38,741 nt of DNA. Origin: Oscillospiraceae bacterium. GTDB lineage: Bacteria > Bacillota > Clostridia > Oscillospirales > Acutalibacteraceae. A program made the position numbers and the translations under genes. The notes under the pieces were generated by a model. The model saw only the letters and a program-made list of their open reading frames with translations, had not been told where the DNA came from and ran no database searches. Shown here piece by piece: positions 1 to 38,741 of the stretch (the stretch's first letter is position 1; each line of letters opens with the position of its first letter). The DNA is taken from positions 1 to 38,741 of the forward strand of contig JAQXZE010000056.1 of NCBI GenBank assembly GCA_029227055.1, read 5' to 3'.

Positions 1-84
1 AATGGGTATCAAATGCGCGATAGAAAAGTTTGAGAATTCTTCTATCTCACCTTTTCCAAAAAAATAAATAAGAAAATCTTTCAT
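1..84 (-). CDS. Partial membrane protein gene, N-terminus only
   Basis: A reading frame starts with ATG at 84-82 behind an AAGGGG ribosome binding site (about 92-98) and runs off the left edge after 28 codons. The visible peptide begins MKDFLIYFFGKGEIEEFSNF and continues into a hydrophobic stretch (IAHLIPI). The 'F-S-x-x-H-L-I/L-P' opening resembles the start of the YwaF/TIGR02206 family of integral membrane proteins, but so little is visible that this is only a suggestion. It is transcribed away from the apbE end of the Rnf operon and is separated from it by a terminator, so it is probably an independent unit. Confidence 0.5.
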   Translation of the reverse strand, partial: MKDFLIYFFGKGEIEEFSNFSIAHLIPI

Positions 85-170
85 TCCATTCACCCCTTAG
101 TAGTTATATTACCATATTCGATAAAAAATAACAACGCTTTATACGAAATTAAATTCAAATCTTAAAAGGA

Positions 171-205
171 AAAAAGCACCACTATTAAAAGCGGTACTTT
201 TTATT
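171..205 (-). terminator. Rho-independent terminator after apbE
   Basis: On the minus strand AGTACCGC pairs with GTGGTGCT (two G-U pairs) around an 8-nt loop and is followed by six T. It lies at the stop codon of apbE and should end the Rnf operon transcript. Confidence 0.7.
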
Positions 206-1253
206 GTTTTGTATATTTATTAAAGCCTTTTGTGGTTTTTATATTTCCGTCGTTGAAAAGCCATAAAACCTCAACATCAGAAAGATTTTCAACTAGCTTT
301 AATCCCTCATCGTAACCCATTGTAAAAAGAGCTGTTGATAACGCGTCAGCAATACCTGAATCTTTAGCCACCACAGAAACAAGCCTGAAATATTCGCTGG
401 GCATTAAGGTATCAGGGTCAATAATATGATGATAGTCCTTGCCGTCCACCGTATAAAACCTTTGATATGAGCCGCTTGTAACAACTGCTTCGTCGGAAAT
501 CTGAAGGTATTTTAAATATCCGTCCTCATCCTCTTTAGCATCAGGATTTTCAATGCCTACAGTCCATTTACCGTCAGGCTTTTCACCTACCGCCTTAACA
601 TTTCCCCCAACATTTATTACATAGCCGCTAACCCCGTCGGCCTTTAAAGCCTCTGCAATTCTTTCAACCGCATAGCCTTTAGCAACGGCACCTACATCGA
701 GCAGAATTTCACTGTCAGTAATTGAAACTGTCGAGCTTTCTTTATCAACAATAACCTTTGAGATATCAGTATGTTCAGCCGCCGATAAAAGCAATGCTTT
801 TTCAGGAATTTGAGCCTTTTCGGGATTATTAAGTGCATTAGTTCTGTAATTATGCCAAACAGATAAAACACTACCCATAGCTATGTTTGTTTTTCCATTT
901 GTAAGGGTATACATTTCTTTTGAAAAAAGCAATAAATCAATGATTTTTTCATTTAATTTTATATTGCTTTTTTCTTCCCCTTTATTATTAAGGCTATAAA
1001 GGTTTTCTTCCTTTATGGTATTGCCATAAATGGTATAAAGGTTATGATATTCTGCTAAAAGGGTTTTAATCTTTTTTACCCTGTTATCAAAGTCTTTTTT
1101 GGTTTTTTCGTATCCCGTAATAGTAGTAACAGTATCAAAGTAATCAAAGCTATATTCTGTGAACTTCTCGGGTTTAACCTGACAAGAGGAAAGTGAAAAA
1201 ACTGAAAAAGCAATTACAGAAACCAAAAATAGTGAAACAAATTTTTTCTTCAA
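201..1253 (-). CDS. apbE: FAD:protein FMN transferase, lipoprotein (ApbE)
   Basis: ApbE transfers FMN from FAD onto a Thr of target proteins; RnfG and RnfD encoded upstream in the same operon are the expected substrates. The protein has a lipoprotein signal peptide with lipobox SLSSC and then the ApbE domain, including the 'LDVGAVAKGYAVERIAEAL' helix and the 'VINVGGNVKAVG' and 'HHIIDP' motifs typical of the family. An upstream in-frame TTG exists at 1265, but it has no ribosome binding site; a TTG at 1253 sits five bases after GGTGA and gives a compact MKKKF signal peptide, so that start is preferred. About 350 residues, normal for the family. It is the last gene of the operon, behind a perfect hairpin. 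Confidence 0.93.
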   Translation of the reverse strand: MKKKFVSLFLVSVIAFSVFSLSSCQVKPEKFTEYSFDYFDTVTTITGYEKTKKDFDNRVKKIKTLLAEYHNLYTIYGNTIKEENLYSLNNKGEEKSNIKLNEKIIDLLLFSKEMYTLTNGKTNIAMGSVLSVWHNYRTNALNNPEKAQIPEKALLLSAAEHTDISKVIVDKESSTVSITDSEILLDVGAVAKGYAVERIAEALKADGVSGYVINVGGNVKAVGEKPDGKWTVGIENPDAKEDEDGYLKYLQISDEAVVTSGSYQRFYTVDGKDYHHIIDPDTLMPSEYFRLVSVVAKDSGIADALSTALFTMGYDEGLKLVENLSDVEVLWLFNDGNIKTTKGFNKYTKQ

Positions 1254-1272
1254 AATATTCACCAAACTAACA

Positions 1273-1299
1273 TTAAGGGGACAATAAATGTCCCCTTAA
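1273..1299 (-). other. Perfect 11-bp stem-loop between operon genes
   Basis: TTAAGGGGACA (1273-1283) and TGTCCCCTTAA (1289-1299) are exact complements around a 5-nt loop. On the minus strand (the operon's direction) no T-run follows, so it looks like an RNA processing or stability hairpin, or a weak terminator, just before apbE rather than a classical terminator. Confidence 0.6.
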
Positions 1300-1309
1300 A
1301 TTTTACTGT

Positions 1310-2299
1310 TTATTTGTTTATTGCCTTAACGGTTGCCTTTATAAAATCAGAAACAGCGATTGTGCAACCCGCTTTTTGGAGTTCATCAGCAGGAGTTGCA
1401 TTTTCGGTTTCAAGCTTTAAAATTTCTTCTGCAGACTTGCCAACAACTATCTTATCATATTCGTCTGCCTGCTCATACCATTCTTTCTTTGCACCGCCGT
1501 ATGCCTTCATACCGTAGCTATCGCCTTTATCGCGCTTAGTTTCTAAATCAACCTTTTGGGTAGTGGTTTTTCCTGTATTATCAAAGGAAACAGCGCCCTG
1601 TACTGCATCAGTAACGGATTTTAAAACCTTATTATTGCTATCAAGTAAAACTGCCGAGAAGGTTGTAATAATTTCGTTTGTACCGGCTTCCTTATCGGTA
1701 GCGTCCTTTGCGCTTGACTTTGCTGTAACTACGCCAACACTTACCTTTGCCTCTGCATCGGCATCTGTTCTTTTAGCAGAAACAGCAGCTTTTTCAAGTG
1801 CCTTTACAAAATCACTGATTACGATTGTACAGCCTGCATTAATAACATCGTCATTACCCTTGCCGTTACTAGCTACAAGAGATTTTACCTCTCTTAAGGT
1901 TTTACCCTTAATGAGTGCTAAAAATGCGTCAGCCTGCTCATACCACTCTTTTGTAGCATTAGCATAAGCCTTCATACCGTAATCGTCACCAAGCTCATAC
2001 TTAGTTTTAAATTCACCAACCGGAACTGCTTTGCCATCCTTAGTAAAGCTAACTGTGCAGTCTGCAACATCTAAATAGGCATCAATAATTTTACCGCTTC
2101 TATCAAGCAGAACTGCTGCTACATTGCTTGTCACCTTAGCGTTGCCGTCCTTATCTGCTGTAGCAGAATTTGCCTCGCTGATATAAGAATAAACTCCCAT
2201 ACCAAAGCTAACATTACCGCTACCCGATGCGCCACATCCTGAAAGGGCAATAGCCATAAGGGTAACAAGCGCGAGTGCAAGACATAATACTTTTTTCAT
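1310..2299 (-). CDS. Lipoprotein with two tandem repeats, Rnf-associated
   Basis: Secreted lipoprotein of 329 residues: signal peptide with lipobox LSGC (Cys22), then two homologous units of about 145 residues (roughly 35-180 and 185-329). Each unit carries the same landmarks: 'AAVLLD/SAVLLD', a VSF-D-x-x-GK segment, 'GDxYGMKAY', 'KEWYEQAD' and 'AGCTI-x-SDF-x-KA'. No known catalytic motif was recognised. The overall shape (lipoprotein, between the Gx transporter gene and apbE in an Rnf operon) recalls uncharacterised lipoproteins found beside Rnf/ApbE genes in Clostridia; a flavin- or redox-related role at the outer membrane face is an inference from position only. Start is clear: AAAGGAG eight bases before ATG. 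Confidence 0.75.
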   Translation of the reverse strand: MKKVLCLALALVTLMAIALSGCGASGSGNVSFGMGVYSYISEANSATADKDGNAKVTSNVAAVLLDRSGKIIDAYLDVADCTVSFTKDGKAVPVGEFKTKYELGDDYGMKAYANATKEWYEQADAFLALIKGKTLREVKSLVASNGKGNDDVINAGCTIVISDFVKALEKAAVSAKRTDADAEAKVSVGVVTAKSSAKDATDKEAGTNEIITTFSAVLLDSNNKVLKSVTDAVQGAVSFDNTGKTTTQKVDLETKRDKGDSYGMKAYGGAKKEWYEQADEYDKIVVGKSAEEILKLETENATPADELQKAGCTIAVSDFIKATVKAINK

Positions 2300-2326
2300 A
2301 AATTTTCTCCTTTGTGTTTTTTTATT

Positions 2327-2836
2327 TTAAAAAGGTAACTTAATTTTTTCTATATACTTTACCGACATAGCACCAAGAAGGCCTATAAGTGTGCCTGATA
2401 TTACGCCCGAAACTATCAATACAACTGCATAATATGCAATTTGCACCGTTTCGAGTAAAAATATCGCAACACAAATCTGAGCCAAATTATGTGCTACCCC
2501 TCCCGCAATGCTAACTCCAACTGTAGAGAAAGCCTTAATTTGCTTTAAAACAAACATAATAGCAATACTGAAAGCAGCCCCTGCAAGACTGTAAAGAAAG
2601 GTGACAAAATTTCCGAAAAGCAATGTAATCAAAACAATTCTTACAAGAGAAACTAAAGCCGCTTCTTTAAGCGATGCTTTATAAAGCAAAAATATCACAA
2701 TTATATTAGGAAGTCCAATTTTTATACCCGGAACTCCCGATATAACGGGCGGGAGCAAAAGTTCAATGTAGGAAAGCACTAGGGCGAAAGAAGTTAAAAG
2801 CCCCAAGAACGCTACCTTTTTAGTTTTACTGTTCAT
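2327..2836 (-). CDS. Gx transporter family membrane protein
   Basis: Integral membrane protein (about 169 residues, five to six hydrophobic segments) of the Gx transporter / 'heptaprenyl diphosphate synthase component I' Pfam family. Recognisable features are the PPVISGVPGIKIGLPNIIVI segment and the GGVAHNLAQ motif. Family members resemble ECF-type S components; the substrate is unknown. The gene sits, as often in Clostridia, between a NusG-domain-II gene and ApbE-related genes next to rnf. An upstream TTG at 2857 would add seven residues, but the ATG at 2836 has GGAGAA at good spacing and is preferred. Confidence 0.8.
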   Translation of the reverse strand: MNSKTKKVAFLGLLTSFALVLSYIELLLPPVISGVPGIKIGLPNIIVIFLLYKASLKEAALVSLVRIVLITLLFGNFVTFLYSLAGAAFSIAIMFVLKQIKAFSTVGVSIAGGVAHNLAQICVAIFLLETVQIAYYAVVLIVSGVISGTLIGLLGAMSVKYIEKIKLPF

Positions 2837-2882
2837 AAATTCTCCGCTTTTTAACAATTTATTCCGTCGATAGCGGTTTAAA

Positions 2883-3260
2883 CTATTTTGAGGTTATTGA
2901 AACGACTGTTTTATGTGGCAAACAAATTATGCTTTCCCCCACCTTTGATATCGCTCTATGAGAGACACATATCTTATCGGGACAGGTAGCGTCGCTTACA
3001 TACACCTTGCCGTCTTTAATAACAAGAGTGTTATAATTGCCGTCCTCTGCATCAAGCTTAATTGTTTTATCCACATTAAGCGAATAGGTTGCCTTTTCTT
3101 CACCGTCTACTAAAACAGTGACACAGTTCCCCTTTTCAGCGCCCAAAATGAATACCAAAAAGATTATTACCGCCACTATTATAAGAGCCGCACAAAGCAA
3201 CAAATCATTTCTTAAAAACTTTCGTTTTTCCTCTTTTAAAGTCTTTTTCTCGTTAAGCAT
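2883..3260 (-). CDS. NusG domain II-containing membrane-anchored protein
   Basis: A 125-residue protein: short charged N-terminus, one membrane helix (about residues 20-42), then an extracytoplasmic NusG-domain-II-like beta domain. The conserved Cys/His pattern TCPDKICVSH followed by CLPHK is characteristic of the family. Its function is not established; proteins of this type recur next to rnf and Gx transporter genes, which suggests a role in Rnf assembly or in flavin delivery. It starts two bases after the rnfB stop, so it is very probably translationally coupled to rnfB. Confidence 0.82.
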   Translation of the reverse strand: MLNEKKTLKEEKRKFLRNDLLLCAALIIVAVIIFLVFILGAEKGNCVTVLVDGEEKATYSLNVDKTIKLDAEDGNYNTLVIKDGKVYVSDATCPDKICVSHRAISKVGESIICLPHKTVVSITSK

Positions 3261-3262
3261 AT

Positions 3263-4078
3263 TTACTCAAGAATACAAGAGGTATAAAGGTCTATTTTCT
3301 TTATACAACCCGTAGGACAAACCTCTGCACAAACTCCGCATCCGACACATTTTGAATAATCAATAGATGCGAGATTATCCTCTACGGTTATCGCCTTATC
3401 GGGACAGTTGAGCTCGCATTTTTTACAAGCGATACAAGCATTTTTACAAGCCTTTCTTGCAACTGCGCCCTTATCCTTACTGCTACACATAACGGCAACC
3501 TTAGCGTCCTGCGGAAGAAGTTTTATAATGAGTTTTGGACAGGTTCTTGTACAAAGTCCGCAACCGATACAAATTCTTGTATCAACAACTGCAATACCGT
3601 CCTTAATGCTGATTGCATTAGTAGGGCAAACATTTGCACAGTCACCGCAGCCGATACAACCGTATTTACACTCGTTAGGTCCCGCATAAACCATTGAAGC
3701 CGCTTTACAGGTATAAACGCCCTGATAGTCTGCTTTTTTTACTGCCGCCTCTTTGTTTCCGTTGCACTTAACGAAAGCCACCAAGTCTTTTGGTGCCTCT
3801 GCCTCAACGCCCATAATATCAGAAATTGCTTTAGCTGTATCAACGGAGCCGGGAATACACAAATTTGTAGCCGCTTTACCCTCTGCTACAGCCTTTGCAT
3901 AATCGTCGCAGCCTGCATATCCGCAAGCGCCGCAGTTTACACTAGGCAGACACTCGCGAACCTTCATTTCGGTTTCATCCTGAGGCACATTGAAAAAATG
4001 CGATGCGAGGACAAGAACTATACCTGCAATAACACCGATTGCTGTAACTATAATAAAAGCTATCAAAATATCATACAT
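3263..4078 (-). CDS. rnfB: Electron transport complex subunit RnfB
   Basis: Iron-sulfur subunit of the Rnf complex (ferredoxin:NAD+ oxidoreductase coupled to Na+ or H+ export), the entry point for electrons from reduced ferredoxin. An N-terminal membrane helix (about 4-27) anchors it; a [4Fe-4S] domain follows with Cys43, Cys49, Cys52 and Cys57, then four ferredoxin-type CxxCxxCxxxCP motifs in the C-terminal two thirds (for example CIGCGDCANVCP, CIGCGLCTRTCP, CIACKKCELNCP, CVGCGVCAEVCP). Extra clusters relative to proteobacterial RnfB are usual in clostridial proteins. Good AGGGGG site before ATG 4078; 17 bases after rnfA. Confidence 0.97.
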   Translation of the reverse strand: MYDILIAFIIVTAIGVIAGIVLVLASHFFNVPQDETEMKVRECLPSVNCGACGYAGCDDYAKAVAEGKAATNLCIPGSVDTAKAISDIMGVEAEAPKDLVAFVKCNGNKEAAVKKADYQGVYTCKAASMVYAGPNECKYGCIGCGDCANVCPTNAISIKDGIAVVDTRICIGCGLCTRTCPKLIIKLLPQDAKVAVMCSSKDKGAVARKACKNACIACKKCELNCPDKAITVEDNLASIDYSKCVGCGVCAEVCPTGCIKKIDLYTSCILE

Positions 4079-4095
4079 ATAATTCTTACCCCCTT

Positions 4096-4695
4096 TTAAG
4101 CGAACAGATTATCTACTATTCCTGCAAATCCAAAGAATGCAAGAGAGATAAAGGATGCTGCAATTAAGGTTACGGGCAAGCCTCTGAAAGCTTCAGGAAT
4201 GTTGCTCTCATCGATTTTTGAACGAAGCCCTGAGAAAAGTAACATTGCAAGTAGGAAACCCAAACCGCAACCAAGAGAGCTTACCATAGACTCTAAGAAG
4301 GTATAGCCATCTGTAATGTTATTAATAGTAACACCAAGCACTGCACAGTTGGTAGTTATAAGAGGAAGATATACGCCGAGACTCTTATGAAGAGAGGGTA
4401 TATTCTTTTTAAGGAAAATTTCTATAAACTGAACAAGAGTTGCTATTACAAGGATGAAAACGATGGTCTGCATATAGCCGAGTCCGTTTTTATCAAGAAC
4501 ATAATACTGTATAGGCCATGTCACCGCAGTTGCTACAAGCATAACAAAGATAACTGAAATACCCATACCTACCGCTTGATTTAGTTTTTTAGAAACACCA
4601 AGGAAAGGGCAAATTCCTAAAAATCTGCTTAAAACATAGTTATTTATAAGCACAGAGGACATTAAAATTACTACTAATGACTTAAAAGTATCCAT
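4096..4695 (-). CDS. rnfA: Electron transport complex subunit RnfA
   Basis: Integral membrane subunit of Rnf, homologous to NqrE, with six hydrophobic helices. Family landmarks are NNYVLSRFLGICPFLGVSKK near the N-terminus and ITTNCAVLGVT in the middle; the two conserved Cys (in GICPF and TNCAV) fit the membrane-embedded iron-sulfur site shared with the partner RnfE. 199 residues is close to the usual ~190-195. It starts two bases after the rnfE stop (TGA), consistent with coupled translation of the paralogous RnfE/RnfA pair. Confidence 0.97.
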   Translation of the reverse strand: MDTFKSLVVILMSSVLINNYVLSRFLGICPFLGVSKKLNQAVGMGISVIFVMLVATAVTWPIQYYVLDKNGLGYMQTIVFILVIATLVQFIEIFLKKNIPSLHKSLGVYLPLITTNCAVLGVTINNITDGYTFLESMVSSLGCGLGFLLAMLLFSGLRSKIDESNIPEAFRGLPVTLIAASFISLAFFGFAGIVDNLFA

Positions 4696-4697
4696 TT

Positions 4698-5393
4698 TCA
4701 GTTGTCCTCCTTAGCCTTAAAATCTGCACAAAGTGTGGGGTTGCAAAGAGCCTTTGAGGGACAACCCTCGCAAGAAAATTCTTTCTTTTTAATGGCTTTG
4801 CCGTTTGTAAGTTTATTTACAAGGGCAATTAAAAGTCCATAAGCCAAAAGACCACCGGGCGGCTTTATAAAGAACTCAATTTTATAATTTACCATAAAAG
4901 GAATATCAAATCCGGCAAAAGAGCCACTTCCGAGTACCTCTCTTACGGTAGCCATTGCTAAAAGAGCTATTGTAAAGCCAAGTCCCATACCTATACCGTC
5001 AAGAGCCGATTTACCTACTGTATTCTTTCCTGCAAACATTTCAGCTCTGCCTAAAATTATACAGTTAACTGTAATGAGCGCCAAATATACGCCGAGCAGA
5101 TCGTACATATCGGGTAAATATGCGTGCATAAACATCTGAACTAATGTTACAAATCCCGCAATTATAACTATATAGCAAGGAATTCTTGCAGTATCAGGAA
5201 TTACTTTTCTTAAAAGCGATATAACGACATTAGAGCAAATTAAAACTGCGGCTGCCGCAAGTCCCATACCTAAAGCACCGATAACGGTTGTTGTAGTTGC
5301 AAGTGTAGGGCAAGTACCGAGTATTAAAACAAATACAGGGTTTTCTAAAAGGATGCCCTTTAAAAGAATTGAAAGATTACTGTTCTTTTTCAT
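4698..5393 (-). CDS. rnfE: Electron transport complex subunit RnfE with Cys-rich tail
   Basis: Membrane subunit homologous to NqrD and paralogous to RnfA: VLILGTCPTLA and ITVNCIILGRAEMFA carry the two conserved Cys of the family. Six membrane helices, then a soluble C-terminal tail with four Cys (208, 211, 217, 222; spacing C-x2-C-x5-C-x4-C) that is not part of the core fold. A tail of this kind may bind a metal or an iron-sulfur cluster; this is inference. Ends in TGA, three bases after the rnfG stop region and two before rnfA. Confidence 0.96.
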   Translation of the reverse strand: MKKNSNLSILLKGILLENPVFVLILGTCPTLATTTTVIGALGMGLAAAAVLICSNVVISLLRKVIPDTARIPCYIVIIAGFVTLVQMFMHAYLPDMYDLLGVYLALITVNCIILGRAEMFAGKNTVGKSALDGIGMGLGFTIALLAMATVREVLGSGSFAGFDIPFMVNYKIEFFIKPPGGLLAYGLLIALVNKLTNGKAIKKKEFSCEGCPSKALCNPTLCADFKAKEDN

Positions 5394-5396
5394 AAT

Positions 5397-5930
5397 TTAA
5401 GCACCCTCCCCTTCTGCACCGTCACTACTTAGCATTCTGAATGCTTCAAGGGCATTTTTTATTGCATCCTTATAAGCACCTGTGGTTTTTGTAGCACCGG
5501 ACATAGTATCTACAGAATTAATTGTAGTAATATCGGTGCCTACCAATTTTTCGCCGTAGGTATGCTCATACCCTAAGGTTTCGGCTGAGCTTATACAGGT
5601 AGCACCTGTAACCTTACCGTCATTTCCAACACCACACATAATAATAAAGTTAGACGCATAACCTGCGGTTGAAAGTTTAAATACATAACCGCCGCTTACC
5701 TCTTTATAAATTTCGGTTATAGAAGCGGGTAAAAGAGCATCGAAATCAGCAAAATCAAGTTGTTTAAAATCTTCGCCTTCAGGCATAACTACCTTAAGAG
5801 ACTGATTTACAGCTTCATTCTCTTTTTCTTTAATTATAGGTGCAGTAACAGCATTACCAACCGCTAAAAGCACGGCAATAACCGCACATATAAGACTAAG
5901 GGCTACAACTGTTTTTATATAATTTTTCAT
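5397..5930 (-). CDS. rnfG: Electron transport complex subunit RnfG (FMN-binding)
   Basis: Single-pass protein (membrane helix about residues 7-30) with an extracytoplasmic FMN-binding domain. The flavinylation motif SGATKT (Ser144-Thr149) is intact; Thr149 is the expected covalent FMN site, modified by the ApbE encoded at the end of the operon. 177 residues, slightly shorter than many homologues but complete. The gene overlaps the rnfD stop by four bases (ATGA type), so the two are translationally coupled. Confidence 0.96.
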   Translation of the reverse strand: MKNYIKTVVALSLICAVIAVLLAVGNAVTAPIIKEKENEAVNQSLKVVMPEGEDFKQLDFADFDALLPASITEIYKEVSGGYVFKLSTAGYASNFIIMCGVGNDGKVTGATCISSAETLGYEHTYGEKLVGTDITTINSVDTMSGATKTTGAYKDAIKNALEAFRMLSSDGAEGEGA

Positions 5931-6856
5931 TTTTTATAGCCTCCAAACAGTCTTCTTTTTGTCCAAACCTCAATATATGGGTCAAGAATATTAGCAAGAA
6001 GTATAGCAAAAGATACACCCTCGGGATAAACGCCCCAAAAACGAATAAGTACAGTCATAAGTCCTGCAAAAATACCGAAGACAAGCTTCCCTAAATCGCT
6101 TGAGGGTGAGGTTGTGTAGTCGGTAGCCATAAATATAGCACCTATGAAAAGTCCACCCGACATTATTGAAGAGAGGGCTGTATAAATATCAAAATCTACC
6201 AAAACAAAGGTTAAAATAAATGTTGTAGCGATAAATGCTACAGGGATATGCCAGGTGATTACTCTGCGGATAAGAAGATACACGCCGCCAATAATTAGCG
6301 CTAAAACGCAGGTTTCACCGATTGCACCGCCGCGAATTCCTAAAAACAAATCGACAAGTGGTGGTGCAAAACCGCCCTCTTTTAAAACAACAAGAGGTGT
6401 TGCGGTTGAAATTGTATCAAGCATTGGGAAGGCGGGTGTTGCCATAGCACCGAAAGCTATAAGCATAAACACACGAGCGGCAATAGCAGGGTTAAACAAA
6501 TTTTTACCGATACCGCCAAATATGCATTTTACAACTAAAATTGCAAAAATGCTACCAATCGCTGCCTGCCAAAGCGGAATGTTTGCAGGTAAATTCAGTC
6601 CTAACAAAACACCTGTAACAACTGCACTTAAATCACCTATTGTCTGTTTTGCCTTGATTACAACATTAAACAAAAACTCGGTCAAAAGACAAACGGCAAC
6701 GCAGAGAGCTACCACCAACAATGCACGAAGACCAAAAAGCAGAGTGCCTGCAATTACTGCGGGTAAAAGAGCAATAACCACATCAAGCATAATCCGTTTA
6801 GTTGTTGTAGCACAAAGTATATGCGGAGAAACCGAAATATTAAGATTTGAATCCAT
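5927..6856 (-). CDS. rnfD: Electron transport complex subunit RnfD (FMN-binding)
   Basis: Large membrane subunit of Rnf, homologous to NqrB, with about nine to ten helices over 309 residues. The motif STATPLVVLK (around residues 150-159) is the conserved place for covalently bound FMN, probably on Thr153. GKNLFNPAIAARVF and DYTTSPSS are further family signatures. Overlaps rnfC by one base and rnfG by four, so rnfC-D-G are tightly coupled. Confidence 0.96.
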   Translation of the reverse strand: MDSNLNISVSPHILCATTTKRIMLDVVIALLPAVIAGTLLFGLRALLVVALCVAVCLLTEFLFNVVIKAKQTIGDLSAVVTGVLLGLNLPANIPLWQAAIGSIFAILVVKCIFGGIGKNLFNPAIAARVFMLIAFGAMATPAFPMLDTISTATPLVVLKEGGFAPPLVDLFLGIRGGAIGETCVLALIIGGVYLLIRRVITWHIPVAFIATTFILTFVLVDFDIYTALSSIMSGGLFIGAIFMATDYTTSPSSDLGKLVFGIFAGLMTVLIRFWGVYPEGVSFAILLANILDPYIEVWTKRRLFGGYKK

Positions 6857-8169
6857 TATTGCTTCTCCTCCTCTTTTTTCTTCAAGTATTCTCTTAAAAC
6901 GCCCTTGGCAAGTTTATTATTTTGTACAAGTGGTCTCTTTGCAGGGCAAACATAGGAACAACAACCACATTCCATACAAAGATTTGTTCCGAGTTTTTCC
7001 AAATCCTCCACATCGTTGTTGCGTACTGCCTTTTCGATAAGGGGCGGATTTATTCCGAAAGGACAGTTATTCGCACAAGAGCCGCAGCTTATACAAGCGG
7101 TAGCCTCGGGCAAAATAGCGTCCTTTGCTTTGAAGGCAAGTATCGCATTAGTATTCTTTAAAACAGGAGCATCAGCGGACGGAACAGAAATTCCCATCAT
7201 TGGACCGCCGTATATAATCTTTTTCGGCTCCTCAGAAAATCCGCCGCAGAATTCAAAAACATCAGCAAGTGTAGTACCGATGGGTGCTATCACATTCATA
7301 GGTGTTTTTACGGCACTACCGTCAACAGTTACACACTTACTTACAAGCGGTACACCTGTTTTAATATAGGCGCCGATTGTAGCAACGGTAGTAGAGTTAA
7401 TTACTACGCAGCCAACATCAATAGGAAGCTTACCCTCAGGTATCTGTTTTCCTGTAATATGATAGGTTAAAACCTTTTCGCCGCCCTGTGGATAAATACT
7501 CGGAAGCACCTTAACGGTAAAATTCCCTGTCTCCTTAGCAAGTTTTTGCATAGCTTTTATTGCACTGGGCTTATTCTTTTCTATGCCGATAATTATTTTC
7601 TTAGGTTCAAGGTATTTTTTTAGAGCTGCTATCCCATCTGCAATATCCTCTGTTCTATCTGTCATGGTAACAGAATCACTTGTGATATAGGGTTCACACT
7701 CGGCACCGTTAATCAGCAATTCTTCTATGGGTGCGGTTGTATTAAGCTTTACAAAGGTTGGAAAACCTGCGCCGCCAAGACCTACAATACCGCTTAACTT
7801 TACAGCCTCAATAAACTCCTCCTTAGAAGAAATCACAGGAGGTGCAATTTCGGGGTCAAGCTGCATTTCACCGTCCGACTCTATAATAATAGCAGGAACT
7901 TCTTGTCCACTTGAAACCAAGATATCTGAAATTTTAGCGACAGTACCCGAAACGCTTGAATATACAGGAGAAGAAACAAAACCATTTGCTTCAGCCACGA
8001 GAGTTCCCACAAACACCTTATCACCCGGTTTTACAACTACCGTTGCAGGCTTGCCTATATGCATAGATACAGGCAATGTAACCGTACGGGGCGGGTCCAT
8101 TTTAACCGCGGTCATATTAGCGGTGTTTTTTCTGTGCGGAGTATGCACTCCTCTTAAGGAAAAAGCCAT
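6856..8169 (-). CDS. rnfC: Electron transport complex subunit RnfC
   Basis: Peripheral subunit (437 residues) that binds NADH and FMN and passes electrons through two [4Fe-4S] clusters. Seen: an N-terminal barrel-sandwich domain (VVKPGDKVFVGTLVAEA), the flavin/NADH region with GIVGLGGAGFPTFVKL and NGAECEPY, a SLBB-like section, and two C-terminal cluster motifs CISCGSCANNCP and CMECGCCSYVCP. The open frame begins at 8223, but the ATG at 8169 gives the family's usual N-terminus (MAFSLRGVHTPH) and is chosen. First gene of the operon, about 85 nt after the promoter. Confidence 0.96.
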   Translation of the reverse strand: MAFSLRGVHTPHRKNTANMTAVKMDPPRTVTLPVSMHIGKPATVVVKPGDKVFVGTLVAEANGFVSSPVYSSVSGTVAKISDILVSSGQEVPAIIIESDGEMQLDPEIAPPVISSKEEFIEAVKLSGIVGLGGAGFPTFVKLNTTAPIEELLINGAECEPYITSDSVTMTDRTEDIADGIAALKKYLEPKKIIIGIEKNKPSAIKAMQKLAKETGNFTVKVLPSIYPQGGEKVLTYHITGKQIPEGKLPIDVGCVVINSTTVATIGAYIKTGVPLVSKCVTVDGSAVKTPMNVIAPIGTTLADVFEFCGGFSEEPKKIIYGGPMMGISVPSADAPVLKNTNAILAFKAKDAILPEATACISCGSCANNCPFGINPPLIEKAVRNNDVEDLEKLGTNLCMECGCCSYVCPAKRPLVQNNKLAKGVLREYLKKKEEEKQ

Positions 8170-8261
8170 ACCTTTAAAACCTACCTTTATATTTAATGAA
8201 CAAAACATTGACATAAAAATCACAAATTAACAAATGATACCTAAGATTTTTATACAGAATA

Positions 8262-8290
8262 ATCATACATTTTATCTTGTATTATGTCAA
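8262..8290 (-). promoter_or_regulatory. SigA-type promoter of the Rnf operon
   Basis: Minus strand TTGACA (8285-8290), 17-bp spacer, TATGAT (8262-8267). It precedes rnfC by about 90 bases and is the only good promoter seen for the operon. Confidence 0.8.
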
Positions 8291-8360
8291 TCATTTATAA
8301 TATTCACTTTTCTTAATTATTTCCCGATAAAGTCCCTTAATTCCTAAAGGCTGTTAAACA

Positions 8361-8395
8361 AAAAAGCAGTGCGGTAAAACCGCACTGCTTTTTTG
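8361..8395. terminator. Bidirectional terminator
   Basis: AGCAGTGCGGT (8365-8375) and ACCGCACTGCT (8379-8389) form an 11-bp stem with a 3-nt loop, flanked by A-run and T-run on both sides. It ends the minus-strand rhamnosidase transcript and would also insulate the Rnf promoter region. Confidence 0.9.
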
Positions 8396-8399
8396 TTAT

Positions 8400-10454
8400 T
8401 TAAAATTTATACAAATATTTTCCGAAGATATATATCGGCACAGCCGCCCATCCGTGACAAAGGCTGCCCGCCTTTTCAAAATCGTCAGCCCCAAGTTCAG
8501 TTTCCCAGAAGGTCTGACAACCTTTTTCAATCATAGTACCCCATTTCTTTTCTATGTCATTAATAACATAATCGAGATTACTTTCATCGGCTCTAATAAG
8601 AGCGTCATACACATAGATGGTCATTGAAAGTGTAGTAGAAATAAAGTCACCATTTTTAATATGCTCTGTAATAGCTTTAACCTTTTCTTGAGGTACAGCG
8701 TTTACAAAAAGCATAAGACCCTGTGTCAACTCGTGGGTTGGTTTTTCTGAAAGTCTGGTACTGTATGCTGAATATTCCTCACACCAGAAGGCTTCATCCA
8801 TTCTGCGATTGAGTTTTAAACTGTAATTTTGATATTCTTCTGATAAATCGTTCTTTCCGAGCTTTTCGCAAAGCTTTGAAAAACAGAAGAATGCATCCGA
8901 AACAAAGGCATTAAGGGGTAATTCGTAAACATCCTCAGTGAGTACGGCAAAATCATCAAATTCGTCGCCCATACCGTCAAGACCTTTTTTCCACTCATAG
9001 AAATTCCAATTACCCTCCCCCTTATATGAAGGGATAAGTCCGTTTTCTGAAACCCTATTTAAAAATCCGTCTACGATTTTTTTGAGGACATCAAAAAGCT
9101 CATCGGCTAGGTCTACATCCTTTGAATACAAAACATATTCATAAATCTGACGCACAAAAACCGCTGTAAAGCAAGGAATATTAACTATAACCTTACCTGG
9201 CGGGCAAAGGTCTAAGAGGCCGTCTTCTTTTAAGGAATGAGCGATAAGTCTGAAATTTGCCTTTGGAAATTCATACTCAGAAAAAGCATAATATCCGCAC
9301 AAACACTGAACACGGCTATCCATAGTATAAAGCGCCTGCTCTCTCCAAGGACAATCCTCATAATGCTCGTGCATACAAAGAGATAATGTCTTTGAAGCAA
9401 TATCATAGATTTGGCGGTGAAGTGGATTTACGATAGTATGGTTATTCCTATTTAACGGATAATGCTGACGGCGTATTCCCGCATAGCTTACTCTACCCGT
9501 TTTAGAGTAAATATGTAAACTTAAGTATCTAAGTCCTAAACGGAAAAGTGGGTAGAAAAATTCATTCATACCCTCTTTTGCGATATATCTAAAACAGAAA
9601 CTGCGCTCTCCTATCGATGTTCTTACTCGACCGTCATCCAAATGCTCGCCAAAGCCGATAAGCACTTCGGTGCCCCTTGGTAAATCGAGGCAAAAATCTA
9701 ACAGACCTGCAGATTCATCACAGTCATACAAAATCCAAATTCCGTCCGCATCATCAGTTATATCCCATTTTAACGGCTTAGTTTCTACAAACAGTTCGCT
9801 CTTTTCTCTTTTCAAAAGAGCGGCATTCTGCATTCTTATTGCCTTAGTTGCCCTTTTATCGAAATCAGTAAAAACACCAAAATCGACAAGTTTTCCCGAA
9901 ACCTCATTTTCGGTTATAAGTTTTTTAACAGGTCGAGGGGATAGATTTTTTTCCTTTTTTGCTAAAATACAGGGTTTAAAATCTCCAAGTGCAGCCGAAG
10001 CATCAAAATCAAGAGTAAAACCTAATTGACGATTTACCCTTTCACACAACCCTAAAACCCTATTATCAATGGTGGATAAGCAGTCCACACCTGATGAAAG
10101 CAGACACTTATCATCTGAAAAAACAGAAAATATTATTCCTGGAACAAGCTTACTGCGGGTAGAAAAATCTTGCCCTGCAACATAATGCCAAACGAGTAAC
10201 TCGTTTTGACCATCTTTTATAAAATCTGTAATATCAAGAGTGTCATAAACCTGCCAATCCTCATAATCATCATACTGACCCGCATCTACAAAAACGACGT
10301 TTATATAAACGGCGTACTGTGAATGAGCGGCAATATAAAGGGTTGTCTTACCTTTGGGCGCTAAAAATTCAGTTTTATAAATAAAGGCCTTATCCTTTAT
10401 TTCTTGAAGATCAGAATCACAAATAATCCACTGAGCCAAGTCGAAAGTATTCAT
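8400..10454 (-). CDS. GH78-like alpha-L-rhamnosidase (cytoplasmic)
   Basis: 684-residue protein resembling glycoside hydrolase family 78 rhamnosidases: N-terminal beta domains, then a six-hairpin catalytic barrel. The best signature is EDCPWREQALYTMDSRVQ (about residues 365-382), which corresponds to the family's catalytic D-x-P-x-R-E region; a later E-x-W-G-T-like part is seen in WGTMIEKGCQTFWE and HGWAAVPIYIF near the C-terminus. No signal peptide, so it acts on imported rhamnosides. Start codon ATG with AGGAGG at good distance; it directly abuts the stop of the broken MBL gene upstream and was probably co-transcribed with it. Substrate specificity cannot be read from sequence. Confidence 0.85.
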   Translation of the reverse strand: MNTFDLAQWIICDSDLQEIKDKAFIYKTEFLAPKGKTTLYIAAHSQYAVYINVVFVDAGQYDDYEDWQVYDTLDITDFIKDGQNELLVWHYVAGQDFSTRSKLVPGIIFSVFSDDKCLLSSGVDCLSTIDNRVLGLCERVNRQLGFTLDFDASAALGDFKPCILAKKEKNLSPRPVKKLITENEVSGKLVDFGVFTDFDKRATKAIRMQNAALLKREKSELFVETKPLKWDITDDADGIWILYDCDESAGLLDFCLDLPRGTEVLIGFGEHLDDGRVRTSIGERSFCFRYIAKEGMNEFFYPLFRLGLRYLSLHIYSKTGRVSYAGIRRQHYPLNRNNHTIVNPLHRQIYDIASKTLSLCMHEHYEDCPWREQALYTMDSRVQCLCGYYAFSEYEFPKANFRLIAHSLKEDGLLDLCPPGKVIVNIPCFTAVFVRQIYEYVLYSKDVDLADELFDVLKKIVDGFLNRVSENGLIPSYKGEGNWNFYEWKKGLDGMGDEFDDFAVLTEDVYELPLNAFVSDAFFCFSKLCEKLGKNDLSEEYQNYSLKLNRRMDEAFWCEEYSAYSTRLSEKPTHELTQGLMLFVNAVPQEKVKAITEHIKNGDFISTTLSMTIYVYDALIRADESNLDYVINDIEKKWGTMIEKGCQTFWETELGADDFEKAGSLCHGWAAVPIYIFGKYLYKF

Positions 10455-11177
10455 TTATTTTACCTCCTGTGACGGTGCTAAAAGTTGCTCAACATAGTTA
10501 GTATCGGTATTAATAATACGCACCCCTGCTCCGCATTTTATACGGCGATTAATTTCTCTAGCAGTAAAACGCCTGTCGGGGTTAGAAATATCGTCTATAT
10601 AAAGCCAATCAAATTTTTCCCGTGCATTTATAACCTTTGCTAAAGCAAGAGGATAGACAAGGTCACCTTTTGCCATATCGGTTATATCACAAAAATCATC
10701 AACTCCTATTACCGAGCAGTCAACCTCTTTAAGCAAAGCTTCAACACTTACTATCCCGATAAGCATACCCTTTTCCTTGTAATCAGAAATATCATTTTCG
10801 GTATGTACTATAAACCTCTTATTTAAATTTTTATCGGGTGCAATTATTAAATAATCGGTGTTAACGGTTGCATCTTTATCATCGGTCACACAAACAGAGC
10901 CCATAACTTCAAGGCGCTCTTTTAAAACAGAAACAAAAGGACTTTCCTTTTCTGCTCCCAAAACAGTAATTATACCACTATGCCTATGAGTTACAATTAT
11001 GTACTTAATATCTTCGATATTTTTGCCGTATTCCGCCATAGCCTCCAAAACCTGAGGGCCTGGGTCAATAAGTAAAGTATTGTCTATTAAAACAGAAGAA
11101 AATCTGCGGTATTCTCCACCCTTTTCTTCCTTTAAAACTCAATCTGCAGCACCTGTACCTAAAAAGAATAATTTCAT
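10455..11177 (-). pseudogene. MBL-fold hydrolase gene broken by in-frame TGA
   Basis: A complete frame with strong AAGGAG and ATG at 11177 reads MKLFFLGTGAAD, then TGA (11141-11139) at codon 13, then continues open for 227 codons to 10455. The family of MBL-fold hydrolases with this opening has Trp after GTGAAD, so a TGG-to-TGA change explains it. TGA is a real stop elsewhere (rnfE, potC), so readthrough as Trp is unlikely. The metal motif is also wrong: VTHRHSGII instead of H-x-H-x-D-H. Beyond about residue 75 the sequence no longer looks like an MBL fold and may belong to another family (C-terminal part with YIDDISNPDRRFTAREINRR). A shorter product from TTG 11048 is conceivable, but there is no ribosome binding site. 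Confidence 0.7.
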
Positions 11178-11204
11178 TTTTATTCTCCTTTTTCATTTTT
11201 TTAC

Positions 11205-11233
11205 ATTGTACTCTCAGCAAGTATAAAAAGCAA
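11205..11233 (-). promoter_or_regulatory. Promoter of the MBL/rhamnosidase unit
   Basis: Minus strand TTGCTT (11228-11233), 17-bp spacer, TACAAT (11205-11210), about 28 bases before the MBL ATG. Confidence 0.6.
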
Positions 11234-11254
11234 GTATTTTTCTAGATAAAACTA

Positions 11255-11283
11255 AATTAAAGACAGTGCAAAAATGCACTGCC
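11255..11283 (-). terminator. Terminator after sigG
   Basis: Minus strand GGCAGTGCA pairs with TGCACTGTC (one G-U) at 11283-11262, followed by a T-rich tail. It separates sigG from the next transcription unit. Confidence 0.7.
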
Positions 11284-11296
11284 TTTTCTGTTTTAA

Positions 11297-12061
11297 CTAA
11301 CTTTTAATTTTTTTAAGGGCGCATTTTTCAAGTCTTGATACCTGAGCCTGAGATATGCCGATTTCCTCTGAAACCTCCATTTGTGTCTTTCCGCACATAA
11401 ATCTGAGTGAAAGGATTGTCTTTTCCCTATCTGAAAGATTCTTTATTGCCTCTTTTAATGCGATTTCACCAAGAAGATTATTATCGTCGTTATTATCGCC
11501 TACTTGGTCGAGAACATAAATTGTATCCCCGCCGTCTGAATAAATGGGATCATAAAGAGAAATCGGGTCAACAATGCTCTCAAGTGCTATTACCACATCA
11601 GCTCTGGGAAGTGATAACTCTTCTGCTATCTCACTGACAGTAGGCTCTTTCTGATTTTTATTTATCAGCTTTTCTCGCACCTGCATAGCTCTATACGCCG
11701 TATCTTTTATTGAACGACTTACTCTAATAGGGTTATTATCTCTTAGATATCGCCTTATTTCACCTATTATCATTGGCACCGCGTAGGTGGAAAATTTTAC
11801 ATTATGATTCGCGTCAAAATTATCTATCGCTTTCATAAGACCAATACAACCTATCTGAAAGAGGTCGTCTAAATTCTCGCCTCTGCCTGTGAATTTCTGA
11901 ATAACGCTTAAAACAAGCCTTAAATTGCCATTAATGAGGGTTTCTCTGGCTTTAGCGTCTCCTTGTTTCGTAAGGCGCAAAAGTTCTTCCTTTTCGCTCT
12001 CCTTTAAAAGAGGTAATTTAGATGTATCTACGCCGCAAATGCTTACTTTATTATTATACAT
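11297..12061 (-). CDS. sigG: Sporulation sigma factor SigG
   Basis: Late forespore RNA polymerase sigma factor. The N-terminus NKVSICGVDTSKLPLLKE is the hallmark of SigG and separates it from SigF; region 2 (NGNLRLVLSVIQKF, DLFQIGCIGLMKAIDNFD, KFSTYAVPMIIGEIRRYLRD), region 3 and region 4 (GKTQMEVSEEIGISQAQVSR) are complete. The open frame extends to 12115, but the ATG at 12061 is chosen: it has AAAGGGTGG at good distance, gives 254 residues (close to the family's ~260), and the longer version would begin upstream of the apparent SigF promoter. Monocistronic here, not next to sigE. Confidence 0.95.
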   Translation of the reverse strand: MYNNKVSICGVDTSKLPLLKESEKEELLRLTKQGDAKARETLINGNLRLVLSVIQKFTGRGENLDDLFQIGCIGLMKAIDNFDANHNVKFSTYAVPMIIGEIRRYLRDNNPIRVSRSIKDTAYRAMQVREKLINKNQKEPTVSEIAEELSLPRADVVIALESIVDPISLYDPIYSDGGDTIYVLDQVGDNNDDNNLLGEIALKEAIKNLSDREKTILSLRFMCGKTQMEVSEEIGISQAQVSRLEKCALKKIKS

Positions 12062-12081
12062 TTTTTCCACCCTTTCATTAG

Positions 12082-12111
12082 CATTATTGCCACGAAAAGA
12101 TACCGTTAAAC
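12082..12111 (-). promoter_or_regulatory. SigF-type promoter of sigG
   Basis: Minus strand GTTTA (12107-12111), 15-bp spacer, GGCAATAATG (12082-12091). This matches the forespore SigF consensus GYWTA-N15-GGNNANAWTR at every defined position and lies directly before the sigG ribosome binding site. SigF control of sigG is the known arrangement in sporeformers. Confidence 0.75.
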
Positions 12112-12215
12112 CCATATAAAATTTTTTCTTTCGACAAAAAAGACTTGCATTTTCAAGGAGAAGTTGTTAGCGTTTTTTCAAATTTGTAAAAAATCACAAA
12201 ATTTTCCATATTTGT

Positions 12216-12255
12216 GAGAAAATACGAGAAAAAACGAGAAAAAAAGAGTTTAATA
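12216..12255. repeat. Four 10-bp phased A-tract repeats upstream of pot promoter
   Basis: Units GAGAAAATAC, GAGAAAAAAC, GAGAAAAAAA and GAGTTTAATA follow each other with an exact 10-bp period. The A-tracts are in phase with the helix, which should bend the DNA. The array ends about 50 bases upstream of the pot -35 box. A related array occurs before rplM. Confidence 0.75.
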
Positions 12256-12306
12256 TAATTTTTTTATATTTCTAGGTGAAAAATATATTATTTTCGGAAA
12301 TTATCC

Positions 12307-12335
12307 TTGACTTTTCGGCATTTTAGCGTTATATT
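12307..12335 (+). promoter_or_regulatory. SigA-type promoter of potABCD
   Basis: TTGACT (12307-12312), 17-bp spacer, TATATT (12330-12335). Transcription should begin near 12342, leaving a 5' leader of about 208 nt before potA. Confidence 0.8.
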
Positions 12336-12341
12336 TTCTTT

Positions 12342-12549
12342 ATTATAAAATATATAAAAATATTTAACGCATCTGTGTAGAGAGTAATCAAAAACAAACG
12401 GCCGTAGCGTCGGTAAAATTTTAGCTGAACGCTATGAAAAACCCTTTGTTCAGGGCCGTTCAAGAATTGATTACGGGTATCGTATCACAGGGTAAACGTA
12501 AATTTACTTGGTGTCGACACTTGAGTGTTGAACAAAGGGGGATGCTTAA
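12342..12549 (+). ncRNA. Structured 5' leader RNA of potABCD, candidate riboswitch-like element
   Basis: The leader contains a series of nested complementary segments: CTGTG 12373-12377 with CACAG 12486-12490; GTAATCAA 12384-12391 with TTGATTAC 12467-12474; AACGGCC 12397-12403 with GGCCGTT 12454-12460; TAGCGT 12405-12410 with ACGCTA 12429-12434. Then come hairpins GTAAA/TTTAC (12492-12507) and CGACAC/GTGTTG (12515-12530, one G-U). In addition CCCTTTGTTCA (12442-12452), single-stranded inside the second helix, is an exact 11-nt complement of TGAACAAAGGG (12529-12539), which includes the potA ribosome binding site. That pairing makes a pseudoknot and would hide the site. No known riboswitch class was recognised; polyamine sensing is only an inference from the downstream genes. 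Confidence 0.65.
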
Positions 12550-13668
12550 ATGAAAAAAGAGAATATTGTTGAGCTTAAAAATGTATCGGTTTCATTTGAC
12601 GGGGAGAAAATTTTAGATTCCTTAGACCTTTCAATTAAAAATAAGGAATTTATCACCCTTTTAGGTCCATCGGGTTGCGGTAAAACTACAACCCTTCGAA
12701 TCATTGCAGGATTTTTGGACCAGGATGAAGGCGATGTTTTTTTTGAGGGAAATTTACTGAATGGTGTTCCTGCTTACAAAAGGCAGATTAACACCATTTT
12801 TCAGCGTTATGCCCTTTTTCCTCACCTTAATGTTTACGAAAATGTAGCGTTTGGTTTAAGGGTTAAAAAAATGCCTGAAAATGAAATTAAAGAAAAGGTT
12901 ACCGAGATGCTAAGTCTCGTAAACCTTTCAGGCTTTGAAAAGCGCAGTATTGATACCCTTTCGGGCGGTCAACAGCAGCGTGTTGCAATAGCTCGTGCTA
13001 TTGCAAATCATCCTAAGGTATTACTTCTTGACGAACCGCTTGCAGCTCTTGATTTGAAGCTTCGCAAGGATATGCAAAAGGAGCTCAAACGCATTCAGCA
13101 GCAACTTTCAATAACCTTTGTTTTCGTAACACACGACCAAGAAGAAGCTCTTACTATGTCTGACCGTGTTGTTGTTATGGATAACGGCCGTATTCAGCAG
13201 ATAGGCACTCCTCAGGACATCTATAACGAGCCGCAAAACGCCTTTGTTGCCGATTTTATCGGTGAATCAAATATAGTTGACGGTGTTATGCTCAAAGACT
13301 GTCTTGTAGAGTTTTCGGGGCACAAATTTGAATGTCTTGATAAAGGCTTTGAAGAGAACGAAGCTGTTGATGTAGTAGTTAGACCTGAGGATGTTGACAT
13401 TGTTGATGTTAAATCGGGTATGTTAAAGGGTGTTGTTACCTCTGTTTCTTTCCTTGGTGTTCACTATGAAATCATAGTTGATATAGGCGGATTTAAATGG
13501 ATGATACAAACTACCGACGAGCGTTTTGTTGGTGACAAGGTAGGTTTGTTTATCGAGCCTGATGCAATCCATATTATGAAAAAATCCGAATATTCAGGTC
13601 TTTACGGTGATTATAGCAGTTACAGTGAGGAAATGGATCACCTCTCCGATATAATCGAGGAGGAATAA
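12550..13668 (+). CDS. potA: Spermidine/putrescine ABC transporter ATP-binding protein PotA
   Basis: ATPase of the polyamine importer. Walker [10 protein letters not shown] (residues 39-47), Q-loop in [13 protein letters not shown] signature LSGGQQQR, Walker [13 protein letters not shown] and the switch His in THDQEEA are all intact. The C-terminal ~130 residues form a TOBE-type regulatory domain (VVRPEDVDI; the section ending in IEPDAIHIM). 372 residues, normal for PotA. AAAGGGGG precedes ATG and is the strand that can be paired off by the leader. Three bases before potB; the four genes form one operon. Confidence 0.95.
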
Positions 13669-13670
13669 TT

Positions 13671-14498
13671 ATGAAGACTAAATCCTTTGGTAACAAACTT
13701 GTCGCCTCTCCTTACATTGTATGGTCGGCAATTTTTATAATCGTTCCCTTAGTAATAATGGTTTACTATTCCCTTACCGACACAAACGGTGTATTCACCC
13801 TTGCTAATATTGCAGGTATCGGCAAATACAAAAAGGCATTTGCTCTTTCTATCCTCTATGCAATAATTGCAACCGTTATTACCCTTTTACTTGCCTACCC
13901 TATGGCATATTTTATGACCAAAATGAAGGTAAGCTCTCAGCGAATGATTATGCTGATAGTTATGCTTCCTATGTGGATGAACTTCCTTATAAGAACATAT
14001 TCCTGGATAACTATCCTTGCAAATACAGGTATTATTAATACCTTTCTTTCAAAGCTCGGTATAGGACCTGTAAAGCTCATTAATACACCCGGTGCTGTTA
14101 TACTCGGTATGGTTTACGATTTTATTCCTTATATGATTTTGCCGATATATTCGGTTATGTCTAAAATCGATAATTCTTTACTTGAGGCTTCCTCTGACCT
14201 TGGTGCTAACAGTTTTACCCGTCTTAGAAGAGTTATCCTTCCCCTTTCTATGCCGGGGGTAATTTCGGGAATTACTATGGTATTTGTACCCTCGGTCAGC
14301 ACCTTCTATATCTCCCAAAAATTAGGTGGTAACAAAACACTACTTATCGGTGATGCTATTGAATATCTTTTCAATGCAGGTCCCGATTTCTACAACATAG
14401 CATCTACCCTGTCTTTGCTTCTTATGGTGCTTATTCTTATAAGTCTTGCCGTTATGAACCGCTTCTCCGACAGTGAGGAAGGAGGAGTTGTAATATGA
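13671..14498 (+). CDS. potB: Polyamine ABC transporter permease PotB
   Basis: Inner-membrane permease with six helices (275 residues). The cytoplasmic EAA loop that contacts PotA is seen as EASSDLGANSFTRLRRVILP. The N-terminal part ASPYIVWSAIFIIVPLVIMV is typical for PotB. Its stop overlaps the potC start by four bases (ATGA), which couples their translation. Confidence 0.94.
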   Translation: MKTKSFGNKLVASPYIVWSAIFIIVPLVIMVYYSLTDTNGVFTLANIAGIGKYKKAFALSILYAIIATVITLLLAYPMAYFMTKMKVSSQRMIMLIVMLPMWMNFLIRTYSWITILANTGIINTFLSKLGIGPVKLINTPGAVILGMVYDFIPYMILPIYSVMSKIDNSLLEASSDLGANSFTRLRRVILPLSMPGVISGITMVFVPSVSTFYISQKLGGNKTLLIGDAIEYLFNAGPDFYNIASTLSLLLMVLILISLAVMNRFSDSEEGGVVI

Positions 14499-15289
14499 AA
14501 TGGTTATCTAAACTTTATGTTTGCTTAATTATTTTCTTCCTATATGCTCCTGTGGCAGTTATGGTGCTATTCTCCTTTAACTCTGCGGAAAGCGTTTGGG
14601 TTTTTGAAGGCTTTTCTTTAGATTGGTATAAAAGTCTGCTTTTTGATGCAACTATGCTTAACGCATTAAAGCACACCCTGATAATTGCGGTTTTATCTGC
14701 AATTATTTCAACTGTTTTGGGCACCGCTGCTGCAGTAGGTATAGAAGCTCTTAAAAACCGTATTGCTAAAAAGGCGGTTATGACTGTAACAAACATTCCG
14801 ATGATGAATGCCGATATAGTTACAGGTATTTCGCTTATGCTTTTGTTTGTATTTATAGGAAAGCTTATAGGTCTCCACGAATCCCTCGGATTTTTTACAG
14901 TCCTTATAGCCCACATAACCTTTAATCTTCCCTATGTAATACTTTCGGTTTTGCCAAAATTAAAGCAAACCGATTCACATTTACCCGAAGCTGCTCTTGA
15001 CCTTGGTTGCACACCTATTCAGGCGTTTTTTAAGGTTGTTTTACCCTCAATTTCAACGGGTATCGCAACGGGTATGATAATGGCTTTCACACTTTCACTT
15101 GATGACTTTGTAATAAGCTATTTTACCTGCGGTCATTATCAGACATTACCTATTGTAATTTACAATATGACCAAAAAGACGGTAACTCCTGACACCTACG
15201 CACTTTCAACCCTTATTTTTGCATCTGTTTTCCTACTGTTAGTGCTTTATAACGCTTTACAGACCAAAGCAGAAAAAAGGAGGGGCTGA
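14495..15289 (+). CDS. potC: Polyamine ABC transporter permease PotC
   Basis: Second permease of the importer, 264 residues and six helices. EAA loop: EAALDLGCTPIQAFFKVVLP; family motif FTLSLDDFVISYFTCG near the C-terminus. Begins inside the last codons of potB with GGAGGAG as ribosome binding site. Ends in TGA, which shows TGA works as a stop in this genome. Confidence 0.94.
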   Translation: MKWLSKLYVCLIIFFLYAPVAVMVLFSFNSAESVWVFEGFSLDWYKSLLFDATMLNALKHTLIIAVLSAIISTVLGTAAAVGIEALKNRIAKKAVMTVTNIPMMNADIVTGISLMLLFVFIGKLIGLHESLGFFTVLIAHITFNLPYVILSVLPKLKQTDSHLPEAALDLGCTPIQAFFKVVLPSISTGIATGMIMAFTLSLDDFVISYFTCGHYQTLPIVIYNMTKKTVTPDTYALSTLIFASVFLLLVLYNALQTKAEKRRG

Positions 15290-15290
15290 T

Positions 15291-16385
15291 ATGAAAAGGA
15301 TATTATCATTACTTTTAATTTTAGCCCTATGTATCAGTCTTTCGGGTTGCGGCTATGAATATGCAGAGCTTGAGCTTGAAGGCGACTACAGCGGTCTTGA
15401 GGGTACTGTGCTTAATGTTTATAATTGGGGTGAATATATTTCCGAAGGCTCAGATGACTGTATTGATACCAATTTAGAATTTGAGCGTATTACGGGTATA
15501 AAGGTAAATTATACAACCTTTGACAGTAATGAGGTTATGTATTCTCAGATTAAAAGCGGCGGCGTTACATTTGACATTGTAATTCCCTCTGATTATATGA
15601 TTGAGCGCCTTAAAAACGAAAATATGCTAAGGAAAATCGATGTATCATCCCTTAAAAATTATCATTACATTGATGAAGCATATAAAAATCTTTATTTTGA
15701 CCCCAATAACGAGTACTCTGTCCCCTACAATGTGGGAATGGTTGGTGTTATCTATAACCGCCGTCTTATCGGAGAGCCTGAGCATTCTTGGAAAGCTCTT
15801 TGGGATAAAAAATATAAAGATATGTCCCTTAATTTCAGCAATCCTAGAGACGCTTTTATGACGGCTCAGTTTATTCTCGGCATTGATCTTAACACTACCA
15901 AAAAGGCAGAATGGGAAGCCGCGGCAGAGTTACTTAAAAAACAAAAGAAATATCTTCAGTCCTATGTAATGGATGAAATTTACGGAAAAATGGAAACGGG
16001 AGAAGCCGCTATCGGTCCATACTATGCGGGTGATTTTCTTACAATGCAGGAAAACAACGAGGATTTGGACTTCTTCTATCCAAAAGAGGGTACAAATATC
16101 TTTGTTGACTCCATCTGTATTCCATCAACCTCTAAAAATTATGAGGCGGCAATGCTTTATATTGACTTTTTGTTAGAGCCCGACATAGCTCTCGCAAACG
16201 CAGAATATATAGGATATGCAAGTCCTCATACAGCGGTATTACAAAATCCCGATTATTACTATTATCAGAATAAAATTCTATATCCTGATAAAGAAGATAT
16301 GCCGAAAGTTCAGTACTATCACGATATGGATTCTAAAACCCGTCTTATTTATGAAAATCTTTGGATTGATGTAAAATTACATTAA
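15291..16385 (+). CDS. potD: Polyamine-binding lipoprotein PotD
   Basis: Extracellular substrate-binding component anchored by lipid: signal peptide with lipobox LSGC (Cys about residue 20), then a PotD/PotF-type bacterial solute-binding fold. Recognisable family parts are LNVYNWGEYI, TFDSNEVMYSQI, FDIVIPSDYMIERL and VPYNVGMVGVIYN. Acidic and aromatic residues expected to contact the amines (for example Trp and Glu in NWGEYI) are present. 364 residues, usual length. It starts one base after the potC stop with AGGAGGGG; followed by a strong terminator. Spermidine versus putrescine preference cannot be decided here. Confidence 0.94.
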   Translation: MKRILSLLLILALCISLSGCGYEYAELELEGDYSGLEGTVLNVYNWGEYISEGSDDCIDTNLEFERITGIKVNYTTFDSNEVMYSQIKSGGVTFDIVIPSDYMIERLKNENMLRKIDVSSLKNYHYIDEAYKNLYFDPNNEYSVPYNVGMVGVIYNRRLIGEPEHSWKALWDKKYKDMSLNFSNPRDAFMTAQFILGIDLNTTKKAEWEAAAELLKKQKKYLQSYVMDEIYGKMETGEAAIGPYYAGDFLTMQENNEDLDFFYPKEGTNIFVDSICIPSTSKNYEAAMLYIDFLLEPDIALANAEYIGYASPHTAVLQNPDYYYYQNKILYPDKEDMPKVQYYHDMDSKTRLIYENLWIDVKLH

Positions 16386-16393
16386 AAATATTT

Positions 16394-16436
16394 AGCGGTC
16401 TTGAATTTTTTGAAATTTAAGACCGCTTTTTTCTTT
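16394..16436 (+). terminator. Terminator after potD
   Basis: AGCGGTCTT (16394-16402) pairs with AAGACCGCT (16419-16427), followed by a run of T. Confidence 0.88.
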
Positions 16437-16443
16437 TATTCAC

Positions 16444-16471
16444 TTTACTTTTTGGAAAATTATGATAAAAT
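16444..16471 (+). promoter_or_regulatory. Possible promoter of the sodium-pump gene pair
   Basis: TTTACT (16444-16449), 16-bp spacer, TAAAAT (16466-16471), about 40 bases before the chosen start. Confidence 0.45.
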
Positions 16472-16511
16472 AGATGTGTTTGAAAAAGAATATTTTTTCG
16501 GAGGTATTAAA

Positions 16512-17606
16512 TTGGAAGTTCTGTATCAAAATTTACTTACTATCAGTTGGCGCGAAGTGGTTATGTGGGTTATCGGCGCCGTGCTCATTTATCTTGCTAT
16601 TAAGAAGAAAATGGAGCCTTCTTTGCTTTTACCTATGGGATTCGGTGCTATCCTTATAAACCTTCCAAATTCAGGTGCTAAAGCAGTTATAGACCACCTT
16701 TTCAAAATCGGTATTGACAGTCATGAGTTATTCCCGTTAATTCTTTTTATCGGTATCGGCGCAATGATTGATTTTGAGCCATTACTTACAAATCCTAAGC
16801 TTATGATTTTCGGTGCGGCTGCACAGTTTGGTATATTCTTTACTATGTGTTTAGCTTCCCTTTTCGGCTTCGAGCTTCACGATGCGGCATCTGTTGCTAT
16901 TATAGGCGCGGCGGACGGTCCTACCTCGATTTTCGTAGCTAACACATTAAAATCAAATTATACTGCCGCTATAATGGTTGCTGCTTACTCTTATATGGCG
17001 CTTGTTCCAATGGTACAGCCACCTATCATCAAGCTCTGCACCACCAAAAAAGAGCGTCTTATCAGAATGAACTATACTGGCAAAAAGGTATCAAAGCTTA
17101 CAAAAATTCTCTTCCCCATTGTTGTTACAATTGTAGTTGGATTAGTAGCTCCTGACGCTGTTGCTCTTATCGGTTTCTTAATGTTCGGTAACCTTATTAG
17201 AGAATGTGGCGTTCTTGATTCTTTATCTGAGACTGCACAAAAGGTACTCGCAAACCTTATAACCATATTCTTAGGTATCACAATAGCTTCCAGAATGACT
17301 GCAAACGAATTCTTACAGCTTGAAACCCTTCTTATTATGGGACTCGGTCTTGTAGCGTTTATATTTGATACATTCGGCGGCGTTATGATTGCCAAGATTA
17401 TTAACCTCTTTACGAAGAACAAAATCAATCCTATGATAGGTGCTGCCGGTATTTCGGCTTTCCCGATGTCTGCCCGAGTTGTAAACAAGCTCGGTCTTGA
17501 AGAAGATAATCAAAACTTCTTACTTATGCACGCTGTAGGTGTTAATGTTTCAGGACAAATCGCTTCGGTAATTGCAGGCGGTTTAATCTTAGCATTAGTT
17601 AGATAG
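16512..17606 (+). CDS. Na+-translocating decarboxylase beta subunit
   Basis: Membrane subunit of the OadB/GcdB/MmdB family, which couples decarboxylation of a carboxybiotin carrier to Na+ export. Family signatures: LLPMGFGAILINLP, GIGAMIDFEPLLTNP, the central AIIGAADGPTSIFVA, and MIGAAGISAFPMSARVV with LMHAVGVNVSGQIASVIA at the end. The open frame extends back to 16401 through the potD terminator; the TTG at 16512 with GGAGG at good spacing is the real start, giving 364 residues as usual. Next comes a tiny gamma-like gene, but no alpha (carboxyltransferase) or biotin carrier gene is nearby, so the substrate is unknown. Confidence 0.9.
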   Translation: MEVLYQNLLTISWREVVMWVIGAVLIYLAIKKKMEPSLLLPMGFGAILINLPNSGAKAVIDHLFKIGIDSHELFPLILFIGIGAMIDFEPLLTNPKLMIFGAAAQFGIFFTMCLASLFGFELHDAASVAIIGAADGPTSIFVANTLKSNYTAAIMVAAYSYMALVPMVQPPIIKLCTTKKERLIRMNYTGKKVSKLTKILFPIVVTIVVGLVAPDAVALIGFLMFGNLIRECGVLDSLSETAQKVLANLITIFLGITIASRMTANEFLQLETLLIMGLGLVAFIFDTFGGVMIAKIINLFTKNKINPMIGAAGISAFPMSARVVNKLGLEEDNQNFLLMHAVGVNVSGQIASVIAGGLILALVR

Positions 17607-17617
17607 GAGATGTAATT

Positions 17618-17752
17618 ATGAAAATTTCTCTTGAAAATCTTGTTGATGTATTACCTATTATGGGCAAAGGAATGCTCGGTATATTTATAGTTACTGCAGT
17701 TATTATTGCATTTGTTGCAATTCTCAACTCCACAACCAAAAACAGTGACTGA
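17618..17752 (+). CDS. 44-residue OadG-like gamma subunit
   Basis: A single membrane helix (GMLGIFIVTAVIIAFVAIL) with short hydrophilic ends; ATG behind AGGAGA, eleven bases after the beta-subunit stop, ends in TGA. The pattern MGKGMLGIFIVT matches the membrane segment of oxaloacetate decarboxylase gamma chains, which hold the pump together, but the long C-terminal tail and zinc-binding end of classical OadG are absent. Too short for ordinary ORF calling. Confidence 0.75.
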   Translation: MKISLENLVDVLPIMGKGMLGIFIVTAVIIAFVAILNSTTKNSD

Positions 17753-17766
17753 TTATAAAAAAGATT

Positions 17767-17802
17767 TAAGCTCACAGATTTTTTCTGTGAGCTTATTTTT
17801 TT
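17767..17802 (+). terminator. Terminator after the sodium-pump pair
   Basis: TAAGCTCACAGA (17767-17778) and TCTGTGAGCTTA (17784-17795) form a perfect 12-bp stem with a 5-nt loop and seven T. Confidence 0.92.
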
Positions 17803-17858
17803 GAATATTTTATATTATATTTTAAATAATAAGATAGCATAAGGGATGATTTTTTAAA

Positions 17859-18032
17859 ATGAAAATAATTCAGTGTATATTAGACTGTAAATATCAAAGG
17901 GACGGATACTGCGGACTTGAAGCGATATCTACTGTAAATTCGCTAAAGAGCGAATGTCCTCACTACGATAAAAAGCTATCTGATAAGGGAAAGTGCTTCC
18001 CCGATATTTCTGACACCTATAAGTTTCATTGA
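17859..18032 (+). CDS. Small four-to-five-Cys protein, 57 residues
   Basis: A short frame starting MKIIQCILDCKYQRDGYC and continuing GLEAISTV...ECPHY, then a polar tail with one more Cys. The pattern C-x3-C-x7-C ... C-P-H-Y resembles small clostridial proteins that are often (mis)named hydroxymyristoyl-ACP dehydratase and are probably metal-binding; function unknown. AGGGA lies about twelve bases before the ATG, a little far. The last 57 bases overlap the 3' end of radA on the opposite strand. Confidence 0.55.
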   Translation: MKIIQCILDCKYQRDGYCGLEAISTVNSLKSECPHYDKKLSDKGKCFPDISDTYKFH

Positions 18033-19340
18033 GTCGGGACAGAAAGTAATTTGCTTTAGACAGGATTTTGGTAAAACACACTCTGTAAAGCCAAGGCGCG
18101 CCGCCTCATTTACTCTGCGCTGTATACCGGAAACACTTCTGAGTTCACCCGAAAGACCAATTTCACCGATTGCTATCATACCGTCATCAAGAGGTATATC
18201 CCTGATAGCAGAAACAAGCGCCATACATACTGCCAAGTCAGAACCTGTGCCGTCAATCTTTATACCGCCTACTACATTGAGATAAACATCCAAATTAGAG
18301 AAGTATATTCCTATACGCTTTTCTAAAACGGCAAGAATCAAATTCAGTCTATTATAATCAAATCCCGTTGACATACGGCGAGGATTACCGAACCCCGTTG
18401 TTGTAACAAGTGCCTGAATTTCGGCTAGAATGGGTCTTGTTCCCTCAATCATACAGGTGATAGAATCACCCGAAACATTCTTCATTCTACCTGATAGTAG
18501 CATTGCAGAAGGGTTTTCAACTTCGGAAAGACCTTCTTCGGTCATTTCAAAAACACCAATTTCATTAGTTGAGCCGAAACGATTTTTGATAGCTCGGAGA
18601 ATTCTATATGACTGATTTCTCTCACCCTCAAAATAAAGCACAGTATCAACTATATGCTCCATAACCTTTGGACCTGCAATATCTCCGCCCTTGTTAACAT
18701 GACCGACAATAAGAATCGGTATCTGCAAGGTTTTACCAACTCTCAAAAGCATATTAGTAGATTCTCTTACCTGCACGATACTGCCTGCCGAAGAAGAAAG
18801 CTCGGGAATCTGCATAGTCTGAATAGAGTCTACCATAACTATATCAGGCTTTGCAGTTTTAATGTATTCACAAACCGACTGAACATCAGTTTCCGTTATA
18901 ACGGTCACATTATCTCCGCTAACGCCTATCCTATTTGCTCGCATTTTAATCTGCACAGCAGATTCTTCTCCCGATACATAAAGAATCCTTAAGGTATCCT
19001 TAAAGGCGTTACACACCTGAAGTAAAATAGTGGATTTACCGATTCCGGGGTCACCGCTAAGCAGTACAACAGAGCCCTTCACTATTCCACCGCCAAGCAC
19101 GCGGTCAAGCTCCGAAATTTTAGTAACAAATCTGAACTCGGAATTTGAATCTATCTGCGAAAGGGTTTTAGCATCTGAAAAATTCAAAGATGACGGCTCA
19201 CTGTTTATTTGTTTTGCAGAGGTTTTGATTTGTTCGCACATAGTATTCCATGAACCGCAGTCATCACACTGCCCCGTCCATTTGGGTGCCTCGTGTCCAC
19301 ATACGCTACATACATAAACCGTTTTGACTTTACTTGCCAT
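17976..19340 (-). CDS. radA: DNA repair protein RadA
   Basis: RecA-like ATPase that promotes branch migration in recombinational repair. N-terminal zinc finger CSVCGHEAPKWTGQCDDC, Walker A GDPGIGKST, the RadA-specific KNRFG motif (followed by STNEIGVFEM), and a C-terminal Lon-protease-like domain with GGIKIDGTGSDLAVCMAL and GEIGLSGELR. 454 residues from ATG 19340, which has AAAGGAAG; an upstream GTG at 19364 would overlap the amidase stop and is less likely. Thirteen bases after the amidase gene, probably co-transcribed. Confidence 0.96.
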   Translation of the reverse strand: MASKVKTVYVCSVCGHEAPKWTGQCDDCGSWNTMCEQIKTSAKQINSEPSSLNFSDAKTLSQIDSNSEFRFVTKISELDRVLGGGIVKGSVVLLSGDPGIGKSTILLQVCNAFKDTLRILYVSGEESAVQIKMRANRIGVSGDNVTVITETDVQSVCEYIKTAKPDIVMVDSIQTMQIPELSSSAGSIVQVRESTNMLLRVGKTLQIPILIVGHVNKGGDIAGPKVMEHIVDTVLYFEGERNQSYRILRAIKNRFGSTNEIGVFEMTEEGLSEVENPSAMLLSGRMKNVSGDSITCMIEGTRPILAEIQALVTTTGFGNPRRMSTGFDYNRLNLILAVLEKRIGIYFSNLDVYLNVVGGIKIDGTGSDLAVCMALVSAIRDIPLDDGMIAIGEIGLSGELRSVSGIQRRVNEAARLGFTECVLPKSCLKQITFCPDSMKLIGVRNIGEALSLIR

Positions 19341-19353
19341 AAAATTTCTTCCT

Positions 19354-20058
19354 TTATTTTTCACTAAAATATTCGAGAATACCGCAAAGAATCGAAAATG
19401 ATATCCGACTTTGGTATTCCTTAGTTTTTAAATTTTCCAAATCCCGTTTATTGCTCAAAAATCCGCACTCAACAATAACCGCCGGAACAGTAGCATTGTG
19501 AAGCAAATAAGTTGCACTCGTTCCTTGCTTTATAACTCTGTCGTTATAAGGTTGCAACTGATTTTTAATCGTTTCTTGAACAAATTTTGCAATTTTTGCC
19601 GACTCTTCACTGTTTTTAGAATAAAAAACCTGTGCACCGTTTGCAGCCGATGTAGTGAATTTATTCAAATGAATACTTATATAAACTGCATCAGGATATT
19701 TTTCCATAAGCAGAAGTCTGTTTTTAAGGTCACTCTTTTTCCGCTCGGCAATTTTATCACTGCCGGTACTGTCGGTACCGATATCCTCAGTCCTTGTCAT
19801 TATAACATCAAAACCCGACAATTTTAGCATCTTACATACATTTTTAGTTATGTTTAAATTGATATCTTTTTCAACGGTGCCGTCGTCTGCAACTGCACCG
19901 CCGTCAAACCCGCCGTGGCCTGCATCTAATATGATTTTTGACGGAGTTTCTGCTTTGGTAGAAACATTAATATTATCATTTTGCAAATTGCTAAGAAGTC
20001 CCAAAACACAAACTAAAATAATTGAGAAAAATATTTTTAATCGCCGTTTTATATTCAC
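19354..20058 (-). CDS. cwlD: N-acetylmuramoyl-L-alanine amidase, CwlD-like
   Basis: Zinc amidase (Amidase_3) with one N-terminal membrane helix or uncleaved signal (about 7-25). Metal and catalytic residues are in place: His in ILDAGHGGFDGGA, Glu in GTVEKDINL, His in YISIHLNKF and Glu in VIVECGFLSN. Length (234) and single-domain layout fit CwlD, which removes side peptides to make muramic-delta-lactam in the spore cortex; a vegetative amidase cannot be excluded. GTG start with GGAG seven bases before. Confidence 0.82.
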   Translation of the reverse strand: MNIKRRLKIFFSIILVCVLGLLSNLQNDNINVSTKAETPSKIILDAGHGGFDGGAVADDGTVEKDINLNITKNVCKMLKLSGFDVIMTRTEDIGTDSTGSDKIAERKKSDLKNRLLLMEKYPDAVYISIHLNKFTTSAANGAQVFYSKNSEESAKIAKFVQETIKNQLQPYNDRVIKQGTSATYLLHNATVPAVIVECGFLSNKRDLENLKTKEYQSRISFSILCGILEYFSEK

Positions 20059-20161
20059 ACAATCACTCCGCAGCTATTACTAATCTAAAATATGTTTATA
20101 AATTTAGCATTAGACCGCAAAGTTTTACTAATTAGCATTTTTCTGCCTTTTGTGTTTTTTC

Positions 20162-20215
20162 TTGACATTTTTCGACATTTAATATATAATAAAATACACT
20201 TAAAGAAAGTGTATT
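20162..20215 (+). promoter_or_regulatory. Consensus plus-strand promoter followed by hairpin
   Basis: TTGACA (20162-20167), 17-bp spacer, TATAAT (20185-20190): a perfect promoter. The expected start of transcription falls at a stem AATACACTT/AAGTGTATT (20193-20201 / 20207-20215). No gene follows at once: the transcript would run antisense through the tRNA-Thr terminator and tRNA toward the XRE gene at 20474. Confidence 0.6.
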
Positions 20216-20254
20216 AGAGTGCCCTTAACCCTCTTTTACCTCAAAACAATGGCT

Positions 20255-20299
20255 ATAGAAAAAAGAGCCTCAACTATGCGAATTGCTAGTCGAGGCTCT
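20255..20299 (-). terminator. Terminator after tRNA-Thr
   Basis: Minus strand AGAGCCTCGACTA pairs with TAGTTGAGGCTCT (one mismatch/G-U) and is followed by six T. Confidence 0.88.
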
Positions 20300-20303
20300 C
20301 TAT

Positions 20304-20379
20304 TGGAGCTGAAGATGGGACTTGAACCCACGACCTGCTGATTACGAATCAGCTGCTCTACCAACTGAGCCACTCCAGC
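20304..20379 (-). tRNA. tRNA-Thr (anticodon CGT)
   Basis: 76 nt cloverleaf on the minus strand: acceptor GCTGGAG/CTTCAGC, D arm GCTC...GAGC, anticodon stem GCTGA/TCAGC around loop TTCGTAA (anticodon CGT, reads ACG), T arm with GGTTCAAGTCC, discriminator T and encoded CCA. Confidence 0.96.
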
Positions 20380-20394
20380 ACAAATTACTAATAT

Positions 20395-20422
20395 ATTATA
20401 TCAGTTTTACAATTTAAGTCAA
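20395..20422 (-). promoter_or_regulatory. Promoter of tRNA-Thr
   Basis: Minus strand TTGACT (20417-20422), 16-bp spacer, TATAAT (20395-20400), about 16 bases before the tRNA. Confidence 0.7.
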
Positions 20423-20473
20423 GTCTTTTTACGGATAATACAACCCATATTTTAGGGACACAGGAGTGATTTT

Positions 20474-20914
20474 ATGGATAATTATATTAACAAAAGAATT
20501 GCGGAGCTTAGAAATCTTAAAGGACTTACTCAAGCAGACTTTGCGAACTGTCTTGGTATAAAGCCAAGTACATATTCAAGAAAGGAATCCAAGGGCACCT
20601 TTAAGCCTGAAGAGCTTTCTAAAATTGCCACTTTGCTTGGAATCACCATTGCAGAATTGTTCTCAGAGAACACAGACAATCAAAAGGCAAACGCTAATGT
20701 CCCCGAAAAGCTTCGTCAGCCTTCCCCATCTAATACTACCGAAGAAAACGATGTTTTTCCACTCACACCTCCCGAAAGAAATGTATTGCAGATACTTCGC
20801 CACGCATCCAAAAATGATAAGAAATTCATTCTTGAGGTGGTTGAATATTGTTATAAAAAGCCTAATATATCTGCAGAGAAAGCCGATGCGGTTATGAACG
20901 AGCTTAAAAAGTAA
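20474..20914 (+). CDS. XRE-family transcriptional regulator
   Basis: 146 residues: Cro/CI-type helix-turn-helix in the first 65 (RIAELRNLKGLTQADFANCL, IKPSTYSRKESKG), then a Pro/Asn-rich linker and a C-terminal helical part (ERNVLQILRHASKNDKKFIL). Its target is unknown. AGGAGTG before ATG. It shares a bidirectional terminator with the convergent comM gene. Confidence 0.8.
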   Translation: MDNYINKRIAELRNLKGLTQADFANCLGIKPSTYSRKESKGTFKPEELSKIATLLGITIAELFSENTDNQKANANVPEKLRQPSPSNTTEENDVFPLTPPERNVLQILRHASKNDKKFILEVVEYCYKKPNISAEKADAVMNELKK

Positions 20915-20920
20915 AATTTT

Positions 20921-20957
20921 AAAGACTGTTTCACATTTTGTGAAACAGTCTTTTTTT
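20921..20957. terminator. Bidirectional terminator between xre gene and comM
   Basis: AAAGACTGTTTCACA (20921-20935) and its exact complement (20939-20953) with a 3-nt loop; A-run on one side and T-run on the other. Confidence 0.9.
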
Positions 20958-22482
20958 ATTCGCCCCAATATTTTCGGTCTAAGCTTCTAAACCTGATTGC
21001 CGAGAAAATATGATTCTTATCTATCTTTTCGCTTTCCTGTAAATCTGCAATGGTTCTTGCAACCTTTAAAATTCGGTCATAGGCTCTTGCAGATAATCCT
21101 AAATCATCAAATGAGCGGCGAAGAAATTCGTTTGCCTCATCTGTCATAACACAGAACTTTTTAAGCATTGATGGGGTAAGTCTTGCATTACAAGTAATGC
21201 CTGTCCCCTTATATCGCTCTACCTGAATTTTTCTCGCTTTATTTACCCTTGTTCTTATTTCTGCAGAGCTCTCAGCAGGTAAATTTGTATTCAATGAATT
21301 AAAATCAACAGGCGGCACCTCTACATGAATATCAAGTCTGTCAAGCATAGGACCTGATATTCTGTTTAAATATTTATGCACCATATTTGATGAACAGGTA
21401 CAAGGCTTTGTCGGGTGTCCGTAAAATCCGCAAGGACAAGGATTCATAGCAGCAACAAAGGTTATTTCACTCGGATATGTAACGCTTCCCGAAACCCTCG
21501 ATACAGTAACTTTGCCGTCTTCAAGAGGCTGCCTTAGTGCCTCCATAACCTCGCGCTTAAATTCGGGAAGCTCATCCAAAAACAAAACGCCGTTATGGGC
21601 AAGCGATATCTCACCCGGTTTTGGTATTGTACCGCCACCCGTAAGGCCTGCAGTAGAGACTGTATGATGCGGTGCTCTGAAAGGTCTTGTAGTGACAATC
21701 GGGAATTTACTGTTCAAAACTCCCGCTACCGAGTGTATCTTTGTAGTCTCAATAGATTCTTCAAAGGTCATTTCGGGTAAAATTGTAGGAAGTCTTTTAG
21801 CAAGCATACTTTTACCGGCTCCGGGAGGGCCTATAAGCAATATATTATGACCGCCTGCCGCCGCAACCTCAAGGGCCTTTTTAGGCAACACCTGTCCCTT
21901 TACATCCTTAAAATCAAGCATAGCATTCTCAAATTCTTCTGAATTCTGACAGTACTCTGTGGGTGGTATTGGATTAGTGTTATTCAAGTGGGCTATAAGG
22001 TCGGATATATTATCCACACCGTAAACCTCAACACCCTCAATCACAGCACCCTCCATAGCATTCTCCTTCGGAACATAAATCTTTTTTATTCCGTTTTGAA
22101 GAGCGGTAATTGCCATAGCCAAAACACCGCCAACGCCTCGAACTCTGCCGTCTAGAGATACTTCACCGACAAAAACACTGTCCGACACATCAATATCAAG
22201 CTGATTAGAAGCCTTTAAAATGGCTATAAGTATAGGTAAATCATAAACCGAGCCTTCCTTTTTCTTATCGGCGGGAGCTAAATTTACAGTTATTCTGCCC
22301 GTAGGAAACTTATATCCGCAGTTTTTGATTGCGGCTCTAACTCTATCCCTCGATTCCTTAACCGCCGCATCAGGAAGACCTACGATATCAAAGGACGGCA
22401 GACCGCCCGACACATCGGCTTCAATTTCAATCATATATGTATCAATACCGAAAAGACCGATACTAATAAGCTTTGAAAACAC
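20956..22482 (-). CDS. comM: YifB/ComM-family Mg-chelatase-like AAA ATPase
   Basis: 508-residue protein of the ComM/YifB family. N-terminal Lon-like domain (DIVGLPDAAVKESRDRVRAA, SLDGRVRGVGGVL), AAA core with Walker A GPPGAGKS and Walker B NGVLFLDELPEF, a Cys cluster (NPCPCGFYGHPTKPCTCS), and the C-terminal winged part. In competent bacteria ComM is a branch-migration helicase for transformation; its role in Clostridia is unclear. GTG start with AAAGGTG. Confidence 0.93.
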   Translation of the reverse strand: MFSKLISIGLFGIDTYMIEIEADVSGGLPSFDIVGLPDAAVKESRDRVRAAIKNCGYKFPTGRITVNLAPADKKKEGSVYDLPILIAILKASNQLDIDVSDSVFVGEVSLDGRVRGVGGVLAMAITALQNGIKKIYVPKENAMEGAVIEGVEVYGVDNISDLIAHLNNTNPIPPTEYCQNSEEFENAMLDFKDVKGQVLPKKALEVAAAGGHNILLIGPPGAGKSMLAKRLPTILPEMTFEESIETTKIHSVAGVLNSKFPIVTTRPFRAPHHTVSTAGLTGGGTIPKPGEISLAHNGVLFLDELPEFKREVMEALRQPLEDGKVTVSRVSGSVTYPSEITFVAAMNPCPCGFYGHPTKPCTCSSNMVHKYLNRISGPMLDRLDIHVEVPPVDFNSLNTNLPAESSAEIRTRVNKARKIQVERYKGTGITCNARLTPSMLKKFCVMTDEANEFLRRSFDDLGLSARAYDRILKVARTIADLQESEKIDKNHIFSAIRFRSLDRKYWGE

Positions 22483-22511
22483 AAAATCACACCTTTTAAC
22501 CGTATAAATTT

Positions 22512-22540
22512 ATTTTAAAATAAATAGCATAATTTGTCAA
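22512..22540 (-). promoter_or_regulatory. Promoter of comM
   Basis: Minus strand TTGACA (22535-22540), 17-bp spacer, TAAAAT (22512-22517), about 30 bases before the start codon. Confidence 0.72.
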
Positions 22541-22623
22541 TTACAATAAACATGAACTTCACGGCATATTAAAGTATTTTTTCGGGAATAATTTATGTAA
22601 TTATGCTAAAATGTGGTGGTTAT

Positions 22624-23238
22624 ATGAAAAAGAGGCTCAAAATTGTTTTAATTTTTATAGGAGTAATTCTTTTATCGATCGGAATTATGGTAGGAAGTGC
22701 CTATATCTATCTTGAAGCATCGCTCAGAGCAGACAATGCCGACAACTCTCAGGAAAACATACCATATACAGCTCCCCTCCCCGATTCTGTTGGGGTTCTC
22801 TTTTTATTGCCTGATAACTGCGGATATCTATTTTATTTGGGCTTTGCAGATGACGAGCTACTGATAACTACAGTAACCGACTACGACGGCAGCGAAGATT
22901 ATTTCGGCTACACCGCAACCTACGAAATTCTTTGTGACTATACCTTTTTAGCCGAATTTATAGACAGACTCGGCGGAATCGAGCTTTATGATTCAGGCAA
23001 AACATTACGATATACAGGTGTACAAATAATAGATAAAATCTACACAGGGAACAATAATTCAGACCTTAAAAAAGAGGTAGTCAGAATAATATTTGAAAAA
23101 ATTGCTGATGTAGGTATTACAAAAGAGGACTTCTCTTTCATAATAAGTAGTACCGAAACAAACCTTACTGTCCCTGACTGCTACTACTGGCCTCCATATC
23201 TCACAGAAATTGCCGAAAAAGCGCGATTTATAAACTAA
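22624..23238 (+). CDS. Short membrane-anchored protein, degenerate LCP-like domain
   Basis: About 204 residues: one N-terminal membrane helix (LKIVLIFIGVILLSIGIMVG) and an extracytoplasmic domain. The order of segments (LITTVTDYDG, then FLAEFIDRLGGIELYDSGKT, a Y-T-G-x-Q-I-I-D-K segment and KKEVVRIIFEKI) follows the LytR-CpsA-Psr fold, but the Arg and Asp residues that bind the polyprenyl phosphate in true LCP transferases are not obvious and the domain is short. Start at ATG 22624 behind GTGGTGG rather than TTG 22603. Possibly a non-catalytic relative; function unknown. Confidence 0.5.
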   Translation: MKKRLKIVLIFIGVILLSIGIMVGSAYIYLEASLRADNADNSQENIPYTAPLPDSVGVLFLLPDNCGYLFYLGFADDELLITTVTDYDGSEDYFGYTATYEILCDYTFLAEFIDRLGGIELYDSGKTLRYTGVQIIDKIYTGNNNSDLKKEVVRIIFEKIADVGITKEDFSFIISSTETNLTVPDCYYWPPYLTEIAEKARFIN

Positions 23239-23254
23239 AATGGGTTATTTTAAA

Positions 23255-23283
23255 TTGACAAACCGTAGATTAAGTTATATACT
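23255..23283 (+). promoter_or_regulatory. Promoter of glnN
   Basis: TTGACA (23255-23260), 17-bp spacer, TATACT (23278-23283). The leader to the TTG start is only about 30 nt, so there is no room for a riboswitch. Confidence 0.82.
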
Positions 23284-23319
23284 AAACAGTATAGATTTTA
23301 GTTTACGGGAGGTATTGCT

Positions 23320-25410
23320 TTGGGCAATGTAAGCGAATTTTTCGGAATTAATGTATTTAACGATTCGGTAATGCAAAGAATGTTACCGAATGATACATAT
23401 CAGTCAATAAAAAATGCCATAAGTCAAGGTACAAGTATTGACAGCAGTATTGCCGATACAGTAGCTCTCGCTATGAAAAACTGGGCAATAAGCAAAGGCG
23501 CTACCCACTTTACCCATTGGTTCCAACCAATGACGGGCATTACCGCCGAAAAGCACGATAGCTTTATATCTCCTGCAGAAAACGGCAGTGTCATTATGGA
23601 GTTTTCGGGCAAAGAACTTATAAAGGGTGAGCCTGATGCTTCCTCTTTCCCCTCTGGCGGACTAAGAGCTACCTTTGAGGCTCGAGGATACACCGCTTGG
23701 GACCCTAGCTCCTACGCCTTTGTAAAGGATGGAACCCTCTGTATTCCTACTGCCTTTTGCTCCTACGGCGGTGAGGCTTTAGACCAAAAAACCCCTATGC
23801 TTCGCAGTATGGAGGCATTAAACCGTCAGGCACTGAGAATTGTTCATTGCTTTGGTATGACCGATGTAAAGCGTGTGAACACAACTGTAGGTCCTGAACA
23901 GGAATATTTTTTAATTGATAAAGAATTTTACGAAAAGCGCCCTGACCTTATCTTCTGCGACAGAACTCTTATCGGTGCAAAACCTCCTAAGGGTCAGGAA
24001 ATGAGCCACCATTATTTTGGTGTTATCAAGCCTCGTGTTGCAGCCTTCATGAAAGAGCTTGACGAGGAGTTATGGAAGCTCGGCGTTTTAGCTAAAACCG
24101 AGCACAACGAGGCGGCTCCCGCTCAGCACGAGCTTGCCCCCATCTTTACCACAACCAATATTGCCGCTGACCATAATCAACTCACTATGGAAATGATGAA
24201 AAAGGTTGCCGACCGCCACGGTCTTGTTTGCCTTTTACACGAAAAGCCCTTTGCGGGTGTAAACGGTAGCGGTAAGCATAACAATTGGTCGATGTCTACC
24301 GATACAGGCGTAAACCTTTTAAAGCAGGGCAAAAATCCAAGTGATAATCCCCTTTTCCTTTTAAGTCTTGCGGCTTTGATTGAAGCGGTAGATAAGCATC
24401 AGGATTTATTGCGAATTTCTATCGCCTCTGCGGGTAATGACCACCGTTTAGGCGCTGCTGAAGCTCCCCCGGCAATAGTCTCTATGTTCTTGGGCGAAGA
24501 ATTAACCGAGATTTTAACAGCCGTTGAAAACGGTACTCACCACGACGATTTAAAGCGTGTTAAAATGTCTATGGGCGCCGATATTATCCCCTATATTAGA
24601 AAGGACAATACCGACCGCAACCGCACCTCTCCCTTTGCTTTTACAGGTAATAAGTTTGAGTTCCGTATGCTAGGCTCTTCTGCATCTGTATCGGATACAA
24701 ATACCATGATAAACACAATGGTGGCAGATGTACTTATGGGTTATGCCGACCGTCTTGAAAAGGCAGAGGACTGCATTGCAGAGGCTCATAATATCATCCG
24801 CGATACTATGAAAGCTCATAAGCGTATTATATTTAATGGTGACGGATACTCAGAGGAATGGCAGAAAGAGGCTGAAAGACGCGGTCTTTTAAATCTTCGC
24901 AGCACAGTAGACGCTGTTCCCCACTTTAAAGATAACAAGAACATCGAACTGTTTGAGCGTCACGGCGTACTCAACAGAACAGAAATCAATATTCGTGCAG
25001 ATATAACCCTCGAAAATTATAGTCAGATACTCAATATCGAGGCACAGACCCTTATCGGTATGGTTCAGCGCGATATTATTCCCGGAATTGGCAAGCATAT
25101 CGAGTACCTTTGCCGCTTGGCTGAGGGTAAAAAGAAAGTTTGCGAGGGTATCGACATAACTACCGAAACCGATATGATTAAGCGCTTATCAAACGATACA
25201 GCAAATCTTGTAAAACTAAACCAAAAGCTTAGACAAGCGGTTAAATCTGCTGAAAATATTTCAGATCTTGAAGAAAAAGCAAGGTTCTATCACGACGAAA
25301 TTTTAAGTCTTATGGAAGATATCCGCAGCATAACGGACGCTGCCGAGGAAGTAGTTGCCACTGAACATTGGCCCTACCCCCACTACAGTGAGCTTCTTTT
25401 CAAAATATAA
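23320..25410 (+). CDS. glnN: Type III glutamine synthetase
   Basis: Makes glutamine from glutamate, ammonia and ATP. The length (696) and motifs are those of GSIII: MSHHYFGVIKPRVAAFMKEL, AKTEHNEAAPAQHELAPIF, GVNGSGKHNNWSM, NDHRLGAAEAPPAIVSMFLG and FRMLGSSASVSDTNTMIN. The C-terminal 150 residues are helical. TTG start with GGGAGG seven bases before. Monocistronic between its own promoter and terminator. Complete and probably active. Confidence 0.96.
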   Translation: MGNVSEFFGINVFNDSVMQRMLPNDTYQSIKNAISQGTSIDSSIADTVALAMKNWAISKGATHFTHWFQPMTGITAEKHDSFISPAENGSVIMEFSGKELIKGEPDASSFPSGGLRATFEARGYTAWDPSSYAFVKDGTLCIPTAFCSYGGEALDQKTPMLRSMEALNRQALRIVHCFGMTDVKRVNTTVGPEQEYFLIDKEFYEKRPDLIFCDRTLIGAKPPKGQEMSHHYFGVIKPRVAAFMKELDEELWKLGVLAKTEHNEAAPAQHELAPIFTTTNIAADHNQLTMEMMKKVADRHGLVCLLHEKPFAGVNGSGKHNNWSMSTDTGVNLLKQGKNPSDNPLFLLSLAALIEAVDKHQDLLRISIASAGNDHRLGAAEAPPAIVSMFLGEELTEILTAVENGTHHDDLKRVKMSMGADIIPYIRKDNTDRNRTSPFAFTGNKFEFRMLGSSASVSDTNTMINTMVADVLMGYADRLEKAEDCIAEAHNIIRDTMKAHKRIIFNGDGYSEEWQKEAERRGLLNLRSTVDAVPHFKDNKNIELFERHGVLNRTEINIRADITLENYSQILNIEAQTLIGMVQRDIIPGIGKHIEYLCRLAEGKKKVCEGIDITTETDMIKRLSNDTANLVKLNQKLRQAVKSAENISDLEEKARFYHDEILSLMEDIRSITDAAEEVVATEHWPYPHYSELLFKI

Positions 25411-25414
25411 TTTT

Positions 25415-25452
25415 AACCTCCGAACATCTAACGGTGCTCGGGGGTTCTTTTA
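25415..25452 (+). terminator. Terminator after glnN
   Basis: AACCTCCGA (25415-25423) pairs with TCGGGGGTT (25438-25446, one G-U), then a T-rich tail. Confidence 0.8.
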
Positions 25453-25454
25453 TA

Positions 25455-25483
25455 TTGCAAAATATTTAATGGTGTGGTATAAT
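25455..25483 (+). promoter_or_regulatory. Extended -10 promoter of the glycosyltransferase gene
   Basis: TTGCAA (25455-25460), 17-bp spacer ending in TGG, TATAAT (25478-25483). Confidence 0.72.
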
Positions 25484-25556
25484 TCGTATGTTGTGTGTCT
25501 AAAGCAACGCTATAGAATATTTTTGATAATATGTATACTATATAGGAGTTTTAGTT

Positions 25557-26999
25557 ATGTACATAATAAATCTGATTATAAAAATCATTTCTAAGATTTC
25601 AGCGGTTGTTTCCGGTCTTTATCGATACAGAGATATCTTTAAAATTACAGGTGTCTTTGCAACACGAAAATTTTCCACTGCAAAAAACTTTCATAAATAT
25701 GCGATACTTGTTGCCGCCCGTAACGAAGAAACTGTTATCGGAAATTTGATTGACAGTATCAAGACGCAGGACTATCCAAGCGACCTTGTAGAAATTTTTG
25801 TAGTAGCAGATAACTGCACCGACAGAACTGCCGAGATCGCAAGAGAAATGGGCACCATTTGTTACGAGCGAACCAACCCCAACGAACGCACTAAGGGTTA
25901 TGCGCTTCGCTATTTAGTAGAGAAAATCAAAGAGGATTACGGCATTGAAAGTTTTGACGGATATTTTATATTCGATGCTGATAATCTGCTCAATTACGAC
26001 TATATCACCCGTATGAACGAGTCTTTTGATGCGGGTGAAAAGATAGTAACCTCTTACAGAAACTCGAAAAATTTTGATGATAACTGGATTTCGGCTTCCT
26101 ATGGTATTCATTGGCTGAGAACTGTCCGAAACGAGCACAGAGCCCGTTCCCTTTTCCACTTGGCAACCCGTATCCAAGGTACAGGATTTTTATTTACAAA
26201 CGAGCTCATTCGTGACGGTTGGAACTATACAAGTCTTACAGAGGACCGCGCTTTTTGCGCCGACGCTGTAGCACAGGGATATAAAATTTCTTATAACAAT
26301 GAGGCTATCTTCTTTGATGAACAGCCTACAGATATTAAAATTGCTATGCGTCAGCGTATACGCTGGGCAAAGGGACATTTACAAGCCTTTGTTGAAACGG
26401 GACCAAAGTTATTTTGGCATATCTTCTATACAGGCGGTATGGCAAATAAAGATAAGAGCGCTCCCCTTTTTAAGAAGTTTATAAGAAATTTGCGCTTTAG
26501 ATTTATGAGCTTTGATATGCTAATGGTCGTGTTTCCGCGTCAGTTAACCTTAGTTTTCAAAAAGCTTGTTTCCTATTCGTTGCGAATTGTTTTAGTTTGT
26601 GCGGCAGGCGCCTCTTTCAGTAAATATTATGCACCCGATTTTATACGCATAATACTCGATATATTTGATATATCACCATCTTTTGAATCGACCGTAAGCG
26701 GCGTTTTTTGGGTGATATTCTATGCACTTGCCTGGAGCTTAAACTCCTACATAAACGGCATTATTAGTGCAGCATATATCCTTATAATCGAGCATAAACG
26801 AATTAAAACACAAAAATTCTATAAAAAGGTTTGGTTTGCTCTTACTTTCCCACTCTTCGATTTAATCGGCAAACTTTCAATGTGTATTGCGCTATTTATG
26901 AAGGTTGAGTGGAAGGCTATCCCCCACAATGCAAACATCAACATCAGCGACCTCGCAGAAAAGGAAACCGAAAGAGAAAAAGAGCTTGCGATAAAATAA
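25557..26999 (+). CDS. Membrane-bound family 2 glycosyltransferase
   Basis: 480 residues with a GT2 catalytic domain flanked by membrane helices. Seen: nucleotide-binding start AILVAARNEETVIGNLIDSI, VVADNCTDRTAEIA, metal-binding DAD in YFIFDADNL, ED in LTEDRAFCADA and QRIRWAKGH, the QxxRW motif of processive (cellulose synthase/hyaluronan synthase-like) enzymes. C-terminal half has about four helices. Probably makes or extends a cell-surface polysaccharide or glycolipid; sugar donor not predictable. AGGAG before ATG; single gene with own promoter and terminator. Confidence 0.88.
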   Translation: MYIINLIIKIISKISAVVSGLYRYRDIFKITGVFATRKFSTAKNFHKYAILVAARNEETVIGNLIDSIKTQDYPSDLVEIFVVADNCTDRTAEIAREMGTICYERTNPNERTKGYALRYLVEKIKEDYGIESFDGYFIFDADNLLNYDYITRMNESFDAGEKIVTSYRNSKNFDDNWISASYGIHWLRTVRNEHRARSLFHLATRIQGTGFLFTNELIRDGWNYTSLTEDRAFCADAVAQGYKISYNNEAIFFDEQPTDIKIAMRQRIRWAKGHLQAFVETGPKLFWHIFYTGGMANKDKSAPLFKKFIRNLRFRFMSFDMLMVVFPRQLTLVFKKLVSYSLRIVLVCAAGASFSKYYAPDFIRIILDIFDISPSFESTVSGVFWVIFYALAWSLNSYINGIISAAYILIIEHKRIKTQKFYKKVWFALTFPLFDLIGKLSMCIALFMKVEWKAIPHNANINISDLAEKETEREKELAIK

Positions 27000-27014
27000 A
27001 TGTTAGATAAAGAA

Positions 27015-27046
27015 ACGGCAGAAGATTACTTCTGCCGTATTTTTTT
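27015..27046 (+). terminator. Terminator after glycosyltransferase gene
   Basis: ACGGCAGAAG (27015-27024), loop ATTA, CTTCTGCCGT (27029-27038), then a T-run. Confidence 0.92.
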
Positions 27047-27069
27047 AAAAAATTTCGAAAATCGCAAGT

Positions 27070-27119
27070 GAGAAAACAAAAGAAAAAACGAGCAAATGCG
27101 AGAAAAAACGAGATATTAA
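27070..27119. repeat. Five 10-bp phased A-tract repeats upstream of rplM promoter
   Basis: Units GAGAAAACAA, AAGAAAAAAC, GAGCAAATGC, GAGAAAAAAC and GAGATATTAA have an exact 10-bp period. The array ends about 30 bases upstream of the -35 box of rplM. The core GAGAAAAAAC is identical to a unit of the array before the pot promoter. Confidence 0.75.
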
Positions 27120-27149
27120 AATCTAAATTAATTTTTTCAAAAAATAGTG

Positions 27150-27178
27150 TTGACAAGCGGTTTTTAATGTGTTATTAT
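27150..27178 (+). promoter_or_regulatory. Promoter of rplM-rpsI
   Basis: TTGACA (27150-27155), 17-bp spacer, TATTAT (27173-27178). Leader of about 38 nt, too short for an autoregulatory L13 leader. Confidence 0.85.
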
Positions 27179-27222
27179 ATTCAAGCTGATTAAAAAACAA
27201 ATTATTTTGGAGGTTTTGAATT

Positions 27223-27651
27223 ATGTCTACATTTATGGCAAAACCTGCTGAAATTCAGCGTAAATGGTACATTGTGGATGCTGCTAACAGACCGATTGGT
27301 CGTACAGCTACTAAGGTTGCAGATTTACTTCGCGGTAAAGGCAAGCCTGAATTCACTCCCCATGTTGATTGCGGCGACCATGTTGTTGTTATCAACGCTG
27401 ATAAGGCAGTTTTAACAGGTAAAAAGCTTGACCAGAAATTCTATCGCCGTCATACAGGCTACATCGGCGGTCTTAAGGAAGTTAAATATTCTACCCTTAT
27501 GGCTACCCGTCCTGAGCTTGCTATGGAGCTTGCAGTTAAGGGTATGGTTCCCGATACTACAATCGGCAGAAAAGCTCTTACCAGACTTCACGTTTACAGC
27601 GGCACTGAGTACGCACAGGTTGCTCAGAAGCCCGAAAAGTATGAATTTTAA
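27223..27651 (+). CDS. rplM: 50S ribosomal protein L13
   Basis: 142 residues, standard length; [20 protein letters not shown] and the section with [18 protein letters not shown] are diagnostic. Binds 23S rRNA early in large-subunit assembly. GGAGG ten bases before ATG; first gene of the conserved rplM-rpsI operon. Confidence 0.98.
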
Positions 27652-27668
27652 GAAGGGAGACAGAAAAA

Positions 27669-28067
27669 ATGTTTGAAGGAAAGCCTTATTTTTACGGCAC
27701 CGGCAGAAGAAAGAGTTCTGTCGCCCGTGTTCGCGTATACAACGGTACAGGTAAAATCACCATTAACGACCGTGATATCGACGATTACTTTGGTCTTGAA
27801 ACCTTAAAGTTAATCGTTCGTCAGCCCCTTAACCTTACAGAAACTGCTGACAAGTTTGATATCGTTTGCCGTGTTACCGGCGGCGGTGTTACCGGTCAGG
27901 CAGGTGCAATCCGTCACGGTATTTCCCGTGCATTACTTCAGGCTGACGCTGAACTCAGACCTGAGCTTAAGAAGGCCGGCTTCCTCACTCGTGACCCGAG
28001 AATGAAGGAAAGAAAGAAATACGGTCTCAAAGGCGCTCGTCGTGCACCTCAGTTCTCAAAGAGATAA
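27669..28067 (+). CDS. rpsI: 30S ribosomal protein S9
   Basis: 132 residues; [15 protein letters not shown] at the N-terminus and the C-terminal RAPQFSKR tail that reaches the P-site tRNA are intact. AGGGAGA before ATG, 17 bases after rplM. The 3' end is complete; the mobile region begins just after its terminator, and the rpsI 3' end is a known target of some integrative elements. Confidence 0.98.
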
Positions 28068-28085
28068 CAACATCTTATCAGAAAT

Positions 28086-28130
28086 GCCTTATATTCCTTG
28101 TATTTCAAGGGATATGGGGCTTTTCTTTTT
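28086..28130 (+). terminator. Terminator of rplM-rpsI
   Basis: A 15-bp stem (28086-28100 with 28106-28120, several G-U pairs) with loop TATTT, followed by TTTTCTTTTT. Confidence 0.85.
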
Positions 28131-28440
28131 GTCAGTAGAAAGCAAATCCCCAATAAATCCCCAACACGCCCACCGAATGAATATATCTTTACCCCTGCCA
28201 TATATGTGTATATAGTTGTTTTTTCGTGTTACTTCCGTTACTTCAAAAGTTATGATAAATTGCGATAATTCATAGTACGCTATGAGCGTTTATGATAGCA
28301 AAATTTCAAATCGATTTCCGTTACCTTTCTGTTACCGAAGGCTCAAAAGTGTTACCGCTCTTTGATTAGCGTTCCTTTTTATAATGGGGCGGTTTCGTTT
28401 GCATCTCACTTTTTAACTATTATTATTTGATTTTGCAAAA
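28131..28440. other. Gene-free junction between rpsI and the mobile region
   Basis: No coding frame is supported. It contains a tandem AAATCCCCAA (28144-28153 and 28155-28164, 11-bp spacing), several GTTAC(C/T) copies (28228-28352) and a small inverted repeat CATAG/CTATG (28272-28285). Tandem short repeats near an element end could be arm-type integrase sites; this is inference, as the other end lies outside the window. Confidence 0.4.
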
Positions 28441-28474
28441 ATATCTTTACAAATGCAAAGATATGTGATATAAT
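28441..28474 (+). promoter_or_regulatory. Promoter with palindromic operator before XRE-Fic
   Basis: TTTACA (28446-28451), 17-bp spacer ending in TGA, TATAAT (28469-28474). ATATCTTT (28441-28448) and AAAGATAT (28457-28464) form a perfect inverted repeat over the -35 box, a likely site for autoregulation by the XRE protein. Confidence 0.75.
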
Positions 28475-28499
28475 AGTATTGTACTAAGGAGGGCTGCAA

Positions 28500-28715
28500 A
28501 TGGCTATCAAATACTATAAACTCTTCGATATAATGCAACGAAGAGACCTGTCTAAAACGCAAATATCTGAATCTGTGGGAATTTCATCGGCAACGATGGC
28601 GAAACTCTCAGCCCATAAACCTGTTAATATGGAAATAATCAACCGCCTTTGTGAATACTTAGAGGTTCAGCCGGGCGAGATACTCGAATTCGTTTCGGAT
28701 GAGGAGGGAGCATAA
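28500..28715 (+). CDS. Small XRE/Cro-type regulator paired with Fic
   Basis: 71-residue protein that is essentially one helix-turn-helix (DLSKTQISESVGISSATMAK, then a C-terminal YLEVQPGEILEF helix), of the HTH_26 Cro/CI type. AAGGAGG before ATG. The fic ATG follows its TAA immediately, so the two are one operon. It probably represses its own promoter through the palindrome at 28441-28464 and may act as partner of the Fic protein. Confidence 0.85.
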   Translation: MAIKYYKLFDIMQRRDLSKTQISESVGISSATMAKLSAHKPVNMEIINRLCEYLEVQPGEILEFVSDEEGA

Positions 28716-29459
28716 ATGAGCATATATCAAAAGATAGACCTCAATAAATCGGCAATAGACCGATACAGACCCTTTGAGGGTGAAATGTTAAAACAAACCC
28801 GTGATTATTACAGAGTCGGTACTACTTGGACTTCAAACGCTATCGAGGGCAACACCCTCACAGAGAGCGAAACAAAGATACTTCTTGAAGACGGGTTGAC
28901 CGTAGGCGGTAAACCTCTCAAATACACCTATGAAGCAATCGGACACGGCAAGGCGTATGATTATATGTTCACTCTAATTAAGAGCGATACAATCACGACC
29001 GGAAATATCTTGATGCTTCACAAACTCTTTTATCAAAGCATAGACGAAGAGAACGCCGGAGCGTTGAGAAGGCAGCCGATTTTTGTTTCGGGTTCGGATT
29101 ATGTTTTTCCTCTGCCCGAAGAATTACAGGCGAAGATGGCTGAGCTTGAAAAGTGGATTAAGACCGAACGAGACAATTATCACCCTGTTGAGTTCGCCGC
29201 TCTCCTGCATTTGAAGTTCGTAACAATACACCCCTTCATTGACGGAAACGGCAGAACTGCAAGATTGCTCACAAACCTTGCTCTTATCCAAAAGGGTTAT
29301 TTGCCTGTTATCGTGCCGCCGATTTATAAACTCGATTATAACGGATATATTCGCTTGTATCAGAACAAGGGCGATGCTTCAAAATTTGTGGAGTTTATCG
29401 CAGAGCAGGAAGTCGAGACCCAAAAAGAAATGATGAGACTGCTCCAAATCAAACTATAA
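28716..29459 (+). CDS. Fic-domain AMP-transferase
   Basis: 247 residues with the complete catalytic motif HPFIDGNGRTAR (residues 172-183), so it should be able to transfer AMP (or a related group) to a protein Ser/Thr/Tyr. An N-terminal inhibitory motif S-x-x-x-E-G (Ser40-Gly45, SNAIEGN) would block ATP binding: class II (intramolecularly inhibited) Fic. The target is unknown. Together with the small XRE gene it looks like a regulated toxin or defence cargo at the left end of the mobile region. Confidence 0.9.
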   Translation: MSIYQKIDLNKSAIDRYRPFEGEMLKQTRDYYRVGTTWTSNAIEGNTLTESETKILLEDGLTVGGKPLKYTYEAIGHGKAYDYMFTLIKSDTITTGNILMLHKLFYQSIDEENAGALRRQPIFVSGSDYVFPLPEELQAKMAELEKWIKTERDNYHPVEFAALLHLKFVTIHPFIDGNGRTARLLTNLALIQKGYLPVIVPPIYKLDYNGYIRLYQNKGDASKFVEFIAEQEVETQKEMMRLLQIKL

Positions 29460-29481
29460 TCCGAACAGAGAGGGAAACGAA

Positions 29482-29589
29482 ATGAAAGTATTAAAGGTTT
29501 TGTTTTGGGTGTTTCTTTTCCCGTTTATGTTATTTATAACATTGCTCAACGGCTTATATAAGTTAAGCACCGGGAAGAAATATTTTTAA
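29482..29589 (+). CDS. 35-residue membrane peptide
   Basis: ATG 29482 behind GAGAGGG, 22 bases after fic; reads MKVLKVLFWVFLFPFMLF and then a short basic tail (LYKLSTGKKYF). One membrane helix with positive ends. Function unknown; same operon as XRE-Fic, followed by a terminator. Could be a small toxin-like or accessory peptide. Confidence 0.5.
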   Translation: MKVLKVLFWVFLFPFMLFITLLNGLYKLSTGKKYF

Positions 29590-29597
29590 CGAAAAGA

Positions 29598-29635
29598 GAG
29601 GTTGCAACCCTTATGGACTGCAACCCCTCATTTTT
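29598..29635 (+). terminator. Terminator after the Fic unit
   Basis: GAGGTTGCA (29598-29606) pairs with TGCAACC(C)CTC (29619-29629, one bulge), then ATTTTT. It lies between convergent transcription units. Confidence 0.75.
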
Positions 29636-30140
29636 ATTGGGTAAAAATCTCTTTGGCGATTTTCAAGATTTGAGACATAATCGCTTTGTCGGCTTCGTAC
29701 ATTGCACGAGCCGGAGGATTACCACGGGTGATAACTAAATCGCCTTTATCAGTTGTTTTAATTATCCTGCCGTTTGTTCCGGCTTCTCCGTAGTAACCCC
29801 ACGAGCTTTGATTTCCCTTGCCTTGACCATAACCGCCACGAACCGCTCCCATATCACTTGCTTTGGGATGCTCTTCTGTATAGGTGATACCCGTTCCGAA
29901 CTCGATAAACAAAACCGCTTTACCCGATGCCGTTATTACGATTGTATTTGAACCCTTCATACGGGCAGATACATTTACATCGTTTACACCATCATATTGA
30001 GCAGATTTGAACCGAACAGAAGCGGTATCAACACCAATCTGAGCAAGGCGTTCCAAAAATAGCGGAATGCGGCCTTGTATTTGTTTTTGCATTGTGTTGA
30101 TACGCTTTATAAGCGAATCTAAACCCTTTACAGTAACCAT
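29634..30140 (-). CDS. HK97 gp10-like phage protein (tail completion)
   Basis: 168 residues. The N-terminal helical part (LDSLIKRINTMQKQIQGRI), the FIEFGTGITY segment and the ending GNPPARAMYEADKAI are typical of HK97-gp10-like head-tail joining/tail-terminator proteins. It normally precedes the major tail protein gene; here it follows the tape measure gene, which is unusual. Last gene of the minus-strand tail unit, 12 bases after the tape measure stop. Confidence 0.7.
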   Translation of the reverse strand: MVTVKGLDSLIKRINTMQKQIQGRIPLFLERLAQIGVDTASVRFKSAQYDGVNDVNVSARMKGSNTIVITASGKAVLFIEFGTGITYTEEHPKASDMGAVRGGYGQGKGNQSSWGYYGEAGTNGRIIKTTDKGDLVITRGNPPARAMYEADKAIMSQILKIAKEIFTQ

Positions 30141-30152
30141 ATAACCACATCC

Positions 30153-33008
30153 TTAATACCCGACAGGGATAACTGTTTTTCCGTCTCTGCGGTTCTTTCT
30201 CTCCAAACCATCAATAATGTTATTTGCACTGACAACAGCATTAACAACGGTATCCTTTTCGAGTATCTTTTTACCGATGTAAACCAACTCTCTAAGGATG
30301 GCGTTTTGCTCATAGTTTGCGGCAGCAACACCATTGGAAACGCTTTCAACAATTTGGTCGTTATTCATAACGGCGGTTTGTCTTCCCAAATTTGCGACCA
30401 ATTCGGGACCGGCTTCTCGTGCAATAAACATCTGCCCGGAGTTCAGAACGCCGCCATCAGCAAGGCGAGGAATCTTGACTTCGCTAACATTCTTGATATT
30501 AAAACCGAACTTCTCGCCACCGATAATTGGAACCCAATCGGGAACATCAAAACTGAGCTTGTTTAAGGCATTTATCATAAAGTTTAAGCCCTTGATAACG
30601 CCATTAACCATTCCTTCAATACCGCCGAGGATTCCGTTAATCACGCCCTTAATACATCCCCAAATGCCGTTCCACACGCTTGTAGCGACATTTTTAATAG
30701 CATTGAAGCAAGAGGTTAAGAAGGTCTTAACGGCGTTGAAAGCGGTTGTAATGCCGTTTTTAAGCCCATTTACAACGCCCATAACAACATTTTTGATTCC
30801 ATTCCATATGCTTGAAGCAGCATCCTTTATTCCTCCCCAAATAGTTGAGAAGAACGATTTTATACCATTCCAAATGGACTCTACATTCTCCTTGATAGCG
30901 TTCCAAATTCCTTTGAGGTATTCCCATATACTGAGGGCAATGCCCTTAATATAATCCCATATACCGACAAAAATTTCCTTAATGCCGCCCCAAGCTCTTT
31001 CCCAATCGCCTGTGAATATTCCGGCAACAAAGTTAATCAGACCGCTAAACAAATCGATAATATAACCAACTGTTGTGCTTATGATGTTTCCAACATATTC
31101 AAAAACATTTCCGACTAAATCTCTAAGCGTATTGAAAATAGGTTCTATTACCACCCAAACGGCAGAAATAATATCACCTATACCCGATACAATGCCTTGA
31201 ATCTTTGAACCCTTTTCAGTAAATACCGCCGCAAGTTTCTCAAACACAGAGCGTACACTATCGATAATTACGATAACAACGCTTTCAACCCATTGCACAA
31301 TAGGTTGAAGGGATGCCCATAACTGTTGGAATCCTGCGAAGAAAGGTTCAAGGAATGCACTCAGCATTTGTAACGCCGCCGTTACTGCTGCGATTGATGC
31401 CGGTGCCGCCTGTTCTATTGTCCAAGTAGCAATGGGAAGTAATACAGTTTGATACAACCAAGCGAGGGTATTACTGAGAACCGAAACAAGCGGTTGAAGT
31501 GCTGATACTGCTCCTGCGACAGAACTCATAAAAGGAGACCAATCTAAGCCGCCGAGCCAATCGGCAGTAGAACCCCAAATTCGTTCTACAAGCAACAATA
31601 ACTCGTTAAAAACATCCCATACACCTTGTATAATAGATGTGCCGTTCCCGGCTTCGTTCCAAGCGTTTTTGAGACCTGTCCACAGATTTGCAACACTTTG
31701 CCCGATATTATTAAAGATGTTGAGAATAATTCCGAGCGTTTTTTGGCACTCTCCACCCCAAGCCGCTTTGAACTCAGCGAAAGAAACCCTCCACGATTCC
31801 AAAATATCCGTAGATTTTGAGCCGACACTATCGGTAATACCTGCAACCATATCCTTGTATGCGGCGTTCATTTCGGCAATTTGAGCCGATAAATCAATCC
31901 TTGAACCTCCTGCGGTAGCCCCGGCAGAAGCAGAGGAATTATCGCTCATAATATTCAGTTCATCAATGCCGAGAGTCGCTTTTTTTAGATTCTTGACCGA
32001 TTCTGTAACATCGTCAACCTCGCCGGTCGCATCCTCTGTATCGAATATTTGAACAGGGGTCGCTTTAAAATCGGGAATTTCATAACCAACCAATTTTGCG
32101 AGGGATGTTATCAGATTCTTAACACCCATCACAACGGCGTTTATATAGGGTAATACCGCCGTAACCATAGGTATGAAAACATTACCGATTGCACGGGTCA
32201 ACTGTACGAACTGAGCCGACAAAATACGCAACTGATTAGCAGGGCTTTCAAGTGTTCTCGCCATATCTCCTTGTGCAACGGTGAGACCCTCCATAATCAT
32301 TATGTATCTTAACTGAGCCTTTTCGGCTTGGGTCATAGCAGTAACGCTTTTGTTAATACCGAGTGCATATGCCTTCTCTTGCATTGTAGCAACAGAAATA
32401 TCAACACCGAACTCTCTCATAGCACGAGCTTGACCCGACAGAGCGGATTGTAATTTCTGATAGGCAGATTCAACATCAATATTGAACAACGAAGCAATGT
32501 CTGCTCCGAGCATTGTAAAGGATTCCGAGAGGTCATAAGCAGCCGATTCTGTAACACCCATTGAACTTGACATTTGAGCAAAAATTGCTTGATAGTTCAT
32601 CATCAAATCGGGGTCAAGGCTCAAACTCTCAGATAGCGAACTCGTGAACGATTCAGCCTTTCCAAGAAAAGCAAACTCATCCCCGGCTTTTTTACCGAGT
32701 GCTCTCATAGAGGTTTGGAAAAGGTTTATCGTTTCCCCATAATCCATAGACTCTTGAATTGATTTACCGAGATAATCAAAAGCCCTTCTGAGCGTTTGTA
32801 TTACAATGGTTAATTTACTTAACCCGGCGAGCATCGAACTTGTTCCACTCTTAGCCGTTTTTGTAACGGTGTTAATGGATTTTGTTGCCTTTGCACCTGT
32901 TGTTGTGCTGAGCTTTGAAAGTTGGGTATTTATCGAACTCAGCCCCGATAACGCCTTTTTTACATCTGCGGTTATGACAATATTAAGATTTTCCATTGTG
33001 CTTTCCAA
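30153..33008 (-). CDS. Phage tail tape measure protein
   Basis: 951 residues. N-terminal helical/TP901-like domain (VKKALSGLSSINTQLSKLS), long hydrophobic segments in the middle, then many Trp-centred repeats of about 11-20 residues (SIWNGIKSFF, TIWGGIKDAA, SIWNGIKNVV, SVWNGIWGCI) and a C-terminal domain with LADGGVLNSGQMFIAREAGP, as in siphophages of Gram-positive hosts. It sets tail length; using the usual ~1.5 angstrom per residue this would be about 140 nm. TTG start directly after the preceding TAA with GGAGGTGG; ATG 12 bases further is an alternative. Confidence 0.93.
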   Translation of the reverse strand: MESTMENLNIVITADVKKALSGLSSINTQLSKLSTTTGAKATKSINTVTKTAKSGTSSMLAGLSKLTIVIQTLRRAFDYLGKSIQESMDYGETINLFQTSMRALGKKAGDEFAFLGKAESFTSSLSESLSLDPDLMMNYQAIFAQMSSSMGVTESAAYDLSESFTMLGADIASLFNIDVESAYQKLQSALSGQARAMREFGVDISVATMQEKAYALGINKSVTAMTQAEKAQLRYIMIMEGLTVAQGDMARTLESPANQLRILSAQFVQLTRAIGNVFIPMVTAVLPYINAVVMGVKNLITSLAKLVGYEIPDFKATPVQIFDTEDATGEVDDVTESVKNLKKATLGIDELNIMSDNSSASAGATAGGSRIDLSAQIAEMNAAYKDMVAGITDSVGSKSTDILESWRVSFAEFKAAWGGECQKTLGIILNIFNNIGQSVANLWTGLKNAWNEAGNGTSIIQGVWDVFNELLLLVERIWGSTADWLGGLDWSPFMSSVAGAVSALQPLVSVLSNTLAWLYQTVLLPIATWTIEQAAPASIAAVTAALQMLSAFLEPFFAGFQQLWASLQPIVQWVESVVIVIIDSVRSVFEKLAAVFTEKGSKIQGIVSGIGDIISAVWVVIEPIFNTLRDLVGNVFEYVGNIISTTVGYIIDLFSGLINFVAGIFTGDWERAWGGIKEIFVGIWDYIKGIALSIWEYLKGIWNAIKENVESIWNGIKSFFSTIWGGIKDAASSIWNGIKNVVMGVVNGLKNGITTAFNAVKTFLTSCFNAIKNVATSVWNGIWGCIKGVINGILGGIEGMVNGVIKGLNFMINALNKLSFDVPDWVPIIGGEKFGFNIKNVSEVKIPRLADGGVLNSGQMFIAREAGPELVANLGRQTAVMNNDQIVESVSNGVAAANYEQNAILRELVYIGKKILEKDTVVNAVVSANNIIDGLERKNRRDGKTVIPVGY

Positions 33009-33452
33009 TTATTCCACCTCCTTCTTTGCGAATTTTTGATTAAAGTTCACCATAAATGTTTCCATTCTTGCCTTTGCTGCGATATACTTCTCGTTCTTGA
33101 CCGCATCTGCCGTTATGGCGATAGGCTTCTGCGGATATTTACACGATTTAGAGAGCGATGCACAGATAGCCTGTTGAACATATACACCTATGAGCCACGC
33201 TTCTGTGTTCATACGCTCTCTTTCGATTTCCATATCCTGTTTTGTTCTTTGCTCATACGCTATAACGAAAGGTTTCAGCCTACGGGGATTTAGTTCCCAA
33301 AAGGTATGATAATCAATGCCGAGATTTAACGCCTGTGGCAAGAAGATATTATAAATCGTGTCCGAGTAACTCTTTAATCCTCCGTTTTCTGAGCGGTTGA
33401 CTTCTTCGCCGTAGTCTTCGGTTTGGTGTTGTCTGCTCGGACTGCTTTCATA
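33009..33452 (-). CDS. Tail chaperone T part, made as G-T by -1 frameshift
   Basis: This frame has no good start of its own (TTG at 33341 lacks a ribosome binding site), but it is open upstream through the end of the G gene to a TGA just before the slippery site. A -1 shift at GGGTTTT (33452-33458) would join the first 83 residues of G to 147 residues of this frame (about 230 in all). The T part contains LGIDYHTFWELNPRRLKPFV and WLIGVYVQQAICASL, typical of second tail-chaperone frames. Lies directly before the tape measure gene, the classical position. Confidence 0.75.
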   Translation of the reverse strand, partial: YESSPSRQHQTEDYGEEVNRSENGGLKSYSDTIYNIFLPQALNLGIDYHTFWELNPRRLKPFVIAYEQRTKQDMEIERERMNTEAWLIGVYVQQAICASLSKSCKYPQKPIAITADAVKNEKYIAAKARMETFMVNFNQKFAKKEVE

Positions 33453-33700
33453 AAACCCGATTCAGCCATCGCCTCCTGAATGCTCTGCACGATACTGTTA
33501 AAATCACCGCCGTTGATGAGATGTTCGTTCATCTCTCTTTCTGCGACCTGCTTATCACCTATGGCGATTGTTGCAAAAGCGAGAATTGTGTTCATAGGCT
33601 TATCCATCATATTTGAAACATTGATTCCCATACTTTCAAGGTCGCACATTGTCTTAAAAGTGATTTCTCCGAGATTGTAGTCTTTTCCGTTAATTTTCAT
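33374..33700 (-). CDS. Tail assembly chaperone G
   Basis: 108 residues (MKINGKDYNLGEITFKTMCD ... KKSTAQKTED), with the size, acidic helical character and Lys/Thr-rich end of gpG-type tail assembly chaperones that coat the tape measure protein during tail assembly. AGGTAATAAC before ATG. The region 33376-33461 is open in both frames, as required for a programmed frameshift. Confidence 0.78.
   Translation of the reverse strand: MKINGKDYNLGEITFKTMCDLESMGINVSNMMDKPMNTILAFATIAIGDKQVAEREMNEHLINGGDFNSIVQSIQEAMAESGFMKAVRADNTKPKTTAKKSTAQKTED
33452..33458 (-). promoter_or_regulatory. Slippery heptamer for -1 frameshift
   Basis: Minus strand G GGT TTT in the zero frame (codons TCG GGT TTT ATG): exactly the X-XXY-YYZ form. 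After slipping, reading continues TAT GAA AGC and stays open to the T stop at 33009. Confidence 0.75.
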
Positions 33701-33715
33701 TGTTATTACCTCCGA

Positions 33716-33952
33716 TTATTGTAGTTTAAGGTTATTAAAATCGCATTGCACCTTTTCGAGTGCATCCCAAGTGGTGTTATTGATACACCATTGTTTAAGC
33801 GGCTCTATTGGGATTAAAAGCCGTCTCCCCACGGCGGTTAGTTTGGGGAATCCTTCGGAATGAACCAATCGTATTGCCGTAGGTTTTGATATACGAAACA
33901 GTTCTTGTATTTCCGAAAGGGTGTAAAATTCCTTCTTTACAATAGCGTTCAC
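33716..33952 (-). CDS. Excisionase/AlpA-like HTH protein
   Basis: 78 residues with a MerR-like winged helix (YTLSEIQELFRISKPTAIRL ... GRRLLIPIEPLKQW), the HTH_17 type used by excisionases and AlpA-like activators. The frame opens with GTG at 33952, but the good GAGGTG site overlaps that codon; an ATT at 33943 is six bases after it, so the exact start is uncertain. Placed between a strong terminator and the tail chaperone gene; may control the tail unit or excision. Confidence 0.75.
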   Translation of the reverse strand: MNAIVKKEFYTLSEIQELFRISKPTAIRLVHSEGFPKLTAVGRRLLIPIEPLKQWCINNTTWDALEKVQCDFNNLKLQ

Positions 33953-33980
33953 CTCATTTCAAACGATAATAAAAGAAAAC

Positions 33981-34018
33981 AAAAAAAAAAGGACTACGAG
34001 CCGTTAAGCTCATAGTCC
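33981..34018 (-). terminator. Strong terminator before the tail unit
   Basis: GGACTATGAGC (34018-34008) pairs with GCTCGTAGTCC (34001-33991; one G-U) around a 6-nt loop, followed by ten T on the minus strand. Confidence 0.9.
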
Positions 34019-34073
34019 CTGTTGACTGTTTCCCCACAACTGTTTTTATGGGTCAAATAATATTATTTTCTTT
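33981..34073 (-). ncRNA. Possible ~90-nt small RNA or attenuated leader
   Basis: A good promoter (34079-34107) and a strong terminator (33981-34018) enclose only about 92 nt with no coding frame. Either a small RNA is made, or the terminator is an attenuator that decides whether the HTH-tail genes downstream are transcribed. No known RNA family recognised. Confidence 0.45.
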
Positions 34074-34107
34074 TTTATATTTTACCATATTTGACCGATA
34101 AAGTCAA
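34051..34107 (-). promoter_or_regulatory. Promoter with flanking inverted repeat
   Basis: Minus strand TTGACT (34102-34107), 17-bp spacer ending in TGG, TAAAAT (34079-34084). GGTCAAATA (34051-34059) and TATTTGACC (34088-34096) are a perfect 9-bp inverted repeat around the -10 box and start site: a probable operator. Confidence 0.65.
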
Positions 34108-34307
34108 TGATTTGAGGATATATTATCGATGGAGGGAGTTGTATTATTTCTGTATTTTTCTCTGTCCTCCCATCTATGCCCGTATGTCCGAAAATACCAT
34201 TCTTCAAACTCTTTTCGGTGAGCAGGGTCTTTCAGATATTTGCGGCATTGAGTCAACGCATATCTTGCCAATCGGTTGAAAGCATACTCATTTATTGTTC
34301 CTGCCAT
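34104..34307 (-). CDS. Small unknown protein, 67 residues
   Basis: Helical, charged protein (NEYAFNRLARYALTQCRKYL, then EEWYFRTYGHRWEDREKYR). GGAGGT before ATG, so it is a real gene. No family recognised. Third unknown gene after the integrase; its end overlaps the -35 box of the promoter described at 34051-34107. Confidence 0.65.
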   Translation of the reverse strand: MAGTINEYAFNRLARYALTQCRKYLKDPAHRKEFEEWYFRTYGHRWEDREKYRNNTTPSIDNISSNH

Positions 34308-34328
34308 AAGAACCTCCGATATATTGTG

Positions 34329-34874
34329 TTATTCTCCTGCATTTTCCGAAGTATAGTTTTGAATTATTTCGTTAAGGGTGTCGATTAGTCTATCACAGGC
34401 ACTCTTCTTAATAACGGTGAAGCCTTCGGTTTTGAGAGCAATCTGTTGAATGAACTCTTCCTTAGACGGGTCGATTTCTCTCAATCTGCGGATTGTGTCT
34501 TTTAATTCTGCGAGTTGGTTTTCATCGGCATTGGGTTGAATTTCGCAATCGTTCGGTTCAGCCTTAGAAAACGGATTTCTTACAATATTTGAAACAGGCA
34601 GCAACGCCGGAAGAGACTCTAAGCCCTGCCTTAAACCTATCGTATAATATGTTTCAGCATAACACTTGATAACCTCATCTAAATCACGATAGAAGTCTAT
34701 ATTTGTTTGTATGCCCTTGCAAACACGAGCAAATGCCGCTTTGACACTTTCCCAATCTGGGTGGGTCTCTTCGGGACCGTAGTCGGCGTTCTCTCTATCA
34801 GCCCATACAAGAGAGAACATTGTTCGTAAGGTTGAAGTGTTTTCTAAAAGACCGTTAATGTATTTTTCTTTCAT
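34329..34874 (-). CDS. Unknown phage-element protein, 181 residues
   Basis: Soluble, mostly helical and acidic protein; no signal peptide or known motif. Landmarks: SLVWADRENADYGPEETHPD near the N-terminus, a coiled-coil-like LAELKDTIRRLREID and a C-terminal DRLIDTLNEII helix. GGAGGT before ATG. Between two other unknown genes downstream of the integrase, probably one transcript. Confidence 0.65.
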   Translation of the reverse strand: MKEKYINGLLENTSTLRTMFSLVWADRENADYGPEETHPDWESVKAAFARVCKGIQTNIDFYRDLDEVIKCYAETYYTIGLRQGLESLPALLPVSNIVRNPFSKAEPNDCEIQPNADENQLAELKDTIRRLREIDPSKEEFIQQIALKTEGFTVIKKSACDRLIDTLNEIIQNYTSENAGE

Positions 34875-34889
34875 CGGTTTTACCTCCGT

Positions 34890-35564
34890 TTATTTATTCT
34901 CTGTGGCGGCTACAACGGCGTTCAGAGCCGCTTTGCGACCTTGTTCGATTATTTGTTCTTCCTCATTTATGCGGTCTAATTCATTCATAAAAGCCGCTAC
35001 AAGCCGCATAAAGTTCTCCGTTGTTGAAGCATTTCTCATTTTATCAGCAATCATCGCTATTATCTCTTCATCGTGTGTTGGATGACTCCAAAACGAATTG
35101 AAGGTGGTTCGGGTTGTGTCGTTACATCCTGTGAAATAAAGACGATTTTTATCGATTTTTTCGTCTTCGGACAAAACATAACTGTTGTTATAAAGTTCCA
35201 TAATTGCTTCCGCAACTCCCAAAAATCCTGCTCTCTTTTCCTTACCCAAGCGGATGAGATTGTTTGCAGAAACTTTACCAACTTCTTTTATAAAAATAAC
35301 TTCATTCAAATATGCGTGTGCCGTGAGCAATGTAGAAACGGCTTTCATAATATTATGATGAAAAGAGTCTTTATCGCCGCCCCAAGTGTTCTTAATCAAA
35401 GATAAGGTTTGTTTTAGATTTACATACCCATAATTTTCGTAAATTTCATCAATCGTTGATGAACTGATTATGGTGTTTTCTGCTTTTTTCGTTCCGATGG
35501 AAAGACCGCATAATTGCAATAAATCACCAACGATAAAAGGTCTTTCAAATTCAATAATTGCCAT
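34890..35564 (-). CDS. Unknown protein, possibly ParB-like C-terminal domain
   Basis: 224 residues, mainly helical. The segment TIDEIYENYGYVNLKQTLSL followed by IKNTWGGDKDSF recalls the C-terminal domain of phage/mobile-element ParB-like (DUF6551-type) proteins, but the N-terminal ParB nuclease domain is absent; this assignment is weak. Its ribosome binding site AGGAGG overlaps the integrase stop codon, so translation is probably coupled to int. Confidence 0.5.
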   Translation of the reverse strand: MAIIEFERPFIVGDLLQLCGLSIGTKKAENTIISSSTIDEIYENYGYVNLKQTLSLIKNTWGGDKDSFHHNIMKAVSTLLTAHAYLNEVIFIKEVGKVSANNLIRLGKEKRAGFLGVAEAIMELYNNSYVLSEDEKIDKNRLYFTGCNDTTRTTFNSFWSHPTHDEEIIAMIADKMRNASTTENFMRLVAAFMNELDRINEEEQIIEQGRKAALNAVVAATENK

Positions 35565-35576
35565 TGTTATTTCCTC

Positions 35577-36839
35577 CTAAGCTCGTTTCATATAGATAGT
35601 ATCAGCAAGAACTTGACTTGCTTTTTCTTTTGCTTCTTCGTTTTCGTGGGCATAAATATTGAGCGTGGTTGCTACCTCAGAATGTCCGAGTTTTTGCGAT
35701 ACGCTTACAATATCAGCCCCGTTTGCTATGGATAAAGATGCCATCGTATGGCGTAAAGCGTGAGGATGCAGGGATTCGATGCCGCACCTTTTACCAAGCC
35801 TTTTCATATAAGCGGTTGGTGCTTGTGGGTTCATCGAAGTACCATCCTCGTGAGTAAATACAAACTCGCTTCGTGGTATTCGTTGCTGAAAGAAAAGCAA
35901 GGATTGCTCTCTACGCCATTTTAACAACGCTTTTAATACGGGTGGGTTTATAGTGATTGTTCTTCCTTTGCCGCTTTTCGGGGTTGTGATGTATGTTCCT
36001 TTCCCCTCGGTGTACTGAGCGTTATTGATGATTTCAACCTTGCCGCTTTCAAAATCGATGTTTTCCCATTTCAAACCGATGGCTTCACCCCGTCTGCACC
36101 CGGAGTCAATCATAAATAACATTAACGCCTGCCACTTTGTCGGTTCGGAATCAAGAGAAGCGATAATTCGCTGAACTTCCTCAGCCGTGTATGATTTCGG
36201 CTTTGTGTTTTTTGCTTCGTCTTTTCTCGGTTTGGGTCGTTTCATTCTCTGCATCGGGGAATAGGGGATAACTTCATCCTCGACCGCCGATTCAAAGAGG
36301 GCGTGAAGGTTTATATAACGCTTCAAAACAGTTTTATGGGCGAGAGGTTTATCCGAATATTGACTTCGCCGCTTTGTCTGCAAATCGGTGATATAATTCT
36401 TAATATCAACGGGGCGAATATCAATCATTTTCTTTTTACCGAACGCTACACAGGCTTCGCCAAGCGTTTGACGGTAGCCCACGATTGTGTTATCAGCGAA
36501 AACGCTCTCACGATGTTTTATGAAGACTTCCACATATTTCTCAAAAGTGAGTTGTCGTTCCTCCTCTTCACGCCGCAGCAGTTCGGCTTCTTTTTCCCGT
36601 TTTTCTTTTTCGATACGCTCTTCACGGGTTAAGATTTTACCCTCTCGGCAATCACGCTCAAAATCATTTTTTACTGTTTCGAGAGCCTTATCGATGCTTC
36701 TTTGACTCCACCCCGAAGGAGCTTTCCAAGTCATCTGATAAGGCTTTCTTTGTTTCCCGTTTTCATCATATCCACGGGAGACCCTTATCTCGTAAACAAC
36801 AGAGCCATCTTTGTTTACTCGTTTTCGAGTGTTAGCCAT
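35577..36839 (-). CDS. int: Tyrosine site-specific integrase
   Basis: 420 residues: N-terminal AP2-like arm-binding domain (GSVVYEIRVSRGYDENGKQR), a long Glu/Arg-rich helix (about 72-98), a SAM-like core-binding domain, then the catalytic domain. All catalytic residues are seen: Arg249 (GCRRGE), Lys about 288, His360 and Arg363 (HPHALRHT), His386 (LGHSE) and Tyr396 (NIYAH). Should integrate and, with an excisionase, excise the element. AAAGGAG before ATG. Divergent from the repressor gene, as in lysogeny modules. It lies in the middle of the visible region, not next to the rpsI junction. Confidence 0.95.
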   Translation of the reverse strand: MANTRKRVNKDGSVVYEIRVSRGYDENGKQRKPYQMTWKAPSGWSQRSIDKALETVKNDFERDCREGKILTREERIEKEKREKEAELLRREEEERQLTFEKYVEVFIKHRESVFADNTIVGYRQTLGEACVAFGKKKMIDIRPVDIKNYITDLQTKRRSQYSDKPLAHKTVLKRYINLHALFESAVEDEVIPYSPMQRMKRPKPRKDEAKNTKPKSYTAEEVQRIIASLDSEPTKWQALMLFMIDSGCRRGEAIGLKWENIDFESGKVEIINNAQYTEGKGTYITTPKSGKGRTITINPPVLKALLKWRREQSLLFFQQRIPRSEFVFTHEDGTSMNPQAPTAYMKRLGKRCGIESLHPHALRHTMASLSIANGADIVSVSQKLGHSEVATTLNIYAHENEEAKEKASQVLADTIYMKRA

Positions 36840-36881
36840 TTATAGCACTCCTTTCCAAAGCAATTCCTTTGCTTTGATTAC

Positions 36882-36910
36882 ATTGTACACTATTCGGTGT
36901 CGTTTGTCAA
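36882..36910 (-). promoter_or_regulatory. Promoter of the integrase operon
   Basis: Minus strand TTGACA (36905-36910), 17-bp spacer, TACAAT (36882-36887). The last bases and -10 box read TAGTGTACAAT, the same 11-mer as in the divergent promoter. Confidence 0.82.
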
Positions 36911-36950
36911 TAGTGAATTTTAATTTTTCGGTTTCTTTTTTTAATATCTC

Positions 36951-36979
36951 TTGACTTTTGCAACTTTTTAGTGTACAAT
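36951..36979 (+). promoter_or_regulatory. Promoter of the repressor gene
   Basis: TTGACT (36951-36956), 17-bp spacer, TACAAT (36974-36979); again TAGTGTACAAT (36969-36979). The shared 11-mer with palindromic core TGTACA is a candidate operator. Confidence 0.8.
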
Positions 36980-37000
36980 TATCAAGAAAGAGGTGATATG

Positions 37001-37219
37001 ATGCAACTCACAACAAGCGAGAAAATTAAAGTAATTCTCGGTAGGCGAGGATTAACTATTTCGGATTTAGCGGAAAAGCTCGGAACATCCCGGCAAAACT
37101 TAACAAACAAATTTGCAAGAAACAATTTGAGCGATAAAGAGATGCGAGATATTGCAAATGCTTTGAATTGTTCATTTGATGCATTGTTCACCCTCAACGA
37201 TACGGGGGAAACAATATAA
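37001..37219 (+). CDS. Cro/CI-type repressor
   Basis: About 72 residues, one XRE helix-turn-helix (EKIKVILGRRGLTISDLAEK, GTSRQNLTNKFARNNLS). The frame opens at GTG 36971, which lies in the -10 box, so the real start must be later: ATG 37001 has GAGGTG five bases before. Divergently transcribed from the integrase; probably controls both promoters by binding the repeated TAGTGTACAAT. Confidence 0.85.
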   Translation: MQLTTSEKIKVILGRRGLTISDLAEKLGTSRQNLTNKFARNNLSDKEMRDIANALNCSFDALFTLNDTGETI

Positions 37220-37223
37220 AACG

Positions 37224-37266
37224 AGAGCGGTTAGGATTTTGAAGAGGTCGTAGCCGCTCTTTTTTA
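37224..37266 (+). terminator. Terminator after the repressor gene
   Basis: AGAGCGGTTA (37224-37233) pairs with TAGCCGCTCT (37251-37260; one G-U), then six T. Confidence 0.82.
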
Positions 37267-37270
37267 TTTT

Positions 37271-37861
37271 TTATACATTCTCATCTGCGACACTTTCGAG
37301 ATAGTATTCTTCGAGTTCTGAGGTCGGTTTTAATTCACCGAGGGGGTTGTTCGGTGTTACAACAATATCCTGCTTATCGGTATAACCAAAATGATTTTTA
37401 CCGATAAAGATACCCACAATGGGGTTGATTTTTCCTTCGAGCATTTCCATTTCCCACAGTTCTTCAAGCAAATTTTTATATCTTACTATCATTTTCTGAT
37501 GGGTCGATGCTCTATCGATACCTGCACCCCAACGATATAAGGTTTTTCGGTCAATTCCGATTACATTACAAAGCCCCACGATAGTTGGTTTAGTGCCATT
37601 CATCTCGCAACGGTCAAGATACCAATTTATTCGATTTTGTACTTGTTCGGGATTGGAAATATCAATCTCCGGCAACTCTACCGATTCACGAGCTTGGCGA
37701 ATGAACCTTGACATATCACTCGGTGCGAGACTTTCGTTTCTCCCCTCAAATGGATATACTCTTTCCGATAAATCGCCGTTTTTAAGTTTCTTTTGTGTAA
37801 CAAGTTCTTCGCCAACCTTCAAAAGTTCTTGAAGTTCCTGCTTTTTTGCATCATTACTCAT
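37271..37861 (-). CDS. Terminase small subunit-like protein
   Basis: 196 residues. A central DNA-binding HTH (PTIVGLCNVIGIDRKTLYRW), a helical segment (YKNLLEELWEMEMLEGKIN) and the NPIVGIFIGKNHFGYTDKQD motif near the C-terminus match small terminase/DNA-packaging proteins of clostridial phages. It would recognise the packaging site. No large terminase gene follows; transcription runs into the repressor-integrase cassette instead. GAGGTGA before ATG. Confidence 0.6.
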   Translation of the reverse strand: MSNDAKKQELQELLKVGEELVTQKKLKNGDLSERVYPFEGRNESLAPSDMSRFIRQARESVELPEIDISNPEQVQNRINWYLDRCEMNGTKPTIVGLCNVIGIDRKTLYRWGAGIDRASTHQKMIVRYKNLLEELWEMEMLEGKINPIVGIFIGKNHFGYTDKQDIVVTPNNPLGELKPTSELEEYYLESVADENV

Positions 37862-37878
37862 AATAAATCACCTCAATA

Positions 37879-38109
37879 TCAAATGTGTTTTCGTATTCTG
37901 TCCGATTTCCCTCTGTTGCTACCATTCAAAGCACTTGATTGATAACGGATTTCAAACTGTTCATTTAATATTTTTGCTTCTTCCTTGGTTGCTACCATAA
38001 AATCCGATAAAATCGTTATGGCGTTTTCATCATCCTTGAAATTAAGCCATAATTTATATAAATCATCGTTAGAAAACATCACAGAGGGTTTTACTCGCCT
38101 TTTGGGCAT
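37879..38109 (-). CDS. Small unknown protein, 76 residues
   Basis: Basic ends (MPKRRVKPSV, KSDRIRKHI) around an acidic helical middle (DDLYKLWLNFKDDENAITIL). GAGGAGGTGA before ATG, 17 bases before the terminase-like gene, so it is probably a real, co-transcribed phage gene. No family recognised. Confidence 0.6.
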   Translation of the reverse strand: MPKRRVKPSVMFSNDDLYKLWLNFKDDENAITILSDFMVATKEEAKILNEQFEIRYQSSALNGSNRGKSDRIRKHI

Positions 38110-38129
38110 TTATTTCACCTCCTCAGTAC

Positions 38130-38159
38130 AAACGCCCTACCGGGTACGGCAGGGCGTTT
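38130..38159. other. Stem-loop between unknown phage genes
   Basis: AAACGCCCT (38130-38138) and AGGGCGTTT (38151-38159) are exact complements with a GC-rich inner extension. Only three T follow on either strand, so it may be a weak terminator or an RNA stability hairpin. Confidence 0.5.
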
Positions 38160-38169
38160 AACGAACCGC

Positions 38170-38739
38170 TTATTCTGCCCCTTCTTCAACGAGATACTTT
38201 GAATATTCGGGATGCAGCATAATAAGCGATTTTAGTTCATCGCTTTTAGCCGCTTCGTTGATGTGAGTAGCCATATTATCCGGGGTATAGCCATCGAATA
38301 ACATTTCAAGAATATGGTTCTCGGAGTCGGTAAGTTCACGCTTGTAAATGGTAGGAGTGGGAGCATTCATTTGAGCATTTTCATCAAGCACTTGCACCGC
38401 CTGTTCAAGATACATATTATCTTCCCATTCTGCACCAAAGAAGCACCTGCCGGTCGGAGACATTTGTCTCCACGGTTGTGTAAAATCTGTAATTCGCTCA
38501 TTTAGATATTTTTCTGACCATTCAACCGCCCTTCCTAATTTTTCGTAATCAAGAGAGGTGGGGACCGTCAAAGTGAATCCGCTTTCAAGTGCAATCACCT
38601 GTAAAGTCTTAAAAGCGTTGTAATTACCCACAAGCATTGGAGCAAGGTGTAAAATTTCGCTTTCTTCAAGGTTCTTTCGTCTCATTTGAAGAGAAGTTAA
38701 AAGATTAACCTGCTCTTGTGTGGGAGGGGTAGTAATCAT
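38170..38739 (-). CDS. Unknown protein, start possibly outside the window
   Basis: 189 residues from ATG 38739, only two bases from the window edge, so the start and ribosome binding site cannot be checked and the gene may extend further. Contains MRRKNLEESEILHLAPMLVG and YEKLGRAVEWSEKYLNERIT; acidic, helical, no membrane segments, no known motif. Same direction as the genes that follow and probably part of the same phage-derived operon. Confidence 0.55.
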   Translation of the reverse strand: MITTPPTQEQVNLLTSLQMRRKNLEESEILHLAPMLVGNYNAFKTLQVIALESGFTLTVPTSLDYEKLGRAVEWSEKYLNERITDFTQPWRQMSPTGRCFFGAEWEDNMYLEQAVQVLDENAQMNAPTPTIYKRELTDSENHILEMLFDGYTPDNMATHINEAAKSDELKSLIMLHPEYSKYLVEEGAE

Positions 38740-38741
38740 TT

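Follow-up and report, generated by a model that had tools for sequence, protein, structure and literature searches.

A conserved pseudoknotted leader RNA over the potA ribosome binding site in Acutalibacteraceae, a candidate translational riboswitch for polyamine import

The potABCD operon in the 38,741-nt stretch of DNA analyzed here (the window) is preceded by a roughly 190-nt conserved RNA (12363-12550), in which the Shine-Dalgarno sequence of potA forms one strand of a conserved pseudoknot, as judged from pairing, covariation, folding and a comparison with relatives that lost the element. We regard it as virtually certain that this is a conserved cis-regulatory RNA with a pseudoknot at the ribosome site, and both the fold and the pairing of the ribosome site are well supported. 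Our preferred, somewhat probable reading is that the leader acts as a translational OFF riboswitch for polyamine import, which would bind its ligand and switch in response.

The potABCD locus

The promoter-like site and the genes of the operon are arranged as follows:

12307..12335, + strand: promoter-like TTGACT, 17-nt spacer and TATATT (promoter scan)
12550..13668, + strand: potA, polyamine ABC transporter ATPase, above the curated cut-offs of NF043075 and TIGR01187
13671..14498, + strand: potB, permease; best NCBIfam match PotB, under its equivalog cut-off
14495..15289, + strand: potC, permease; best NCBIfam matches spermidine/putrescine permeases, under cut-off
15291..16385, + strand: potD, substrate-binding protein; solved relatives 4gl0, 4eqb and 1pot; PotD model best, under cut-off

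As PotB, PotC and PotD score under the equivalog cut-offs, the substrate of the importer is not certain. The best solved relatives of PotD are Lmo0810 (4gl0, the top match) and then spermidine/putrescine-binding proteins, and polyamine, spermidine or putrescine is named in 21 of the 24 solved relatives listed, the exceptions being Lmo0810, 6nlp and 1y4t. On the 5' side of the operon lies a divergent gene for a SigG-type sporulation sigma factor (11297-12115) and on the 3' side a gene for the beta subunit of a sodium-pumping decarboxylase (16401-17606); a tRNA gene is located on the minus strand at 20307-20379.

The scanned region contained four promoter-like sites versus 2.4 in shuffled sequences, which makes the promoter-like site weak evidence when taken alone. 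A loose TTGA/TAxxxT pattern was found upstream in 60 of the 72 relatives in which the script had located the core; this count has no shuffled counterpart, the script missed the window's own copy, and 5 of 77 leaders without a located core were left out. A terminator scan, confined to the window, gave no terminator-like site in 12116-12700, so that an intrinsic terminator platform was rejected there. Based on the promoter-like site and the empty terminator scan, transcription probably begins some 20 nt 5' of the element.

Distribution of the leader among relatives

Of 60 genomes covered by a nucleotide search, 23 contain the leader; these belong without exception to the 37 members of the genus (own genome included), and none is among the 23 others. 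It precedes potA in 29 of the 30 loci, and L007 ends at a contig edge. Covariance models were then built from 22 leaders (R1), 31 leaders (R2) and 70 cores (R3). R1 matched 32 of 200 genomes of the family and 5 of 394 genomes of the order, four of the latter belonging to the own genus and one being judged chance. The initial annotation had suggested a covariance search with a model made from relatives; performed with R2, it gave matches in 51 of the 200 family genomes and 34 of 135 genera, in all 51 cases directly before potA. At the level of the class, R2 matched 7 of 391 genomes (five of the own family, one of family f39 and one of family f77) and R3 matched 9 of 321, namely five of the own family, one of f39 and two of f77, all before potA, and one of f38 without potA. 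In the phylum, R3 matched 1 of 329 genomes, which was the own one.

Each of these R2 places is situated directly before a potA homologue, even at E = 8e-4, with the match at L048 covering only 42 residues. Since the models stop near the start codon, the downstream potA is an independent check of these matches. L062 (R1, E 4.8e-4) and L213 (R3, E 8e-5) were not accepted as members and were judged chance matches, with no potA after them. A 20-nt core pattern searched over the genome collection yielded 79 stretches, 73 of which match R2 at E <= 2.3e-5. In 72 of the 79, potA starts on the same strand 81-239 nt from the start of the pattern, and in one R2-matching stretch the sequence ends before any potA; six were judged chance (L119, L124, L130, L157, L164 and L170). 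By title, the hosts of the pattern include Caproiciproducens, Anaeromassilibacillus and Faecalispora. A looser pattern occurred in 30 viral stretches, none of which has CCGCAAAGG within 250 nt. All accepted matches precede one type of operon, the polyamine-type pot operon, and therefore no second gene narrows down the ligand.

Three alignments were used in the following. A1 holds 22 of the 23 leaders from the nucleotide search (L015 was omitted as close to L013), and A4 holds 31 of the 53 A2 leaders, with long-loop and near-duplicate ones omitted. A6 comprises 70 cores: a filter on length and similarity was passed by 76 of 120 unique leaders, six of which (L048, L060, L091, L095, L109 and L138) were left out.

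Extent and architecture of the RNA

The conserved parts of the leader and the observations behind them are:

12363..12373, + strand: P1 5' strand (UUUAA, bulged C, GCAUC); pairing in A4 and flank extension test
12373..12377, + strand: P2 5' strand CUGUG, which might alternatively pair with CACAG; sequence, with C12373 common to P1
12384..12390, + strand: P3 5' strand GUAAUCA; two-sided changes in A4
12397..12403, + strand: P4 5' strand AACGGCC; two-sided changes in A4 and A6
12404..12410, + strand: P5 5' strand GUAGCGU; two-sided changes at 7 of 8 aligned pairs, A4 and A6
12429..12435, + strand: P5 3' strand ACGCUAU; A4 and A6
12437..12441, + strand: AAAAA linker from P5 to the pseudoknot strand; its columns invariant or almost so in A6 (n = 70)
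12442..12452, + strand: pseudoknot 5' strand CCCUUUGUUCA, anti-Shine-Dalgarno-like; paired in 98.1% of A6 cells, three pairs with two-sided changes
12454..12460, + strand: P4 3' strand GGCCGUU; A4 and A6
12468..12474, + strand: P3 3' strand UGAUUAC; A4
12475..12482, + strand: P6 5' strand GGGUAUCG, partner CGACACU; two-sided changes at two A1 pairs
12486..12490, + strand: CACAG, which could pair with the P2 5' strand or inside the P6 hairpin; sequence and predicted fold
12487..12514, + strand: P6 inner hairpin, its length varying among relatives; predicted fold
12515..12521, + strand: CGACACU, either P6 3' strand or P7 5' strand; A1 and predicted fold
12524..12530, + strand: P7 3' strand AGUGUUG, optional; absent from several relatives
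12529..12539, + strand: pseudoknot 3' strand UGAACAAAGGG, covering the Shine-Dalgarno; exact complement of 12442-12452 and covariation
12534..12541, + strand: potA Shine-Dalgarno AAAGGGGG; sequence and spacing to the AUG at 12550
12541..12550, + strand: P1 3' strand GAUGC and UUAAA, up to the A of the AUG; A4 and flank extension test

The initial annotation had placed the leader at 12373-12549. The fold is indeed located there, and the folding energy of this span (z = -3.49) was equalled by only 1 of 200 shuffles, whereas its 5' start lay about 10 nt too far 3' because the closing helix P1 had been missed; the conserved RNA is therefore larger than first drawn. The four nested helices of that description were recovered as P3, P4, P5 and, as a fourth, a short upper part of P5 in the predicted fold.

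Some relatives depart from this layout. In L085 (G111), GCGAAAAACCCTTTG is duplicated in tandem around the 5' knot strand, which therefore leaves two candidate 5' knot strands. In L077/L209 and L078/L211 (f39, f77) and in L084 and L090 (own family), the 5' GCAUCUGUGC is found about 90-140 nt upstream of the place predicted by the model, a shift that would allow an additional domain to lie between P1 and P4.

Covariation in the arm and in the closing helix

A search for compensatory changes among homologous leaders, the kind of evidence that the initial annotation had named for its helices and its pseudoknot pairing, revealed two-sided changes both in the helices and in the knot. Over the 34 pairs of P1, P3, P4, P5 and the knot in A4, 92.0% of the cells are paired versus 36.8-49.3% when the strands are slid by 1-3 columns, and two-sided changes occur at 19 pairs, a number matched by none of 500 shuffles. 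In A6, where 23 pairs from P4, P5 and the knot were counted, 92.9% of the cells are paired versus 39.0-50.9% after sliding; the number of two-sided pairs is here less extreme, being reached by 8 of 500 shuffles, whereas the paired cells and the covariation score were reached by none. P3 shows two-sided changes at 7 of its 8 aligned pairs in A4 with 74.1% of the cells paired, a value that is low partly due to the poor alignment in this part. RNAalifold on A1 drew the knot in place of P3 and P4, because this program cannot represent the two together.

The core of P1, GCAUC/GAUGC, is paired in 98.7% of A4 cells and nearly invariant, and for this reason the interior of the helix contributes little covariation. 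The outward extension of P1, by contrast, varies on both sides in a coordinated manner, for example as UUUAA/UUAAA or AAA/UUU. For 66 distinct flank pairs its length is 2.48 pairs versus 1.37 +/- 0.14 with the partners re-dealt, and none of 3000 re-dealings was as high. For this test, 19 of the 120 leaders were dropped as having no recognised P1. As P1 spans the region between the ribosome site and the AUG, the fold covers both.

A count by script speaks against P1: 10 of the 120 unique leaders are without the 5' GCAUY and 12 without the 3' GRUGC, but only 4 are without both. GCAUC pairs with GAUGU in L008, L020, L023, L111 and L128, and L117 is cut at the contig start. GAUGC is lost in six loci with five distinct cores (L098, L102, L126, L133, L136 and L159), in which GCAUC was also absent upstream by eye. 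This subgroup without P1 seems to bear another 5' hairpin, and CGCAG is changed to CGUAG in five of its six members.

A pseudoknot pairs with the ribosome binding site of potA

The exact 11-nt complementarity between 12442-12452 and 12529-12539, including the potA Shine-Dalgarno, had been the central observation of the initial annotation and was confirmed in the sequence. None of 3000 dinucleotide shuffles of 12340-12513 contained an 11-nt complement to 12529-12541, the longest being 9 nt, which rules out chance complementarity as the source of the knot. The proposed geometry, with one strand inside the nested helices and the other outside, also holds: nested helices and knot are compatible, and a constrained fold keeps P1, P3, P4, P5 and the hairpin 12515-12530.

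Among the leaders compared, the core of the knot (CUUUG/CAAAG) is invariant, and the covariation of the knot is therefore confined to its three distal pairs. These read CGG/CCG in 90 of 118 leaders, UUC/GAA in 10 and UCA/UGA in another 10; the other 8 leaders carry five imperfect or wobble types of knot end. This count started from 164 loci, reduced to 120 unique leaders and then to 118, as the rule for the 5' strand missed L091 and L092, which both read CCUUUGCG. When each type of knot end is counted once, 20 of 24 positions pair versus 12.6 after shuffling, and 22 of 5000 shuffles were as good. The outermost distal pair is unpaired, as aligned, in 11 of 69 A6 sequences. Covariation of the knot itself is clear, although it comes from few independent events.

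In the pseudoknot-free fold of the window leader (-60.1 kcal/mol), the ribosome site is enclosed in the knot helix. When the 5' knot strand is constrained to stay unpaired, P1, P3, P4, P5 and P7 fold (-54.4 kcal/mol) and the ribosome site is partly open, the predicted unpaired probabilities for 12533-12541 being 0.60, 0.77, 0.97, 0.46, 0.87, 0.21, 0.90, 0.13 and 0.04. The knot duplex was calculated at -15.6 kcal/mol versus -11.2 kcal/mol for an assumed 16S tail.

Alternative pairings

The competing hairpin 12515-12530 (P7) of the initial annotation is present and overlaps the knot by 12529-12530 only, but it did not stand as a general switch, because it is absent from several relatives (L044, L049, L055, L056 and L059). 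Its strand CGACACU is also used by P6 (GGUAUCG/CGACACU), for which two-sided changes occur at the A1 pairs 138-227 and 146-220, in one and three sequences, respectively. A broad script detected a CGRCAC-like partner in 44 of 45 leaders of the UAUCG type and GAAAC in 10 of 11 of the GGUUUC type.

For P2 (CUGUG/CRCAG), 41 leaders have both strands, 43 have neither, and 19 and 2 are mixed, in a co-occurrence count in which relatedness and a permissive regular expression act as confounders, and from which rows without core or P1 and repeats were dropped. The P2 pairing is only suggestive, and a competition between P2 and P6 can be drawn on paper only. The alternative state is not defined by covariation: P7 is optional, and P2 against P6 is no more than suggestive.

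potA leaders without the element

From the genomes without a match to the element in the nucleotide search or with R1 and R2 we chose 27, of which 17 have a potA at E <= 1e-100 that is 56-85% identical. None of these 17 potA leaders contains the element, and none carries CAAAGG within the 260 nt before potA. Many potA-bearing relatives are accordingly without the element, a point against the riboswitch reading. Since the motif is missing from all 17, it seems, as far as sequence comparison can tell, to be kept in the other leaders for its partner and not as ribosome site as such. Two leaders from the same genus, L214 (13.9 bits, E 0.043 with R3) and L215 (17.1 bits, E 0.0067), appear decayed: they keep GCAUC, GGGGAUGC and a piece of P4 or P6, and both knot strands are gone.

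Comparison with known regulatory RNAs

The initial annotation knew of no named riboswitch class with this layout before pot genes, in agreement with the comparison to Rfam 15, which gave no matching family. At the gathering threshold, the only match in the whole window was the tRNA at 20307-20379; at E up to 5, the region 12250-12620 matched KRAS_3UTR and snoZ267, the latter inside the leader, both far below gathering. In 31 chosen relatives (19 + 12) searched at E up to 1, nothing fell inside a leader and three weak matches were located elsewhere. Membership of an Rfam 15 family was therefore rejected for the window leader and for these relatives.

Polyamine riboswitches have long been sought, and one validated class is reported by Salvail et al. 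(2023, PMC10853860): a variant of SAM-I, with 13 examples described there, which binds spermidine and controls transcription termination before polyamine biosynthesis genes. The leader described here resembles this class, as presented in that paper, in its association with Gram-positive polyamine genes and in polyamine OFF control, proposed here and shown there (PMC10853860). It differs from the published description in its fold, in the importer gene and in having no terminator-like site in the window (PMC10853860). A scan with the general Rfam family model gave no SAM-I match, and the covariation-supported fold is different.

Other structured RNAs near polyamine genes share less with it. The potC motif (RF01751), marine only according to the table of Weinberg et al. 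(2010, PMC2864571), is alike in the name of a polyamine-transport gene, and no match to it appeared in our Rfam scans, which included every Rfam family. The potE (WRC-18-1) motif is described as a weakly supported structure of Veillonella and environmental samples that lies some 200 nt away from its gene, and the odc1 motif as alphaproteobacterial, located before a presumed ornithine decarboxylase gene and with a proposed pseudoknot (PMC8632094). Both are alike in being structured leaders of polyamine genes and are set apart here by the anatomy and hosts given in that description only (PMC8632094). Among the matches listed in our literature search, which left preprints and most subscription papers outside, no potABCD leader of this kind was found.

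With regard to the mechanism, there are precedents with other ligands. In preQ1, SAM-II and SAM-V riboswitches the ribosome site is itself a strand of the pseudoknot of the aptamer. The potA leader differs from these in the missing Rfam match, the larger multi-helix arm, the closing helix P1 across the start region and the gene that it precedes. We rate it as structurally a new class, within a kind of regulator that is already known.

A model for the leader and its alternatives

In the model that we favour, P3, P4 and P5 make up one arm of the leader RNA, and a bulged stretch that separates P5 from the 3' strand of P4 (AAAAA-CCCUUUG...) pairs with the Shine-Dalgarno region CAAAGGG to create the pseudoknot, with P1 closing the whole element across the spacer between ribosome site and AUG. 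The helices, the knot and its location on the ribosome site are shown by the comparison of relatives. Plentiful internal polyamine, for example spermidine or putrescine, may stabilise this conserved fold, so that the ribosome site and the start region would be hidden and translation of the importer would drop; with scarce ligand the knot would open and PotABCD would be made. We assign the ligand-stabilised fold to the OFF state since the ribosome site is hidden in the fold that is conserved, and OFF control would fit an importer whose substrate is abundant. Direct sensing of a ligand by the leader appears likely to us, and the exclusive gene association makes a polyamine the moderately probable ligand.

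The same mechanics with another ligand, such as SAM, arginine, ornithine or another imported cation, seem unlikely. A gene association alone names no ligand, and of the transporter proteins PotA alone is firmly assigned; on the other hand, the solved relatives of PotD are mostly named as polyamine proteins, and every accepted association involves one and the same polyamine-type operon. Somewhat less likely still is an RNA-binding protein, either a Pot protein acting autogenously or a regulator devoted to this task, that captures the leader in its knotted fold with the ribosome site blocked. Long conserved leaders of such size also serve as protein targets, and a single associated operon is what would be expected of an autogenous leader. 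Against this, no regulator gene was noted beside the operon within the window, and the near-invariant unpaired A-rich linker by the knot is no less in keeping with an aptamer for a small ligand.

A stability switch with no specific pocket, in which the charge of polyamines or Mg2+ compacts the knot or temperature melts it, is improbable in our view. Polyamines bind RNA generally, as stated in the introduction of Salvail et al. (PMC10853860), and the knot helix is strong; however, the conserved unpaired residues and an arm architecture maintained in three families exceed the needs of a charge sensor. The least credible reading is a static structure that tunes translation and is never switched. 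It would account for the lack of a defined alternative state and for the optional competing hairpin, but a permanently hidden ribosome site would presumably be costly to conserve through such divergence, and in related genomes potA is preceded by other leaders that do not contain the element. Compared with these alternatives, the polyamine-responsive OFF riboswitch remains our preferred reading, and we see about even chances that the leader represents a new candidate class which, by direct sensing of polyamine, turns off translation of the importer with a fold unrelated to the SAM-I-type spermidine riboswitch.

Implications for polyamine uptake

A match to the spermidine synthase model above its cut-off was absent in 24 of 25 genomes of the same genus, including the own genome, whose best match (8.1e-4) stays under the cut-off; G023 is over it at 3.3e-13. 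In other families of the order, 8 of 15 genomes have a spermidine synthase over the cut-off. Due to the missing matches in the genus, polyamine import may matter to these bacteria. If the model is true, sensing of polyamines by RNA would have arisen on at least two occasions, one concerned with synthesis and the other with uptake, as the fold is unrelated to that of the known spermidine riboswitch. With a second candidate that has its own architecture, strong covariation and a single, exclusive gene context, the direct sensing of polyamines by RNA becomes accessible to experiment immediately, also with the leaders of the cultured hosts Caproiciproducens and Faecalispora. Furthermore, RNA control would be extended from polyamine synthesis to polyamine uptake, in a genus mostly without a recognisable spermidine synthase.
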